Positions 1 through 64,000 of a stretch of 64,000 bases of DNA are shown here, piece after piece. Position numbers and translations under genes: made by a program. This stretch comes from Sediminitomix flava (GTDB lineage: Bacteria; Bacteroidota; Bacteroidia; Cytophagales; Flammeovirgaceae). The DNA lies in the NCBI RefSeq assembly GCF_003149185.1, contig NZ_QGDO01000005.1, forward strand, positions 124,001 through 188,000, read 5' to 3'. Every line of letters begins with the position of its first letter. Positions within the stretch are counted from its first letter, which is position 1. The notes under the pieces were generated by a model. That model was not told where the DNA came from and ran no database searches. It saw nothing but the letters and a program-made list of their open reading frames with translations.

Positions 1-15
1 TAAAATCAAGGAACA

Positions 16-2016
16 TTGGGACTAACATTTCTACTTGTGGTAGCCTTAGTGATACCACTTTTTTCATTTATATCACTCCTTGTTCTTGGAGAAAAAAGAA
101 AGATCATTGCTGACAAACTCGCTTCTGCTGGAATGGGTGTATCTGCTATGATCTTTATTTGGTTCTTTGTTCGCCTGTTTTACCAAGGAGCAGCTATCGT
201 GAATGAGCAATTCTCATGGCTAAGCATTGGCAATACCAAAATTGAAATCGGTCTTTGGGCTGATCACTTATCTATCGGGATGCTCGTAGTGGTAAGTGTG
301 ATTTCATTTTTAGTACACCTTTTCTCAATGGTGTATATGCATGCTGACCCAAAGTATGTAAGGTATTTTGCTTACCTCAATCTCTTTACATTCTCTATGT
401 TTGGTTTGGTACTTTCGCCAAGCCTTATCCAAATGTATATTTTCTGGGAGATGGTAGGGGTGTCTTCTTACTTGCTAATTGGCTTTTGGCACTTTAAAGA
501 CAGTGCAGCTAAAGCAGCTAAAAAGGCATTTATCGTCAATAGAATCGGTGATGCAGGATTCTTAGTCGCTATTTTGGTGGCACTAGGAATGTACGGGACT
601 ACAAATATTCAAGAGCTTCAAGAGCTAATCGTTTTAGATTCTTCAATCGTACTGCTCCAAGTATTGGGTGTTGGATTAGTATTGGCTGCGATGGCTAAAT
701 CGGCACAGTGGCCATTATCGGTTTGGCTTCCAGATGCGATGGAAGGACCTACACCAGTTTCAGCTTTGATTCACGCAGCGACTATGGTTGCCGCAGGGAT
801 CTTCCTTTTGGCTAGAAACTATTTCGCGATGACACCAGAAGTACAATTACTCATGGTGGTGTCGGGTGGAATCACGATGGTTTTAGCAGCTATAACGGCA
901 CTTTTCCAATTTGATATAAAAAGAGTTTTAGCGTTTTCTACGCTTTCTCAATTAGGATATATGATGGTGGCACTTGGTGTAGGAGGTGTTTTTCCTGCAG
1001 TCTTCCATCTTTTTTCTCATGCCTTTTTTAAGGCAGGGCTTTTCTTAGGTTCAGGACTCGTAATTCATTATCTCCACGAAATGGGAGAGAAGCACGATAT
1101 CCATTTCGATGCACAAGACATCCGATTTATGGGAGGACTTCATAAGAAACTTCCTGTTTTGGCTTGGGGTACATTCTTGGTAAGTGCCTTAGCCTTGGCT
1201 GGTTTACCGCTTACTTCAGGTTTCCTTTCAAAAGACGCGATTCTAGCACAAACCGTAAGTTTTGCGGAAAGCTCATCGAGTCAGTTGGCTTGGCTTGTAC
1301 CTGTAGCAGGATTTGCAACCGCATTACTAACGGCAATTTATGTCGCGCGTTTGATCGGTTACACTTTCTTCGGAGAGAATAGATTCCCGAAAGAGATCAG
1401 AGAAACAGAAAAAGAGAAGTACTTCGTGCCAAAACGTATGCTTTTCCCACTGACAGTACTAGCAGTATTGTCCTTTTTCTTTGCATTCTCTTTAAATCCA
1501 TTGCACTTATATGGTGGATGGATTGAAGGTATCAAACTAGGACAATTGAGCGTTTCAGACGATTTAGTTTTAATGACCGAAATCCTATCTGCAGTATTGG
1601 GTGTAAGTGGTCTTCTATTTGGCTATTGGTTCTTTACCATTAAGAAAGCAATGAAGCCAATGGCAGATGATGGACGATTGACTTTCGATGCTCCAAATTT
1701 AGGTGCGTTTTCATACTGGATTTCTTGGGATGTATTGGCATCTAAAGCAGGAGAGAAGATTGCACTTGCATTTAGTTGGTTTGACCAAAATGTAGTAGAC
1801 GGAATTGTGAGAGGATTCTCCGTAGTGATGGTCGTTTTCTCAAGAATGGTATTCCATTTTGATAGCCTATTTGTAGATGGTATGGTAAATGGCATCGCCA
1901 AATTCTTCAAAGGATTCGGAAAGCAAGTCCAAAGATCATTCAACGGGGATGTACAGTATTACTACTTCCTTATCGTCTTAGGTTTTGCTGCCTTACTCAT
2001 CGGTTTTACTTTTTGA
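16..2016 (+). CDS. nuoL: NADH-quinone oxidoreductase subunit L
   Basis: This is the largest proton-pumping antiporter-like subunit of respiratory complex I, in the inner membrane. At 666 residues it has the usual length and is almost wholly hydrophobic. The family signature runs from AKSAQWPLSVWLPDAMEGPT into SALIHAATMVAAG, and Lys228 matches the conserved proton-channel lysine of transmembrane helix 7 (E. coli Lys229). The C-terminal part contains the long lateral helix and last membrane segment typical of NuoL. The start is TTG at 16: an in-frame TAA sits at 1-3 and the first in-frame ATG lies well inside the first membrane region, so no better start exists. It is followed after 32 bases by nuoM. 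The rest of the nuo operon must lie to the left of the window. Confidence 0.95.
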   Translation: MGLTFLLVVALVIPLFSFISLLVLGEKRKIIADKLASAGMGVSAMIFIWFFVRLFYQGAAIVNEQFSWLSIGNTKIEIGLWADHLSIGMLVVVSVISFLVHLFSMVYMHADPKYVRYFAYLNLFTFSMFGLVLSPSLIQMYIFWEMVGVSSYLLIGFWHFKDSAAKAAKKAFIVNRIGDAGFLVAILVALGMYGTTNIQELQELIVLDSSIVLLQVLGVGLVLAAMAKSAQWPLSVWLPDAMEGPTPVSALIHAATMVAAGIFLLARNYFAMTPEVQLLMVVSGGITMVLAAITALFQFDIKRVLAFSTLSQLGYMMVALGVGGVFPAVFHLFSHAFFKAGLFLGSGLVIHYLHEMGEKHDIHFDAQDIRFMGGLHKKLPVLAWGTFLVSALALAGLPLTSGFLSKDAILAQTVSFAESSSSQLAWLVPVAGFATALLTAIYVARLIGYTFFGENRFPKEIRETEKEKYFVPKRMLFPLTVLAVLSFFFAFSLNPLHLYGGWIEGIKLGQLSVSDDLVLMTEILSAVLGVSGLLFGYWFFTIKKAMKPMADDGRLTFDAPNLGAFSYWISWDVLASKAGEKIALAFSWFDQNVVDGIVRGFSVVMVVFSRMVFHFDSLFVDGMVNGIAKFFKGFGKQVQRSFNGDVQYYYFLIVLGFAALLIGFTF

Positions 2017-2048
2017 TTTAGTGAAAGATATTTTAGCGTATTAGCGAT

Positions 2049-3779
2049 ATGAATATATTATTGTCATCATTGGTGTTTTTGCCCCTTCTCGTGGCGATCA
2101 TCATTCTATTTTTACCAGCTTCACAACAAGGCTGGGCTAAAAAACTGACGATTGGAACGACCTTTCTTCAGCTTCTTTTCTCTTTGTATTTAACGCTGAG
2201 CTATCAGACTGACTTATTGGCTTGGGCAGGAGTTAATGATTACGACCAATTCCAATTGGCAATCAGATTACCTTGGTTCGCTTTAGACTTAGGCGATTTC
2301 GGTACGGTTCGTTCAGATTTCTCAATGGCATTGGATGGTATCAATATCCCGATGGTATTACTGACAGGTATCGTGATGTTTGTAGGTGCAATTGCAGCTT
2401 CTGATATCAAGAAAAAGGAGAGAGGCTTTTATGCACTTTATCTATTGCTTTCTGGCTCAATCATGGGCTGTTTTATGGCTTTAGATTTCTTGCTTTTCTA
2501 TATCTTCTTCGAGTTTATGTTATTGCCAATGTATTTCTTGATTGGTATTTGGGGAGGAAAAAGAAGAGAATACGCTGCGGTTAAATTCTTTATCTATACA
2601 CTATTCGGATCGGTACTGATTCTTCTAGTGATGCTTGGTTTGGCTACTTCAGTAATTGACCCAATGGCTACGGCTGTAAAATTGGGTTGGGCAGAACAGA
2701 TCAACCAAGTAGATGCCACTATGATTTATAAAGTACAACAATGGCTACAAGCAGGAAAGATTGAAGGAGCCTCTTTAGTGAAGACCTTCGATATGATTTC
2801 TATGTTTGATGCCCGTAACTATATTCCAAATTCATTCTTGCACCCACTAAGCACCTACGAATTCTCGGGCGTCGCCCTAAGAGTTATAGCCTTTTGGTTA
2901 GTCTTAGTTGGTTTTGCTGTAAAGCTTCCTGTATTCCCAGTGCACACATGGTTGCCAGATGCCCACGTTCAAGCACCAACAGCTATTTCAGTAGTCTTGG
3001 CAGGGGTACTTCTAAAAATTGGAGGTTACGGTTTTATCAGAATTGCTTATAGTATTTTCCCAGATATCGCAACAGACTTTGCATGGTGGATAGCCCTAGT
3101 CGGAGTCTTCACGATTATCTATGGTGCTTTCGTTGCACTCGGAACACATCATATGAAACGTCTGATTGCATTCTCATCAGTCTCTCACATGGGATTTGTG
3201 GTATTGGGAGTTGCATCGGGAACCATCGAAGGGATCTCGGGCGCAATCTATCAGATGTTCTCTCACGGAATTATCTCTGCCATGCTATTCTTGGTGGCAG
3301 GTGTATTATATAGCAGAACTTCAACACTCGGTATTTACGACTACAGAGGTTTAGCGCAGAAAATGCCACAGTACACTGTCTTTACAGGTATTGCATTCTT
3401 CGCAGGTTTAGGTTTACCGGGTTTCTCAGGTTTCGTAGCCGAGCTATTCGTATTTATCGGAGCATTCAGCTCAGAAAGTGTAAACGGTTATATCCCGAAT
3501 TGGATGCCAATTCTAGCTGCATTCGGACTCATCTTAACAGCCGCTTATTTCCTATGGACACTACAACGCATGTTCTTAGGAAAGTTTGAGCTAAAAGAAA
3601 ACATTGAAGAATCAGTATTGACAGACCTTACAAAAAGAGAGTGGGGTTTACTTCTCCCTCTAGCCATTTTAGCACTTTACTTCGGTCTACAACCACAATG
3701 GTTGTTCAACCTAATGAGTGCCTCAGTTGAAGTATTTGTCGGTCTGTTGAACACAGGAGGAACTGCCGCATTGAACTAG
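2049..3779 (+). CDS. nuoM: NADH-quinone oxidoreductase subunit M
   Basis: Second antiporter-like proton-pumping subunit of complex I. The 576-residue protein has about 14 hydrophobic segments. Diagnostic stretches are the FEFMLLPMYFLIGIWGGKRR segment, which holds the conserved channel glutamate, and FAVKLPVFPVHTWLPDAH, in which Lys292 is the conserved helix-7 lysine. It lies 32 bases downstream of nuoL and is surely cotranscribed. A 174-base gap containing an imperfect inverted repeat separates it from nuoN. A loop of roughly 60 residues around residues 200-270 (MATAVKLGWAEQ onward) looks longer than in E. coli NuoM. That is my impression and was not tested by alignment. Confidence 0.95.
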   Translation: MNILLSSLVFLPLLVAIIILFLPASQQGWAKKLTIGTTFLQLLFSLYLTLSYQTDLLAWAGVNDYDQFQLAIRLPWFALDLGDFGTVRSDFSMALDGINIPMVLLTGIVMFVGAIAASDIKKKERGFYALYLLLSGSIMGCFMALDFLLFYIFFEFMLLPMYFLIGIWGGKRREYAAVKFFIYTLFGSVLILLVMLGLATSVIDPMATAVKLGWAEQINQVDATMIYKVQQWLQAGKIEGASLVKTFDMISMFDARNYIPNSFLHPLSTYEFSGVALRVIAFWLVLVGFAVKLPVFPVHTWLPDAHVQAPTAISVVLAGVLLKIGGYGFIRIAYSIFPDIATDFAWWIALVGVFTIIYGAFVALGTHHMKRLIAFSSVSHMGFVVLGVASGTIEGISGAIYQMFSHGIISAMLFLVAGVLYSRTSTLGIYDYRGLAQKMPQYTVFTGIAFFAGLGLPGFSGFVAELFVFIGAFSSESVNGYIPNWMPILAAFGLILTAAYFLWTLQRMFLGKFELKENIEESVLTDLTKREWGLLLPLAILALYFGLQPQWLFNLMSASVEVFVGLLNTGGTAALN

Positions 3780-3800
3780 AAAATATTGATGTATTGACTA

Positions 3801-3893
3801 TCGTAGAGATGCGATTTATAGCGTCTAAATATGCGAATAAGTATTTGGTTGCTATGATAAAGTACTGAGACGCGATAAATCGACGTCTCTACA
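3801..3893. repeat. Imperfect inverted repeat between nuoM and nuoN
   Basis: The left arm (3801-3826) and right arm (3868-3893) are near reverse complements, sharing GTAGAGA, GATTTAT and GCGTCT blocks around a loop of about 40 bases. The outer ends read GTAGAGA...TCTCTAC, the same ends as the perfect palindrome at 7660-7687, so the two look like members of one dispersed palindromic family. There is no T-tract, so it is not a classical terminator. It sits inside the nuo operon and could affect mRNA stability or coupling between nuoM and nuoN; that is inference. Confidence 0.6.
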
Positions 3894-3953
3894 ATAACTA
3901 ACATCAGTTATCCACCTACTTAAACGTAGTAAGGAGAAGCAAAAGGAGAAAAT

Positions 3954-5423
3954 ATGGAGATTTCAAATTTGTCATCGGAAGTACAAGCAATACTAGGAAG
4001 TGTATCGAGTATCGCCACGGAAGTAGTCCTCGGACTCGGCATCATACTCATCATACTCCTAGACCTTATCCGATATGGAAAAGAAAAGAAAGGGCTAAAC
4101 CTATTAGCACTAAGCTTATTGGGCTTAAACTTAGCCTACTTAGCCATCTCAATTCCTGTAGAAGGACAAACTTTTTTGGGAGTGCTAAACACCATTACCA
4201 AAGAAAAAGCATTCCTTATACTCATTGATCTGATAGGCGTATTTTATGTCGTATTCCAATTGGTATTAGGAAAACCAGATATACAGAAAAAGAATAACAA
4301 ACTATCGGGAGAAGGAGAAACACTTGCCTTGATCTTTTCCATCATCTTAGGACTGCATGTACTGATCAAAGCCAATAACTTACTCCTGCTTTTCATCGGA
4401 CTAGAATTGATCTCGTTACCGTCTTACATTTTGACCGCATTCCGATTCAGAAAAGTAAGTGGAGAAGGAGCGATCAAGTATTTACTCTTGGGCGTGATCT
4501 CAACAGCCATAATGCTTTACGGAATGTCTTGGATGTACGGCATCGCAGGTTCACTCAATTTCTCGGAAGTAACCACAGCCTTACTCCAACAGCCCGTAGA
4601 AATCTCGACCATTGTATTTGTCTTCTTCCTTGCAGGATTACTATTCAAGCTCTCGGTATTCCCAATGTATTTTTGGGCGCCAGATATGTATGAGTCAGCA
4701 CCAATCGGGACGGCAGCCTTTTTATCCATTGCCCCAAAGATAGCCGCACTTTTAGCCCTCAAGCATTTTGTTGATGGCTTCGGAGTCGCCTTGTTTGAGC
4801 ATCCGATCATCCCGAATATCTTGATCGGAATTGCCATCTTGACCATGTTTATTGGAAATGTCTCGGCACTCGGACAGGAGGGAAGCAGAAGAATGATGGC
4901 ATATTCTACCATCGGACAAATGGGACTGCTCATGCTTGTCTTATTCCTAGATGCTTCGCTAAACTACCAAACCATGCTCTTCTATATGACGGCTTATGCA
5001 TTCGCAAATTTGGTCATCTTTATGGGCGTCGGGATTTTGGAACAGCGCAAAGACTCAGACCGCATTGCAAGTTTTGCAGGAGAAGGAAAAGGAAATCTAG
5101 CCTTGGGTATCGCAATGACCATCGCTTTTATTTCTTTGGTAGGACTACCGCCATTTGCAGGTTTTTCAGCCAAGCTATTTGTCTTCACAGGTGTATGGTC
5201 AGCATACGAGCAATTCCAAAACGATTGGTTGTTCTATGCCCTTATAGCAGCCCTTATCAATACCGTGATCTCTTTATATTTCTATCTGAAAATCCCTTAT
5301 CAGTTATTTATCAAAGAGCTATCCGATGAAGGTTTCAGCCTCTTAAAAAGAGAAAAGAGCTTCCTAATTCTATTTGCTTTACCGCTGATTGTACTCTTTA
5401 TCTTACCACAGATTTTAATCTAA
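3954..5423 (+). CDS. nuoN: NADH-quinone oxidoreductase subunit N
   Basis: Third antiporter-like membrane subunit of complex I. The 489-residue protein has about 14 hydrophobic helices. The family core includes LLLLFIGLELISLPSYILTA, with the conserved glutamate, and the LLFKLSVFPMYFWAPDMYE signature, whose lysine is the helix-7 channel residue. The ATG at 3954 is preceded by a purine-rich AAGGAG stretch, unusually clear for this genome. It is the last gene of the nuo operon, which ends at the hairpin terminator at 5444-5492. Confidence 0.95.
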   Translation: MEISNLSSEVQAILGSVSSIATEVVLGLGIILIILLDLIRYGKEKKGLNLLALSLLGLNLAYLAISIPVEGQTFLGVLNTITKEKAFLILIDLIGVFYVVFQLVLGKPDIQKKNNKLSGEGETLALIFSIILGLHVLIKANNLLLLFIGLELISLPSYILTAFRFRKVSGEGAIKYLLLGVISTAIMLYGMSWMYGIAGSLNFSEVTTALLQQPVEISTIVFVFFLAGLLFKLSVFPMYFWAPDMYESAPIGTAAFLSIAPKIAALLALKHFVDGFGVALFEHPIIPNILIGIAILTMFIGNVSALGQEGSRRMMAYSTIGQMGLLMLVLFLDASLNYQTMLFYMTAYAFANLVIFMGVGILEQRKDSDRIASFAGEGKGNLALGIAMTIAFISLVGLPPFAGFSAKLFVFTGVWSAYEQFQNDWLFYALIAALINTVISLYFYLKIPYQLFIKELSDEGFSLLKREKSFLILFALPLIVLFILPQILI

Positions 5424-5443
5424 TTCTGAGAATAGATTCATAT

Positions 5444-5492
5444 AAAAAACACCTCTTAATTATCTGATTAGATAGTTAAGAGGTGTTTTTTT
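5444..5492 (+). terminator. Rho-independent terminator of the nuo operon
   Basis: A long hairpin with arms AACACCTCTTAA and TTAAGAGGTGTT, extended by a partly paired inner region, followed by seven T residues. It begins about 20 bases after the nuoN stop. The A-run on the other side could make it work in both directions. Confidence 0.9.
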
Positions 5493-5859
5493 GGTTTGAT
5501 GGTTTGTGTAAGTTTTGTATCATGTTTGTGTCTTTACATAAGGTGAAACTTACCAATTTGTTGGCAGTAGTTTTTATGATTTATTTCTTTTCTAATTAGT
5601 TTACTTGTTTAAGTAGAATAAATGCAATTAAATATGTTGAATACTGAAAAAGTGATCCTGCAACAACATTATTTATTGAATTAAGTTTTATTTACTTAAA
5701 AATAATAGCTTAAAGTTGTATTCCTTTGAGTTACTACTCTACATTGAACCAAAACGTTGTATTTTGATTTTATCTTATTCATTTCAAAAGCCAACTCAAA
5801 TATTTGGCGGTTTTTATAAATAGCATTGAAATTTCGTAAACCGTTGAATCCCTTATTCA
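5493..5859. other. Non-coding AT-rich gap
   Basis: About 370 bases between the nuo terminator and the end of the minus-strand membrane protein gene. I see no open frame of useful length, RNA gene, repeat or second terminator here. Confidence 0.5.
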
Positions 5860-6468
5860 CTATATCGTGTTACCACAAGTTATTTTCACCTCTTCTGTAT
5901 TTAACTTTTCATATAGGAACTCTGATATCTTAGAAGTCCATTTTTTGTTTAATTCAAGTCTGTCAAGTTTTATTGTTGAATTCTTTTCTTTTCGTATAGT
6001 TATTTGATTTCTGTCTATATTGATTGATTCAATCTTACTTAGTTCAATTTCCTCTTTTAATCCAAATGATATTAGCTTTGAATTTTCAAGTTTGATTTGA
6101 CCTTTAGGGAGATAAATTATTCCATTTATCAATATTAAAAGACCAGCAATTAGTCCAACTATCGGGATAAATGTGAATTCTGTCAGAAGAGCAATCCAAA
6201 TAATCATACCGATAATTAGCATGCAGCCTAAACTCAATGAGGTCATTTTAGAATAAGAATCATTTTGAGTCGGGAAGCGAATTTCGTCCTGACTTTTTTG
6301 GTTTCTGTATTTTATTATGTCATAGATATTTAATGACCATACAAAGAACCAAACCCCACCACTTATGATTGCTCCAACTGGATTGTCAATCATACTGATT
6401 GCAATATATAAGGCGATAAAGCTTAAGGCTTGAAAAATTACTTTTATGTCTTCTCTATATTTTTTCAT
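5860..6468 (-). CDS. Hypothetical membrane protein with PH-like C-terminal region
   Basis: Function not recognised. From the ATG at 6468 the protein has 202 residues. It has two hydrophobic pairs (around VIFQALSFIALYIAISMI with GGVWFFVWSLNIYDII, and LIIGMIIWIALLTEFTFIPI with VGLIAGLLILINGIIYLP). These are followed by a soluble tail of about 90 residues rich in beta-prone and charged segments (IELSKIESINIDRNQITIR), which resembles bacterial PH-like domains of membrane proteins. That resemblance is an impression, not a search result. A GTG at 6522 would add 18 residues that look unlike a membrane-protein start, so I prefer 6468. It is monocistronic in this view. Confidence 0.6.
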   Translation of the reverse strand: MKKYREDIKVIFQALSFIALYIAISMIDNPVGAIISGGVWFFVWSLNIYDIIKYRNQKSQDEIRFPTQNDSYSKMTSLSLGCMLIIGMIIWIALLTEFTFIPIVGLIAGLLILINGIIYLPKGQIKLENSKLISFGLKEEIELSKIESINIDRNQITIRKEKNSTIKLDRLELNKKWTSKISEFLYEKLNTEEVKITCGNTI

Positions 6469-6740
6469 ATCATTTGTGGTAATATGGGAGTGTATGCCAT
6501 AACCTTTTTCAATCAGTGACACATTTCCCCATTATCTAAATAGTATTCTATACCCACAGATATAGAACCGTAAAAAATTGAACTATCAATATCGTGAAAA
6601 GACGCTTTTTAAGCTAGCTATTTGAAATAAATAGTTAAGTATTTGAACTATTTAAACGAACTGTATCGAATATTAATGTTTTGACTTTAAAGTATTATAT
6701 AATTCACTATCCTAGATAAGGTTTCAATCCGATGTAATGC

Positions 6741-6886
6741 TGAGGAGTCTTCGGGAAGCTTTGAGGAATGCTTGAGAAAGAGTGAGGAGTCTTTGGGAGG
6801 TCTGAGGAACGCATGGGAGAGGGTGAGGAACCTTCAGGAAGTTCTGAGGAATGCTTGGGAGAAGGTGAGGAGCCTTCATGTAAAAG
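6741..6886. repeat. 21-bp tandem repeat array (about seven units)
   Basis: The hexamer TGAGGA recurs at 6741, 6762, 6783, 6803, 6824, 6845 and 6866. The spacing is 21, 21, 20, 21, 21 and 21 bases. Alternate units resemble each other most, one set reading TGAGGAATGCTTGGGAGAA-like and the other TGAGGAGTCTTCGGGAAG-like, so the higher-order period is 42. On the minus strand the array lies in an open frame and would encode 14-residue repeats such as EGSSPSPKHSSELP, but no gene is evident. The array is G-rich and purine-rich on the plus strand. It ends about 85 bases before the frameshifted gene at 6972. Confidence 0.8.
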
Positions 6887-6971
6887 AAAGCAGTCTTCAA
6901 TACCCAGAAAATGAAACCAATATATAATCAACCCGATAACTAAATTATTTTTTACATAAATCATTGTTACT

Positions 6972-7630
6972 ATGCCTACTAATTTCAGAAAAACCGAAAG
7001 TAATATTATCAATACCTATCAAATGGCGCTCACTAATGCCATAGAAGTACCACAAATCAAAACAGCCTTAGAAGAAATAGGGATAGACGAAACCGAAATA
7101 GCAAAAGGACAAGCCCTTTGGCAGATCGCCAAAGCCGCCTACGATTTCAACAAAAAAGAAGATAACGAAACCACCGCTGCTTCAAGAGAATTCACAGCCC
7201 TTAAACAAGAATTGGAAGACAAACACGCATCACATCGTAGAAAAGCAAAAGCCCTCTTCAAAAAAGAGCCCAATACCCTAGACGATCCGGTGTACAAGGT
7301 TCAATGCCAAGAGCCTTATTCCCGTGGTTAGACTATACCGAAAACTTTTACACCACTGCCCTCGAAGATGCGAATATCCTTGCCCGTTTAGCGCGATTAA
7401 AAATCACGACCGAAGAACTCCAAGAAACACAAGCAATGATAGCTGCAGTAAGAAATTCCAAGCTAGTCCACCGCAATGAAATCGCAGAATCACAAGAAGC
7501 CACAAGGGCCAAAGACAAAGCCCTCGCCGAATTAGATGAGTGGATGCGAGATTTCTACGATATGGCTAAAATAGCCCTCGAAGATTCCCCTCAAATGATG
7601 GAATCCTTAGGCGTTTTTGTCCGTAACTAA
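6972..7630 (+). pseudogene. Frameshifted helical two-repeat protein of unknown function
   Basis: Two overlapping frames together encode one protein. Residues from the ATG at 6972 (MPTNFRKTESNIINTYQMAL) read in one frame to 7331. The continuation (GSMPRALFPWLDYTENFYTTAL onward) is in the next frame and ends at 7630. The halves are internally similar: each has FYTTAL/YQMAL, LEEIGIDETEIAKGQAL/LARLKITTEELQETQAM and a following charged helix. The intact product would therefore be two copies of a helical unit, about 219 residues. The switch lies near 7287-7291; restoring one G in the CCGG run would rejoin the frames as DDPGVQGSMPRALF. I recall similar uncharacterised proteins in other Bacteroidota. 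It is either a true pseudogene or a sequencing error. No signal peptide is seen. Confidence 0.7.
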
Positions 7631-7659
7631 TTCAAATTATTTTTATTGTATTTGTTATT

Positions 7660-7687
7660 GTAGAGACAAGGCATGCCTTGTCTCTAC
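7660..7687. repeat. Perfect 28-bp palindrome, GTAGAGAC family
   Basis: The 14-base arm GTAGAGACAAGGCA is followed immediately by its exact reverse complement. It lies 29 bases after the stop of the frameshifted gene. No T-tract follows. The GTAGAGA...TCTCTAC ends match those of the inverted repeat at 3801-3893. Short palindromes with these ends are, as I recall, dispersed in many Bacteroidota and cyanobacterial genomes, but I cannot count copies from one window. Confidence 0.85.
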
Positions 7688-7812
7688 GCTTTGGGTAGCT
7701 GTCATTTTAAATTGAGTAATTCTATAATGTCATAGGATACTTTCTTTCCTCCTTACATTTATATGTAGCTTTAATACATGAAAAATAGTAGCTTTTTACA
7801 ATTACTGATTCC

Positions 7813-9237
7813 TTAAATATTTGAATCACTCCAATTATAAATCTTATAATTCACTACCGTATCTTTCTCAAACTTCAATTTAAGGTTTTGGCTACGTCCG
7901 AAATCATTTGTAATGCCTTCCGTACCCCAACTTCCTCTCGTAAATTTAAATGCTGCGGGTGAGTTAATCTGTACTTTGATCTCTCTGATCAGAGAAGCAT
8001 CTTTTTTGTTTAACTTCACTTGATCGGGATTCCAATCGCCTAAAGCAGCTTTATTTCCTGTAATAAATACTTCATCCGAAGGACTAGGTACTTCTACTCT
8101 AAAGGTTACTTTAAATTCCTCTTCAGAAGTCACAACATTTGATTCCAAATGCTCTCTTTTCAGCTCTTCAATGTAATCAATGAATGTAGCAGAGAACTGA
8201 TATTCCGATGGCGCATTTGCAACAGCCTCATTATACAATTTGATAAAAGAAACAGGGTCATTGTAGTTCGCAATGAGCTGATCAGTCAATCCAGCAGCCT
8301 TAATTTTAAGACTCATATACTGCCCATTGGCATGACCCCCATCTAAAAAGAAGCTATTCATGTGTTCGGTATAGCTTTTTTCGTCAATTTCCCCAGCGAT
8401 GTAGGCATAGGTCAACGAATCTAATTGCTGTAAAATCTGAGGTGTATTGGCAAACAGTTCATTGTGAGTATCAACAATACTTTGAGGATAAATGCCAATT
8501 TTATCTAATGGAGGAATCTCTTTGTCAATCAGATCAGCAATTCCCTCTAGTTGAAGCTGATCGATTTTTCGGAATAAAACATGGTCACTAATGCTATGGT
8601 TTATCCCTCTATAATTATGATGAAACTCGTGAGCAAGCAACTTGATTAATTCTTCTTCTCCCATATTATAAGCATTGTGGATATCAACCACCAAACCACA
8701 ATTATTCACATAGGCATTCGGTTCTATAAGCACGAAGTTGACTTTATGCAAGGCTACCTCACTTTCCCTAATCTCTTCTGGAACATAGCTTTGGGCAAGC
8801 TTTTTTGCCTTTTCAAGAATCATGGAAAAGTCGGTATTGGCAGCAAAAGCCTGAACTTCTTTCTGTCTTTCCTTATAGTTATTAAGATTCAATACCATGA
8901 AATTATACCTCATTTGTGGGCTGAGCTTAAATGGCTCGTTCAAGATACTGTCTAAAGTATGTTTCTGACTTTCATCAAAGGCAACTTCAAAAGCATTTTT
9001 CAAGAAGTTATTTCGTGGGATTTTTTTACCTATACAAAAATAGGCTTGATAACCAGAGGAAGCCATCAGACTGTCCCATTCAGCATCGGTCACAGTTTGC
9101 TTATTACTAATCTTTGTCGCAATCTCAAAAGCTAAATTTGCAGATTCAATACTGTAATTAGATTCTTTTTCAGTTTCATATTCAGTACTACATGCCATGA
9201 AACATATAGCAGCTAGTATAAAAAGTAAATTTCTCAT
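7813..9237 (-). CDS. Putative zinc peptidase lipoprotein (DUF5700-like) with CBM20-like domain
   Basis: A lipoprotein signal (MRNLLFILAAICFMAC) points to membrane anchoring at a cysteine. The central region carries HEFHH (residues 203-207 from the ATG at 9237), the zincin zinc-binding and catalytic motif. A downstream LEGIADLID segment could supply the third ligand, as in DUF5700-type putative zinc peptidases. The last 95 residues (FKVTFRVEVPSPSDEVFITG, then GDWNPDQVKL) look like a CBM20-type starch-binding beta-sandwich: the GN/LGDW pattern is characteristic. The combination suggests a cell-surface protease or a carbohydrate-tethered enzyme; the substrate is unknown. ATG at 9243 and TTG at 9261 are alternative starts. 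I chose 9237 because it gives the best lipoprotein signal. It stands alone, with large gaps on both sides. Confidence 0.7.
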   Translation of the reverse strand: MRNLLFILAAICFMACSTEYETEKESNYSIESANLAFEIATKISNKQTVTDAEWDSLMASSGYQAYFCIGKKIPRNNFLKNAFEVAFDESQKHTLDSILNEPFKLSPQMRYNFMVLNLNNYKERQKEVQAFAANTDFSMILEKAKKLAQSYVPEEIRESEVALHKVNFVLIEPNAYVNNCGLVVDIHNAYNMGEEELIKLLAHEFHHNYRGINHSISDHVLFRKIDQLQLEGIADLIDKEIPPLDKIGIYPQSIVDTHNELFANTPQILQQLDSLTYAYIAGEIDEKSYTEHMNSFFLDGGHANGQYMSLKIKAAGLTDQLIANYNDPVSFIKLYNEAVANAPSEYQFSATFIDYIEELKREHLESNVVTSEEEFKVTFRVEVPSPSDEVFITGNKAALGDWNPDQVKLNKKDASLIREIKVQINSPAAFKFTRGSWGTEGITNDFGRSQNLKLKFEKDTVVNYKIYNWSDSNI

Positions 9238-9261
9238 GATCATATGATTTCTAGAAAACAA

Positions 9262-9701
9262 AGGAATACCTGCCTTTTGGTTTTAGTATTGGCAAATATC
9301 CTGTTTACAAAAAATGAAGTAAATAGTTAAACCATTAATCTCGTCAGAAAATATTTGTTAGTCGAAAATGTATGATTAATAAATGTAAATCATCATAGCC
9401 TTGGGTGTTTGAGTATTGGCCTTTTGTGAGGTTATGGAGATGAAGTGTAGTTGAGTCTATGCCTTGTTACGTAAAAAAGAGATTTGAGGCGTATTCGTTA
9501 GAACTATCTTTAGCGTTAGCGCGTAGCGAGTGAATGTAGTATCCAAGGGGGGAATGAATGGAATAGGTGTACGCTGTTCTTCAGACTCGACAGAATTATA
9601 CTTCGAGCCTGAAGAATAGTACTAGTCTATTGAGGTCAGAATGGAATTGTAGAAATCACAATCGTTCACTTTGTGAATTCTAAAAAATTAAGGTAGCATG
9701 C
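9262..9701. other. Non-coding gap with one inverted repeat
   Basis: About 440 bases between two minus-strand genes. The only structure I see is an imperfect dyad: CTGTTCTTCAG near 9574-9584 with CTCGA, and its counterpart TCGAG, CTGAAGAATAG ending near 9619. No T-tract follows. No open frame of note. The promoter of the peptidase gene presumably lies here. Confidence 0.45.
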
Positions 9702-10541
9702 CTAGATGAGTTTAAACTGAATTGGTAAAATCAATCTAGTTTTAACCGTTCGACCATTTTTTATAGCAGGATTCCATGTAGGAAGTTTCGATAATTTTTT
9801 AATGGTCTTTTGTTCAAACCCTAAGTTTTGCTTGCCTAGCTGTCTAAAACTATTAAGTTGGCCATTTTCATCGACAATAAAAGTAATGTAAATAAGAGCC
9901 TCTTTTCCTGTTAATCTCTGTTTTAAGGGGTAGCGTAGTTGTTTACTTAATTTTTTAAGAAATAATTGCAAGCCTTCTTTTGGTGTAGCCATTAAGTCCA
10001 CACTATTATAGATAGTATCCTGTTGAATGATTCTAACTGAATATTGATCAGTAATCACTGAGTCCTTGTAAATACAGTGAAATTTATCGTTAGGAAAGTT
10101 AGAATCAATTGTTTCAAATATTCCATTTCCATCAACTAAAGTGTTGTTTCCGTTACCATCCAATGCAAGCAGGCATTTTAAGTCCTTTCCATTATAGATT
10201 GACTTTAAAACAACCCGCCCATTTTCATATTGAGATATTTCTGCAGTAATACTCTTATATGAAGGCTTACGATAAAATGAAGCTAAATTATTATCTATAT
10301 ATGTGATGAAACGTTCTACTTTGGCTTGAGTACTTAATTGATTTTGGATAAAGTACGTTTTAGTTTTTTCTCCGTTTTCATATCTGTTTACATTCCATGA
10401 GGAATCAACCTGAATAAACTCCATAGAATAATCGGTTTGTTCCTCTGCTTTTGTACTGAAAAACTGATCGTAGTAGATAATATTCTGTGCAAAAAGTGTA
10501 GTCGAAAAAAGGAGTAATTTAAAAAGTAATAAGTATTTCAT
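9702..10541 (-). CDS. Secreted protein with TonB C-terminal domain
   Basis: The 279-residue protein begins with a Sec signal (MKYLLLFKLLLFSTTLFAQ). The middle 170 residues are not recognised. The last 85 residues (ALIYITFIVDENGQLNSFRQ through PTWNPAIKNGRTVKTRLILP) match the TonB C-terminal fold, which normally touches TonB-dependent receptors in the periplasm. There is no N-terminal proline-rich stretch or transmembrane anchor as in true TonB, so it is more likely one of the periplasmic TonB-domain proteins common in Bacteroidota, of unknown role, than an energy transducer. No receptor gene is adjacent; the nearest is at 15876-18260. Confidence 0.75.
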   Translation of the reverse strand: MKYLLLFKLLLFSTTLFAQNIIYYDQFFSTKAEEQTDYSMEFIQVDSSWNVNRYENGEKTKTYFIQNQLSTQAKVERFITYIDNNLASFYRKPSYKSITAEISQYENGRVVLKSIYNGKDLKCLLALDGNGNNTLVDGNGIFETIDSNFPNDKFHCIYKDSVITDQYSVRIIQQDTIYNSVDLMATPKEGLQLFLKKLSKQLRYPLKQRLTGKEALIYITFIVDENGQLNSFRQLGKQNLGFEQKTIKKLSKLPTWNPAIKNGRTVKTRLILPIQFKLI

Positions 10542-10786
10542 TTGTTTAATTCTATTAGTTTTTGTGAAAGTTTAAAATTATAAAAAAAAGGAAGAAACTT
10601 AATGAAGTTAAATTATAAATAATCTGTATCAGTTTATCAGATGAGGATGTTGTACCCATTTTAGTATACTATAATAAATGGAATTGAACTAGATCTACTT
10701 ATAGAATAGGGGCGTCTGTATTTTCTTCGTTCCTAAACTTTGAGGATTGTTTACTATTTTTACTCATCTTAAAACGAATAACTTCT

Positions 10787-11383
10787 ATGGAAAATAAGAG
10801 CAAGACAGCAGAGGAATATTTTTTAAACGATCCCAATCACCAAGAAACACTATTAGTACTCAGAAAACTCATTCTCGCATCGGGTTTGGAAGAAACTTTT
10901 AAATGGTCGAATCCGACATATACATGGGAGGGTAAAAATGTGATGGCTATCCGAGGATTTAAAGATCATGTAGGTGTATGGTTTTTTAATGGCGCACTGA
11001 TGGAAGATAAAGGCGATGTGTTGGTCAATGCTCAAGAAGGGAAAACACAGGCGATGCGACAGTGGAAAATAGACCCGCATCAAAATATCAATATTCCATT
11101 ATTTCAATCTTATGTAGAAGAAGCAATAGAAAATCAGAAGGCAGGGAAAGTCGTTCCTGTTCAAAAAAAGAAGCCTTTAGTTATTCCTTCCGAGTTGCAA
11201 ACTGCTTTGGATGAAGATCAAGATTTAAAATCAGCATTTGGAAGTTTGAACCTAACAAAACAAAGAGAATATACCGATTATATTTCTGAAGCGAAGAGAG
11301 AGCAAACGAAGTTAAACCGCCTTGAAAAGATCAGACCAATGATTTTAGAGGGAAAAGGGTTAAATGATAAATACAGAAAGTAA
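10787..11383 (+). CDS. DUF1801 / YdeI-OmdA family cytoplasmic protein
   Basis: The 198-residue soluble protein has an N-terminal DUF1801-like domain (residues about 15-115; KWSNPTYTWEGKNVMAIRGF and VGVWFFNGALMED are typical). The C-terminal segment (LQTALDEDQDLKSAFGSLN to RLEKIRPMILEGKGLNDKYR) is of the YdeI/OmdA type, once linked to bacteriocin protection. Biochemical activity is not established for the family. It is monocistronic, with no signal peptide. The start at 10787 is the first ATG and fits the domain boundary. Confidence 0.8.
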   Translation: MENKSKTAEEYFLNDPNHQETLLVLRKLILASGLEETFKWSNPTYTWEGKNVMAIRGFKDHVGVWFFNGALMEDKGDVLVNAQEGKTQAMRQWKIDPHQNINIPLFQSYVEEAIENQKAGKVVPVQKKKPLVIPSELQTALDEDQDLKSAFGSLNLTKQREYTDYISEAKREQTKLNRLEKIRPMILEGKGLNDKYRK

Positions 11384-11406
11384 CCTTCCATTTAGCTAAT
11401 GAACCA

Positions 11407-11449
11407 TAGACCAATGTCGTTTATCGAAAAACTAAATGACGTTGGTCTA
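11407..11449. repeat. Strong hairpin without T-tract
   Basis: Arms of 17 bases (11407-11423 and 11433-11449) pair throughout apart from two G-T wobbles, around a nine-base loop. The hairpin sits between the DUF1801/YdeI gene and the lipoprotein gene. No run of T follows on either strand, so it is not a standard terminator. It may be an mRNA 3'-end stabiliser. Confidence 0.55.
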
Positions 11450-11524
11450 AATCAGACTGAAAGCCTACCTCAGAAAAATGCAATGTCGTATGTTTGAATT
11501 ACTAATTGATAGATATTCAAGACG

Positions 11525-11974
11525 ATGAAATACACCATTACATTTTTTCTTATTGCTACACTCATCGCTGCTTGTCAGCCACAAAATACACAGGAAGAAG
11601 TATTAGAATCTAAAGTTCCGTTGGTAGGAACTTGGAAGCTAATTTCAGCAACAACCATCAAAGATGATACTGTAGTGGTAGATTCTTTAAAAGGGAAAGC
11701 AATGTATAAAATCATCAATGATTCGCATTTCAGCTTTACCAATTATTCCACAAGCGAACAACAAGAGAGGTATATTTCGGGTGGTGGAAAATATGAATTG
11801 AGCGGCAATCAATACACAGAACACTTAGACTTTTGCAATTTCGGATGGGAGGGTAGAAGTTTTACTTTCAATATCCAAATCTCAAATGATACTTTGATTC
11901 AACAAGGCAAAGAAGAAATCGCTGATTTAGGGGTAAGTCACGATATAATAGAGAAGTATATAAGAGTAGAGTAA
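11525..11974 (+). CDS. Lipocalin-like lipoprotein
   Basis: A 149-residue protein with a lipoprotein signal (ITFFLIATLIAAC, lipidated cysteine near residue 17). The body starts with the motif LVGTWKLISATTI and continues with strands such as KAMYKIINDSHFSF, a pattern seen in lipocalin-like DUF4488-type proteins of Bacteroidota. Ligand and role are unknown. It is monocistronic and ends at the terminator at 12001-12033. Confidence 0.7.
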   Translation: MKYTITFFLIATLIAACQPQNTQEEVLESKVPLVGTWKLISATTIKDDTVVVDSLKGKAMYKIINDSHFSFTNYSTSEQQERYISGGGKYELSGNQYTEHLDFCNFGWEGRSFTFNIQISNDTLIQQGKEEIADLGVSHDIIEKYIRVE

Positions 11975-12000
11975 ACTAGAATCGCATTCAAACAGCTTGA

Positions 12001-12033
12001 AACCGCTTGATCAAATGAACAAGCGGTTTTTTT
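12001..12033 (+). terminator. Rho-independent terminator
   Basis: Stem AACCGCTTG / CAAGCGGTT with a ten-base loop, followed by a T-run. It lies 27 bases after the lipocalin-like gene. Confidence 0.85.
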
Positions 12034-12107
12034 GTTAGTTGTGAATTGAGTACGAAATATATAGTGTTCTTTTTTAATGCTTTAATTAGCTAGTTTTTAA
12101 GCTCGTG

Positions 12108-13172
12108 TTATTCGCTTTCTAAACTATTAATCCAATCTCTAATAAGCTCAACACCTTCTTTATGAATAAGCTCTCTTCCTAGTTCAGGCATTCTAACTTC
12201 TACTTCACTAGAGTTTAATCGGTACATCAAGATAGATTCTTCTGCATTACCAGGATGGATAACATATCTTAAACCACCAGAACCATCGCCTGCTGCAGTT
12301 GGTGTTTTCCAATATCCCAAATTGATCGGTTCATCAACATGAAAACCGAGGTATAGCCCTGAATTGGCTGCTGAACCTTCAGCTCTATGACAAGACGCAC
12401 AATTAATAGCAAGGTATGCTCTAGCTCGGTCATCTAAGGTAGCAGACTGATCATCAATAGCTGGCCAAGCAGGAATATTAGTATCTGAATGCCCCTCTAA
12501 AATACCTGCTGAAATCCATTTTTGAATTTGATTTTCTTCACCTTCAGCATAGTTGTAAGTTTTATTGAGGTTAGGAATTTCTGGGCCTATAGGAGCAATT
12601 TTCCCATCGTAAGCATGACAGTTTTTACATTGATTCTGATTTGGAATCATGTAATTGAAGATTTGGTCTTCACCATCAATGTTGAGTGTCATTTTTCTTG
12701 TTCCTCCAATTACTGAACGACGAGCATCACTTAAATCTTCTTCCCAAATGTAAGTTTCGGGTTGCCACCCATCATTATTTCTGATAAGCAGACGAGTTTC
12801 GATATAATCCTTTTCTCCATAATAAAAATGCTTAATCAAAACAGAGCCCACTGGTAGGTCTAACACATTATTTGTTTGAAATGGAATGCTTTTTCCTTCG
12901 GGAACATAGATAAATCTTTTCTTTAGGGCATAATCACTAAAAAGTGGTGTGTTTAGGTCATAAGGTAGAACTCTAGCTTCCTCGTTGGGTGTGAGTTCGG
13001 CTATTTCTCCAACAAAGAAATTGTATTCAGAAAGGTATTCAAATCCTTTATCTGTTGGCATCTTGATTTGGTTTGGTGAAACCTCATCTTCAGAACTACA
13101 TCTAAAAGTGGCTGTGGCAGCTAAAACGATAAAAATGAGTGCTTGTAGGTGGGTGAATGTTTTTTTTCTCAT
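12108..13172 (-). CDS. Di-haem c-type cytochrome-like lipoprotein (TIGR03806/SO2930 type)
   Basis: A 354-residue exported protein with two haem-attachment motifs, CKNCH (182-186) and CASCH (258-262), from the ATG at 13172. The N-terminus is a signal sequence ending in TATFRCSS, a weak lipobox. It resembles the SO2930/TIGR03806 family, conserved proteins of unknown function that regularly occur as a two-gene pair with a beta-helix protein; exactly such a partner (13249-14481) lies just upstream. NLNKTYNYAEGEENQIQKW and the terminal RMPELGRELIHKEGVELI fit that family. A TTG at 13208 is an alternative start, but it would bury the signal sequence. Probably cotranscribed with its partner. Confidence 0.85.
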   Translation of the reverse strand: MRKKTFTHLQALIFIVLAATATFRCSSEDEVSPNQIKMPTDKGFEYLSEYNFFVGEIAELTPNEEARVLPYDLNTPLFSDYALKKRFIYVPEGKSIPFQTNNVLDLPVGSVLIKHFYYGEKDYIETRLLIRNNDGWQPETYIWEEDLSDARRSVIGGTRKMTLNIDGEDQIFNYMIPNQNQCKNCHAYDGKIAPIGPEIPNLNKTYNYAEGEENQIQKWISAGILEGHSDTNIPAWPAIDDQSATLDDRARAYLAINCASCHRAEGSAANSGLYLGFHVDEPINLGYWKTPTAAGDGSGGLRYVIHPGNAEESILMYRLNSSEVEVRMPELGRELIHKEGVELIRDWINSLESE

Positions 13173-13248
13173 AGGTGTAAAAGGCTTGTTAGCGTTGAAA
13201 GAAATCAAGACACACCTTTTTACAGGTGTATCTTGTTACAGTTGTTTA

Positions 13249-14481
13249 TTAGAATGGAGAGAACTCCACCTCAGATAAAGGATCTTTTGTACAGTCGTGA
13301 GCACTAATGTCAGTTTTTACGCTTTGGAATGTTTGATCCAATGCGTTTAGGTTGACAAAAGAAGAATTTGACTCTTGAATACAAATGGATTCTACTCCAG
13401 GGATAATTCCATCTATGAAAATGTGAGGTTGGCTCAGTTGATACAAGCCAAGAACACCAACCAATTGTTGGATAAGGGCAGGTTGTTCTGCTGTAATATT
13501 TGCAGACATCGTGTAGCTGTTGTCATGAATGTAAATCCCAGAAGGGAATGGATTGTATAAGGGGTCGTTTGCTTGCTGGTTGATTAAAAGATAGTTTGCT
13601 ACAATTACACTCGCAAAGTTGTTTTCATCAAATGTGTTCTCAAAGATTTCAACATCTTTTGTACTTAAAACCATGCATCCTGTTCCTGCAGGAACGTTAG
13701 CAACAATATTACCTTCTGGGGCAAAGTTTTTACGGTTATTGTCGTGGCAGTTGTTGTTGAATACTCTAACCGAGCTACCGTATTTTGTAAGACCAGGAAG
13801 GTCAAACACAAGGATTGCACCTGTATTATCGAAGGCTTCGTTGTCAAATACGTCAGCGTTTGTTGTATTCTCAATTTCGATACCCGCTACATTTCCTTCA
13901 GCAACACTATTTTTTACAATTACTTTATCTGATTGACCTACATAAATACCTGCATCAGATGCTCCGTAAGCGTAGCAATCATCAATATAAACTTCAGTAC
14001 AAAGTACAGGATAAAGTCCATAAGCACCATTTTCCATTCTTGGTTCACCCGACCAAACAGTACCTACACTTACAAAACTTACAGTGTTACAGTCGCGAGT
14101 TTTTAATGCATCTCCTTTAGAATCTCTAATAGTAAGTCCTTCAACTCTAATTTTTGTAGAGTTGGTGATCAGAACACCGTCTCCTCCAGCAATTTGTCCA
14201 TTGAAATCTAAAAATGTTTTGTCTTTACCTGCACCAATGATTGTGATTTCCTTTTTCCCATCCATTGATAAAGTATTAGTGAAGTTAAAAACTCCTTCAC
14301 CAAAGACGATAGTTTGTCCGTCCTCTACTTCAATGAATGCTAGTTGTGCATCTTCTGCTGCTGTTTCACTTGCTGAAATGTTGATGTCCTCTGGCTTTGG
14401 TGTCGCATCATCTTCAGTACATGAACTAAAGCCTAAAATGCCAATCAAAGACAGCCATACAATGGTCGATTTAATTCTCAT
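13249..14481 (-). CDS. Parallel beta-helix lipoprotein (TIGR03805 type)
   Basis: A 410-residue lipoprotein (MRIKSTIVWLSLIGILGFSSC). After the signal, short repeating rungs such as ITIIGAGKDKTFLDFNG, IRVEGLTIRDSKGDALKTRD and KVIVKNSVAEGNVAGIEIEN form a right-handed parallel beta-helix. The GVLITNSTKIRVEGLTI, GLYPVLC and SDAGIYVGQS features match the TIGR03805 family. That family is known to pair with the TIGR03806 family, here the cytochrome-like gene 76 bases downstream. The role of the pair is unknown. The haem partner suggests an electron-transfer or oxidation step on a bound polymer; that is inference. Confidence 0.85.
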   Translation of the reverse strand: MRIKSTIVWLSLIGILGFSSCTEDDATPKPEDINISASETAAEDAQLAFIEVEDGQTIVFGEGVFNFTNTLSMDGKKEITIIGAGKDKTFLDFNGQIAGGDGVLITNSTKIRVEGLTIRDSKGDALKTRDCNTVSFVSVGTVWSGEPRMENGAYGLYPVLCTEVYIDDCYAYGASDAGIYVGQSDKVIVKNSVAEGNVAGIEIENTTNADVFDNEAFDNTGAILVFDLPGLTKYGSSVRVFNNNCHDNNRKNFAPEGNIVANVPAGTGCMVLSTKDVEIFENTFDENNFASVIVANYLLINQQANDPLYNPFPSGIYIHDNSYTMSANITAEQPALIQQLVGVLGLYQLSQPHIFIDGIIPGVESICIQESNSSFVNLNALDQTFQSVKTDISAHDCTKDPLSEVEFSPF

Positions 14482-14611
14482 GTTGATTTATTTAAGTTAG
14501 TTTTTCAAAAAATCAGTTTGTGAAAATTATGACCAAAAATGGCATCTATTGTACTCCTAAGGCTGAAATGTTGTGAAATCGCTTTATTAGGTGTGTAATT
14601 GACGTGTAAAA

Positions 14612-15475
14612 TTAAGTCAAGAAACTTTCAAATTCGGTTCTATACGATTCAGATACTTTAAGACAGGTATTTGGGATTTGATTTATCTGAATTTGGTAGC
14701 CTCCTTTTACCTTTTCAAAGCTCGACATTGCATCGAGATTCAACATGAAAGATCGGTGTATTCGAATTAATTTTGGAAAGCGAATTTCTTTCTCCAATTG
14801 TTTTAAGTTGGTACGTACTAATTTTTTAATGACCTCATCATTCTCTAAGTAAACAACCATGGTATAATTGTTTTCCGATTTGAGGTAAAGGATTTGTTCG
14901 GGCTTTACAGCTAAAGCAACTTTTCCACTTTTTTCTTTAAAAAGAAATTGTTTGTCAATACTTGTTTTCTCTTCAATTTTTGGAATGGCTATTTCTTTAG
15001 GCTTTCGCGTCGATAATTTATAAACAGCAATTAGTAAACAAGCCAAGCTGTAAGGCAACATTCCGAGAGATAAAGTATAACGAACAACAATTTTAAGTTC
15101 GTGAAGTAGTGGCTCGTCAAATTCGCCAAAAAGGAAAAGACATGCTGTGCAAAGACAGGTGAAATCAAAGATTACCCATAATAAGAATTGCCATAGACGA
15201 AAAGTAGTCGCCCTGAAAAGTCTACGAATAAAAAAGTGAGTGATACCCAAAATTAACGCTGCAATAATTCCTGCATTGCTTATGGACAAGAAATGGGCAA
15301 AAGCATCTTCGTAATTCATCCTTTGGATGTTGAAAGGATTGAAAAAGTAAATGAAAAAAGAAGAAAAGCCTCCACAGAAGAGAATGAAGAATACTTTACT
15401 TTTATTATCGTCTAACAAAGTAAAAGGCGTCTTCAAACAAGCCAAATCCTTAGACTGAAAGTTTAAAATGGTCAT
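14612..15475 (-). CDS. Membrane-bound LytTR-family transcriptional regulator
   Basis: A 287-residue protein with four predicted membrane segments in residues about 28-155, then a linker and a LytTR DNA-binding domain in the last 100 residues. The domain core is KPEQILYLKSENNYTMVVYL, LVRTNLKQLEKEI and LIRIHRSFMLNLDAM; HRSFMLNL is the diagnostic segment. It has no response-regulator receiver domain, so it probably senses a membrane signal directly. It lies downstream of the TonB-dependent receptor gene on the same strand, separated by a terminator and 400 bases, and is likely transcribed separately. Confidence 0.85.
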   Translation of the reverse strand: MTILNFQSKDLACLKTPFTLLDDNKSKVFFILFCGGFSSFFIYFFNPFNIQRMNYEDAFAHFLSISNAGIIAALILGITHFFIRRLFRATTFRLWQFLLWVIFDFTCLCTACLFLFGEFDEPLLHELKIVVRYTLSLGMLPYSLACLLIAVYKLSTRKPKEIAIPKIEEKTSIDKQFLFKEKSGKVALAVKPEQILYLKSENNYTMVVYLENDEVIKKLVRTNLKQLEKEIRFPKLIRIHRSFMLNLDAMSSFEKVKGGYQIQINQIPNTCLKVSESYRTEFESFLT

Positions 15476-15875
15476 TTTTGAAAAGTTAGTAGTATTTAGC
15501 TCAGGCTTTTAATCTGGCCAAATTCATGTTATGAGATTGAGAAAAGTTAAGCACATAGCTAAAGGCATTTAAAAAGCTATTCTAAGAATGTTCATTCCAG
15601 TGGTCGTCTCTAAAATGAATATGTTAGTTTGATGTGCTTTACATTTATCGTGATGTCTGTAAAAATTCTGTTACACAAATTTCCTCTACATAAATGCGCG
15701 ACTTAATTCATTGAAAGTCGATGATCATTTATCTATAAAAGTAGAAATTAATATTCTTCATCGAATATCTCCAAATCTCACCTAAAATAATACCAATTTT
15801 AACAGCTAACTTTTCAAAAGAAAAGAGCTTCCACTTTTTATATGGAAGCTCTTAAACAAAGTTTATTATTCAATT
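15476..15875. other. Intergenic region between LytTR and TonB-receptor genes
   Basis: 400 bases. It contains the minus-strand terminator at 15818-15853 and, to its left, presumably the promoter of the LytTR gene. I could not pick out a convincing promoter and see no other element. Confidence 0.5.
15818..15853 (-). terminator. Rho-independent terminator after the TonB-dependent receptor
   Basis: Read on the minus strand, an 11-base perfect stem (AAGAGCTTCCA / TGGAAGCTCTT) with a nine-base loop is followed by a T-rich tract. It starts about 22 bases after the receptor stop codon. Confidence 0.85.
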
Positions 15876-18260
15876 CTAGAAGTAAATTCTGTACTGAGGA
15901 ACAACAAATAATCCTAGCTGATTTACTTGATTGATACTTTGAGTTCTCGGGTTGTAATTATAGTCATAAGGGTTAAGTCTGTTGGTTAAGTTTTGGATGT
16001 CGACAGTCCATTCTTGAGTGATTTTTTTCAGATTCCATCGAAATCCGACTTTTATATCCCATCGGAAATAAGCATCCATTTTTTCACTAAAGGCTTTAGA
16101 TTCGTCCAATATTTCTTCACCTGTAGCTATACTTTCTTCGAAATCGATAGGAGTGTAGTAACGTCCTCCTGCAGTGACAACTTTTGTATCAGCCATTAGT
16201 GTCATCGAATTATTGAGTTTCCACTCTTTTCCAAGAAGAAGATTTGCTACATACTCACTATTGAATGCAGTGTTTCTCCAAACACCATCAGAACCTTGAT
16301 ATTGAGAATCAAAAATACTTGAGGTCATAAGCATGTAGAATCCATCGGAAAAGTTGCGTTCTAAAGTAAGTTCAACTCCGTAGTTTCGCCCAATTCCTTC
16401 ATTTACTAAACCTGTTTTATAAGGTAGGCTGAAATCGGCCCCTGCATTGAGCATACTAAAACTTGACGGAAATGGATCAACAGGAATATTGTATAAATCT
16501 TGGTAATAGATTTCGGATTTTAATCTCCAATGTTTGGCAAAAAGATATTCCATACCTAAAACATAATGTCTAGATCGGGAAGCGTCCAAATTCTGATTGG
16601 AATTCAGGCTATTATTTTGTCCAAATTCGGGTAATGAAAGGAGAATTGGCAAAGGTTGTTGTTGACTATGGATGCCAAACCCTGCAGATAAAGAAAGGTT
16701 ATGATTCCATTTATATTGCAAATTTATTCTAGGTTCAATATTCCAATTGTCATTGAGTTGATAATAATTGGTGTATAAACCTGTTCGAAGAAGCCATTTT
16801 GAATGAAATTTATACATCCAATCCGTATAAATCTGAGTCATTTGAGACCTTCCGTCTCCAGCTCTGAAAGTATGCCATTGGTCGGCATGATTGATATATG
16901 TACTATCTGTAAAATCAGCAAAAGTGCTAGTGGTTAAAAGACCTGTTCTTGTCGTATGTTTTTTATTCCATTTCTTATTGATGAAATAGTGAGCTGTGAT
17001 TCGGTCTTCTTTATTAAATGAGTTTATTTCTTCAGTAGGCGTAGGAATATTTTCGTTCCAAGTTATACTATCAATCTGATTTTGTACTCTAGCATGTGTA
17101 TATGCTAAAATCAGTTTTCCATATGTGTTTTTATTGAAGAAATAATTATGTGAAACCCCTGTAATAGCGGTACGACTACGGTTGTAAATATCAACCATCT
17201 CATTTCCGTAAAGATCAGTTTCGGGATCATCAAGGTCGAGTTCACTACCTAGAATATCTATGTTACTATTTCCTGCAATCGCGAAAATTGAAATGGAAGA
17301 AGCATCTTTGAGTGCAAAGTTTAATTTCATGGAAAGGTCTTGGTATTCGGGGACAGCTTCTCCTGTACCTGTACTAATTCCGATTAGTTTAAAGAACGCA
17401 AGTGTAGAGTAGCGATAGTTAATAAGGTATGAAGAATTACTATTCTTACCCATTGGGCCTTCAGCTCCTAGCTCAATACCATTAAAGCCAATTTGCCCCA
17501 TAAATTCATTTTTACCGAGATTCCCATTTCTCATATTTAAATCAAAAACACCTGCTAAAGCATTACCGTAGGCACTTGGAAATGCCGCCGTCATAAAGTC
17601 ACTTTGCCCTAGTGTATTGGTATTTAGCATACTTACAGGCCCTCCTGTTGAGCCAAAAGCTGCAAAGTGATTTGGACTGGGAATATCAACACCTTCCAAA
17701 CGCCATAAGACGCCCATAGGAGAGTTCCCTCTTATGATTATATCATTTCTACCATCATTGGCTCCAGAAACACCGGCAAAATTAGTAGCCATTCGGGCAG
17801 GGTCATTTCTACTTCCTGCAAATCGTTCTGTGAGTTCGGTATCAAAACCTCTAGCCGAAACCAAAGCCATTTCATTGTTTGGAGTGTAATGCGGATCATC
17901 AGGTTTGACAACAACCTCATCTAATTGGGTTGCTTTTTCAGTCATTTTTAAATCGAGTTGGGTACTCTTTCCTCCAATGACTAGAATTTCATTTAGGGTT
18001 ATTGTTTCATAACCAATTGCTGATATCAGAATTTGATGTCTCCCTGTAGGAACATTTTCAAGTTTAAATCTACCATTTGGGTCTGTAGTAGTTCCGATGA
18101 TTGGGTCATGTTCTTTCAAGATAACTGAAGCTCCAATAATTGGGTATTCAGATTCTTTATCGATAAGAATACCTTGAATGATTTGTGTCTGTTGCCCCAA
18201 GCTTTCGAAGGATGTACAAACCAATAAAAAGAAAAATATGTATCTGATGACTGATTTCAT
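15876..18260 (-). CDS. TonB-dependent receptor with carboxypeptidase-regulatory-like domain
   Basis: A 794-residue outer-membrane protein. Order: Sec signal (MKSVIRYIFFFLLVCTSFESLGQ); a carboxypeptidase-regulatory-like domain (residues about 26-110; GILIDKESEYPIIGASVILK and DPNGRFKLENVPTGRHQILI are typical); a plug domain (ERFAGSRNDPARMATNFAGV, IIIRGNSPMGVLWRLEGVDI); and a beta-barrel ending in the aromatic terminus VVPQYRIYF. It imports or senses a substrate using TonB energy; the substrate is unknown. No SusD partner is present, so it is not a typical polysaccharide locus. It follows the small membrane gene at 18309 by 48 bases and is likely in one operon with it. Two membrane LytTR regulators flank this unit. 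Confidence 0.9.
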   Translation of the reverse strand: MKSVIRYIFFFLLVCTSFESLGQQTQIIQGILIDKESEYPIIGASVILKEHDPIIGTTTDPNGRFKLENVPTGRHQILISAIGYETITLNEILVIGGKSTQLDLKMTEKATQLDEVVVKPDDPHYTPNNEMALVSARGFDTELTERFAGSRNDPARMATNFAGVSGANDGRNDIIIRGNSPMGVLWRLEGVDIPSPNHFAAFGSTGGPVSMLNTNTLGQSDFMTAAFPSAYGNALAGVFDLNMRNGNLGKNEFMGQIGFNGIELGAEGPMGKNSNSSYLINYRYSTLAFFKLIGISTGTGEAVPEYQDLSMKLNFALKDASSISIFAIAGNSNIDILGSELDLDDPETDLYGNEMVDIYNRSRTAITGVSHNYFFNKNTYGKLILAYTHARVQNQIDSITWNENIPTPTEEINSFNKEDRITAHYFINKKWNKKHTTRTGLLTTSTFADFTDSTYINHADQWHTFRAGDGRSQMTQIYTDWMYKFHSKWLLRTGLYTNYYQLNDNWNIEPRINLQYKWNHNLSLSAGFGIHSQQQPLPILLSLPEFGQNNSLNSNQNLDASRSRHYVLGMEYLFAKHWRLKSEIYYQDLYNIPVDPFPSSFSMLNAGADFSLPYKTGLVNEGIGRNYGVELTLERNFSDGFYMLMTSSIFDSQYQGSDGVWRNTAFNSEYVANLLLGKEWKLNNSMTLMADTKVVTAGGRYYTPIDFEESIATGEEILDESKAFSEKMDAYFRWDIKVGFRWNLKKITQEWTVDIQNLTNRLNPYDYNYNPRTQSINQVNQLGLFVVPQYRIYF

Positions 18261-18308
18261 TTCGATAGTAATTGATTCTAGATTCAGAGTATGTTGTAAA
18301 TCGTGTAG

Positions 18309-18956
18309 TTAGGCTAAGTTTTTCACTTTAAGCTTCTTCTGCTTGAGACTGATTTTGACTTGGAAAAAAGTAATGAAAAGGCTTCCTATAATAGTTGGCA
18401 TGAGCCATGCAAGCCATGTATGTCCCAAATTTGTGACAAGGGCAGCAGTTATTGTGGCAATGAAGGCTCCTCCCATTCTTCCAATATGTTTTTTCAAAAG
18501 TAGATTTGAATTCAATTTTGCAGGATAGTATAAGTGGTATAGGTCAAAGCTAACCATAATAAGACCAATACTTCCGAATGGTATGAGAGGTATAATGTAG
18601 TGAGGTAGAAAATAAGCAGTAATAAGCATAGTCAAAAATATTGGGATAAAAATGCTTAAAAACTTTAGATCAAATGATCGTTTCCTATCCTTTTTCCAAC
18701 TTAAGCATCTTATTCCTGAATAGAGTAGGTAACTTGAAAAAATGCCAATTAGTCCAAGGTTTAAGTTGCTAAGTAAAAGAGATAGAATAAGAGCTGTGAG
18801 TAAACAGATACCTAGACTCCATTTGAAAATACTTCCTGCTTTTTTATGCCATTTAATTTTTGAAGAAAGCAGAATAGCACAAATTCCTGCTATCAGTGCT
18901 ACTGCGCCAGTAATGATGTGAGGGACTAAAAAGAATTGTTTTAAAAGATCGTTCAT
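18309..18956 (-). CDS. DUF2306-like integral membrane protein
   Basis: A 215-residue protein with about seven hydrophobic helices. The N-terminal PHIITGAVALIAGICAILLS with IKWHKKAGSIFKW matches the DUF2306-like group of small membrane proteins (PH...G...HRxxG pattern), whose function is unknown. It is placed between a LytTR regulator gene and the TonB-dependent receptor gene, both on the minus strand, with gaps of 117 and 48 bases. It may therefore belong to the receptor's transcription unit. Confidence 0.65.
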   Translation of the reverse strand: MNDLLKQFFLVPHIITGAVALIAGICAILLSSKIKWHKKAGSIFKWSLGICLLTALILSLLLSNLNLGLIGIFSSYLLYSGIRCLSWKKDRKRSFDLKFLSIFIPIFLTMLITAYFLPHYIIPLIPFGSIGLIMVSFDLYHLYYPAKLNSNLLLKKHIGRMGGAFIATITAALVTNLGHTWLAWLMPTIIGSLFITFFQVKISLKQKKLKVKNLA

Positions 18957-19073
18957 GACAGTGTTTTTTATTTATTGATACTGCAAGAACAAACACTTTT
19001 TTTCAGTAGGGAAAGACTTATTCGTTTTTGGGATTAGTTTGGGGAGAATCTTACTTTTTAGGGATTTTGAGTA

Positions 19074-19928
19074 CTATTTTGGGATGTTTGGCAAACGTTT
19101 TTTGAGAATGGAGTTCCATTTTTGAGCATAATTTCTACTCACAGGAATCACTTCAGTATAATTTGAAAGTGTGATTTTACCTCCTCCAGAATTACCTTCC
19201 CAAAGTATGACTTTTTGAAAATTGACAATATATGATCGGTGACAACGAGCTATGTGTTCAGCTTCAATCTGATTTTGAAAATAGGTTAAACTTCCTCTTA
19301 GTACAGCTTTCCTTACCTCTTGATTTTCTAAATAAAATAAAGTGGTGTAGTTATCCGAAGATTGCATAAACAGAAAGTCTTCAGTTTTTAGTGTTATTTG
19401 ATCATCTTGATTCTGTCCAATTAATGTTAAATAGTTCTCAGATGATTGATTATCTAGTTGAGTGGCATCATACTTATGTGAAAGCGCTTTTTTATGTCGA
19501 AAAAGTGTGATGAAAAGTGTAGGGAAGACTCCGACGAGATAAGTGTAATAGATGAATTCTAATACGGTACTTAGGTTATTTTCAAAAAGGCCAATGGAGA
19601 TCGAATAAAAAGAATTGGCTAGTGCAATTAATCCCATTTGAATAAAAGTGGCTACAAGAACTTGCCAAAGTTTAAAAGGAAAAATATCACTAATAATATT
19701 GATGATTGAACCACTCAAGTGAAGAACTCCTCCAGTTATCATACCGTACCCTAAAAGCACAATGATTTTTGAAAATGGCATGTTGAGGTCTCGTATACCA
19801 AAGGGCATAAATAAGATCAGAAATAAACTAACGAATACTGCTGTACCCCATGCCATTTTGGTGAGACTTTTTTTATTCCAAGGCTTTCCTACGGTATATG
19901 AAAGTATTTCGAAGATATTTGAGCTCAT
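19074..19928 (-). CDS. Membrane-bound LytTR-family transcriptional regulator
   Basis: A 284-residue protein with four hydrophobic segments in residues about 25-145 (AWGTAVFVSLFLILFMPFGI, IIVLLGYGMITGGVLHLSG, then two more), and a C-terminal LytTR domain (DFLFMQSSDNYTTLFYLENQ, LRGSLTYFQNQI, IARCHRSYIVNFQKV). It shares its architecture with the protein at 14612-15475, but sequence identity in the membrane part is low by eye. It is the first minus-strand gene of the TonB-receptor locus and a natural candidate for its regulator. Confidence 0.85.
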   Translation of the reverse strand: MSSNIFEILSYTVGKPWNKKSLTKMAWGTAVFVSLFLILFMPFGIRDLNMPFSKIIVLLGYGMITGGVLHLSGSIINIISDIFPFKLWQVLVATFIQMGLIALANSFYSISIGLFENNLSTVLEFIYYTYLVGVFPTLFITLFRHKKALSHKYDATQLDNQSSENYLTLIGQNQDDQITLKTEDFLFMQSSDNYTTLFYLENQEVRKAVLRGSLTYFQNQIEAEHIARCHRSYIVNFQKVILWEGNSGGGKITLSNYTEVIPVSRNYAQKWNSILKKRLPNIPK

Positions 19929-20018
19929 TTATTTTAAATTAAAATGGACTCCAAATTAAAAAAGATATACTTAGATATTCAATATATAGAAGGGTGTTTA
20001 AACCTTATTTAGAAGATA

Positions 20019-20060
20019 AAAAAAGAAAACCCCTAGTCAAGAACATTGAATAGGGGCTTT
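20019..20060 (-). terminator. Rho-independent terminator after the DUF4924 gene
   Basis: Minus-strand stem with arms TTGAATAGGGG-complement and CCCCTAGTCAA (one mismatch) and a five-base loop, followed by a T-rich stretch. It begins 22 bases beyond the DUF4924 stop. Confidence 0.8.
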
Positions 20061-20081
20061 ATTGTAAGGTGATTTTAAAAG

Positions 20082-20606
20082 TTAAGCTTGTGCTTCTCTT
20101 TTATAAACCACACTCAAATATGACAGTACATCTCCAAATTTTTCTAGCATTGCTTGAGCATCTTCTGGAATTGGTTTTCTATTCATTTTTAGAAGAAGCA
20201 TTCCGAACATAGCATTCAAACAAATCTGTATTTCACTTGTGATCAAACCATCCGCAATCTCCAGATTTTTGTCTATATCTGGTTTTGCGACATTGAAGAA
20301 TCCTTTGTAAGTCTCATCCTCCTCTAATAGTCGAGAGTGAAGCGCTTCTAACTCTGTAACATGTTCTTGTACAAAAGATAGATGTCCTTCTTTCATTATT
20401 TCTTCAGTCTGCATCTGACTGATTAGAGAATCATACCAAGTTTTTTGTTCTTGCTTCTCTTCATCAGATACAGGCAAATGACTGATTACATATTTCTCTA
20501 TATCCTCAATCTTTCCTTCAAAGTTTCTGATAAGATACTCTGATCGATAGATGTGAATGATGTATTCGCAGATGTTTTCCTCTTTCTTTTTATCAGCAAT
20601 ATTCAT
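20082..20606 (-). CDS. DUF4924 family protein
   Basis: A 174-residue cytoplasmic, highly charged, mostly helical protein. The N-terminal MNIADKKKEENICEYIIHIY and YLIRNF segment and the C-terminal NAMFGMLLLKMNRKPIPEDA plus FGDVLSYLSVVYK are typical of the Bacteroidota-specific DUF4924 family, which has no known function. The ATG at 20606 is chosen because the conserved N-terminus begins there; a start at 20651 would add 15 unrelated residues. It lies between a bestrophin-like gene (same strand, 118 bases upstream) and a terminator. Confidence 0.8.
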   Translation of the reverse strand: MNIADKKKEENICEYIIHIYRSEYLIRNFEGKIEDIEKYVISHLPVSDEEKQEQKTWYDSLISQMQTEEIMKEGHLSFVQEHVTELEALHSRLLEEDETYKGFFNVAKPDIDKNLEIADGLITSEIQICLNAMFGMLLLKMNRKPIPEDAQAMLEKFGDVLSYLSVVYKREAQA

Positions 20607-20724
20607 TTTGTCTCTAGTTTTTGTGTAGTACCACAAAGAAATAGTCTGCAAATATGTATAGATTTTAGGATCAGTCCTTCTTAATTATGGATTTTTTTAT
20701 GAAATCAATCATGAGTTCTTTGGG

Positions 20725-21789
20725 TTACATCTGTACATTTTCTTTCACCTCAAATGGATCAGGTATAAATGAATCGCCAACACAAGTTCTTACATCAATT
20801 TCTATATTTCTAGCTATTGTAGATATAGGTACATCGTTAGCAGAACCTTCAAATGGATTTTCTCCAACGGTTCCAATTCTTTCCATGGTATGAAAAACCC
20901 ATGAAACTAGGGTTGAAAAAGGTATACTGATCCAAATAAAAAATTCACTAATAAAAGGATAAGCATCGTGTAGTTCATCTCCTAGCTTAGCGAATTCGGG
21001 TACAATTCCGAATGGTAAAAGAGCAACGAACACCCAAACGAAGTAGACATTCAATGTGGCATATTGTCTTGGGTATGGAAAGTTTTTAATTCTTTCAGAT
21101 TTTCCTTGTAGAGTCAATAAACTAGCTAATCTTTTTTCCAAGACTAAGAATGAAAACTCCCAAAGCAATCCTTTTTCTTTCAACCTTCTGAGATGCTGAG
21201 ATTGAAGTTTTATGATAGTGGCGGCTTTGTTTCCTCCAACTCGCATAACAAACTCTAATTCTTTCTCGCTTAAATATTCTGCTAGTGCATCTTTTTCATC
21301 GATTACAAACTCGGGGGTGTGAATCTTTTTAGCCCATTCTCTATTTGTTTGATGCTCCATAAACGATTCCCATTTCTTTTTGGAGCGCATCGCATAACGA
21401 AGTGCCGTAAGCCATGCCATATGTCTATGAACAAGTATGATTCGTTCTTTTTTCAGTTCATCTTCGGCTAATGCTTCCCCTTCTTTTGCATACTCGTTTG
21501 TGACCATATCACCGACATGAATTGAAAATGTTCTTGAGTCGTTTACAATTCCTCCCCATATCTTTCTAGCTTCCCAAAGCCTTCCGTAAACTGCATTATT
21601 CCGAAAACTTACGATGAATGCAACGGCTGTACCTACAAGCGCAATCGGAGTCCATGGAAGTACAATCCATTTTTGATCAAAAATATCATAAAGAATGGTC
21701 ACTGAAGCAGCGAGGAGTGCAAAAAGTAAAGTTTCCCACCTCGTCCAAAGAGCCATTTCTTTAATGGAGAAGAATTTTTTGATTAGCAT
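20725..21789 (-). CDS. Bestrophin-like anion channel (UPF0187 family)
   Basis: A 354-residue membrane protein of the bacterial bestrophin group, inner-membrane ligand-gated anion (or cation) channels. Diagnostic segments are the N-terminal ALWTRWETLLFALLAASV, the region PIALVGTAVAFIVSFRNNAV with YGRLWEARKIWGGIVNDSR, and the C-terminal FPFIS-like part with ENPFEGSANDVP, the bestrophin ExPF-type motif. Four main transmembrane helices are expected. The gene is divergent from sppA, sharing a 255-base promoter region. Confidence 0.85.
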   Translation of the reverse strand: MLIKKFFSIKEMALWTRWETLLFALLAASVTILYDIFDQKWIVLPWTPIALVGTAVAFIVSFRNNAVYGRLWEARKIWGGIVNDSRTFSIHVGDMVTNEYAKEGEALAEDELKKERIILVHRHMAWLTALRYAMRSKKKWESFMEHQTNREWAKKIHTPEFVIDEKDALAEYLSEKELEFVMRVGGNKAATIIKLQSQHLRRLKEKGLLWEFSFLVLEKRLASLLTLQGKSERIKNFPYPRQYATLNVYFVWVFVALLPFGIVPEFAKLGDELHDAYPFISEFFIWISIPFSTLVSWVFHTMERIGTVGENPFEGSANDVPISTIARNIEIDVRTCVGDSFIPDPFEVKENVQM

Positions 21790-22044
21790 GTTGAAAATTG
21801 GTCGTTTTAGTCGAACAAGAATATACTAAACTAAGCTGAAAAATATGTATTCATGTATCTTTAAGGAGTAGACGTAACTTTCTTAAGTAAAAAGAATTTA
21901 GGTTCGAAAGAAAACTTTACACATTTGCTTCCGTATGGTATAAAGGTGTTTTTTTAATATTAAAAACCTAACTTTAAATAGTATTTTTTTCTCACTAAAA
22001 AAGTGAGTTGTTGATGAGCTAAAAAACTAATTAACTAAAACATA

Positions 22045-23811
22045 ATGGGACAATTTATCCGTGAAATTTTTGCAAGTATTGTAGGGGTGCTAATAGCTGT
22101 TTTTATCCTCGCTGTAATGGGGGTAGCCGTAATGGTTTCTTCAGCTGTTTCATCTCAAGAAGTGTCAATTGATGATAATTCGATTTTAGAGTTTAATCTT
22201 AATCAGCCTTTAAAGGAAATTGTAGAAGACGATTTTAGTGCATTCTTAGAGTTGGCAGGTTTGCCAAGTGAGGGATCACCTTTGTCTTTTCAGTTTGTGT
22301 TGAAAGCGATTAAAGAGGCAAAAACAGATGATAATGTTAAGGCGATATATCTGAAAGGTGGGAATTTTAAAGGAGGTTATGCGCAAGCAGAAGAATTGAG
22401 AGATGTTCTTGTAGACTTTAAATTATCTGGGAAACCAATTTTTGCTTATGCGGATAATTATTCTGAAAAAACATATTACATAACTTCAGTAGCTAATGAA
22501 GTAATCATTCCTTCTGTTGGTTCTCTTGAGTTTAATGGTCTTTCTCAACAGCTGATGTACTTCACAGGCATGTTTGAGAAGTTGGGTGTGAAAGCTGAAG
22601 TGTTTAAAGTAGGTACTTTTAAAAGTGCGGTTGAGCCTTTTATCAATAAGAAAATGAGTCCTGCAAATAGACAGCAAACTGAAGTTTATTTGAACTCACT
22701 TTATGATCATTACCTGCAGAATGTAGCTTTGTCAAGAGGTCTTGATAAAAATGTATTGAAAGAGATTTCGAATAAAATGCTAGTTCAAACTCCAGAAGAT
22801 GCATTGAAATATAAGTTAGTAACAGAGGTTGCTTACGAAGATGTTTTCAAAAAGAAATTATATGAAGCTGTTGGTTTAGAGTCTTCTGATGCAAACATGC
22901 TTAAAATGGGCAAATATATCTCTTCAGTAGAGTCTAAGTCAGGTATGTCTTCTTCAAATCAGATTGCAGTATTGGTAGCTGAAGGCGAAATTATCTATGG
23001 AGAAGGAAGCGATGGAACTGTTGGTAATGTTGAGATTGTAGAGCGATTGAGAGAGTTGGGTAAAGATGATGATGTAAAGGCGGTTGTATTCAGAGTGAAT
23101 TCTCCTGGAGGAAGTGCTTTAGCTTCAGATCTTGTATGGAGAGAAATTCAACTTCTTCGTAAGAAAAAACCTGTCGTGGCTTCAATGTCAGATGTTGCCG
23201 CTTCTGGAGGGTATTACTTCTCGATGGGAACAGATAAAATTGTAGCATCTCCAAATACAATTACAGGTTCTATTGGTGTTTTTGGTGTTTTATTCAATCC
23301 AAAAGCATTCATGAATAATAAACTAGGAGTTACTTTCGATGCCGTTTCTACTGGAGAATATTCAAACTTCATGAGTACAGTTGATGACTTCAATGAGAAT
23401 GATAAGCGTATTGTTCAAAATTCAGTTAATCGTATTTATAGTGATTTTACTTCTAAAGCAGCTAGCGGAAGAAATATGGAGTTGGATGCTTTAAGAGCCA
23501 TTGCTGAAGGTCGTGTGTGGACAGGTCAAGATGCCTTGGAAAGAGGACTTGTTGATGAGTTAGGCGGAACCTTCAAGGCTGTTGAAGTTGCGGCTGAATT
23601 GGCTAATCTTGAAGAAGGAGATTATGAAGTAACTTACCAAAGTGGCGCAAAATCTATCTTTGAAAAATTTGCTCAAAGTATGGAGCAAGGTCAAGAGGCA
23701 AAGTTGAAAGAAAAACTTGGTCCACTTTATAACTGGAATGAGCAGTTGAATAAACTACAAAGATTGGAAGGTGTTCAAGCTCGTATGCCTTATGAGTTAG
23801 AGATCTACTAA
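22045..23811 (+). CDS. sppA: Signal peptide peptidase SppA, 67-kDa type
   Basis: A 588-residue inner-membrane serine protease that digests cleaved signal peptides. One N-terminal membrane helix (residues 8-34) is followed by two tandem ClpP-like domains, as in E. coli SppA. The lysine general base is Lys193 in GTFKSAVEPF, in the N-terminal domain. The serine nucleophile is Ser387 in DVAASGGYYFSMGTDKIVA, in the C-terminal domain. Both catalytic residues are therefore present. Monocistronic: its own terminator follows at 23831-23864, and it is divergent from the bestrophin-like gene. Confidence 0.95.
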   Translation: MGQFIREIFASIVGVLIAVFILAVMGVAVMVSSAVSSQEVSIDDNSILEFNLNQPLKEIVEDDFSAFLELAGLPSEGSPLSFQFVLKAIKEAKTDDNVKAIYLKGGNFKGGYAQAEELRDVLVDFKLSGKPIFAYADNYSEKTYYITSVANEVIIPSVGSLEFNGLSQQLMYFTGMFEKLGVKAEVFKVGTFKSAVEPFINKKMSPANRQQTEVYLNSLYDHYLQNVALSRGLDKNVLKEISNKMLVQTPEDALKYKLVTEVAYEDVFKKKLYEAVGLESSDANMLKMGKYISSVESKSGMSSSNQIAVLVAEGEIIYGEGSDGTVGNVEIVERLRELGKDDDVKAVVFRVNSPGGSALASDLVWREIQLLRKKKPVVASMSDVAASGGYYFSMGTDKIVASPNTITGSIGVFGVLFNPKAFMNNKLGVTFDAVSTGEYSNFMSTVDDFNENDKRIVQNSVNRIYSDFTSKAASGRNMELDALRAIAEGRVWTGQDALERGLVDELGGTFKAVEVAAELANLEEGDYEVTYQSGAKSIFEKFAQSMEQGQEAKLKEKLGPLYNWNEQLNKLQRLEGVQARMPYELEIY

Positions 23812-23830
23812 GTAAAAAATATTATTGATA

Positions 23831-23864
23831 GAAGGGAGTCATCATTTCGGTGACTCCTTTTTTC
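23831..23864 (+). terminator. Rho-independent terminator of sppA
   Basis: Stem AGGAGTCA-like left arm and TGACTCCT right arm with a nine-base loop, followed by a run of T, 20 bases after the sppA stop. Confidence 0.85.
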
Positions 23865-23947
23865 GTTTATGAATATGTTATAAATGGTATTAATCATAGG
23901 TAATAAATTCAAATTTGATCAGTTATCTATTAACTTTCTCTTTGAGA

Positions 23948-23963
23948 TTTAGATAAGTCTAAA
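23948..23963. promoter_or_regulatory. Candidate DtxR/MntR-family operator in the metal-transporter promoter
   Basis: TTTAGATAAGTCTAAA is a palindrome with perfect six-base arms and a four-base spacer. Its size and TTTAG/CTAAA ends resemble operators of the DtxR/MntR family. It lies 38 bases upstream of the first gene of an operon that encodes a protein with such a repressor domain, and just left of a putative -7 element. The assignment is inference from position and shape. Confidence 0.5.
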
Positions 23964-23971
23964 AATAAGTT

Positions 23972-23979
23972 TAGCTTTG
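23972..23979 (+). promoter_or_regulatory. Putative Bacteroidota -7 promoter element
   Basis: TAGCTTTG matches the Bacteroidota -7 consensus TAnnTTTG exactly. It is 22 bases upstream of the lipoprotein start at 24002. A TTTG at 23941 could be the -33 element, but the spacer (27 bases) is longer than usual, so only the -7 part is well supported. Confidence 0.4.
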
Positions 23980-24001
23980 TTTTATAATAAAGCATTTTAC
24001 A

Positions 24002-24937
24002 ATGGACATCTATAAAACGAAAGCACTAACAGGACTACTAACAATTTCTTTACTCTTCTCACTACTTAGTTGTAGTTCAGAGAATTCAAAAGAAGAAACT
24101 TCAACTAAAATCAAGATTGTTACAACCACTGGAATGATCAAAGATGCTGTGGTGAATATCGTCGGAGATCATGCTGAAGTAGTTGGATTGATGGGGTCGG
24201 GTGTTGATCCTCACCTTTACAAAGCATCACCTAAAGATTTGAAACACATTCGTGAGGCTGATCTAATTTTCTATAATGGTTTGCACCTTGAAGGAAACAT
24301 GACAGATGTTTTAGAAAAGGTTGCAAAGAAAAAACATGTAGTTTCTCTAGGAGAACAAATCCCTACATCCAAGTTGATCGCTTTAAATGAAAATGGTGTT
24401 TATGATCCACATATCTGGTTTGATGTAGCTCTTTGGAGAGAAGGAGTCGCTTCAACCATAAAGGAGTTAGTAAAAGCTGATTCTGTGAATGCAAAAGCTT
24501 ATGAGCAAAATGGTAAGGCTTACCTAAAAGAATTGGATGTTTTAAACGGTTGGGTGAAAGAGCATCTTAAGGTGATTCCAGAATCTCAACGTGTATTGAT
24601 TACTGCCCACGATGCTTTCTCTTATTTTGGAAAAGCTTATGATATAGAAGTAAAAGGTTTACAGGGGATTTCTACCATGTCTGAGTATGGTTTAAGAGAT
24701 GTGAAAAATCTTGTGGACTTTATCGTTGAGAATAAAATAAAATCTGTTTTTATAGAAAGTTCAGTTCCGATTGCTTCGATTGAGGCTGTTGTAGAAGGTT
24801 GTAAAGAAAAAGGTCACGAAGTAAAAATTGGGGGGACGCTTTACTCAGATGCTATGGGAGCTGAAGGAACAACCGAAGGTACTTACCTAGGAATGGTAAG
24901 GTACAATGTAGAGACGATGGTAGTAGGTCTTAAGTAA
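24002..24937 (+). CDS. Metal ABC transporter substrate-binding lipoprotein (TroA/ZnuA family)
   Basis: A 311-residue lipoprotein (lipidated Cys24 in LFSLLSC) of the cluster A-I zinc/manganese/iron binding proteins. Metal ligands fit the family: His in GVDPHLYKASPKD, His in DPHIWFDV, a Glu in the STMSEYGLRDV region and Asp in GGTLYSDAMG. GLQGISTMSEYGL is closer to manganese/iron-type members. No histidine-rich loop of the kind seen in ZnuA is present, which also points away from zinc. It is the first gene of a four-gene operon in the order binding protein, ATPase, permease, permease (TroABCD/YtgABCD order). Confidence 0.9.
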   Translation: MDIYKTKALTGLLTISLLFSLLSCSSENSKEETSTKIKIVTTTGMIKDAVVNIVGDHAEVVGLMGSGVDPHLYKASPKDLKHIREADLIFYNGLHLEGNMTDVLEKVAKKKHVVSLGEQIPTSKLIALNENGVYDPHIWFDVALWREGVASTIKELVKADSVNAKAYEQNGKAYLKELDVLNGWVKEHLKVIPESQRVLITAHDAFSYFGKAYDIEVKGLQGISTMSEYGLRDVKNLVDFIVENKIKSVFIESSVPIASIEAVVEGCKEKGHEVKIGGTLYSDAMGAEGTTEGTYLGMVRYNVETMVVGLK

Positions 24938-24943
24938 AGAAAG

Positions 24944-25741
24944 ATGGTAGAAGTTGTAAAGAATCCAATTCTTGAGTTTCATAACCTTACAGTGGCTTAT
25001 GATAAAAAGCCTGCAATTTGGAATGTAGACTGCAAATTACCCAAAGGTAAAATTATCGGAGTGATGGGACCAAACGGTTCTGGTAAATCAACGATGATGA
25101 AGTCGATCATGGATCTGGTTCCGAGAAGCAGTGGTTATGTAAAAGTTTTCAATTGTGAAGATGGATCAAAAACCAAGATTGCGTATGTACCACAGCGTAG
25201 TGCTGTAGATTGGGATTTCCCAATCAATGTGTACGATACTGTGATGATGGGACGATTCAGCTCTAAAAATATATTTAAGCGTCCTTCTCGAAATGATAAG
25301 GATATTGTTTTGGATGCTATCCGAAAAGTGAAACTGGAAGATTTTGTAGATCGTCAGATTTCAGAATTGTCAGGAGGGCAGCAACAACGCGTTTTCATTG
25401 CAAGAGCACTCGCACAACAAGCTGATTTCTATCTTTTAGATGAGCCCTTTGCTGGAGTGGATGTAGGCTCTGAGCAAGCCATTATGCAAATCTTAAAAGA
25501 GATGCAAGCCAATGGTAAAAGCATTATGGTTGTTCATCATGACTTACAAACTGCTCCGCATTATTTTGATTGGCTTGTTTTGATGAGTACACGTTTGGTG
25601 GCTTCTGGGCCATTTGAGAAAGTTTTTGCATCTGAAAAGTTAGGAGAAGCTTTTGGTGGACAGTTGGAAATGTTACAGAGAGTAGGAGATATGCTTCAGA
25701 AAAAGCAGCACCCTGTTCGTGAACCAAGAAGTACAAAGTAA
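24944..25741 (+). CDS. Metal ABC transporter ATP-binding protein (TroB type)
   Basis: A 265-residue cytoplasmic ATPase that powers metal import. Walker A is GPNGSGKST (42-50), the Q-loop PQRSAVDWDFP (from 83), the signature LSGGQQQR (142-149), Walker B DFYLLDEP (161-168) and the H-loop VVHHD (196-200). PQRSAVDWDFPINVYDTVMM is the usual text for manganese/zinc/iron ATPases. It begins six bases after the binding-protein stop. Confidence 0.95.
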   Translation: MVEVVKNPILEFHNLTVAYDKKPAIWNVDCKLPKGKIIGVMGPNGSGKSTMMKSIMDLVPRSSGYVKVFNCEDGSKTKIAYVPQRSAVDWDFPINVYDTVMMGRFSSKNIFKRPSRNDKDIVLDAIRKVKLEDFVDRQISELSGGQQQRVFIARALAQQADFYLLDEPFAGVDVGSEQAIMQILKEMQANGKSIMVVHHDLQTAPHYFDWLVLMSTRLVASGPFEKVFASEKLGEAFGGQLEMLQRVGDMLQKKQHPVREPRSTK

Positions 25742-25752
25742 AAGATAGCAGT

Positions 25753-27048
25753 ATGAATAGTTTTATTGAGGATTTCATTCTGTTAGGTGATGCCAATGTG
25801 AGGTGGGTATTATTAGCGGTATTGCTTATGTCTAGTAGTACATCTATTGTTGGTTGTTTATCTTTTCTGAGAAAAAGAGCGCTAATAGGAGATGCTGTTT
25901 CACATGCTATTTTGCCTGGTATCTGTTTATCTTTTCTCCTAACACAATCAAAAGATCCGGTTTACTTGATGGTAGGAGCTGTTATTACAGGAAGTTTGAG
26001 TATTTGGTGTATTGACTTTATTGTTTCTCACACAAAGCTTAAACCCGATACAGCTTTAGCACTTATCTTGTCCGTTTTTTATGGAATCGGAATTGTTTTG
26101 CTTACCCATATTCAAACGCTTGGAATGGCAGGGCAATCTGGTCTTGATAAATTTCTGTTCGGTAAAGCAGCCTCAATGGTCGCTAGTGATGTTCGACTGT
26201 TTAGTACTACCTCTCTAATTATTATTCTGACAGTTGTATTTGGTTTTTCAGCATTTAGAATGGTCATTTTTGATAGGGGTTATGCTACATCAGTGGGTCT
26301 ACCAGTAAAGAAAATAGAACTATTGATTACGTTTTTGACAGTGCTTGCTATTGCGACAGGTATTCAAGCCATTGGTGTGGTTTTAATGTCAGCGATGCTT
26401 ATAACACCAGCAGCAGCAGCAAGATATTGGACGCATTCTCTTTCTAAAATGATGATTATCGCTGTCATTATTGCAGGGATTTCAGCTTACTTGGGTACGT
26501 TAGTCTCTTATATTCAACCTAAAATGCCTACAGGACCTTGGGTTGTAGTTTTCTTAACCTTTCTAGCATTTATCTCTATTATTTTTGGCGCAAAGAGAGG
26601 ACGTCTTTTTTCTGTGTACAGAAGACTACAAAATAAAAGACGTATTCAAGATGAAAATGTATTGAAGAGTTTTTATCATCTGAAAGAGTCTAAAGAAGAA
26701 TTTAGAAGTTTCACAGCCTCAGAGTTAGTTGAAAAAACAGGATATACACGCCTTAAGGTCAAAGCATCGATCAATAGACTTGTTGCAAGCAATTTGGTGA
26801 AACGTGATAAACACTTTATCAGCGTGACGGAGACAGGTATTGAAGAATCGAAACGTTTAGTGAGGATTCATAGATTGTGGGAATTGTACATTACGAAATA
26901 TATGAACCTTCCTGCAGATCATGTACACGACGATGCTGAAGCAATAGAACATATCATTACACCAGAGTTGGAGCAAGCTTTGATCAAAGAGCTAGGACGT
27001 CCTGAAGTAGACCCTCACAATACGCCAATCCCATATAAAGCACAATAA
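25753..27048 (+). CDS. Metal ABC permease fused to a DtxR/MntR-like repressor domain
   Basis: A 431-residue fusion. Residues 1-280 are an ABC-3 type permease with about eight membrane helices (KRALIGDAVSHAILPGI and IGVVLMSAMLITPAAAARYW are family signatures). Residues about 298-425 are soluble and resemble a DtxR/MntR regulator: a winged helix (FTASELVEKTGYTRLKVKAS, then VTETGIEESKRLV) and the metal-binding/dimerisation segment HRLWELYITKYM...VHDDAEAIEH. His373, Glu396, Glu399 and His400 line up with B. subtilis MntR His77, Glu99, Glu102 and His103. The first-helix ligands of MntR are not obviously kept. Chlamydia YtgCR has the same architecture and releases a repressor by cleavage. Second permease gene follows after five bases. 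Confidence 0.9.
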   Translation: MNSFIEDFILLGDANVRWVLLAVLLMSSSTSIVGCLSFLRKRALIGDAVSHAILPGICLSFLLTQSKDPVYLMVGAVITGSLSIWCIDFIVSHTKLKPDTALALILSVFYGIGIVLLTHIQTLGMAGQSGLDKFLFGKAASMVASDVRLFSTTSLIIILTVVFGFSAFRMVIFDRGYATSVGLPVKKIELLITFLTVLAIATGIQAIGVVLMSAMLITPAAAARYWTHSLSKMMIIAVIIAGISAYLGTLVSYIQPKMPTGPWVVVFLTFLAFISIIFGAKRGRLFSVYRRLQNKRRIQDENVLKSFYHLKESKEEFRSFTASELVEKTGYTRLKVKASINRLVASNLVKRDKHFISVTETGIEESKRLVRIHRLWELYITKYMNLPADHVHDDAEAIEHIITPELEQALIKELGRPEVDPHNTPIPYKAQ

Positions 27049-27053
27049 ACATT

Positions 27054-27956
27054 ATGATAGTATTTGATGAATTTTGGATAATGCTCACTGGAGCTTTGGT
27101 TGCTATTAGTTGCAGTTTATTAGGGTGTTTTTTAGTACTTCGTAAAGTAGTCATGGTAGGCGATGCTATTTCTCATGCAGTTTTACCGGGTATTGTGATC
27201 GCATATTTCTTCTCTCAAAGTCTAGATTCGCTTCCAATGCTTATTGGTGCAGCAGCCTTTGGTATGATAGCTACTGTCATAATTGAGATGCTGAGCAAAA
27301 AGAATAAGATGCAGGAAGATGCAGCTATTGGAGTTACTTTTACTTTCCTGTTTGCCCTAGGTGTTATCTTGATAACCTCATTTGCTGATAAAGTAGATTT
27401 AGACCAAGAATGTGTGCTTTATGGAGAAATAGCATATGTACCTTTGGATACACTAACTCTTTTTGGTGGAGTTGAATTAGGACCTGTGCAAGTATGGATT
27501 TTAGGGTTTAATCTTTTACTAGTTTTGGCATTTGTGATTTTAGGCTATACTCCTCTAAAAATGTCTAGTTTCGACCCTATATTTTGTACTTCTGTAGGGA
27601 TCTCGACTAGCTTTTGGCATTATGCACTAATGAGTGGAGTCTCAATGACTACTGTTTTTTCATTTGAGGCAGTAGGAGCGATATTAGTTGTTGCATTTTT
27701 AGTAGGGCCACCTTCTATCGCTTATTTAATATCAAAGGATTTGAAGAAAATGCTATGGTTAGCTGCTTTATTTGGAGTCTTATCTTCAGTATTTGGTTAT
27801 CTGTTAGCTGTTTTACTCAATGCGTCTATTGCAGGAAGTATGGTTGTGATGATTGGAATTTTCTTTATTATAGTTTTATCAATTCAATTAATTAGAAAAC
27901 AATTGAAAGATAAACGGAATCAAACTGAGATTTCACAAATGAATTTTGAAAGCTAG
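27054..27956 (+). CDS. Metal ABC transporter permease (TroD type)
   Basis: A 300-residue ABC-3 family inner-membrane permease with about eight helices. RKVVMVGDAISHAVLPGIV and VGAILVVAFLVGPPSIAYL are the family hallmarks. It pairs with the permease half of the preceding gene to form the transport channel, but it has no C-terminal regulatory domain. It ends the operon before the hairpin at 27985-28014. Confidence 0.93.
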   Translation: MIVFDEFWIMLTGALVAISCSLLGCFLVLRKVVMVGDAISHAVLPGIVIAYFFSQSLDSLPMLIGAAAFGMIATVIIEMLSKKNKMQEDAAIGVTFTFLFALGVILITSFADKVDLDQECVLYGEIAYVPLDTLTLFGGVELGPVQVWILGFNLLLVLAFVILGYTPLKMSSFDPIFCTSVGISTSFWHYALMSGVSMTTVFSFEAVGAILVVAFLVGPPSIAYLISKDLKKMLWLAALFGVLSSVFGYLLAVLLNASIAGSMVVMIGIFFIIVLSIQLIRKQLKDKRNQTEISQMNFES

Positions 27957-28468
27957 TACTTTAATTCATCTTAATATATGAAATAGGCACTCTTGAAAAA
28001 GGGTGCTTTTTTTATATCCAATGATTAATTTTTATGGTAATAGTGTTCACTTTAAACCAATTTAAATGAATACAATTGGACGGATATTAATCTATTGTTG
28101 TAAATTTTAATACTTGAATTCTACTTCTAGTTTTTACAATGTTAGGTCTTTATTATTTTTTGGAGAGTATAAAATTAAGTGCAATTTGACTTCTTGATTG
28201 TGGTTTTAAATGATTGGTATACAGTGTTTAGAGGTTGTTTTAGTGACGATTTCTTGTCCTGTAGTTTGATTTAGAAATCGTAGAATTATAAATAATGTAT
28301 TTGTTTAATTAGTGAGTAATATTCTGTTTTGTAAAGTGATAGTTTTTGAATGTTCGTCTAAATAGATGGTGTGTTAATAAAAATACTTACATATCGTTTT
28401 AAAATATAGAATAATGTTTGGATGTTAAAAAATCTATCATTTATATTTACGGAAACAAAATACATCAA
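27957..28468. other. Long AT-rich gap upstream of the ilv leader
   Basis: About 510 bases. It holds the terminator of the metal-transport operon at its left edge; otherwise it is AT-rich with no open frame. The ilv promoter must lie in its right part. A TAATGTTTG near 28412-28420 resembles a -7 element, with one extra base and no matching -33, so I do not call it. Confidence 0.5.
27985..28014 (+). terminator. Rho-independent terminator of the metal-transport operon
   Basis: Stem GCACTCTT / AAGGGTGC (one wobble) with a short loop and a following T-run, 28 bases after the last permease stop codon. Confidence 0.8.
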
Positions 28469-28531
28469 ATGGTAAAAAATATTCAAAATATCGTCCTTAT
28501 TATTGTCATTTTGCTAGTCATTTCTCCGTAG
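28469..28531 (+). CDS. Branched-chain amino acid leader peptide (ilv attenuator)
   Basis: A 20-codon reading frame, ATG to TAG, upstream of ilvE. Thirteen of its 20 residues are Ile, Val or Leu, and residues 8-18 are an unbroken run IVLIIVILLVI. Such a peptide is the hallmark of leader-peptide attenuation, as in the E. coli ilvGMEDA leader. Its stop codon lies directly before the antiterminator strand (28532-28543), so a ribosome that finishes the peptide would cover that strand. Six Ile, four Val and three Leu codons predict sensitivity to all three amino acids. Too short to be found by ordinary gene calling; translation is inferred from context. Confidence 0.85.
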   Translation: MVKNIQNIVLIIVILLVISP

Positions 28532-28600
28532 GAGTGATATTGGATACTTATTACCTAAAGAAAAAGCCATTATCACTCAATAACTGATAATGGCTTTTTT
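28487..28600 (+). promoter_or_regulatory. Transcription attenuator of the ilvEDBN operon
   Basis: Four segments can form mutually exclusive stems. Segment 1 (28487-28496, AATATCGTCC, inside the leader codons) can pair with segment 2 (28531-28541). Segment 2 (28532-28543, GAGTGATATTGG) pairs with segment 3 (28567-28578, CCATTATCACTC) at 11 of 12 positions: the antiterminator. Segment 3 also pairs with segment 4 in the terminator. Stalling on Ile/Val/Leu codons would mask segment 1, free segment 2, form 2:3 and permit read-through. Complete translation covers segment 2, so 3:4 forms and transcription stops. All pairings are visible in the sequence; the regulatory behaviour is inferred from the enteric model. 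Confidence 0.85.
28561..28600 (+). terminator. Attenuator terminator upstream of ilvE
   Basis: A perfect 15-bp stem (28561-28575 with 28585-28599), nine-base loop CTCAATAAC, ending in six T residues. It stands 40 bases before the ilvE start and 30 bases after the leader-peptide stop. It must be bypassed for operon expression, hence its role as attenuator. Confidence 0.92.
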
Positions 28601-28639
28601 AATACACAAATTATATCGAACCTTAATCGCGCCACACAT

Positions 28640-29533
28640 ATGAAATATTTTGATCAAAACACGATTGTATTCTTCAATGGAGAATATATAAAAGCATCTC
28701 AAGCAAAGTCCGATTTGTTTGCGCAGTCTTTGCACTATGGTAATGCTGTTTTCGATGCTTTTAGAGCTTATGGAACTTCATTAGGTCCACATATTTTCAA
28801 AGCTGAAGAACACTTGGCTCGCTTTAGTGAGACAGCGCAGAAAATGCATCATACAATGCCATATTCTGTTAGAGAGCTTATCAAAATATCATATGAGTTG
28901 TTGGAGCGCAATAATTTTACTGATGCATATATCAGACCTTTGATCTACTCAGGTATGAATATGGAGCTTTCCCCAGATACAAAGCATCATTTATTTATTG
29001 CTGCATGGAAGTGGGAAAAGTATTTAGGTAAAGATTTACTTGATATCAAAATATCAGATTATAAAAGACCTTCTCCTTTAGCATGTGATGTAGAAGCAAA
29101 GGTTTCTGGTAATTATGCAAATTCCGTTGCAGCTGTAGCAGAAGCTCAGAATGCAGGTTTCGATGATGCATTATTACTAGATGTAGAAGGAAAAGTAGCT
29201 GAAGGTACAGGTGCTAACTTCTTTTTTGAGAAAGATGGAATACTTTTCACACCTAAAAAAGGGCATATTTTCCCTGGTATCACGAGGTCTGTTGTTCTAA
29301 ATCTTTGCAAACAGATGGGACAAGAGGTCGTAGAAGGTGTTTTCTTTCCAGAGGACCTTAAAGATTTAGATGGTGCATTCTTTACGGGTACAGCTGCTCA
29401 AATAACTGGTATAGCATCAATAGATGGTCATAAAATGAACAAAGACTGGGAAGATACAATTGGTTATCAGGTCTTTGAAAAGTATGGTCATATTGTCACA
29501 CAAAACGAATACGATTCTTATTCAATCATATAA
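28640..29533 (+). CDS. ilvE: Branched-chain amino acid aminotransferase
   Basis: A 297-residue class-IV PLP aminotransferase that interconverts Val, Leu and Ile with their 2-oxo acids. It has QSLHYGNAVFDAFRAYGT near the N-terminus; EAKVSGNYANSVAAVAEAQN with Lys154 as the PLP lysine; and DGAFFTGTAAQITGIASIDG, the phosphate-binding region. The YIRPLIYSG stretch is typical of the branched-chain enzymes rather than D-amino acid or aminodeoxychorismate members. First gene of the ilv operon, directly behind the attenuator. It is followed by ilvD after 46 bases. Confidence 0.93.
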   Translation: MKYFDQNTIVFFNGEYIKASQAKSDLFAQSLHYGNAVFDAFRAYGTSLGPHIFKAEEHLARFSETAQKMHHTMPYSVRELIKISYELLERNNFTDAYIRPLIYSGMNMELSPDTKHHLFIAAWKWEKYLGKDLLDIKISDYKRPSPLACDVEAKVSGNYANSVAAVAEAQNAGFDDALLLDVEGKVAEGTGANFFFEKDGILFTPKKGHIFPGITRSVVLNLCKQMGQEVVEGVFFPEDLKDLDGAFFTGTAAQITGIASIDGHKMNKDWEDTIGYQVFEKYGHIVTQNEYDSYSII

Positions 29534-29579
29534 ATATTATTAAGTGCGTCTACTTACCACTGGTTAATTTTTTTATATA

Positions 29580-31262
29580 ATGGAACACAAACTGAACAAA
29601 TACAGCCAAACTGTAACACAAGATGTTACACAACCAGCAGCTCAAGCAATGTTATATGCTGTAGGTCTTACAGAGGAAGATATGTCAAAACCTCTAATCG
29701 GTATTGCAAGTACTGGTTATGAAGGTAACTCATGTAATATGCACCTCAATGAGTTGGCTACTTATGTGAAAAAAGGAACAAAAGAGGCTGATTTAGTAGG
29801 TCTTATATTCAATACGATTGGAATTAGTGATGGTATTACCAATGGTACTACTGGTATGAGATACTCATTGGTTTCAAGAGAAGTAATTGCTGACTCTATT
29901 GAAAGTGTTGTAGCTGGTCACTTTTACGATGGTGTTGTATCTGTTGTAGGTTGTGATAAGAATATGCCAGGAGCAATGATCGCAATGAGTCGTTTAGATC
30001 GTCCTTCAATCCTTGTTTACGGAGGTACAATTGCTTCGGGTTGTCATAAGAAAAAGAAATTAAATATTGTCTCAGCTTTTGAAGCACTAGGTGAAAAGTT
30101 TGCTGGAACAATCAGTGAAGAAGATTTTAAAGGAGTAATTAAGAATGCTATTCCTGGAGCTGGAGCATGTGGCGGTATGTATACGGCTAACACAATGGCT
30201 TCCGCAATTGAGGCATTAGGAATGAGCTTACCTTATAGTGCTTCTAATCCTGCAATTGATGACACCAAACAAAAAGAGTGTGTAGCAGCAGGTATTGCCC
30301 TTAGAAAACTACTAGAAAAAGATATTAAGCCTTCAGATATCATGACTCGTAAAGCATTTGAGAATGCTTTGAGAATTATCATTGTATTAGGAGGGTCAAC
30401 GAATGCAGTACTTCACATGATTGCTATGGCAGATGCTATGGGAGTTGAGTTAAGTCTTGATGATTTCCAAAGACTTTCAGACGAAACGCCTTTACTAGCT
30501 GACTTAAAGCCAAGTGGTAAGTACTTAATGGAAGATGTTCATGAGATTGGTGGTATTCCAGCAATTATGAAGCGTTTGCTTAATGATGGTCTTCTACATG
30601 GAGATTGTATGACAGTGACGGGACAAACAATTGCCGAAAACTTATCGGATATAGATCCTCTAGGTGAAGATCAAGATTTACTTCGTCCACTTACAGATCC
30701 TATCAAAGCGACTGGTCACTTGCAAATTTTGTATGGTAACCTTGCCCCAGAAGGCTCAGTTGCAAAAATTACAGGTAAAGAAGGTGAAGTATTTGAAGGT
30801 ACTGCAAAAGTCTTTGATAAAGAATTTGATGCAATCAAAGGAATTCAAGATGGAACAGTTGAGAAGGGAAATGTAGTTGTAATCAGATATGAAGGTCCTA
30901 AAGGTGGCCCAGGTATGCCAGAAATGTTGAAACCAACTTCGGCAATCATGGGTGCTGGACTAGGAAAAGATGTTGCCTTGATTACTGATGGTAGATTCTC
31001 AGGGGGGTCTCATGGTTTTGTAGTTGGACACGTTTCGCCAGAAGCACAAGTAGGAGGACCGATTGCTCTTATAAAAGATGGTGACCCTATCCGAATTGAT
31101 GCGGTAAATAATACAATAGATGTCTTAATTGATGAGGCTGAATTAGCTGCTCGTAAAGAAACTTGGGTAGCTCCAAATCCAATATATAAAAGAGGTGTTT
31201 TAGCCAAATATTCAAAATTAGTTTCTTCAGCTGCAGAAGGCTGTGTAACAGACAAATTCTAA
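29580..31262 (+). CDS. ilvD: Dihydroxy-acid dehydratase
   Basis: A 560-residue iron-sulfur enzyme that dehydrates 2,3-dihydroxy-3-methylbutanoate and its ethyl homologue in valine/isoleucine synthesis. Conserved cluster cysteines are in [23 protein letters not shown] and [36 protein letters not shown] near the C-terminus is the family signature 2. Full length, third reaction of the pathway. Only 12 bases separate it from ilvB. Confidence 0.97.
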
Positions 31263-31274
31263 AATTTTGCTACT

Positions 31275-33032
31275 ATGACCACAACAAATGAATTTTTTAA
31301 TGAAGTAGCTTTTGCAGAGCCAATAGCTCCAAAAAGAAAAGTAACAGGTTCTGAAGCAGTAATTTTATCATTGCTTGCTGAAGGTGTGGACACCATGTTT
31401 GGGTATCCGGGTGGTGCAATTATGCCTGTTTATGATGCTTTGTACAATTACCAAGATCAATTAAAGCATATCTTGGTCAGACATGAGCAAGGAGCCGTCC
31501 ATGCAGCACAAGGGTTTGCACGTGTTCGTAATGAAGTTGGAGTTTGTATGGCAACTTCTGGACCTGGAGCAACAAATCTAATTACAGGTATTGCAGATGC
31601 CATGATTGATTCAACCCCTTTGGTTTGTATTACAGGGCAAGTAGCTGAGCATTTATTAGGTACTGATGCATTCCAAGAAACTGACATTTTGGGTATTTCT
31701 ATGCCTGTTACAAAATGGAATTATCAAGTAACGAAAGCGGCTGATATACCGGGTGCAATTGCAAAAGCATTTTATTTAGCGAAAAGTGGTAGACCAGGAC
31801 CTGTAGTAATTGATATTACTAAAAATGCTCAATTTGAAGAAGTTGATTTTGAGTATAAAAAATGTACAGGTGTTCGTAGTTACAGACCTGCCAAAAAACC
31901 TGAATATACTTCATTAGAAGACGCAGCTAAGTTGATCAATGAGGCTAAGAAACCTTATTTGTTGGCTGGTCATGGAGTTCTTCTTTCTGGGGCGCAAGAA
32001 TTATTAAAAGAGTTTATCAATAAAACAGATATACCTGTTGCCAGTACATTGTTAGGTTTGTCTGCATTTGACGCTAGTCACCCTAATTATGTTGGTATGC
32101 TTGGTATGCACGGTAATTATGCACCAAACGTAAAAACAAACGAATGTGATTTGTTGATTGGTTTGGGAATGCGATTTGATGACCGTGTAACAGGGGATGT
32201 TTCCAAATACGCAAAGCAAGCCAAGGTTATTCATATTGAAATCGATCCTGCTGAAATTGATAAAATCATAAAAGCAGATGTACCAATTATAGCTGATGCT
32301 TCTAGAGCTTTGGAAGGTTTAATTCCTTTGGTAGAAAAACGATCGCATTCAGAGTGGATTGCTGAGTTCAGAGAAGGAGATAGACTTGAAAAAGAAAAAG
32401 TATTAGATGGAGAATTCTCAGCTAATACAGAGAAAGTAAAGATGGCCGAAGTCGTTAATAAACTTTCTGAAATGACAGAAGGTAAGGCTATTGTAGTAAC
32501 AGATGTAGGTCAGCATCAGATGATCGGTTCTCGTTATTATAAGTTTACTGAGACAGATAGTAATGTAACTTCTGGAGGTCTAGGGACTATGGGGTTTGCA
32601 TTGCCAGCAGCAATAGGTGCTAAGCTTGGTCAGATGAAGAGAGAAGTTGTGGCAATCATTGGAGACGGTGGTTTCCAAATGACACCTCAAGAGTTAGGGA
32701 CGATTATGCAATATGATATCCCTGTAAAAATCTTGATTCTGAATAATAGCTTTTTAGGTATGGTTCGTCAGTGGCAGCAGATGTTCTTTGAGAAAAGATA
32801 TTCTTTCACTGAGATGTCAAATCCAGACTTTATCAAATTGGCTGATAGTTATTCTATTCCAGCGGAAAGAGTAACAGAAAGAGAGCAATTAGAAGAAGGA
32901 TTGCAGAAAATGATTGATGCGAAAGGTTCATTCCTTTTAGAAGTTGTTGTAGAAAAGGAAACAAATGTTTTCCCTATGATTCCTACAGGAGCTTCAGTAT
33001 CTGATGTTTTACTTGAAGCCCCAAAAGCCTAA
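31275..33032 (+). CDS. ilvB: Acetolactate synthase large (catalytic) subunit
   Basis: A 585-residue thiamine-diphosphate enzyme that condenses pyruvate with pyruvate or 2-oxobutanoate. GYPGGAIMPVYDAL and VRHEQGAVHAAQGFAR, with the catalytic glutamate, mark the PYR domain. IGDGGFQMTPQELGTI with LNNSFLGMVRQWQQMFF marks the GDG...NN diphosphate/metal motif, and MVRQWQ is specific for acetohydroxyacid synthases. The TAA stop shares its last A with the ilvN start (TAATG), so translation is probably coupled. Confidence 0.97.
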   Translation: MTTTNEFFNEVAFAEPIAPKRKVTGSEAVILSLLAEGVDTMFGYPGGAIMPVYDALYNYQDQLKHILVRHEQGAVHAAQGFARVRNEVGVCMATSGPGATNLITGIADAMIDSTPLVCITGQVAEHLLGTDAFQETDILGISMPVTKWNYQVTKAADIPGAIAKAFYLAKSGRPGPVVIDITKNAQFEEVDFEYKKCTGVRSYRPAKKPEYTSLEDAAKLINEAKKPYLLAGHGVLLSGAQELLKEFINKTDIPVASTLLGLSAFDASHPNYVGMLGMHGNYAPNVKTNECDLLIGLGMRFDDRVTGDVSKYAKQAKVIHIEIDPAEIDKIIKADVPIIADASRALEGLIPLVEKRSHSEWIAEFREGDRLEKEKVLDGEFSANTEKVKMAEVVNKLSEMTEGKAIVVTDVGQHQMIGSRYYKFTETDSNVTSGGLGTMGFALPAAIGAKLGQMKREVVAIIGDGGFQMTPQELGTIMQYDIPVKILILNNSFLGMVRQWQQMFFEKRYSFTEMSNPDFIKLADSYSIPAERVTEREQLEEGLQKMIDAKGSFLLEVVVEKETNVFPMIPTGASVSDVLLEAPKA

Positions 33033-33568
33033 TGAAAGAGAAATTTACTTTGTCAATCTATACTGAGAATACAGTAGGTTTGACTTCACGTATCACAAAT
33101 ATTTTCTCCAGAAGAAAAACGAATATTGAAAGCTTGACTACTTCTGCTTCAGAGCTAGAACATGTTCATAAATTCACAGTCGTGTTTTTTGAGACAGAAG
33201 AAGGTGCTGAAAAAATCATGAAGCAAGTTGAGCGTCAGATTGATGTGATTAAAGCATTTTCTTATAGAGATCAAGAAATTATTCATCAAGAGATAGCGCT
33301 ATATAAAGTTGCTTTTGAAAGTCTTTCTCAAGAAGAAGAAGTTGAAAAAATTGTTAGAAGACACCATGCCCGAATCTTATCTGCTACACCTGAATACGTA
33401 GTGATTGAGAAAACTGGACATGAATGGGAAACACACGAGTTGTATGAAGACCTAAAGCCAATTGGTTTGATGCAATTCGCTCGATCAGGTAGAGTATCCA
33501 TCTCTAAGGAACGCCAAGATGTAAGTCCTTTATTACAGGAGTTTAGCGAATTTCAAGAGAGTTTATAA
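33032..33568 (+). CDS. ilvN: Acetolactate synthase small (regulatory) subunit
   Basis: A 178-residue protein whose N-terminal ACT domain (FTLSIYTENTVGLTSRITNI, RRKTNIESLTTS) confers feedback inhibition, typically by valine, on IlvB. The C-terminal half (VEKIVRRHHARILSATPEYV, VIEKTG) matches the second small-subunit domain. Overlaps the ilvB stop by one base. Last gene of the attenuated operon, before the terminator at 33591. The ilvC reductoisomerase gene, often next in such operons, is not here. Confidence 0.93.
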   Translation: MKEKFTLSIYTENTVGLTSRITNIFSRRKTNIESLTTSASELEHVHKFTVVFFETEEGAEKIMKQVERQIDVIKAFSYRDQEIIHQEIALYKVAFESLSQEEEVEKIVRRHHARILSATPEYVVIEKTGHEWETHELYEDLKPIGLMQFARSGRVSISKERQDVSPLLQEFSEFQESL

Positions 33569-33590
33569 TTTACCTGAAAAAGGATTATAG

Positions 33591-33624
33591 AGCGGAGCAT
33601 CACTAAAATGCTCCGCTATTTTTT
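33591..33624 (+). terminator. Rho-independent terminator after ilvN
   Basis: Perfect ten-base stem AGCGGAGCAT / ATGCTCCGCT with a seven-base loop and a T-run, between ilvN and ilvA. It implies that ilvA is at least partly transcribed on its own, although its start is only 28 bases beyond the stem-loop. Confidence 0.88.
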
Positions 33625-33651
33625 ATCCCACCAACATACGAAAAATTAATT

Positions 33652-34926
33652 ATGGAAGTAGCAGCCGACACCCAATTAGCACAAGTAGAGAACATACTAA
33701 AAGCAAATATAAAGCTCAAAGAAGTGGTTAATAGAACTCCTTTGATGCGAAATATGAACCTCTCTGAAAAGCATGATGCAAATATTTTGTTGAAGCGAGA
33801 AGATCTTCAAGTTGTTCGATCTTATAAAATCAGAGGAGCGTACAACAAAATTTCTTCTTTAACTGAAGACGAAAAACAAAAAGGAATTGTATGCGCTAGT
33901 GCAGGAAACCATGCACAAGGGGTGGCTTATGCATGTAAAACTTTAGGAATTAGAGGTGTGATTTTTATGCCTGCACCTACACCTTCTCAGAAAGTAGAAC
34001 AAGTAAATATGTTTGGGAAGGAGTTTGTAGAAGTTGTGTTGGTTGGAGATACCTTCGATGATTCTTTCAAAGCGGCTAAGAAGTATCAAGAAGAACAAGG
34101 CTCGATCTTTATTCATCCATTCGATGATGATAAAGTAATAGAAGGCCAAGGTACAGTAGGCTTAGAAATCTTAGAAGATACACAAGATCCTATCGATTAC
34201 TTAATTTTACCAATTGGTGGTGGTGGATTAAGTGCTGGTGTAGGTAGCTATTTCAAACAAATATCTCCAAATACAAAAATTATAGGAGTAGAGCCTGCTG
34301 GAGCACCTTCTATGAGAGAGGCGATAGCAAAAGGACAGCCTATTGAATTAGCTAAAATTGATAAGTTTGTAGATGGTGCTGCGGTTCAAAAAATAGGTTC
34401 TCGTACTTTCGAAATAGGGCGTCAAGTACTAGATGAAGTTATGCTAGTCCCTGAAGGAAAGATATGTACTACTATCTTAAAGCTTTATAATAAAGATGCT
34501 ATTGTTGTTGAGCCAGCTGGAGCTTTATCTATTGCAGCCTTAGACATAGTGGCTGAAAAATACGATTTAAAAGGAAAGAATGTCGTATGTGTGGTGAGTG
34601 GTAGTAATAATGATATTACCCGTATGGAAGAGATCAAAGAAAGATCACTTCTTTATGAAGGACTCAAGCATTATTTCATCATACGATTCCCACAGAGAGC
34701 TGGTGCTTTAAGAGATTTCTTGAATAATGTATTAGGCCCTAAAGATGATATTGTACACTTTGAGTACAGTAAAAAGATTAATAGGGAGAAAGGACCTGCA
34801 GTGGTGGGTATCGAACTTGAAGATGCTTCAGATTATGAGCAACTTTTAGGACGTATGGATAAAGAAAACATTGTCTATGAGAAGCTAAATGAAAATGCAG
34901 ATTTATTTAACTTCTTAATTTCATAA
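33652..34926 (+). CDS. ilvA: Threonine dehydratase, biosynthetic
   Basis: A 424-residue PLP enzyme that deaminates threonine to 2-oxobutanoate, the first step to isoleucine. Lys59 in VVRSYKIRGAYN is the PLP lysine. The glycine loop is LPIGGGGLSAGVGSYF. A single C-terminal ACT-like regulatory domain (HYFIIRFPQRAGALRDFLNN, FEYSKKINREKGPAVVGIEL) makes it the short biosynthetic type, as in Bacillus subtilis, rather than the two-domain E. coli type. It completes the local ilv set. A strong terminator follows. Confidence 0.95.
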   Translation: MEVAADTQLAQVENILKANIKLKEVVNRTPLMRNMNLSEKHDANILLKREDLQVVRSYKIRGAYNKISSLTEDEKQKGIVCASAGNHAQGVAYACKTLGIRGVIFMPAPTPSQKVEQVNMFGKEFVEVVLVGDTFDDSFKAAKKYQEEQGSIFIHPFDDDKVIEGQGTVGLEILEDTQDPIDYLILPIGGGGLSAGVGSYFKQISPNTKIIGVEPAGAPSMREAIAKGQPIELAKIDKFVDGAAVQKIGSRTFEIGRQVLDEVMLVPEGKICTTILKLYNKDAIVVEPAGALSIAALDIVAEKYDLKGKNVVCVVSGSNNDITRMEEIKERSLLYEGLKHYFIIRFPQRAGALRDFLNNVLGPKDDIVHFEYSKKINREKGPAVVGIELEDASDYEQLLGRMDKENIVYEKLNENADLFNFLIS

Positions 34927-34930
34927 AAAG

Positions 34931-34972
34931 AAACCCCAATCAGTTTTTTCTGATTGGGGTTTTATCTTTTTT
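34931..34972. terminator. Bidirectional terminator between ilvA and the oxygenase gene
   Basis: Twelve-base perfect stem AACCCCAATCAG / CTGATTGGGGTT with a six-T loop, flanked by a T-rich tract to the right and an A-rich tract to the left. It ends ilvA on the plus strand and the convergent oxygenase gene on the minus strand. Confidence 0.9.
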
Positions 34973-34982
34973 AGGGTCAATT

Positions 34983-35939
34983 TTATTTCAAAAGACCTAA
35001 TTCTTTTAATCTTTCCATCAAGTAATTTCCTGCAGTTGTATCATCATAACGTTTTGGGTTAGACTCAGAAATACAGCTTTTCAGACAAGTCAAGTCCATT
35101 TCACTCTTAGGATGTAAGAAGAATGGCGTAGAGTATCTTGATGTATGAAGAAGTTCTTTTCTAGGATTGATTACTCTATGAGTGGTAGAACGTAAGCGAT
35201 TATTTGTCAGACGTTGAAGCATATCTCCAATGTTAATCACAATCTCGTCTGGTTCAGGGTTTACATCTACCCAAGTACCATCTTTTGCTTGCGCTTGTAA
35301 GCCTTCAGCACTTCCACCCATAAGAAGGGTTATTAGATTGATATCTTCGTGTGCAGCAGCTCTGATAGCTCCATCCTCAATTTCATCTGTATTTTCGATT
35401 GGGAAGTAATGCAAGAGTCTCAAAATACTATTACCGTTCTCAATTTTTGAATCGAAATAGCTTTCGTATAAACCAAGATAAAGGGCAATTGCTTTCAGAA
35501 GGTTTCTTCCCGTATCTTCAAAAGTCTTGTAAACCTCTTCTCCGTAAGTTTTGAATTCGGCTACTTCACTAGGCCAAATATTTTCTGGGTAGCCTTCTGT
35601 GTTCTCACCTTGAATGTTCTGACCAATGTGATAGAACTCTTTTAGATCAGGTATTTCAGAACCTTTGGCTGTTTCTTTCTTTTTACCTGTATATCCACGT
35701 TGTCCAGCCAATGACTCAATTTCATATTGATCTTTGATCGTGTCTTCAAGTTCAAAAAACTTTTTAGATGCCTCATAAAGTTTGTCTCTTAGCTCTTTAC
35801 TAACTCCGTGGTTTTTGACTATGACAAACCCAATTTCAGCGAAAGAATCACCAATTTCTTGAACAAATTTTTCCTTTCGTTCAGCATCTCCCGATACAAA
35901 ATCGAGAAAATCTACTTTTGCAATTTCAACAGAAGTCAT
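34983..35939 (-). CDS. 2-oxoglutarate/Fe(II)-dependent oxygenase, isopenicillin-N-synthase-like
   Basis: A 318-residue cytoplasmic non-haem iron oxygenase. The N-terminal DIOX_N part (FVIVKNHGVSKELRDKLYEA, QRGYTGKKKE) is followed by the double-stranded beta-helix core. Iron ligands are His197 and Asp199 (AAHEDINLITLL) and His254 (STTHRVINP). Arg268 with Ser270 (RYSTPFFLHP) binds 2-oxoglutarate. The substrate cannot be read from the sequence. It is convergent with ilvA and shares its terminator. Confidence 0.9.
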   Translation of the reverse strand: MTSVEIAKVDFLDFVSGDAERKEKFVQEIGDSFAEIGFVIVKNHGVSKELRDKLYEASKKFFELEDTIKDQYEIESLAGQRGYTGKKKETAKGSEIPDLKEFYHIGQNIQGENTEGYPENIWPSEVAEFKTYGEEVYKTFEDTGRNLLKAIALYLGLYESYFDSKIENGNSILRLLHYFPIENTDEIEDGAIRAAAHEDINLITLLMGGSAEGLQAQAKDGTWVDVNPEPDEIVINIGDMLQRLTNNRLRSTTHRVINPRKELLHTSRYSTPFFLHPKSEMDLTCLKSCISESNPKRYDDTTAGNYLMERLKELGLLK

Positions 35940-36137
35940 CTTATTAATTATTTAGAATCAATAAAATACTGTGATTGGATTAAAAAAGATACTGCTGATT
36001 TCTAGGTGAGAAAAAATGAATCCCAGCACAGAACCTAGCTAATCGAACAGTGGCGGTGAGCCATAAGTGAGATTTGTAATTATTTGCAAATTTATTGAAA
36101 CTAAGGATTAGGCGCAAAAATATTTTAAGGCTGGGTT

Positions 36138-37079
36138 TTATTTCTCACAAACCCAGATATTTCTAGCAAAAGTAGATTTCCCCTTCTTTTCTACCGTACA
36201 ATGATCAATAATAGAAAGTCCAGCATTTGATATGATTTCTCTAACATTTGTGGTAGAAACAATGACTACTCGATCTGAGAGTTTAGCTGTAGACTCAATA
36301 ATATTTTTGGTAATGAAATCCGTTGAATAGCTATATAAATTGTATGGTAGATCTATAATGGCTGAATCGTAACGATCAGTCATATCCTTTACGTCAGAAC
36401 AATGAACTTTTGCTTTATAATTGTAGTGCTCAAGATTTAGTGTTGTATGATTCCATCTTTTCGGATTAATATCACAGCCTTCTATGTTAAACCCAGAATA
36501 GCAAGCTTCCAACATAATTGTGCCTACACCACAGCAAACATCAAGTAATTTTTGTGATTTATCTCCTTTAGAAACCATACTAACGAGCGATTTCCCAATA
36601 ATCATACAGATAGAGTTACTGAATGAATAGGGTTTGTCATTGTGTTTTACCCAATCAGTCTGACGCTTTTCTAGGGTTCCGAAATACCAAATACCTTTGT
36701 AAGTACAAATGGAATATGTGATACTCGGTGTGAAGAAATTTGGTTCAGCAAAAATACTATAACCTACATCCTTTAATTTCAGTTTTCGTTCTGCAAAGCG
36801 AGTATTGTCACCTGTTAGTTTGAGGTAGTCAACTTTAAAGCCATGATCTGTTAGATTGAGCGCTTTAATATCTTGAATTAAGTCTTCGTAGTTCTCTGTA
36901 GATAAGATAACATCAAAGCGACTCAGAATGAAAGGGCTGATGGCAGGGTCTATCTTCACATCTGAAAAAAGAACTTTATCCTCTTCTTCCTTTTGAAAAA
37001 TTTGTCTTGACTCTAGCTTACATAAAGATGTATGATGGTAATCGTACTTGAAAGAATATATATAACCTTGCCCACTCAT
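36138..37079 (-). CDS. TRM11-like SAM-dependent methyltransferase
   Basis: A 313-residue enzyme. The N-terminal half (residues 1-170) is THUMP-like in appearance but not clearly recognised. The C-terminal Rossmann domain has motif I LLDVCCGVGTIMLEA (178-192), GCDINPKRW (201-209) and the catalytic DLPYN (243-247), an N-methyltransferase motif of the (D/N)PPY type. This arrangement suits tRNA guanosine methyltransferases of the TRM11 group. The exact substrate is inference. It stands alone between two long AT-rich gaps. Confidence 0.78.
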   Translation of the reverse strand: MSGQGYIYSFKYDYHHTSLCKLESRQIFQKEEEDKVLFSDVKIDPAISPFILSRFDVILSTENYEDLIQDIKALNLTDHGFKVDYLKLTGDNTRFAERKLKLKDVGYSIFAEPNFFTPSITYSICTYKGIWYFGTLEKRQTDWVKHNDKPYSFSNSICMIIGKSLVSMVSKGDKSQKLLDVCCGVGTIMLEACYSGFNIEGCDINPKRWNHTTLNLEHYNYKAKVHCSDVKDMTDRYDSAIIDLPYNLYSYSTDFITKNIIESTAKLSDRVVIVSTTNVREIISNAGLSIIDHCTVEKKGKSTFARNIWVCEK

Positions 37080-37253
37080 TGCTTCTGATTGTTCTATCTA
37101 TTTTGAAAGCACAAAAGTAAATAAATGAAAGGAAAATATGTTATTCTTTGAATTGAGAAAATAACGAATAAGTGTTTGTGTTCTCAAGTAAAGAGATTGC
37201 TTGAAATAAGGAAATGTGTAGAAATCGGACTTAAAAAGTAATTTTAATTTAGA

Positions 37254-37622
37254 TTAAAAAACTTTACCTAAAGGGAAAATATCGGCGTAAATGTAAAACC
37301 TGAACACCCTATTATCTTGAAATTTGAAGATATGGCAATAGGGAATCACAATGAGTTTTTCTTCGCCTTTGAAACGGTAAGTACTTTCTCCTCTGATAAT
37401 AAGCGCATCTGGCGTTTCCCATTTTTCAGCAGTTCGATGCGTGATCGAAGAAAATTTTTCAAAGAATCGAAGGAAAGATTCTCCGATTTGGTCTCGCCCA
37501 ATAATAGGCGGGTGATGAGCAAAACTAACAATGGAATCACGAGTCAGAAATTTTTGAAGGTGTAACAAATCTCCTTCGTCTAGAGCTTTATAGAACTGAT
37601 GTATAAAGGGATAACGATTCAT
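37254..37622 (-). CDS. NTF2-fold / SnoaL-like protein
   Basis: A 122-residue small protein with one NTF2-like domain: FIHQFYKALDEGDLLHLQKF, then LTRDSIVSFAHHPPIIGRDQ and IGESFLRFFEKFSSITHRTA, and beta strands ending VFRFYIYADIFPLG. Such proteins are usually small-molecule binding or isomerase-like; no specific function is implied. It is monocistronic, on the minus strand, divergent from the M16 peptidase gene. Confidence 0.7.
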   Translation of the reverse strand: MNRYPFIHQFYKALDEGDLLHLQKFLTRDSIVSFAHHPPIIGRDQIGESFLRFFEKFSSITHRTAEKWETPDALIIRGESTYRFKGEEKLIVIPYCHIFKFQDNRVFRFYIYADIFPLGKVF

Positions 37623-37822
37623 GCTGATGAGATTTGTTTTTAAATTCGTTACACCCTACAGAACTACTGATTATCACTATTTAGTTCCATGTTCAAATTT
37701 TGAGTGAAAAGACTGAGTATTTTAAAATAATGATCAAAAATCCCCTTTATTACTTTATATAATGGAAGTGATATGAAAAAGTATGCAACTTCTTCTTACT
37801 TTTGCAGTTTCTAAAGAAGAAC

Positions 37823-39094
37823 ATGGAGAAGAACGCATTGCGAAATATACAGGATAATCATCAAGTGCATACATTCCCGAATGGGATTAGATTGATTCAT
37901 AAACAAGTGAAAAGTACAAGTATTGCTCACTGTGGAATCATGTTTAATATTGGGAGTCGTGACGAGAAACCTCATCAGCAGGGTATTGCTCACTTTTGGG
38001 AGCACATGGCTTTTAAAGGAACGAAAAAAAGAAAATCATATCATATTTTAAATAGTCTTGATTCTGTTGGTGGCGAGTTAAATGCTTATACCACTAAGGA
38101 AAAGATTTGTTTTTACGCATCGGCTCTGGTTCAGCATTTTCCAAAAATGGCAGATCTAGTATCGGATATCTCTTTTGGTTCTGTTTTTCCTGAAAAAGAA
38201 ATCATCAAAGAGAAAGGTGTAATCTTGGAGGAAATGGCTATGTATCAAGATGATCCTGCGGATGCAATTACCGATGAATTTGATGAATTGGTATTTGGCG
38301 ATCATCCTCTAGGAAAAAATATATTAGGAAATAGAGAGAGTGTTTCTGGTTTTCAGCAAGCTGACTTTTATGAGTTTATCAATGAAAATCTGAATACTCA
38401 TGAAGTAGTTTTTGCTTCGGTGAGTAATTTACCTTTCGAAAAGGTACTTAGAGTAGTTAGTAAGTATCTAGAAGATGTTCCAGAAGCTACTGGTCAGAAG
38501 TCAAGAGAAGATTTTACGGGCTACAAACCTGAAAATAGAATTGTTAAAAAGTCAGGGATAAATCAGGCGCATTGTATTTATGGAACTGAATCTTTACCAA
38601 TATTCCATGACGACAGAGTACCATTTTTCTTGTTGACAAATATTTTGGGCGGTCCTGCTATGAACTCAAGATTGATACTTTCTATCCGAGAAAAGTATGG
38701 CTTGGTTTATGATATTTCTGCGAATTTGATTAATTATCTTGATACTGGAGCTTTTTATGTCAACTTTGCAACCGAAACAAAGTCTGTTAAGCGATGTCTA
38801 GAGTTAGTTGAAAGAGAAATTCAGAAACTTCGTTCTAAGAAATTGGGAACTCGTCAACTTTATATGGCTAAACAACAGCTAATGGGGCAAGTAGCTATGG
38901 GGGAGGAGAGTAATCTTAGTTTGATGCTTGGAATCGCTAAAAGTTATTTGGACCGAGGTTATATGCAGAGTATCGATACACTTTTTGATGAAATTGAGGA
39001 AGTAACTGCTGAGAAGATTCAAGAAATAACAAATACAATATTGGCAAAAGATCGATTTAGTACTTTGATCTATATGCCTGAGGAGGAGAAATAG
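37823..39094 (+). CDS. M16 family zinc metallopeptidase
   Basis: A 423-residue peptidase of the pitrilysin/processing-peptidase family. The inverted zinc motif HFWEH (57-61) gives His57, Glu60 (base) and His61, and Glu137 in VILEEM lies exactly 76 residues after His61, as in active members. The second domain (LTNILGGPAMNSRLILSIRE, KYGLVYDISANL) is the usual non-catalytic M16 half. No signal peptide is visible, so it is likely cytoplasmic. I chose ATG at 37823 over a TTG at 37802, which adds seven poorly matched residues. It precedes mltG by 20 bases and is probably cotranscribed. Confidence 0.9.
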   Translation: MEKNALRNIQDNHQVHTFPNGIRLIHKQVKSTSIAHCGIMFNIGSRDEKPHQQGIAHFWEHMAFKGTKKRKSYHILNSLDSVGGELNAYTTKEKICFYASALVQHFPKMADLVSDISFGSVFPEKEIIKEKGVILEEMAMYQDDPADAITDEFDELVFGDHPLGKNILGNRESVSGFQQADFYEFINENLNTHEVVFASVSNLPFEKVLRVVSKYLEDVPEATGQKSREDFTGYKPENRIVKKSGINQAHCIYGTESLPIFHDDRVPFFLLTNILGGPAMNSRLILSIREKYGLVYDISANLINYLDTGAFYVNFATETKSVKRCLELVEREIQKLRSKKLGTRQLYMAKQQLMGQVAMGEESNLSLMLGIAKSYLDRGYMQSIDTLFDEIEEVTAEKIQEITNTILAKDRFSTLIYMPEEEK

Positions 39095-39114
39095 CCTTAA
39101 ACATAACAAACACT

Positions 39115-40155
39115 ATGGATAAAAGAAGAAAAATACTTTTAGTGGTATTTATAGCATTGGCTGTGATTGCAATTACAGCTTCTACATATACATACCAAAT
39201 TTTTTATTCTTCAAATGTAGATATCAAAGAAGCTAAAACTTACGAATTATTCATTTCTGAAGATGATGATATCAATTCAATTTCAACGACTTTAAATGAA
39301 GAAGGCGGATTGGTTGATTATGTATCTTTCAGATTCGTAAGTAAACTTTTAAAGTATAACGAAAATATCAAGGAAGGTCGTTACTTGGTAAAGAAAGGAA
39401 TGACCAATTTGGAATTGGTCAGAATGCTTAGAGCAGGGAATCAATCGCCTGTAAAAATTACCTTCAACAACTGTCGTACAAAAGAGGATATTGCAGAAAA
39501 GCTAAGTAAGGAATTGTCTTTGTCAAAAGAGGAGTTACTATTTTCTCTAAATGATAGTAGCCTATTGAATGAGCTTGGCTATGATTCCATTTCAATCTTG
39601 TCGGCATTTATTCCGAATACTTATGAAGTATATTGGAATATCTCAGGAGAGGCTTTATTGAAAAGAATGAAGTATGAGCATGACCAATTTTGGAATAAGA
39701 CAAGACTACAAAAAGCAGAAGAAGTAGGTCTTTCTCCGTATGAGGTGTCAGTTTTAGCTTCTATTGTTCAAGCAGAGACGATAAAGAAAGATGAGAAGCC
39801 TAAGGTTGCAGGCTTGTATATCAATAGATTGAAAAGAGGAATGCGTTTACAGTCTGATCCAACAGTCGTATACGCCGTAGGTGACTTTGACATTAGAAGA
39901 GTTTTAACAAAGCACCTTCAAGTAGATTCACCTTATAATACTTATAAGTATAAAGGTTTGCCTCCGGGTCCGATTAACCTTCCTGAAATCTCATCTATTG
40001 ATGCAGTCTTAAATTATGAGAAGCATAGATACATTTTTATGTGTGCAAAAGAAGATTTTTCAGGTTATCATAACTTTGCAATAAACTCAAGTCAACACTC
40101 TGTAAATGCGGCAAAGTATAGAAGAGCATTGAATAGAAAAAGAATCTATCGTTAA
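39115..40155 (+). CDS. mltG: Endolytic transglycosylase MltG (YceG-like)
   Basis: A 346-residue inner-membrane enzyme that cleaves nascent peptidoglycan strands. One N-terminal membrane helix (residues about 7-30) precedes a LysM-like region. The YceG domain contains ASIVQAETIKKDEKPKVAGL with catalytic Glu221 and LKRGMRLQSDPTVVYAV, the family signature, plus YNTYKYKGLPPGPI. It is followed by a terminator. Confidence 0.95.
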   Translation: MDKRRKILLVVFIALAVIAITASTYTYQIFYSSNVDIKEAKTYELFISEDDDINSISTTLNEEGGLVDYVSFRFVSKLLKYNENIKEGRYLVKKGMTNLELVRMLRAGNQSPVKITFNNCRTKEDIAEKLSKELSLSKEELLFSLNDSSLLNELGYDSISILSAFIPNTYEVYWNISGEALLKRMKYEHDQFWNKTRLQKAEEVGLSPYEVSVLASIVQAETIKKDEKPKVAGLYINRLKRGMRLQSDPTVVYAVGDFDIRRVLTKHLQVDSPYNTYKYKGLPPGPINLPEISSIDAVLNYEKHRYIFMCAKEDFSGYHNFAINSSQHSVNAAKYRRALNRKRIYR

Positions 40156-40173
40156 GATGATTCTTTACAGTTT

Positions 40174-40204
40174 TAAAAGGGAGCTTTATAGCTCCCTTTT
40201 TTTG
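40174..40204 (+). terminator. Rho-independent terminator after mltG
   Basis: Perfect stem AAAAGGGAGC / GCTCCCTTTT with a six-base loop and T-run, 20 bases after the mltG stop. Confidence 0.9.
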
Positions 40205-40397
40205 TACAATACCGTAAAAAATGTTCATTTATGGACAAATGAGATTTTATTCGGTGTCGCTTTTTTTAACTAAAATTAAGTGTAAGATGCTGTTATGTAG
40301 GTAGTTGTGCTTGTCTTCGAATAATTACTTGTAGTGAAAAATGAAATGTATTAATTTTTCAATATAAATCAGTGTACAAATTAACTAATACAAGCTT

Positions 40398-42989
40398 ATG
40401 ATGTATACCACGACAATACATATAGGTGGGATCATTTTTCATTTTGAAGAAAAGGCTGCAAAACGTTATAAGGAAAACAAATCTAAAATTGATGAGTATT
40501 TCTTGAATTTTGCCAATGGGCAAGAAGTTTTGTTGGAACTCGATAATAGAGTGGGAGAGATCTTACTGTCTATGCTGTTCGTGGATAAACAGTATCTAAC
40601 TGAGGAAGATGTAATAGAGCTTTTTCAGAAGTTAGGTGATTATAAAGAAATCTTAGGGGATGAGATAGTTGAAGAAGAAGAGGTTTCAGCGAATAACGAT
40701 AGTAAAGTCAATGAATTTTCTTCGTCTTTTGAGAAGGGAAATGGTAGCAAGAAGTTTTATAGAGATACTTCTAGAAAACTATTGGCAGGGGTTGCAGCAG
40801 GCGTTGGGCATTATTTCCAAGTTGATCCAGTCTGGGTCAGAGTTGGTTTTGTTTTGTTCCTTCTAAATGTAGCACCAATTGATTGGCTTTTTAGCGGAAT
40901 TTTTCATCCTACATTATTAGCTGTAAGCGCATACGCTGTAGCTTGGTTTATCTTACCAGAAAATAGTGAGTTAAAATGGAATAAGGATCAGAAGCGATTT
41001 TTCAGACATCCAAATGATCAGATAATAGGAGGGGTAGCAGCAGGTTTAGCTTCTTATTTTTCAATTGACCCCATATTAGTTCGTGTAGCATTTTTTGCGC
41101 TAAGTTTCTATAATGGTGTTGGTATTTTCCTTTACCTCATGATGTTTGTTATTACTCCAGAGGCAAATAGTCTTAATGAGCAAATTCAAATGAAGGGTAA
41201 GAAGGTTAAGTTAGATGCTATCTATGAGCGTTTAAATACACTAATTACCTCTTTAAAATTGGATAGCCTAGATATCAATGAAAAACTCAAAAGTTCTTCT
41301 GTTGTATTACAAAATACATTTTATAGTGTAAAATCTCACTTTCAAAAAACAAGAAAATTTCAATATGTACTAGGTCGTGCTGTGCAGATATTTTTAGGTA
41401 CAATACTTCTATTAACTTCAGTTGCAGTTAGTGTTTCTACAATTTTTATCTGTTTCGTTATCCTTGATTTGATCCCTGTTTCTTTAGTTATTCATCAATT
41501 GCTAGAGTTTGAGGAACTTTTCTTGATGATTACTAATCTTGATATTTCACTTTGGGATACTTTTAGGGATACATTTTCACTTCCAATTGTATTGGCCATT
41601 CTATTTGTATTTTGGTGGCCTGCGTTTATGATAGGAGTTTTAGGTTTAAGGTTACTTATTGGTAGAAATATTTATCGTAAAGTCTTTTGGACTAGCGTAT
41701 TGGTTTCTTGGTCTGCAACTCTTGTCTTCACTGTTGCAATTGGTTTGAATGTTCTCTACTTCTTCAGACAAAATGGTTATTTCAAAGAAGAAGTAAAGTA
41801 TATCAAGACGAATCAAGTTGAATTAGGTTTTAATAGAATTGCTTATAATCCTTTTACAAAGGTTAAGTTTCATATTATCCCTACTCAGAATTCTCAAGTA
41901 GAAGTAGTATATAAATATGGCTCTTTCGGAAGTTCAAGAAGAGAGGCGATTACGAATGCAAAAGAGATTGAATATTCAGAAATCAGTGAGATTAAAAACA
42001 AATTGATTTTTGATAGCCATTTTCAAATTCTTGAAGGAAATCCTTATAGAGGGCAGAGAATGGAGGTTTTTATCTATATGCCTCATAAACAAGAATTTTC
42101 CATTTCTGAAGACTTAGCAATCCAATTGTCAGATGTTTTTCCTTATGAGGAAGTTTCTGGAGGTAAGACATGGGAATTTGATCATTATGGGCACATTCAA
42201 GAAGTGCATAAGTCAAGTTTTGTATTTTCTCATCCAATTATTTCACAAGAAGAGTTAGATGAAATCAAACGTGATGTATCTCGTGCTATAAATATAACTT
42301 CTAAAGACATTTTACAAATTACAGAAGAGGCCATTCGTGAAGCTCGTAGAGCAGAGAAGTTAGAGAAAGTTGCAAAAGAGAAAAGAAGACGTGCTGCTGG
42401 TATAGGTTTGAAAAACTTTAATAGAGTTAATACTTCAATTAATTTGGATTTAGAATTGATTCAGTCAGACGACTATTTAGTGAAAATGTCTGATGACTTG
42501 TTTAAGCACATAGATATCAAAGTTCAAAGAAATACACTTGAGATTAACCCATTACCTACATTCTATTCTCAAGATTCACATGGGAAAAAGATAAGAATTT
42601 TCCTTCCAGCTCTAAAAGAAATTAGAAGTGCAGGCTTTGGCAACGTAGAGGTCAAAGGTTTTTCTGAAGAAGAAATGGATATTGCTATGAAAGGAATGGG
42701 AGATCTTAACTTTAACTCTGAAGTAAGTGATTTAACGTTAATCATGAATGGTAGTGGTTCGGTCACTATGAAAGGAAAGAGTGAAGAGTTTTCATTATCT
42801 CTAACAGGCAATTGTAATTTGGACGGAGAGCGTTTTGAAGTTGAAAATATAAATGCAACAGTACTAGGAAACTGTTCAGTTGCTTTGGATGTAAAGGAAA
42901 ATGCGATTATCTACAAAAGTGATAACGGAAAAATAAAGTTTATCAAAGAACCTGAGAAGATCGTTGAGATAAAAGCTAATGAGCTTTAG
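40398..42989 (+). CDS. PspC-domain membrane protein with C-terminal DUF2807-like head
   Basis: An 863-residue inner-membrane protein. The N-terminus is a short cytoplasmic segment (1-110). Two PspC domains follow (FYRDTSRKLLAGVAAGVGHY near 117, FFRHPNDQIIGGVAAGLASY near 203), each with a membrane helix. Then come further hydrophobic helices (about 325-460) and a long outer region. Near residue 668 LDLELIQSDDYLVKMSDD begins a beta-rich GIN/DUF2807-like region (IRSAGFGNVEVKGFSEEEMD, MNGSGSVTMKG, LTGNCNLDG). PspC belongs to phage-shock envelope stress systems, so a role in envelope-stress sensing is plausible but inferred. No psp gene is nearby. ATG at 40401 is an equally possible start. Confidence 0.8.
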   Translation: MMYTTTIHIGGIIFHFEEKAAKRYKENKSKIDEYFLNFANGQEVLLELDNRVGEILLSMLFVDKQYLTEEDVIELFQKLGDYKEILGDEIVEEEEVSANNDSKVNEFSSSFEKGNGSKKFYRDTSRKLLAGVAAGVGHYFQVDPVWVRVGFVLFLLNVAPIDWLFSGIFHPTLLAVSAYAVAWFILPENSELKWNKDQKRFFRHPNDQIIGGVAAGLASYFSIDPILVRVAFFALSFYNGVGIFLYLMMFVITPEANSLNEQIQMKGKKVKLDAIYERLNTLITSLKLDSLDINEKLKSSSVVLQNTFYSVKSHFQKTRKFQYVLGRAVQIFLGTILLLTSVAVSVSTIFICFVILDLIPVSLVIHQLLEFEELFLMITNLDISLWDTFRDTFSLPIVLAILFVFWWPAFMIGVLGLRLLIGRNIYRKVFWTSVLVSWSATLVFTVAIGLNVLYFFRQNGYFKEEVKYIKTNQVELGFNRIAYNPFTKVKFHIIPTQNSQVEVVYKYGSFGSSRREAITNAKEIEYSEISEIKNKLIFDSHFQILEGNPYRGQRMEVFIYMPHKQEFSISEDLAIQLSDVFPYEEVSGGKTWEFDHYGHIQEVHKSSFVFSHPIISQEELDEIKRDVSRAINITSKDILQITEEAIREARRAEKLEKVAKEKRRRAAGIGLKNFNRVNTSINLDLELIQSDDYLVKMSDDLFKHIDIKVQRNTLEINPLPTFYSQDSHGKKIRIFLPALKEIRSAGFGNVEVKGFSEEEMDIAMKGMGDLNFNSEVSDLTLIMNGSGSVTMKGKSEEFSLSLTGNCNLDGERFEVENINATVLGNCSVALDVKENAIIYKSDNGKIKFIKEPEKIVEIKANEL

Positions 42990-43080
42990 TCTTTTAATTC
43001 ACTTATAAGTAACAATTTAGGAACACTAAATAATTATTACTCTGCTAGCTTTAGATAGTATCAGTTTTACATACCTATCT

Positions 43081-43458
43081 ATGAGCGTCATTAGAGATTT
43101 TATAGTAGAGCATAACCCAAACATCCAAAAAATTGATTGGGAGAATTCTGATGAAATACTTATTTCAGGGGAAATCTGGCAAGTAAAAAATGCCTTTGAA
43201 GTACATGAAATAAGTCAACTCAAGCCTATCGGGTTTATTGATGGAATTATAGTGAAAACAAGGCGACTTTTTGTTTGTATTCACGCCGATTACATTCGAG
43301 ATATTTCACATATAGAAGAAGGTTATTTTCAGTTCGATTTTAGTTCTAACCGAACTGTTATTCTTAATAAAGAAAACAAGCTAGAAGCTGATATCTCTGA
43401 TTACTTAGGTACAGTTGAAGATATTGAATATCTCTGTATTCAGGATAAGATATATTAG
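43081..43458 (+). CDS. Hypothetical protein
   Basis: A 125-residue acidic, soluble protein with alternating strand-like segments (QVKNAFEVHEISQLKPIGFI, DGIIVKTRRLFVCIHADYI, GYFQFDFSSNRTVILNK). I do not recognise a family. Its stop codon overlaps by four bases the stop of the convergent minus-strand gene at 43455-43850. Confidence 0.55.
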   Translation: MSVIRDFIVEHNPNIQKIDWENSDEILISGEIWQVKNAFEVHEISQLKPIGFIDGIIVKTRRLFVCIHADYIRDISHIEEGYFQFDFSSNRTVILNKENKLEADISDYLGTVEDIEYLCIQDKIY

Positions 43459-43850
43459 TTTCTAGACCATACTTTTGCTGCGTTAGTTGTATTACATTTT
43501 ACGAGTTCTATCGGAAGGTGTTGAGTGTTTACCATCAATTCTAAACGTATATATGAGAATTCATTAAAAGCATCTTCACCACAAACTACAGCCACTTTTT
43601 TAACTCCTGTGCTAATTAAAGCTGGAAGAATAGATTCTGTTATCCATTCATTTAGCGTATCCCATCCGCTTTGCAAGAATGAGAAGTCCCATATTACACA
43701 ATCAACAGGAAACTTTGAAAGCAAACGTAGATAAGAAAGTAGTGATTCTTTAAACTTTTCATCATCTACGAATCCTGATATTTCACAAATCAGATTTTTA
43801 TGAATTGTATCCTTCTCAAATGTAACATGAGACTCAAGATAATTGTACAT
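43455..43850 (-). CDS. STAS/SpoIIAA-like hypothetical protein
   Basis: A 131-residue cytoplasmic protein. The alternation of strands and helices (NLICEISGFVDDEKFKESLL, CVIWDFSFLQSGW, ISTGVKKVAVVCGEDAF) resembles the SpoIIAA/STAS-like fold seen in many Bacteroidota small proteins. The match is by eye and weak. Its end overlaps that of the convergent gene to the left by four bases. Confidence 0.55.
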   Translation of the reverse strand: MYNYLESHVTFEKDTIHKNLICEISGFVDDEKFKESLLSYLRLLSKFPVDCVIWDFSFLQSGWDTLNEWITESILPALISTGVKKVAVVCGEDAFNEFSYIRLELMVNTQHLPIELVKCNTTNAAKVWSRN

Positions 43851-44416
43851 ATTTAGTTAGTAGATAAATTAGGTTAAATCAGAGAAGTCTATTGTTTCAT
43901 TCTTCAGTAATCAAACATCTAATACAGCTTATACAATTCATTTATAAGATTTACTATATCATGAAATGAGGTGTGTTTTATTATGGAGGAGTATACTTTG
44001 CTTATGGGGGATATTTAAAGGTACTGTAACCCTACTAGTACATTTCAAATTTTAAGCTGTACCTGAACTAGTATTTGAGAACCATCACCGAAAATTTCAT
44101 GTTCAGCTTCTTGAAAACTAACATAGATGCCTTTTTATAGCTAAGAATAATTAGAAAGGAATATTATTTAAAAAAAAGTGAAATTTTTCAAAAAAAAATA
44201 AGTGTTGTAAATACGTTAAAAATATCGTGTATTCATATACAAAGTGATATAAAATGTGAATATAATTCTGTTATTCGCTGACAAAACATAATTCTTTCAG
44301 TCTATATGTTGTAAAACATGTCTTTACACAGATGGGCTACTGCTTAAAACGTTAGGGAAATTGAAATTTCTCCCTTAATTTTACGCAACCGATTGAAACA
44401 CATAATACTCAAGACT
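43851..44416. other. Non-coding AT-rich gap
   Basis: About 560 bases of very AT-rich DNA between divergent genes. It includes poly-A runs near 44170-44205 and no hairpin terminator or clear promoter. No open frame of substance is seen. Confidence 0.5.
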
Positions 44417-44722
44417 ATGCCATATCAATTGTCATCAAATTCGCAGGAAGTAAAAAACTCGTTAGTTTCATTTTTTAACGATCTAACGGAAATGGAAAAA
44501 AGTATTCGTAGAGATGTATCTATGAGTTTAAGTATCGAATTCCAAGCCGGATTCAAACAACTAAGCAGAAACATTCGATCAGGAAAAGATGAAATTTCTG
44601 ATTTAATCAATCAAATCCCTTCAAATGAAAACGATGTAGCTATTAACTTGAAAACAGTTACAGATCAGGTTATTTTGACAAGGAAAGCATATCAGAGTTT
44701 CATGAACCAACATGCTTCATAA
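44417..44722 (+). CDS. Small helical hypothetical protein
   Basis: A 101-residue protein from the ATG at 44417 (a TTG at 44393 is less likely). It is polar and helix-forming (QEVKNSLVSFFNDLTEMEKS, LSIEFQAGFKQLSRNIRSGK), with a coiled-coil-like character and no signal peptide. No family recognised. It ends just before a bidirectional terminator. Confidence 0.55.
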   Translation: MPYQLSSNSQEVKNSLVSFFNDLTEMEKSIRRDVSMSLSIEFQAGFKQLSRNIRSGKDEISDLINQIPSNENDVAINLKTVTDQVILTRKAYQSFMNQHAS

Positions 44723-44740
44723 CTGAAAAATTACCTATTA

Positions 44741-44779
44741 CAAAAAATGCCAACTCAAAAATATTGAGTTGGCATTTTT
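44741..44779. terminator. Bidirectional terminator
   Basis: Sixteen-base perfect stem (44743-44758 with 44764-44779) around a five-base loop, with A-rich left and T-rich right ends. It serves the small helical gene on the plus strand and the pyrophosphatase gene on the minus strand. Confidence 0.9.
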
Positions 44780-44802
44780 CATTAGTAGAATTTTATTAAT
44801 TC

Positions 44803-45744
44803 TTAAGCACCAAATTGCTCAGAGATAGGAGGAATGAAATCGTTCTTACGGCTGATTTTTCCTTCAAGTGCTACAAGCTCACCTTCAGCAGAAACACTAA
44901 ATACTTTTTCCAATAAAGCAATATCGGTAGCATCAGCGCCTGAAAGTTTACTAGAAGTAGCTTTCAAATCTACATAGGCAAAGAAAAGGTGTGTATATGA
45001 GCCTTCTTCTTTTTTCTTCGCAAGAGCAGTATCAATCTCAGACTTCTTAGCAAGAACATCTGCAATTTTTAAACTCTCACACACTCCAAAACCGATTTTT
45101 ACATCACCGTAAACGAAGTTTTTGAAATCTAGCGTAAGAATCTCTTCAGCAGAATAAACTGAAAGATCAGATTTAGCCTCTAGCATTGCATTTCCGAAAT
45201 CTTCTACAGATTCGATACCCGCAATTTTAGCTAATTTTTCAGCCCAAGCTCTATCAATATCAGTGGTATGAGGTACAGAAAGAACCAATGTGTCTGATAA
45301 AATACCAGCCAACATTAATCCAGCCATTTCTGTAGGAATTTCTTTACTGAATACTTTGTAGTAATCAGCGATGATTGTACAACAGCTAGCTACCGTACGG
45401 ATATCTAAAGTCATCGGTTTTTTACTGAAGAAGAAGTTATCTTGAACAGCGTGGTGATCGATGATAGCCAATAAATTAGCTTCTTTTACAGAGTCAGCAG
45501 ATTGAGTAGTTTGGTTATGATCTACCAATACTACATCTTCTCCTTTAAAATCATCTTTGAAAGCTGGAGTTTCTACTCCAAATTTATTTAGAACAAAGAT
45601 GGTTTCTGGGTTCAAGTTACCTTGTCTGAAAACTTTACCTTCCCAAAGGTATGCTGCAGCAATTGATGAACAAATTGCATCTGTATCAGGGTTAGTGTGC
45701 CCTAAAAAAGTTGTATTTTTTGGAATCGAAACGTGATGATTCAT
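44803..45744 (-). CDS. ppaC: Manganese-dependent inorganic pyrophosphatase (family II)
   Basis: A 313-residue cytoplasmic DHH-superfamily enzyme that hydrolyses pyrophosphate. Metal-binding motifs in order: GHTNPDTDAICSS (His16, Asp20, Asp22), VLVDHNQ and IIDHHAV (the DHH motif). The C-terminal substrate-binding SRKND sits near residue 298 (GKISRKNDFIPP), where family II has SRKKQ/V. Length and order fit PpaC. Confidence 0.93.
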   Translation of the reverse strand: MNHHVSIPKNTTFLGHTNPDTDAICSSIAAAYLWEGKVFRQGNLNPETIFVLNKFGVETPAFKDDFKGEDVVLVDHNQTTQSADSVKEANLLAIIDHHAVQDNFFFSKKPMTLDIRTVASCCTIIADYYKVFSKEIPTEMAGLMLAGILSDTLVLSVPHTTDIDRAWAEKLAKIAGIESVEDFGNAMLEAKSDLSVYSAEEILTLDFKNFVYGDVKIGFGVCESLKIADVLAKKSEIDTALAKKKEEGSYTHLFFAYVDLKATSSKLSGADATDIALLEKVFSVSAEGELVALEGKISRKNDFIPPISEQFGA

Positions 45745-45871
45745 CGTTAAAACCGAAATATGATTATCAATTATAATAAAGTTGCAAGCTAAAAATACCT
45801 TCTAAATTTTCATAGTACTTTAAAAAAGGATTTTACGGAAATATAATTTTAATCATATGATTTTTGTTAAT

Positions 45872-45908
45872 ACAAAAAGAACGACCACCACAAAGTGGCG
45901 ATCGTTCA
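45872..45908 (-). terminator. Rho-independent terminator after aceA
   Basis: On the minus strand a 13-base stem with two mismatches (arms GAACGATCGCCAC and GTGGTGGTCGTTC), three-base loop and following T-run, 30 bases after the aceA stop codon. Confidence 0.8.
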
Positions 45909-45937
45909 TGGAGTCTAGTAGTGTAATTAGTATTGAT

Positions 45938-47212
45938 TTAGAATTGTGCTACTTCTGTACTGCCTTCCATTGCCGTCGTTGAAGATGTACCGTTGCTCAC
46001 AGTATTTTGTACCGCATCAAAGTAACCTGTACCTACAAATCCTTGATGTTTTACTGCTTTGAATCCTTCTTTTTGTAATTCGAATTCTCTGTTTTGAAGT
46101 TTAGAATAACCAAGCATTCCATTTTCATTGTATGCTTTTGAAAGCTCAAACATACTTGTGTTTAAGGCATGGAAACCAGCCAATGTAATGAATTGGAATT
46201 TGTAGCCAAGAGATGCTAATTCTTCTCTGAATGAAGCCATTTGCATTTCAGATAGTTTAGCAGCCCAGTTGAATGATGGAGAACAGTTGTATGCCAACAT
46301 TTTTCCTGGGAATTTCTCATGGATAGCTTGCGCAAATTCTTTTGCTTGTCCAATATCTGGAGTAGAAGTCTCGCACCAAATCAGATCGGCGTAAGGTGCA
46401 TATGATAATCCTCTGCTGATAGCTTGCTCTAAACCGTTTTTAACTTTGTAGAATCCTTCAGACGTACGTTCACCATAGATAAAGTCTCTGTCACGAGAGT
46501 CAATGTCACTCGTTAGTAAGTTTGCTGCATCTGCATCTGTACGTGCAATAAGTATAGTTGATGTATTGCAAACATCAGTAGCCAAACGGGCTGCAACTAG
46601 TTTATTGATTGCTTCTTGGGTCGGTACAAGTACCTTACCTCCTAAGTGTCCACATTTTTTAGCTGATGACAATTGATCTTCGAAGTGAACACCTGAGGCA
46701 CCAGATTCGATCATCATTTTCATCAATTCGAAAGCGTTCAAGTTGCCACCAAATCCTGCTTCCGCATCAGCAATGATAGGAACCATCCAATCGGTATTTC
46801 CATCTCCATTTACAGACTGAATTTGATCAGCTCTCATCAGCGCATTATTTATTTTCTTAACTACCTTAGGCACTGAGTCGGCAGGGTACAAAGATTGGTC
46901 TGGGTACATTTCTCCAGCCATATTTGCATCTGCTGCAACTTGCCATCCACTCAAATAAATTGCTCTTAAGCCAGCTTGTACTTCTTGAATAGCTTGATTA
47001 CCCGTAAGTGCACCAAGTCCTGCTATCCACTCGTCATTATTTAAAGCTTTCCAAAATTTTTCTGCTCCTAGTTTTGCCAGAGTATGATCAATGACTACGC
47101 TTCCTTGAAGTTTAACTACTTCTTCAGCAGTATATGGGCGAGTAATATTTTTCCAACGAGGGTTTGTCTCCCAATCTTTTCTGATCGCTTGGATTCTTGC
47201 TTCTTTAGTCAT
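45938..47212 (-). CDS. aceA: Isocitrate lyase
   Basis: A 424-residue glyoxylate-shunt enzyme that cleaves isocitrate to succinate and glyoxylate. [20 protein letters not shown] carries catalytic Cys187. [15 protein letters not shown] and [10 protein letters not shown] are metal/substrate loops; YNCSPSFNW is the conserved Asn-Cys-Ser-Pro-Ser motif. It is near the E. coli length (about 434). It lies 79 bases downstream of aceB on the same strand and is likely cotranscribed from the promoter region with GCGAAAT sites. Confidence 0.96.
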
Positions 47213-47291
47213 TTTTTGAGAACTTTAAATTTGATAATAAAACAATTTTGAATTGTGCGGTAAACAGATAGGGGTCTGCTTACCGCTTTTT

Positions 47292-48893
47292 TTATTTTAT
47301 GAAAGAGTATGCTTTCAAGGTTAAAAATTCATTGAAGACTTGTTCCTTCACTAATTCGGTAAGGAGTTCTGTAGCTTTTTCATACATTCCAGTATTGTAC
47401 TTTTCAAGTCCTACCAAATCTTGAATATGAGCTATAACTTCAGGAAGTAATTCTTCATACAAAGCGAAGGTAGCTGTCTGACCATTACTGAGTTTTACCT
47501 CATTCTTAATCCATTGCCACAATTGTGCTCTTGATATTTCGGCAGTGGCAGCATCTTCCATCAGGTTGTAAATCGGTACTGCACCATGTCCTCTCAACCA
47601 AGATTCAATGTATTGAATTGCTACATCCATATTGTTCTTAAAACCGTGAAGAGTAACTTCTCCTTTGGCTGGTTCAATTAAAGCATGCGGGTCTTCCTTT
47701 ACATCGTTTCTTAGTACTTGTAATTGATTTGGAGTAGGCATGTATTGATCAAATACACCTTTTGCTGTACTTACCAAACCAGGGTGTGCTACCCAAGTAC
47801 CATCATGTCCTGCTTGAGCTTCTCTTTCTTTATCTTTAGCCACTTTTTGGATTGCAGCTAAATGAGCTTCTTCATCTCCTTTTACTGGGATTTGAGCAGC
47901 CATACCTCCCATAGCAAAAGCTTTACGCTTGTGACAAGTTTTGATCAGAAGCTCATAGTAGGCTTTCATGAACGGAACTGTCATTGTTACTTGCGAACGG
48001 TCAGGTAAGATGAAGTCAGAGTGATTTCTGAATTTCTTGATATAAGAAAAAATGTAATCCCAACGACCACAATTCAGGCCAGCAGAGTGATCCTTTAATT
48101 CGTAAAGAATTTCATCCATTTCGAAAGCAGCAAGAATCGTTTCAATTAATACTGTTCCTTTGATCGACCCTTGTGGAATACCTAAACGGTGTTGAGCGAA
48201 AACAAAAATGTGATTCCAAAGCCTTGCTTCCATATGACTTTCCATTTTTGGCAAGTAGAAATATGGAGCACTGTTTTTCTCAAGCAATGTTTTTGCATTG
48301 TGGAAGAAATACAATCCGAAGTCCATGATTGCACCCGAAATTGGTTTACCATCAATGATCAGATTTTTTTCTTCTAAATGCCAACCTCTCGGTCTTACAA
48401 AAAGTACTGCTCGTTCATCATTCAGTTGGTACTGCTTCCCATTTTTTGGGTTTGTGTACGAAATAGTTTCATTTACAGCATCTCTAAGATTTATTTGCCC
48501 ATCCATGATGTTCTCCCATTTAGGAGAGCAAGCGTCTTCAAAGTCAGCCATAAATACATTTGCACCACTATTCAAGGCATTGATGATCATTTTACGATCT
48601 ACAGGACCTGTGATTTCTACTCTTCGGTCCTGAATGTTGGCAGGAACTGGTGCAACAGTCCAATCACCTTCACGGATATGCTCGGTCTCTGGTAAAAAGT
48701 CAGGCATTTCACCCGCGTCGATGCGCTTTTGCCTTTTGACACGAGCTTCCAGTAAAGATAGTCTTCGGTTATTAAATCGAAGATGTAGTTCAGCTAAAAA
48801 GTCTAAAGCTGCAGGGGTAAGTATCTCTTGATACTGCTTTTTCATTTCCCCTTTGATGTCAATCGAAAGTTTTTGAGTTGTCGTCATCTCCAT
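47292..48893 (-). CDS. aceB: Malate synthase A
   Basis: A 533-residue glyoxylate-shunt enzyme that condenses glyoxylate with acetyl-CoA. Signatures: FMADFEDACSPKWENIM, VLFVRPRGWHLEEKN (glyoxylate arginine), IKGTVLIETILAAFEMDEIL and LNCGRWDYIFSYIKKF, with the C-terminal LMEDAATAEISRAQLWQW (catalytic aspartate region). The length fits isoform A and not the longer G isoform. ATG at 48887 is an alternative start. It is the first gene of an aceBA operon. Confidence 0.96.
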   Translation of the reverse strand: MEMTTTQKLSIDIKGEMKKQYQEILTPAALDFLAELHLRFNNRRLSLLEARVKRQKRIDAGEMPDFLPETEHIREGDWTVAPVPANIQDRRVEITGPVDRKMIINALNSGANVFMADFEDACSPKWENIMDGQINLRDAVNETISYTNPKNGKQYQLNDERAVLFVRPRGWHLEEKNLIIDGKPISGAIMDFGLYFFHNAKTLLEKNSAPYFYLPKMESHMEARLWNHIFVFAQHRLGIPQGSIKGTVLIETILAAFEMDEILYELKDHSAGLNCGRWDYIFSYIKKFRNHSDFILPDRSQVTMTVPFMKAYYELLIKTCHKRKAFAMGGMAAQIPVKGDEEAHLAAIQKVAKDKEREAQAGHDGTWVAHPGLVSTAKGVFDQYMPTPNQLQVLRNDVKEDPHALIEPAKGEVTLHGFKNNMDVAIQYIESWLRGHGAVPIYNLMEDAATAEISRAQLWQWIKNEVKLSNGQTATFALYEELLPEVIAHIQDLVGLEKYNTGMYEKATELLTELVKEQVFNEFLTLKAYSFIK

Positions 48894-49336
48894 GGGTAAT
48901 TCTGTTTTTGGTGATCTCTTACTTCAAAGGTATAAAAGCGAAATGTAAAATAAAAGCGAAATTTCGCTAATGTAATAAAATTCGCTAAATAATATAGTTT
49001 CGTTATAGTATTTTACATACATAAAACCCCTTTAAATCGTACTTTTGAGCAGTTGATGATAGTATTTGACGAAGACATAATTTTTTAGCGAAAATTTTAA
49101 AAAATGTCGCATTACGTTTAGATGCTTTTGACGATATTTTCTTTTGTTAGGAGATTTTGTAGAAGTGATGCTTTATTTTTGTGATAAGCGATGGGGTTCG
49201 CTTTAAATGCCAACTGGCTTGGCTGATGACTCCTACTTTAGTTATTTTTACTTTTTTATGACCTTTTGTTGTTCTCAACTTAAGGCTGTGCGTTGTATTT
49301 AAAAATTTATATATAAACTAAAGTTGTGTTGTTATT
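48894..49336. other. Divergent promoter region of aceBA and the CLC gene
   Basis: 443 bases without an open frame. Its left 100 bases carry the palindromic GCGAAA array described separately. Further GCGAAA-type motifs occur at 49087 (AGCGAAAA) and as a spaced inverted pair AAGCGA/TCGCTT at 49186-49203. Promoters of both operons must be here; none matched the Bacteroidota consensus convincingly. Confidence 0.6.
48937..48986. promoter_or_regulatory. Candidate aceBA operator array
   Basis: The core 48955-48968 is a perfect 14-base palindrome, AGCGAAATTTCGCT. A 13-base direct repeat ATAAAAGCGAAAT occurs at 48932 and 48950 (18 apart). TTCGCTAA occurs at 48963 and 48981, again 18 apart. The result is four half sites arranged symmetrically around 48961. 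Their position, 44-93 bases upstream of aceB, fits an operator. The binding protein is unknown; RamB/PrpR-type (ScfR) acyl-CoA-responsive regulators control aceA/aceB in other phyla and are one candidate. Confidence 0.6.
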
Positions 49337-50686
49337 ATGGGGGCGAATCTAGAGCAGTTATTCAATTCTTCCTTTCTCAAGAAATTTCATCAGAGGTATC
49401 CAGTATTTCTTTATCTGCTTAAATGGATTTGTATTACACTTGTAATCGGTCTATTGGCGGGTGCTGCATCTGCCATTTTTTTATGGGCTTTGCATTGGGC
49501 TACAGATTGGAGAGAAACTCATTTATGGATTATCGCATTTCTTCCGATTGGAGGTGGGATTGTAGGTTTGTTGTACCATTTCTATGGTAAGGATGTAGAA
49601 GCTGGAAATAATCTGATTATTGACCAAATTCATTCACCTCGAAAAATCATTAAATTTAGAATGGCTCCGATGGTTCTTTTTGGAACGGTGATGACTCACC
49701 TTTTTGGAGGATCTGCAGGTCGAGAGGGTACAGCAATTCAAATGGGGGCATCAATCTCAGATCAGTTTACAAAATGGCTAAGGCTAAATAAAGAAGATAG
49801 ACGAACAGTGTTGATTGTTGGTATGGCTGCTGGTTTTGGGTCTGTTTTCGGAACGCCACTAGCAGGAGCTATATTTGGGATGGAAGTATTTTCAATGGGG
49901 AAAATGAAATATAATAGTATTATCCCAGCTTTTCTTGGAGCTACTTTTGGAGACTTTTTCTGCCGATTGATATCTCATGATTATTTATACATTTCTCATT
50001 CTGTTTACCATATAGCAGGAGACCCTCATCATGAAATACCACTTGTGCATATAGGTTATGCAATTATTGCAGGTATATTCTTTGGTTTCGCAGGAAGACT
50101 TTTTGCAAAGTTTACTCATACTTGGGGCACATTTTTGAAGAAGCAAATCAAGTTTCCTCCTTTACGTCCAGTTGTTGGTGGTGTCATTGTCGCATTGGCA
50201 GTTGCAGCCTTATATTTTGGTGTTAATCCTGATATTGGAACACGTTACATAGGTTTGGGTTTGCCAACGATCAAAGCTGCATTTACACAAGAGCTAGCTC
50301 CTTATGATTGGTTGGGTAAATTAATTTTTACAGGGATTACCTTGGGAGCCGCTTATAAAGGTGGTGAGGTTACGCCATTATTCTTTATTGGTGCTACTTT
50401 GGGAAATGCACTATCTGCTTTTATTCCTTTGCCAATAGATTTGCTTGCAGGAATGGGCTTTGTTGCTGTTTTTGCAGGAGCAGCAAATACACCATTAGCA
50501 TGTGCAGCAATGGGAATCGAGTTATTTGGAGCAAATTATGGAGTATATATAGCTATAGCTTGTGTGATTAGTTTTGTATTTTCGGGTCATGCTGGTATTT
50601 ACTCTTCTCAGATCATTGGAATTAGTAAACACAAACTATATAAACATCATGAAGGTAAAAGCCTTGGAGATGTAGATAAAGAATAA
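49337..50686 (+). CDS. CLC-family chloride channel or transporter
   Basis: A 449-residue inner-membrane protein with about ten helices. GGSAGREGTAIQMGASISDQ holds the gating Glu130, GSVFGTPLAGAIFGMEV and GEVTPLFFIGATLGN follow, and AGAANTPLACAAMGIELFG is the last signature. The usual first selectivity motif GSGIP is replaced by EAGNN (residues 88-92), typical in my reading of a shorter CLC subgroup. No C-terminal CBS domains. It may act in chloride/fluoride/proton exchange; the ion is not fixed by the sequence. Confidence 0.9.
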   Translation: MGANLEQLFNSSFLKKFHQRYPVFLYLLKWICITLVIGLLAGAASAIFLWALHWATDWRETHLWIIAFLPIGGGIVGLLYHFYGKDVEAGNNLIIDQIHSPRKIIKFRMAPMVLFGTVMTHLFGGSAGREGTAIQMGASISDQFTKWLRLNKEDRRTVLIVGMAAGFGSVFGTPLAGAIFGMEVFSMGKMKYNSIIPAFLGATFGDFFCRLISHDYLYISHSVYHIAGDPHHEIPLVHIGYAIIAGIFFGFAGRLFAKFTHTWGTFLKKQIKFPPLRPVVGGVIVALAVAALYFGVNPDIGTRYIGLGLPTIKAAFTQELAPYDWLGKLIFTGITLGAAYKGGEVTPLFFIGATLGNALSAFIPLPIDLLAGMGFVAVFAGAANTPLACAAMGIELFGANYGVYIAIACVISFVFSGHAGIYSSQIIGISKHKLYKHHEGKSLGDVDKE

Positions 50687-50687
50687 T

Positions 50688-50727
50688 AAAAAACTCCCAT
50701 CTAGTTTATCCCAGATGGGAGTTTTTT
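50688..50727. terminator. Bidirectional terminator
   Basis: Thirteen-base stem AAAACTCCCATCT / AGATGGGAGTTTT with a ten-base loop, flanked by A-runs and T-runs. It ends the CLC gene and the convergent T9SS protein gene. Confidence 0.9.
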
Positions 50728-50734
50728 TATTGTT

Positions 50735-53461
50735 TTAGTTCTTAATAATTCGTTCAGTAATTCTTTTTCCATCATTTATAATTTCTAAAATATAGACTCC
50801 AGAAATCAAACTTTGGAGATCTAATTCAATAGAGGAGGATGGAGGATAACTTTTATGCAAAAGTTGTTTCCCTGTTAAATGGAAAAGATTTATGGTTAAA
50901 GACGAATTATTTAGATGAAGAATATCGATACTTAGCTTTCCTTCAGTAGGATTAGGGTAGATTTTAAAGTTACTTTTTACAAAATCATCATCTACGCTAG
51001 TGATTTCACCTACCGCAACTTTTGTAGAAGTATGGCTACAATCCCCAATTTGAATTTCAACATGAAATAAACCATTTTCTTCGGAAGCATTATATGTAGC
51101 ATCAGTTGCTCCAACGATAACTTCATTATCCTTATACCATTGATAAGTGTCCGCAGGTGAGGCTGTAAGAATGTTGTTTTGACCTTTTGAAACGGAAGCT
51201 CCAGCCAATGTAATATAGATTTCTGAGGTAGAACTATTATCACTTTCGTCTGTCGCTTCAACTTCCAATGTGACTACAGCATAAGCTGTTAAGTCAGTTG
51301 AGACTGAAATAGTATTACTAGCCTCATCAAAACTAAGGTCAAATTCAGAAATACCTATAGTATTAGGTTTTACAGATTTGATATTTGTTACCGTTGTAAT
51401 CGCATCTGGTGTAGCTGTATCATCTTCAATAATTTCATTGTAGTTGATGTTTAATGTACTACCTACACACATCACGAACTCATTTTCTTTCAGCCTAGGA
51501 GGATTATTGATGTCGTTTCTCACAGAAACTGTAAATTCATCAGTTACAGTTCTTCCTACTTTAAAGTTAGGGTCATCACTTGCAATAATTCTACAATCCA
51601 AAATACCATTAAATTGATATGGGAAGGACAAGTAGACTTTTGTGTCATTTACAATTTCATACTCATAAGGAAGTGTAGCACCAAATACATCAGATTCTAA
51701 TTTAAAATAGAGAACATCTCCTTCAGGATCTCTGAACATTGCGTTTAGATCATCTACAATAAATTCTGAGAAGCCATGATTGACTTCCATATCCTTAATG
51801 TTTTTTCCATTAACGATTGAAGGTGGATCATTTTGGACTTCAACATTAAATGTAATTGGTTTTACTAGTTCAAAGTTTTCGACACCATTTGATACGGTTA
51901 CTTCAACTGTAGCATCACCAGTAAATAATGGCGATATTATAACATCTAATTTGGTCTGGAAAGAACCATCTTTGTTTTGTTCACCAATAGTCAATTCAGG
52001 AATAACCAATTCAGCGTTTGATGAGGTGACAGAAAAACTCAGACGTAATTTATGAGGATCAGAAAAATGCTGATTCAAGTCTTGTGTTACTGTAATTGGA
52101 AGAGCTCCTTGTTTAAGATCATAATGATTTGGAAGTGGATTTGAATTACTTTCTACAGGTTTTTTATCAATTCGGTTGATATTCGCATTTATTCTGTATT
52201 CTACAGAAATATTGTTAGGTCCTGTAATTTGTAAATCTACATAGCCTTTATCATATGCTCCAGGAATAGGCTCTAAAGTAAGCTGTGCATTTTCTAAAGT
52301 ATAATTGAATTTACTTTGTTTTATAATTTCAAAGTTTAGCGTTGCTTCAGAGTCTCCATACATTTCAAAGACAGTATTTAGGTCTTCAACGATTAGTTGA
52401 GAACCGCCGTCTTCTTCAAAGGGTTCTACACTGATACTTTGCCCACTAATAAATTTAGGCGCAAAGATTTCAACTGTTTGACTAAGCGTATCTAGTTCAC
52501 AGGTCGTTCCAGCAATCTGAGTAATCGTATATTCACCCCCGTAGCTATAAGTGAATGAAGGATTAATTTCATTACTACCACTATTACTTGCTCCAAAGTG
52601 ATAATTATAGTCAAAGCTGAATTTACTTTGATCGGTTACTGTAACCTCTAACTCATTTTGTTTTTCAAATGTAAAACCAGCTACAGGGAGACTATCACCG
52701 CAAACATCAAAATTAGCAGTTTTGGTTAATGACCATTTGTTACCTTGGTCTTTAACTCTAAAGTGGACAAAGTATCTGCCTTGGTCCAATGTTTCCTCAA
52801 GTGATTCTTGAAGTATCTCTGAAACTGATTGCGATGGAGTATTAAAAGTGAATGGAATACCATTGCCAATACCAGGGTCTGAGTCTGATATAAAGTACTC
52901 TCCACTAATAATATCTTTTGATGTTGGTTGAGATATAGGACTTGTTTTAAAGATAAAAACAGATGATGTAAGGCTCCAATTTCCTGATTCATCAAGAAAG
53001 CGAATACCTACTTTATGTTTACCAGTCGAGTATTCAGATAAATCTATATTAGGAGTAATATTTACATTCAGTGTCGGACTGTTTAGAGTAACTCTTTGTC
53101 CATTGCCAATACCAGGGTCTGTGTCAATGAAATATTCATAGGCTGTAAGTAGTTTAGGATCTGTAGTGGACTGCAATCCTGATTTATAAAATGTACTTAC
53201 ACTAGAAAGACTCCAAATTCCATTTTCATCTTTTACCCTAACTCCAAGTGTATGAAAACCACTCTCAATATTTCCTGTATTGATCGTGAAATTTTCTTTC
53301 ACAAAGCTTGAGTCTTCTGAAAAGTTTAGCGTTTGTCCGTTTCCAACACCTGGGTCAATATCTATAAAATATTCAGCTTGGCGTATAGCACTTGTAGATT
53401 GTGCGTACAACATTGAAGAAAATACCCACAATATGAAACTAAAGATGATTTTTTGATTCAT
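50735..53461 (-). CDS. Secreted multi-domain protein with T9SS type A sorting domain
   Basis: A 908-residue secreted or surface protein. Signal peptide MNQKIIFSFILWVFSSMLYA. Three copies of a 75-residue unit follow, each with EYFID(T/I)DPG(I/V)GNGQ and a G-V-R-x-K/L-D...WSL core (starting near residues 29, 107 and 187). Then come PKD-like and cadherin/Ig-like repeats (FTFEKQNELEVTVTDQSKFS, LNAMFRDPEGDVLYFKLESD). The final 75 residues, from NFKIYPNPTEGKLSIDIL to IINDGKRITERIIK, are a T9SS type A sorting domain. The protein is probably exported to the surface. It follows the beta-helix gene by 12 bases. Confidence 0.9.
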   Translation of the reverse strand: MNQKIIFSFILWVFSSMLYAQSTSAIRQAEYFIDIDPGVGNGQTLNFSEDSSFVKENFTINTGNIESGFHTLGVRVKDENGIWSLSSVSTFYKSGLQSTTDPKLLTAYEYFIDTDPGIGNGQRVTLNSPTLNVNITPNIDLSEYSTGKHKVGIRFLDESGNWSLTSSVFIFKTSPISQPTSKDIISGEYFISDSDPGIGNGIPFTFNTPSQSVSEILQESLEETLDQGRYFVHFRVKDQGNKWSLTKTANFDVCGDSLPVAGFTFEKQNELEVTVTDQSKFSFDYNYHFGASNSGSNEINPSFTYSYGGEYTITQIAGTTCELDTLSQTVEIFAPKFISGQSISVEPFEEDGGSQLIVEDLNTVFEMYGDSEATLNFEIIKQSKFNYTLENAQLTLEPIPGAYDKGYVDLQITGPNNISVEYRINANINRIDKKPVESNSNPLPNHYDLKQGALPITVTQDLNQHFSDPHKLRLSFSVTSSNAELVIPELTIGEQNKDGSFQTKLDVIISPLFTGDATVEVTVSNGVENFELVKPITFNVEVQNDPPSIVNGKNIKDMEVNHGFSEFIVDDLNAMFRDPEGDVLYFKLESDVFGATLPYEYEIVNDTKVYLSFPYQFNGILDCRIIASDDPNFKVGRTVTDEFTVSVRNDINNPPRLKENEFVMCVGSTLNINYNEIIEDDTATPDAITTVTNIKSVKPNTIGISEFDLSFDEASNTISVSTDLTAYAVVTLEVEATDESDNSSTSEIYITLAGASVSKGQNNILTASPADTYQWYKDNEVIVGATDATYNASEENGLFHVEIQIGDCSHTSTKVAVGEITSVDDDFVKSNFKIYPNPTEGKLSIDILHLNNSSLTINLFHLTGKQLLHKSYPPSSSIELDLQSLISGVYILEIINDGKRITERIIKN

Positions 53462-53473
53462 AATGAAAGATTG

Positions 53474-54559
53474 TTATTCGGTATAACTTGGGTAGTTTGC
53501 TTCTATTGTGATTTCAAGTTGATCGTTACTAATTAATGGAGTTGTGATCTGAACAGAATTAACTCTAGGAAAAGCATAGTTTTGAGCAGGATCAAAAGGT
53601 GCGTTTCCATCAGAACTATCTGCAATACCAATATTAGCTGTTTCAGAGCCTGTTCCAGTACCAAGGGCAGGAGAGCCTGATTGTAATCTGAAGTTACTCG
53701 CTATGATATCAGAAAGGTTGGAAAAGGAATTTTTTTGAACTAGAAATAAAGGGTTACTATCATTGATATTATCAGTCTGAAGATTGTCACCATTATTGAA
53801 ACTATCTTTAGTTTGATAACATAGGTTATTATAAAAGTGCGATCCTGTCGTGTTATTTATTCCGATTGAATTTCTTTCTTCATAGCCATAGAAAATATTA
53901 TTTGCTAGAAAGACACCATTGATATTTTCTAAAGCTGTTGTATTTAGTGCAAGAACAGGGTTGAAGATATTGTTTTTAATTAAGATACTGCTCCCTTTTG
54001 CATTTGCAATCCTACCTAAAATATTTGTTGAGAAACGAAATTCTGCACTCGGAGAAATGGAAGACCAATTATTAAATACAGTATTTGTGATAATGTTATT
54101 TTGAAAAAGTAAATCTCCTCCAAAGTTCGAGTTAATAGGATAGAAGTCTATTCTTCCAATATAATTGTGCTCAATAATTAATGCTGTAAAATCTGTATTT
54201 GAGCTTCCAAGAGCCTCGAAATACATATTATCTATAAAACAGTTAGCTATAGTAGTTTGATCTGCATCAGGTGAGATTCTAATTTCAGTGATCTTAGAAG
54301 CGAGACCATCATACTGATTCGCATTGTTAAAGTAACCACCACCAATAAGTTTGATCGATTTAGTAATTTCTATTTCGCCATAAGTTGTAGATGATGGATG
54401 TGCGTAAATATAATCACCGCTTTTAGCTTGGTTAATGGCATCTTGCAGATTATCAAAAGTCGCGGGAATATTTGGGTTGTTGCTTACGGTATGTATTTCT
54501 TGGGCAAAAATGGTCGGGATTGTAATAAAGAATATAAATAATAGGTTTAAGCTTCTCAT
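53474..54559 (-). CDS. Secreted parallel beta-helix protein
   Basis: A 361-residue exported protein with signal MRSLNLLFIFFITIPTIFAQ. ATFDNLQDAINQAKSGDYIY with later repeated short rungs (LIIEHNYIGRIDFYP, ILIKNNIFNPVLALN, GVFLANNIFYGYEERN) forms a right-handed beta-helix, similar to pectate-lyase-like surface proteins. There is no T9SS sorting domain; the terminus (SNDQLEITIEANYPSYTE) is short. It may function with the T9SS protein encoded 12 bases downstream; the two are likely cotranscribed. Substrate unknown. Confidence 0.75.
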   Translation of the reverse strand: MRSLNLLFIFFITIPTIFAQEIHTVSNNPNIPATFDNLQDAINQAKSGDYIYAHPSSTTYGEIEITKSIKLIGGGYFNNANQYDGLASKITEIRISPDADQTTIANCFIDNMYFEALGSSNTDFTALIIEHNYIGRIDFYPINSNFGGDLLFQNNIITNTVFNNWSSISPSAEFRFSTNILGRIANAKGSSILIKNNIFNPVLALNTTALENINGVFLANNIFYGYEERNSIGINNTTGSHFYNNLCYQTKDSFNNGDNLQTDNINDSNPLFLVQKNSFSNLSDIIASNFRLQSGSPALGTGTGSETANIGIADSSDGNAPFDPAQNYAFPRVNSVQITTPLISNDQLEITIEANYPSYTE

Positions 54560-54628
54560 GATTTTAGTTTTATGATTCTTAGTAAATCGAAAATAAATTA
54601 GAATAATATAATTTGTTATTGCGTGAAA

Positions 54629-55525
54629 TTACTGATTTAATACCTCAGCAATTTTTATTCCTGTGTTATGTTTAATTCCCTTCAAGTATTCATAAAGGGG
54701 CTTATCAGTTATTTCTACTTGTTTATGAGTTAGAGAGGCGTGCATAAAATGTAGACGTCCATTTTTATGAAATGCAAAGCCAACATGACTAATATCTAAT
54801 CCTTCAATGGAAGTACAAAGTGCGATAATATCTCCATTTTTGATACAATCTTCCACTTCATGTATTTTCTCCTTAGGAATAAAATAATGAAAATCGGAAG
54901 GCTTTTCAGAGTTTTGAGATTCAGCGATAGTATTTTCTATAGTAAGAATGCTATCATATACAATATCGTTTTTTAATGCTGGATAGCTATCTCTGTGTTT
55001 ACTGATGAAATCGATTCGTTCGTCAATATATTCTCCACCACAAGTTTGTGTTCTATTTTTTATAAAACCTTTTTTACTATTATCAGAAAGCCACTCCGTA
55101 TAATAATGAAGTCTGGAGGCATAGCCGTCTAATTTACCATTTCTGTATCTCACTTTTTCTAAACTTTCCGTGAATGCTTCTATCGGATTTTTAGAAGTCG
55201 GAGAGGTAATAGAAAGAGCCAAAGAATATTCTACAAATGTCACACAGTCTTGCCCTTTCAAACATACTCTAAGTTCTTCCGTTTTTCCTTCAAGAGTAGA
55301 TGCTACATAAGGTGTTCCTAAAAATGTTCTAGCGAGTTGGATGACTTCTTCTCCTTTAGGTTTCTCTGCTGGATTTCCAGCATAGTACTCAAGCTTGTTT
55401 TTCCAAGCTTTTTCAAAAAGTAGTGAGTCTTCAGAAGTTATAATCTGAGCTGTTGATTGAAAGGAAATTAATAAAAAGCAGAAAAGCTTACATGTTATAA
55501 AAATATTATTGACTGTTCTTTTCAT
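54629..55525 (-). CDS. DUF1460 amidase-like protein (NlpC/P60-type fold)
   Basis: A 298-residue exported protein with signal (residues 1-26). VIQLARTFLGTPYVASTLEG and QDCVTFVEYSLAL (Cys94 as nucleophile) are typical of DUF1460, an N-acetylmuramoyl-L-alanine amidase-like family. ISHVGFAFHKNGRLHFMHAS supplies the histidine. Probably acts on peptidoglycan or its fragments in the periplasm; the precise bond is not fixed. On the minus strand, 69 bases upstream of the beta-helix gene. Confidence 0.85.
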   Translation of the reverse strand: MKRTVNNIFITCKLFCFLLISFQSTAQIITSEDSLLFEKAWKNKLEYYAGNPAEKPKGEEVIQLARTFLGTPYVASTLEGKTEELRVCLKGQDCVTFVEYSLALSITSPTSKNPIEAFTESLEKVRYRNGKLDGYASRLHYYTEWLSDNSKKGFIKNRTQTCGGEYIDERIDFISKHRDSYPALKNDIVYDSILTIENTIAESQNSEKPSDFHYFIPKEKIHEVEDCIKNGDIIALCTSIEGLDISHVGFAFHKNGRLHFMHASLTHKQVEITDKPLYEYLKGIKHNTGIKIAEVLNQ

Positions 55526-55902
55526 TCTAACTTCAAAATAGATTTCTGATTAAATAAAATCTTTCAAAAGAATCGCACATGATCATATCAATGAATTGAA
55601 ATTGATGAATAACTGAATAAGTGTGACCTTCAGAAGATGTTCATTGTTGTAAAAGTACTAATTCTTAAATAGAACTTTTTAGTATTTGTTTAAGCTTTTC
55701 ATTTTTTGAACTTAAAATTAGAAATAAAGAGTATTAGATAGGTTAGCTGAAATTTGTAAAGAATCATTCCTATTGGTTAAGATTTCATGAAAAAGCTTTT
55801 TAGCCTCACAAATCATTGCATAGCGCTAAAGTCGGTTTTGAATACTAATAGCTATTATACCGTATTGAGATTTATGTGTAATGGAACCAATTGTTAACCT
55901 GA
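55526..55902. other. Non-coding divergent gap
   Basis: 377 bases between the DUF1460 gene and the PorP/SprF gene. I see no open frame, hairpin terminator or repeat. It must hold the promoters of both units. Confidence 0.5.
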
Positions 55903-56979
55903 ATGAAATCATACGCTCTGTTCTACCTATGTTCTAAGTTGAATTCGACTGTTTACCTAGCTATACTATTATTATTGATGACAGTTGGGAAAGTGAAAGC
56001 CCAAGACCCACAGCTAACTCAGTTTTATTCAGCTCCTATATATCTAAACCCTGGCTTTATGGGGGCAACAGGTGATGGTAGAGCAGTGGTGAATTACAGG
56101 AATCAATGGTATAAACTACCAGCCAACTTTCGTACGATGATGGCCTCATTTGATACATATTTTCCTGCAAAAGATATTTCAGTTGGGATGCTACTCAAGA
56201 AAGATGAGTTAGGAGCTAACACTGATCAACCGATAGGTCAGTTTGATGGCGTAATTGGTGCATCGTATTTAGTTCACTTTCATCATAAGGTGAAAATGAG
56301 TTTGGGGCTTCAAGTAGGAGGGGGACAATTTGATTTAAATTATAATCATTTTGTATTCGGAGACCAGCTCTCAACCTTTGGGCATACAGGAAATAATTCG
56401 AAAGAAGAGTTTATCGGTCAGAAAGCTACCTTTCTAGATGTACACACAGGATTTGTATTGTATAGTCCTCACTTTTGGACAGGAATGGCTTTCCATCATG
56501 TAAACAAACCCGAAGTGAATGTGCTAGGAAGTGACTTTGAAGTACCTATGAAGTTTTCGTTGGAATTTGGCTATGTAATTCCATTAGAACATTCTAAGCA
56601 TTATTTCGCTGGGAAGTATAAAAGAAGACGAGTAACTCTTACCATGCACTATAAACATCAAGGTGGAAATGAGCAGCTGAGCATAGGGGTTTACACACAT
56701 TACGACCACCTGATGGCTGGAGTTTGGTACAGAGGATTACCTATAAAAATGATCAATAATAATATCGCCAATAATGATGCAGTAGCCTTTATGGGTGGAG
56801 TGCATTTTGGCTTTACAAAATTTACATACAGCTATGACTTGACTGTTTCAGAATTACCAACAGACCGTGCGGGATCGCATGAAATCTCACTATCATTTAC
56901 ACTAGACTTCAACAAAGATTACAAGAAAAAGCCTCATCATAAAAAGATGTATTTGCCTTGTCCAGTTCCATCTTCTTAA
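55903..56979 (+). CDS. PorP/SprF family type IX secretion outer-membrane protein
   Basis: A 358-residue beta-barrel protein. Signal peptide, then DPQLTQFYSAPIYLNPGFMG (the family N-terminus) and YRNQWYKLPANFRTMMASFD. Strand-rich body with GASYLVHFHHKVKMSLGLQV and GMAFHHVNKPEVN. Members pair with giant adhesin-type substrates in gliding and T9SS (SprF with SprB). Here the partner would be the PKD-repeat protein starting 33 bases downstream; they are likely cotranscribed. Confidence 0.9.
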   Translation: MKSYALFYLCSKLNSTVYLAILLLLMTVGKVKAQDPQLTQFYSAPIYLNPGFMGATGDGRAVVNYRNQWYKLPANFRTMMASFDTYFPAKDISVGMLLKKDELGANTDQPIGQFDGVIGASYLVHFHHKVKMSLGLQVGGGQFDLNYNHFVFGDQLSTFGHTGNNSKEEFIGQKATFLDVHTGFVLYSPHFWTGMAFHHVNKPEVNVLGSDFEVPMKFSLEFGYVIPLEHSKHYFAGKYKRRRVTLTMHYKHQGGNEQLSIGVYTHYDHLMAGVWYRGLPIKMINNNIANNDAVAFMGGVHFGFTKFTYSYDLTVSELPTDRAGSHEISLSFTLDFNKDYKKKPHHKKMYLPCPVPSS

Positions 56980-57012
56980 TCAGAGGTTCAGCTCACTAAA
57001 CGCAGTAATGCT

Positions 57013-60000
57013 ATGAAAAAAAACTTTTTATATATTTTCTTCATTCTTCTCCTTTTTGCAAACCACAATGAGTCGTTTGCCCAGAGATTAGTAGCTGATA
57101 TTTCTGGGACTCAAACTACTTACAATGGATCAAACTCCATAAGTGGTTGTGAGGGAGTTGCAATACAATTCAGTATTGACCCTGAAGGAGGTACAGTAAC
57201 GAATTACTCATGGAATTTGGGTAACGGGAATAGCTCAACACTTGCAAGTCCTTTCGATCAGTATAATGCTACTGGTATTTTTACTGTGACAGCAAACTTT
57301 GATTATAACGGTACACCTACAACTATTACCGCTACTAATTTCATTGAAGTTTTTGATGTTCCTAATGTATCGCTTGAAGCGGATGTGACATCGGGTTGTG
57401 TCGGTACAACAGTCCAATTGGTTGTAGATGACACTACTTATCTTTTTGATGAAGTAACTTACTTAATAGACAATCAGACTTTTCAAGGAGATACGAGTCT
57501 AGCTGGAGCACCTGTTTCTGTGACGCTGAATAATTCTGGTGTTTATGATGTAGACATGCGTGTAATTACTCAAGATGGTTGTGATTTTATTGTAAGTAGA
57601 ACGGGCTATATCACTATCTTAGATGATTTTGATGTAAGTATGTCTATTTCGCAAGAGCTGTTTTGTGGGAATACTGTGACAGTAGACTTTATTGGAGAAG
57701 CTAGAAATGAAAATGGAATGCTTATCAGTAATGATAGTGTCACATATACGTGGGATTTTGGAGATGGAAATACAGCCTCTGGTGATACTGTAAGCCATAC
57801 TTATAATATAGCAGATGGTTTAAGTTTTACGCCATCGGTAGTAGGTAGGATTCAAAATTGTGAAGGAAGTACTACAAACTCTTTAGCTTTAAATCATTAT
57901 ACGATTACGGATGGTTTTGATTTTACACTACCATCGACCAATTGTAATAGTTATGAAATTACGTTTGATCCTTTATTGGATGAAACAACTTTTGCTGGAT
58001 ACCAAATATTATGGGATTTTGGAGATGGGGATAGTCTAGTAGCTAATATTGGGGATAATGTTGTACATGACTTTAGCAATTCAACATTAGGTACAATCAC
58101 AAGAACGGTTAGTATTTCAGTGCTTGGAGTAGATGATAATTCATGTATTTATTCTGAAAATGTAACGATACCACCCGTACCAACTGCAGAAATTGAGATT
58201 GTAACGAATGACCTAAATTTCTGTTCTAACCCTTATTTGGTAAATGTCGAGATTGTAAATACGACAAATCTTAACAACTTTTTCTGGAGAATTCAAGGAG
58301 AAACAACAGAGCAGTTTCATAATCAAGATTCTGTGCAGTTGACGTTATCGAATAGTGGAATGTCGACCATTCAAATTGTTTTTGATTCTGGAGATCCCGC
58401 AACTAATTGTGTTCTTGATGAAATAGATGTAGAAACAGCAGATTTAGATGTGAGCATTTCTGGTGATGATGAAGGATGTGAGCCTTTTGGAGGAACATTA
58501 AATGCTACTGTTGGATGGAATGGGGGAGCGCTTCCCACAGGAATTTCAATTGCTTCTTATGAATGGCAAATCGTGGATTTAAATACTTCAACTGTTATTT
58601 ATTCTGACACCACAACAGTTGACAATCTTAATTTTGCTGGATTAGCATGGGGTGAGTATGAGGCCTTCGTTACTGTGATTTCAGATTCAGTAGGAATGAA
58701 TGCACCTTGTCAAGTTACTTCATCAGCCTTTCCAATCAATGTAGGTGTGGAGCCAACCTTAAGTTTTACAGCTTACCCTGAGCCGAATATTTGTAATAAC
58801 AGTATGGTCACATTTACAAATACTTCAACTGTTCCAGCTGGATACACCATGCCTGTAACGTATGAGTGGAGTGTTTTAAATGACGGTAATTATGTAGCTT
58901 CTACAGACCCAAATGGAAATTTCACAACGATATACAATGGACTCGCTGATGGAACAACTATAGATGTTGCCTTGAGGTCTTATACCAATGGTTGTTATTC
59001 TACAGCATTAGTTGAAGTGGGTATTTTAACAATTGTAGGACCAAATCCGATCATGAGTTTTACAACCGATGCATGTAATCCTACAAGCATAGAGGTAGAT
59101 AATATTTCAACTGGCATGCCATCTAATGGAATGTACATGTGGGATTTTACTTTCAATGATGGCGGAAGTATTTCAACATACTCGACAACAACCTCGAACC
59201 TAACAGAAGACCCAACGGAAAATGGAGACTTTCCAATTTTTGGAAGCTTACCTCAGGGGGATATACCAGCAAGTACAGTTATTGATGTGGACTTAACTAT
59301 TATAGATACAACATCAGTCCCAACAGTTACACCGCCACCATTTTGTGAGGTTACGCAAAGTTTTCAAGCGACTATGCCACCTGCAATACCAACCTTATCA
59401 GTGAGTGTCTCGGATGATTCTGTATGTGTTGGAGAGGGGGTGATTTATACACCTTCAGTAACGAATGCAGTGTCTTACACTTGGTCAATTCAAGGAGACC
59501 AAGCAACTCCAGTAACGATTACAGACTTTTTCTCCACCCCAACAATCAACTTTACTGTTCCTGGGAATTATACAGGAACACTTGATATGATTTTGGCAAA
59601 TGGCTGTTCTTACACAATAACACTTCCTTCAGTAAGAGTAGATGGTGTTAGTTTTGATTTGGATGTACCTACAGCAGCATGTGTGGGAGCAGATGTTGAT
59701 TTTGATTTAACAAACTTTGTAACCTCTTCATCAAGTATAAATTGGTATTGGATTGTAGATACAGATACTGTACAAACTGGTACGGGCACTCCGATTTCCT
59801 CAGTGGATAATTATGTATTTAACAGTTCAAAGATGCCACAATCCGACACTTATGATGTAACACTAGCCGTTGATAATGGCATTTGTACATACTCAAGGAC
59901 TGAACAAATTATAATTACAAAACCAAATGTAGAGTTTACAGGGAATGATGCAGATTATGTGACCTTTGAATATGGCTGTGATGATATTACTACAGAAATC

Positions 60001-63000
60001 GATATTTCACTATCAATGGATGATTTATACAATCCATTTACAGCAACCTTCGATTGGTATATGTACGATACGGGTACAGGCACATCAACTCCAGTAGCTG
60101 CAGCTGTTGGAAATAATTTTGCACCTTTTGAATTTGTCTTAAGTGATGGAATGTATGATTTTATCTTGGTAGTCACTGATGAAAATGGTTGCTCTGACCA
60201 AGATACTGTTTCATTTACTGTTCCTGCCATTCAAGTCACAGAACCAGATTTTACTGTTGATAATAATGTTTTGATGTGTCCTGATTTTGTGAACTTCACA
60301 GATTTAGCGAACGACTTAACAGGAAATACCTTAAGAAGAGAAGTACCTGATGGATTTGGCGGTCTTAAATCTATAGATCCATATTTATGGGAATGGGACT
60401 TTGGAGATGGTATTTTTGTGAATTCTGGAAATGGATCAGTTGCACATTATTATGCTAGACCAGGAACATACCAAGCTAGATTAAGGGTGCGAGATCAATT
60501 AGATGATGGAACAATTTGTATCTCAGATTGGTCTAATTTTCTTACAATTACTGTAGGAGGAACACAAGGGAGTTTTGAGTTTGATAGATATATTGGGTAT
60601 GAATTTTATGATGTAAACACCTTGGATTCTTTAGCTGTAAACTTAACAGCTTTCCCAATCGATGATCCTAATACTGATATCACACAAACGCAATATGTTT
60701 GGGCATCAGGAGATGGACAGTTAGGAACAGATTCAGTTCAGACATTTAAATACATCGTACCAGCAGGAAATAACCAAGTAGTATATACGCCGTCGCTAAC
60801 TTTCAGAGATGAAAATGGTTGTGATTATCCTGCTGATTATTCGGGCAGTCTAACAGTTTTGGATTGTCCAGAGTTTACCGTTTCTGATGTAACCCGATGT
60901 ACATCAGAAGGGCAATTCAGTCTAGATATCACAGATACAAATTTTTCTACTGTAAATATTGATAGTGCAGATTATACTTATAACTCCACACTTCACTACC
61001 AATGGTCAGTGAATGGAACGGCTGTTTCAAGTGCTGATGGTGGGGATTTACCTACTGTTACAATTAATTTTGGTGATGCTGCAACCGCAGCAACAAACCC
61101 TTGGATTGTAGATCCTGATGATACACCAAAAGTCTACTCTGTTCGAGTGTGGATAGAAGCGGACTATACAGATAAAAATGATGCAACTAACAATATTACA
61201 GGTGAGGTAGTTTGTGAGCAAGTACAAAGCTTTAATGTTGACTATGATCCTAACCCTGTAGCTTTCTTCCAAGTTACAAATGCTATCACAAACCGTTGTG
61301 AAGGAACGGTTTTAAACTTAGATGCTTCGGGGACCAACTTTGCGCCTTTTACAGGAACTTCAATAGCTACTTATGAGTGGGATTTAGATAATGATGGTGC
61401 TTACGATGATGCAACAGGAGTCTCTGTAAATAATAACTTTGGAGCAGCTGGTTTTTATATGGTAGGACTTCGAGTGACCTCAGATGAAGGATGTCAGCAT
61501 ATTTTCCAAGATCAATTGGTAGTGACTCCTATACCTGTGGCTGATTTTACATATCAGAATGTGTGTGGCAGTTATGGCATTCAGTTTACAGATCTTTCAT
61601 CGGTAACGGATATAGATAGCGATGAAATTGATACATGGGAATGGGATTTTGATAATGATGGTACTTATGATACGACCTACACCACTTTCGCCTCAACAAT
61701 TACTTATGATTACCAAGCAGCAGGGAAGTCATTAGATCAGCAATACAATGTTAGTCTTCGGGTTACTACAAATAAGAATTGTACGCATACTTATTCGTTG
61801 ACAAACATCCCTGTTTACTTTTTTAATCTTCCTGTAATGGATTTTGTAGCTGAGAGACAAGCTGACAATTTACCATTAGAAGCCTGTGTGGGTGAAGACT
61901 TTTTAATCACGAATAACACCACAATTGATAATTCTAACCTTTCAAGTTTTATTCCGCCATTAACTGCGAGTACGAATGAAATTGTGAGATTTGAATGGGA
62001 TTTTGGAGATGGAAATACTTCTGTTGTAACCAATAGAAATCCATTCACACATCAATACACAGCAGCAGGTACTTATACGATATCTTTAACTGCCGTAACG
62101 GAAAGAAATTGTGCGACTATTTTACAAAAAGATGTTGAAGTACATGAATTTCCAAACTTAGCTATCGAATCGAATTTTACTGAAGGAAGTGATTTTAGAA
62201 AAATTATTTGTGAAGGGAGTGGGACAATCTCACCAAGAGCAGGAAGTGCTTTGAATGCAAATTTTGATTATTTGTGGACAATTCAACAAGTTAATGGAGG
62301 AGCAGCAAATGTCAGTGTAGGAAATACTTTCAACACACACTCTTTTGATGTAAATGCGGTTAGCTACGATTCGGGTTCAAGATTTCTTGAAGTAGGTTTT
62401 GATTTGGTGGTAATTGATACCTCTGAAAATTCTAATTGTACAATAACCTTAAGTGATTCAGTATATATTTATAGAGATCCAGATATTTTATTTGCGGACT
62501 CAATTGGGGTTTCTGACTGTGATACATCTTATACCATCATGCCGCTTGGTACAGAAGTCGTTAATGGCTATACCTATCAATGGAGTAATGTACCTGGTAG
62601 TATGTCAGGAGGAGTAGTTACATCTGGATCTTCCAATAATCAGGATTATTATACTGAGGTAACGAGTTTTGACCCAGATAGTGCACATGCTCAAATGCGA
62701 TATGCTCTTAGGGTAAGAAATGATGGAAGTTTTAAAGGAATAAATACGGGTTGTGATGATAGAGATTCAGTAACAGTACACTTTTTCCGTACACCAGAAA
62801 TTACAAATCAAGACTCATTGTTCTGTGCTCTTGTGAATGACACCTTACAGTTTACACCATTTGATACAGAAAATATTGTTGATTTCACAAATGTATGGTC
62901 AGAAACAACTGCGCCAACTGGAGGTGCAGTGGATTATTTAGATTTGAATGTTCAGAACCTAGAGATTGAACCTACCGCATTTGATAACAGTAGTACAAAA

Positions 63001-64000
63001 ATTACAGGTAGCCTAACACTTCTTTCAACAAATAGTCTTTCTCCAACTTGTACTGATTCTGAAACTTATGATTATACAATTTACAGAAAACCAGATATCA
63101 ATCTCACCGAAATGAAAGCTGGTGGAAGTTGTAGTTTGGAAGCTGAATTAAAACCTTTTGGAAATGAAGCAATAGACTATGACTATACTTGGTCTTTGGT
63201 CTCAGCTGTAGGAGGTACGGTCAGTGTTCAGAATAATTTGACAGACCAAGACTTGACTATTCAAGTAGATAATTTTGATTCTTTATCTTCAATTGTTCAA
63301 GTAAGATGCAAGCTAGTTGCAGTACACAAAGAAAGTATGACTTGTGCAGACTCTTCTGAAATAACAGTAGAGTTTTATAGAACACCTATTACAGATCTTA
63401 ATCATATCAGTAGATCACCACTTTGCGAAGATGGTTCGATAGATGTTTCACCAAGTGAAGCTACAGTAAATGGGTTTGTGTATGAATGGACAGTTACTGA
63501 CATTTTTTCTTCCCCAACTGATGGGGCAGGAGAGACAATAAGTATCAGTGATACTTCTATCTATGAACCAACAATTAGTAATCCTACATTTTTAGCAAAT
63601 AGCTCACTTACAACAGTACAGCTTAATTTGAAGGTCAGCAATCTTGCAAACCCAACTTGTTTTACTCAAGATACACTTTCACTCACATTCTATGTCAATC
63701 CAGACCCTGCATTAAATGTAGTAACAACCGAAGATACATTAAGAGTAGGTACAGGGCAGAAAGTGTATAGGTTGGTTAATGATCAAGCGACTGTTCAGTT
63801 TGAAGATCAATCTACTCATCAGGCTCCAGGAATAAATATTAATGCAATTAATTGGGACTTTGGTGATGGGAATAATCTGTTTGCTCAAACGCCATTAGCT
63901 ACAGTCACTAGTAATTACATAAATCAATACGGAGAGACTGTAATTTCGCTTACTGCAATTGACGATAGAGCTTGTCAAGATTCTGTACAAACAAGAATTT
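57013..64000 (+). CDS. Giant PKD-repeat surface protein (partial, runs off the right edge)
   Basis: Open from the ATG at 57013 to the window end, at least 2,329 codons; I translated most of it line by line and met no in-frame stop. It starts with a signal peptide ending near SFAQ. The body is a chain of PKD and immunoglobulin-like units with paired cysteines. WDFGDG or close forms begin at residues 248, 334, 1128, 1662 and 2281, and calcium-type WDLDNDG / WDFDNDG units near 1456 and 1544. This layout is typical of large Bacteroidota surface adhesins with type B (gliding-associated) C-terminal domains; the end is missing here. The upstream PorP/SprF gene supports surface export by the type IX system. 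Confidence 0.88.
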   Translation, partial: MKKNFLYIFFILLLFANHNESFAQRLVADISGTQTTYNGSNSISGCEGVAIQFSIDPEGGTVTNYSWNLGNGNSSTLASPFDQYNATGIFTVTANFDYNGTPTTITATNFIEVFDVPNVSLEADVTSGCVGTTVQLVVDDTTYLFDEVTYLIDNQTFQGDTSLAGAPVSVTLNNSGVYDVDMRVITQDGCDFIVSRTGYITILDDFDVSMSISQELFCGNTVTVDFIGEARNENGMLISNDSVTYTWDFGDGNTASGDTVSHTYNIADGLSFTPSVVGRIQNCEGSTTNSLALNHYTITDGFDFTLPSTNCNSYEITFDPLLDETTFAGYQILWDFGDGDSLVANIGDNVVHDFSNSTLGTITRTVSISVLGVDDNSCIYSENVTIPPVPTAEIEIVTNDLNFCSNPYLVNVEIVNTTNLNNFFWRIQGETTEQFHNQDSVQLTLSNSGMSTIQIVFDSGDPATNCVLDEIDVETADLDVSISGDDEGCEPFGGTLNATVGWNGGALPTGISIASYEWQIVDLNTSTVIYSDTTTVDNLNFAGLAWGEYEAFVTVISDSVGMNAPCQVTSSAFPINVGVEPTLSFTAYPEPNICNNSMVTFTNTSTVPAGYTMPVTYEWSVLNDGNYVASTDPNGNFTTIYNGLADGTTIDVALRSYTNGCYSTALVEVGILTIVGPNPIMSFTTDACNPTSIEVDNISTGMPSNGMYMWDFTFNDGGSISTYSTTTSNLTEDPTENGDFPIFGSLPQGDIPASTVIDVDLTIIDTTSVPTVTPPPFCEVTQSFQATMPPAIPTLSVSVSDDSVCVGEGVIYTPSVTNAVSYTWSIQGDQATPVTITDFFSTPTINFTVPGNYTGTLDMILANGCSYTITLPSVRVDGVSFDLDVPTAACVGADVDFDLTNFVTSSSSINWYWIVDTDTVQTGTGTPISSVDNYVFNSSKMPQSDTYDVTLAVDNGICTYSRTEQIIITKPNVEFTGNDADYVTFEYGCDDITTEIDISLSMDDLYNPFTATFDWYMYDTGTGTSTPVAAAVGNNFAPFEFVLSDGMYDFILVVTDENGCSDQDTVSFTVPAIQVTEPDFTVDNNVLMCPDFVNFTDLANDLTGNTLRREVPDGFGGLKSIDPYLWEWDFGDGIFVNSGNGSVAHYYARPGTYQARLRVRDQLDDGTICISDWSNFLTITVGGTQGSFEFDRYIGYEFYDVNTLDSLAVNLTAFPIDDPNTDITQTQYVWASGDGQLGTDSVQTFKYIVPAGNNQVVYTPSLTFRDENGCDYPADYSGSLTVLDCPEFTVSDVTRCTSEGQFSLDITDTNFSTVNIDSADYTYNSTLHYQWSVNGTAVSSADGGDLPTVTINFGDAATAATNPWIVDPDDTPKVYSVRVWIEADYTDKNDATNNITGEVVCEQVQSFNVDYDPNPVAFFQVTNAITNRCEGTVLNLDASGTNFAPFTGTSIATYEWDLDNDGAYDDATGVSVNNNFGAAGFYMVGLRVTSDEGCQHIFQDQLVVTPIPVADFTYQNVCGSYGIQFTDLSSVTDIDSDEIDTWEWDFDNDGTYDTTYTTFASTITYDYQAAGKSLDQQYNVSLRVTTNKNCTHTYSLTNIPVYFFNLPVMDFVAERQADNLPLEACVGEDFLITNNTTIDNSNLSSFIPPLTASTNEIVRFEWDFGDGNTSVVTNRNPFTHQYTAAGTYTISLTAVTERNCATILQKDVEVHEFPNLAIESNFTEGSDFRKIICEGSGTISPRAGSALNANFDYLWTIQQVNGGAANVSVGNTFNTHSFDVNAVSYDSGSRFLEVGFDLVVIDTSENSNCTITLSDSVYIYRDPDILFADSIGVSDCDTSYTIMPLGTEVVNGYTYQWSNVPGSMSGGVVTSGSSNNQDYYTEVTSFDPDSAHAQMRYALRVRNDGSFKGINTGCDDRDSVTVHFFRTPEITNQDSLFCALVNDTLQFTPFDTENIVDFTNVWSETTAPTGGAVDYLDLNVQNLEIEPTAFDNSSTKITGSLTLLSTNSLSPTCTDSETYDYTIYRKPDINLTEMKAGGSCSLEAELKPFGNEAIDYDYTWSLVSAVGGTVSVQNNLTDQDLTIQVDNFDSLSSIVQVRCKLVAVHKESMTCADSSEITVEFYRTPITDLNHISRSPLCEDGSIDVSPSEATVNGFVYEWTVTDIFSSPTDGAGETISISDTSIYEPTISNPTFLANSSLTTVQLNLKVSNLANPTCFTQDTLSLTFYVNPDPALNVVTTEDTLRVGTGQKVYRLVNDQATVQFEDQSTHQAPGININAINWDFGDGNNLFAQTPLATVTSNYINQYGETVISLTAIDDRACQDSVQTRI

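Follow-up and report, generated by a model that had tools for sequence, protein, structure and literature searches.

The attenuators of the enteric ilv and leu operons consist of a leader rich in the regulated amino acids, with biased control codons, and of alternative antiterminator and terminator hairpins upstream of a biosynthetic operon; the Bacteroid-trp RNA likewise has a leader-attenuator role. An earlier comparative survey, that of Lopatovskaya in 2010, may include Bacteroidota. The enteric ilvGMEDA, ilvBN and leu operons are described as subject to ribosome-mediated transcription attenuation (PMC1183508), and an attenuator with a leader and hairpins precedes the ilv genes of Corynebacterium glutamicum ilvBNC (PMC11857589). 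For Bacteroidota, strong clues that leader peptides attenuate amino-acid operons have been reported in Flavobacterium psychrophilum, upstream of the operons concerned (PMC9723704), ORFs reminiscent of leader peptides occur in Bacteroides 5′ UTRs (PMC7366714), and the Bacteroid-trp RNA motif (RF01692), a structured RNA of Bacteroidetes, is tied to trp by its name (PMC2864571).

The stretch analysed here (the window, 64,000 nt) belongs to the genome of Sediminitomix flava (6.6 Mb in 39 contigs), a member of the family that includes Flammeovirga. In this window, a ribosome-mediated transcription attenuator of the trp/ilv/leu type very probably controls ilvEDBNA, as judged from sequence. All the anatomical features of the enteric attenuators listed above recur at this locus, which is likened to them by anatomy, not by homology. 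Unlike them, it has no obvious Shine-Dalgarno start, its segment 1 is only a candidate, and its Val control codon is GTC with only tRNA-Val(UAC) found. The case of F. psychrophilum shares with it the phylum, the proposed mechanism and amino-acid biosynthesis operons, but the account, in the portions available, is given in general terms without ilv leader anatomy or codon analysis (PMC9723704). The actinobacterial ilvBNC attenuator of C. glutamicum is similar in its leader and hairpins before ilv, a likeness drawn from its description, whereas RF01692 serves a different operon and the window leader has no Rfam match. Among the papers listed, in several cases the best 8-25 matches, in a search that left most subscription journals outside, none deals with ilv leaders of Cytophagales or their codon choice. 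The kind of attenuator is classical and has previously been reported in a member of the Bacteroidota; the codon pattern is the new part and is worth following. The features of the locus are as follows.

27980-28013, + strand: intrinsic terminator that follows the metal ABC-transporter genes upstream of ilv (found as a hairpin with a 15-bp stem, one mismatch and a T-tract)
28417-28449, + strand: promoter-like motif, TTTG (28417-28420), 21 nt, TATATTTA (28442-28449), with spacing conserved in the family
28469-28531, + strand: leader ORF, 20 codons and stop codon TAG, reading MVKNIQNIVLIIVILLVISP-stop (from sequence, with related leaders in relatives)
28488-28497, + strand: candidate segment 1, pairing with 28530-28540 in the MFE structure of the region
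28490-28522, + strand: eleven control codons, ATC GTC CTT ATT ATT GTC ATT TTG CTA GTC ATT (from sequence)
28532-28543, + strand: segment 2, the 5′ strand of the antiterminator, directly after the leader stop (11/12 pairs with 28567-28578)
28561-28600, + strand: intrinsic terminator, stem 28561-28575/28585-28599 (15/15 pairs), 9-nt loop 28576-28584, T-tract to 28600
28567-28578, + strand: segment 3, the 3′ strand of the antiterminator, of which 28567-28575 are common to the terminator (from pairing)
28640-29533, + strand: ilvE, branched-chain aminotransferase (TIGR01122, 255.8 bits; cut-off 245.55)
29580-31262, + strand: ilvD, dihydroxy-acid dehydratase (TIGR00110, 741.6 bits; cut-off 618.15)
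31275-33032, + strand: ilvB, acetolactate synthase large subunit (TIGR00118, 737.4 bits; cut-off 538.35)
33032-33568, + strand: ilvN, acetolactate synthase small subunit (TIGR00119, 95.6 bits; cut-off 56.9)
33652-34926, + strand: ilvA, threonine ammonia-lyase (TIGR02079, 652.2 bits; cut-off 440.55)

The original prediction, made from the sequence of the window, had claimed a 20-codon leader with eleven consecutive Ile/Val/Leu codons, and this leader is present. Its run, IVLIIVILLVI, is the sole Ile/Leu/Val run of at least 11 residues in the six frames of the window, so that a short ORF ending at a stop codon at 28529-28531 clusters codons for the amino acids made by ilvEDBNA. Each of the five ilv genes scores above the curated cut-off for one or more NCBIfam models; the operon had been given as ilvEDBN, which is right for these four genes and incomplete, as ilvA comes after them as a fifth gene with the same orientation. 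Upstream, the terminator at 27980-28013 separates the metal ABC-transporter genes from ilv. A search for another leader of this kind at ilvC and at a leuA-like gene elsewhere in the S. flava genome found none; the leuA-like gene scores 564.9 bits, below the leuA cut-off of 598.7, and the one weak leader match was rejected because it is the C terminus of an ORF that lies about 1.7 kb upstream of leuA.

The promoter-like motif, which we take to be of the Bacteroidota -33/-7 type, ends 19 nt before the leader start in the window. Counting the window, 11 of the 16 members of the family have TTTG, 21 nt, TATATTT(G/A) and then 19 nt to the leader start; three of the other five have TATATTTG at different distances and two have neither box. 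Transcription would start near 28455. An in-frame ORF that begins earlier, at 28418 (MDVKKS...), was discounted as the leader because it starts within the conserved promoter-like motif, ahead of the point where the transcript probably begins. Bacteroidota start translation without Shine-Dalgarno sites, and none is obvious in the sequence before the leader ATG. Position -3 of this ATG is C, not the A that is favoured at start codons (PMC6847099), and, given both features, initiation at the leader may be weak.

The predicted hairpins were borne out, the perfect 15-bp terminator with all its pairs and its T-tract, and the antiterminator with 11 of its 12. The terminator sits about 40 nt before ilvE, between the leader and the first structural gene, and termination is predicted there. 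Folding of the leader region, which the original prediction had proposed as a check, gave for 28460-28606 a z of -4.4 against dinucleotide shuffles, far better than the shuffles (0/200 as good), with z -5.5 for segments 2-3 alone (28532-28584) and z -7.8 for the terminator alone (-19.0 kcal/mol). The window antiterminator has an energy of -16.4 kcal/mol (p 0.003 against shuffles). Antiterminator and terminator pairings are mutually exclusive. Segments 2-3 before segment 4 exists reach -14.1 kcal/mol and the terminator without segment 2 reaches -19.0 kcal/mol, and when everything from segment 2 onward is folded together the terminator is favoured (-21.7), so that the antiterminator must form first, during transcription.

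Segment 1 fared otherwise. A full 1-2-3-4 attenuator with segment 1 inside the leader codons had been proposed, and segments 2, 3 and 4 stand, but the candidate segment 1, although in the MFE structure, forms a duplex in the window that is no more stable than those obtained with permuted codons (p 0.25), and the leader with segment 2 alone has a z of only -1.6. Segment 1 reaches p <=0.05 in three of the 16 family members, L071 (0.03) and L014 and L015 (0.002 or less).

In the proposed mechanism, transcription would begin near 28455 and the 20-codon leader would be translated at once. With Ile-, Val- and Leu-tRNAs charged, the ribosome would reach the stop codon (28529-28531) and cover segment 2, upon which the terminator (28561-28599) would form and RNA polymerase would stop near 28600. 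With any of the three charged tRNAs short, the ribosome would stall on the control codons upstream of segment 2, and the free segment 2 would pair with segment 3, so that no terminator would form and the operon would be read. The ribosome footprint is taken as E. coli-like; when the stop codon occupies the A site, the ribosome would then reach about 28541 and hide most of segment 2, and a ribosome stalled at the last control codon (28520-28522) would reach about 28532 and leave segment 2 free. Judged by its position, segment 2 would thus be masked by a ribosome that has arrived at the stop codon. If these attenuators work as drawn, Bacteroidota ribosomes must trail RNA polymerase closely enough to control termination.

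A leader with a terminator occurs at 16 of the 17 sampled ilvD loci of the family, 15 found by script and one (L070; leader VLKKVQNIALVIIDILIVVLHRWQ and hairpin), missed by the script, read by eye; the 17th locus, L081, has no leader with terminator in the 2.6 kb upstream of ilvD. Relatives carry related leaders, for example MLKKTQNIVLIIINTIVVLLKGR, and QN-I-x-L is common to the leaders of the window, L070 and the Flammeovirga-type members, whereas other family leaders differ. The second GTCGTCCT motif of relatives is absent from the window, and no match was found in the S. flava genome to a pattern in which six NNT triplets follow GTCGTCCT.

The family alignment (A1) comprises 14 sequences out of 16, since L005 and L073 nearly duplicate L004 and L072 and are omitted; L070 is out of register in the 3′ arm. 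In the terminator core 96.8% of 154 cells are paired, against <=61% in slid controls, and 14 cells are changed on both sides, against 4.9 in shuffles; in the antiterminator core 85.7% of 112 cells are paired, with six both-side-changed cells against 2.1 in shuffles. The number of pairs with both-side change is not above chance for either stem (terminator, 3 against 2.7, reached by 353/500 shuffles; antiterminator, 2 against 1.3, reached by 176/500). The antiterminator slid by +3 has as high a covariation score (0.293 against 0.250) but only 64% of its cells paired, and its high score is ascribed to those family members in which the alignment displaces segment 2. In the unaligned sequences, the best segment 2 starts 6 to 1 nt before the first post-stop base in 15/15 family attenuators, and the antiterminator energy has p <=0.045 in 15/15 when the search is allowed to begin 6 nt ahead of the stop codon's last base; with a wider spacer, 10/15 have p <=0.05 and the rest 0.053-0.086. 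The comparison of relatives for covariation that the original prediction had called for therefore finds leader, terminator and antiterminator kept in position and stems that covary, which upholds the reading of this region as an attenuator before the ilv genes.

Beyond the family, classical leader-peptide attenuators appear to precede ilv operons in many Bacteroidota families. A BCAA-rich leader with a terminator (ORF of 10-50 codons, >=7 I/L/V in ten residues, terminator within 65 nt) was found at 63 of 169 Bacteroidota ilvD places, compared with 1/169 reverse strands and 1/507 shuffles, and 106/169 places gave no script match. The 169 places represent 168 genomes (G035 has two), with 44 lower-ranked and four further places outside the sample, and 63 is a lower bound for the sample because just 1,500 nt upstream were examined for the places represented by L001-L069. 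The script is fallible: it misses true cases (L070) and some matches may be false, as it also scores a C-terminal piece of a permease gene in the window (27840-27956), and the L106 match may be alike. Of 67 attenuators, 48 have an antiterminator with p <=0.05, whereas among 38 terminators that follow ORFs of >=150 codons only one does, so that 19/67 miss p 0.05 overall with the wider spacer; with the narrow spacer the pairing is significant in 36/67 against 2/18 ordinary terminators. Segment 2 lies within the last leader codons in many members of other families. At four loci (L037, L055, L089, L239), two leader-terminator units, each with its own I/V/L leader, stand in tandem before the ilv genes.

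The control codons are strongly biased. All three Val codons of the window run are GTC, and the 16 family members have 12 distinct leaders, in which GTC makes up 35/52 Val codons, against 10.3% in long window ORFs. Leader control regions together contain 81 GTC among 134 Val codons, where about 10 are expected; in ten-residue control regions the counts are 27/40 within the family (11 distinct regions; 3.4 expected) and 54/94 outside it (46 distinct regions; 6.8 expected). GTC exceeds expectation in 14/15 families, although these codon counts come from related sequences and are not independent events. Outside the family, ATT (165 against 104.8 expected) and CTA (19 against 5.6) are raised, whereas ATA (8 against 39.9) and GTA (10 against 32.7) are reduced. 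Base composition is an unlikely cause of the bias because the favoured third base is C for Val and T for Ile. Nor does hydrophobicity of the sequence account for the GTC enrichment: in 147 I/L/V-rich windows of ordinary ORFs, which served as the control, codons are near expectation and GTC occurs 39 times against 39.1 expected.

The same bias bears on whether the ORF could instead encode a functional small hydrophobic membrane peptide followed by a simple partial terminator. The leader peptide is indeed hydrophobic, but its run is purely I, V and L, with no F, A, M or G, the leaders of relatives stay rich in I/V/L and vary in order and length, with interruptions by T, N, A, R or D, the synonymous codons are strongly biased, unlike those of ordinary hydrophobic stretches, and the RNA at or after the stop codon pairs with the terminator; of the alternatives considered, this one is the least credible. 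The terminator/antiterminator part would look identical if a tRNA, ligand or protein switched the hairpins, as in a T-box, riboswitch or protein-binding attenuator, with the ORF incidental. Against this stand the absence of any Rfam family at gathering score over the leader, the identity of the 10 matches at E <=10 over 28300-28700 (none is a T-box or an amino-acid leader), the conservation of an ORF composed mostly of the operon's amino acids, and the position of the antiterminator strand at or just past the ORF stop codon in relatives, and such a switch is very unlikely, if the least improbable of the alternatives.

A constitutive attenuator or decayed element, in which the parts are present and the amino-acid response has been lost, would accord with the weak segment 1 pairing of the window and with its missing second GTCGTCCT motif. 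Its antiterminator, however, is stronger than those of 11/14 other family attenuators, and every Val codon of the run is GTC, which makes such a loss highly improbable, ranking between the two preceding explanations.

For an amino-acid-responsive attenuator, the preference for GTC raises the question of how this codon is read. In the tRNA stretches found in the S. flava genome, ARAGORN identified nine tRNA-Val(UAC) genes and no tRNA-Val(GAC), and none of six genome matches to a GAC anticodon-arm and T-arm pattern is a tRNA by ARAGORN. This tRNA list is partial (150/591 candidates scored; no Ala or Ile(GAT) tRNA appeared), and the absence of tRNA-Val(GAC) rests mainly on pattern searches, which a gene with unusual arms would escape. 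UAC pattern matches occur in 14/14 genomes, and ARAGORN confirms tRNA-Val(UAC) in 13; in G260, the loci retrieved did not include the probable position of the gene. ARAGORN-confirmed tRNA-Val(GAC) is present in 4/14 genomes (G001, G180, G255, G378), and none was found by pattern in the S. flava genome and 9/13 other genomes sampled. In 13 of the 14 genomes, GTC forms 11/17 leader-ORF Val codons in the four with tRNA-Val(GAC) and 16/24 in nine without it, one of which (G052) has no leader GTC. In this small sample GTC is thus frequent both with and without a detected tRNA-Val(GAC).

GTC read by tRNA-Val(UAC) makes the worst wobble pair of that tRNA. In E. coli, leader codon bias has been explained by selective charging of isoacceptors (PMC1183508); where a single tRNA reads all Val codons, selective charging alone cannot favour GTC. 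Judging from gene content, slow reading of GTC by U34 could explain the choice, and, given that only tRNA-Val(UAC) was found, the poorest-read Val codon may have been selected to make stalling more sensitive. It is possible, though somewhat less likely than not, that BCAA control codons of Bacteroidota are selected for slow decoding, not for isoacceptor charging, and that Val is sensed via GTC. If so, a further principle would have to be added to the selective-charging theory, which was developed for E. coli; the leaders offer a natural test of control-codon choice. The S. flava genome also carries tandem tRNA arrays, each for one amino acid (L309, L308, L314, L313): nine Val(UAC), seven Phe interspersed with four Leu(UAG), seven Thr and six Lys.

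Several further observations concern the genes of the window. The ilvD of Psychromonas/Colwellia (Gammaproteobacteria; L131, L136, L138) is 70-71% identical to the window ilvD, as close as many Bacteroidota sequences, and transfer is possible. The metal ABC-transporter permease at 25753-27045 joins a permease and a regulator-like domain in one chain, its C-terminal third (residues 301-429) matching MntR/DtxR-type metal regulators (NF047407, E 9e-13, below the model cut-off). A fluoride riboswitch lies at 49178-49242 (Rfam RF01734, 51.4 bits).
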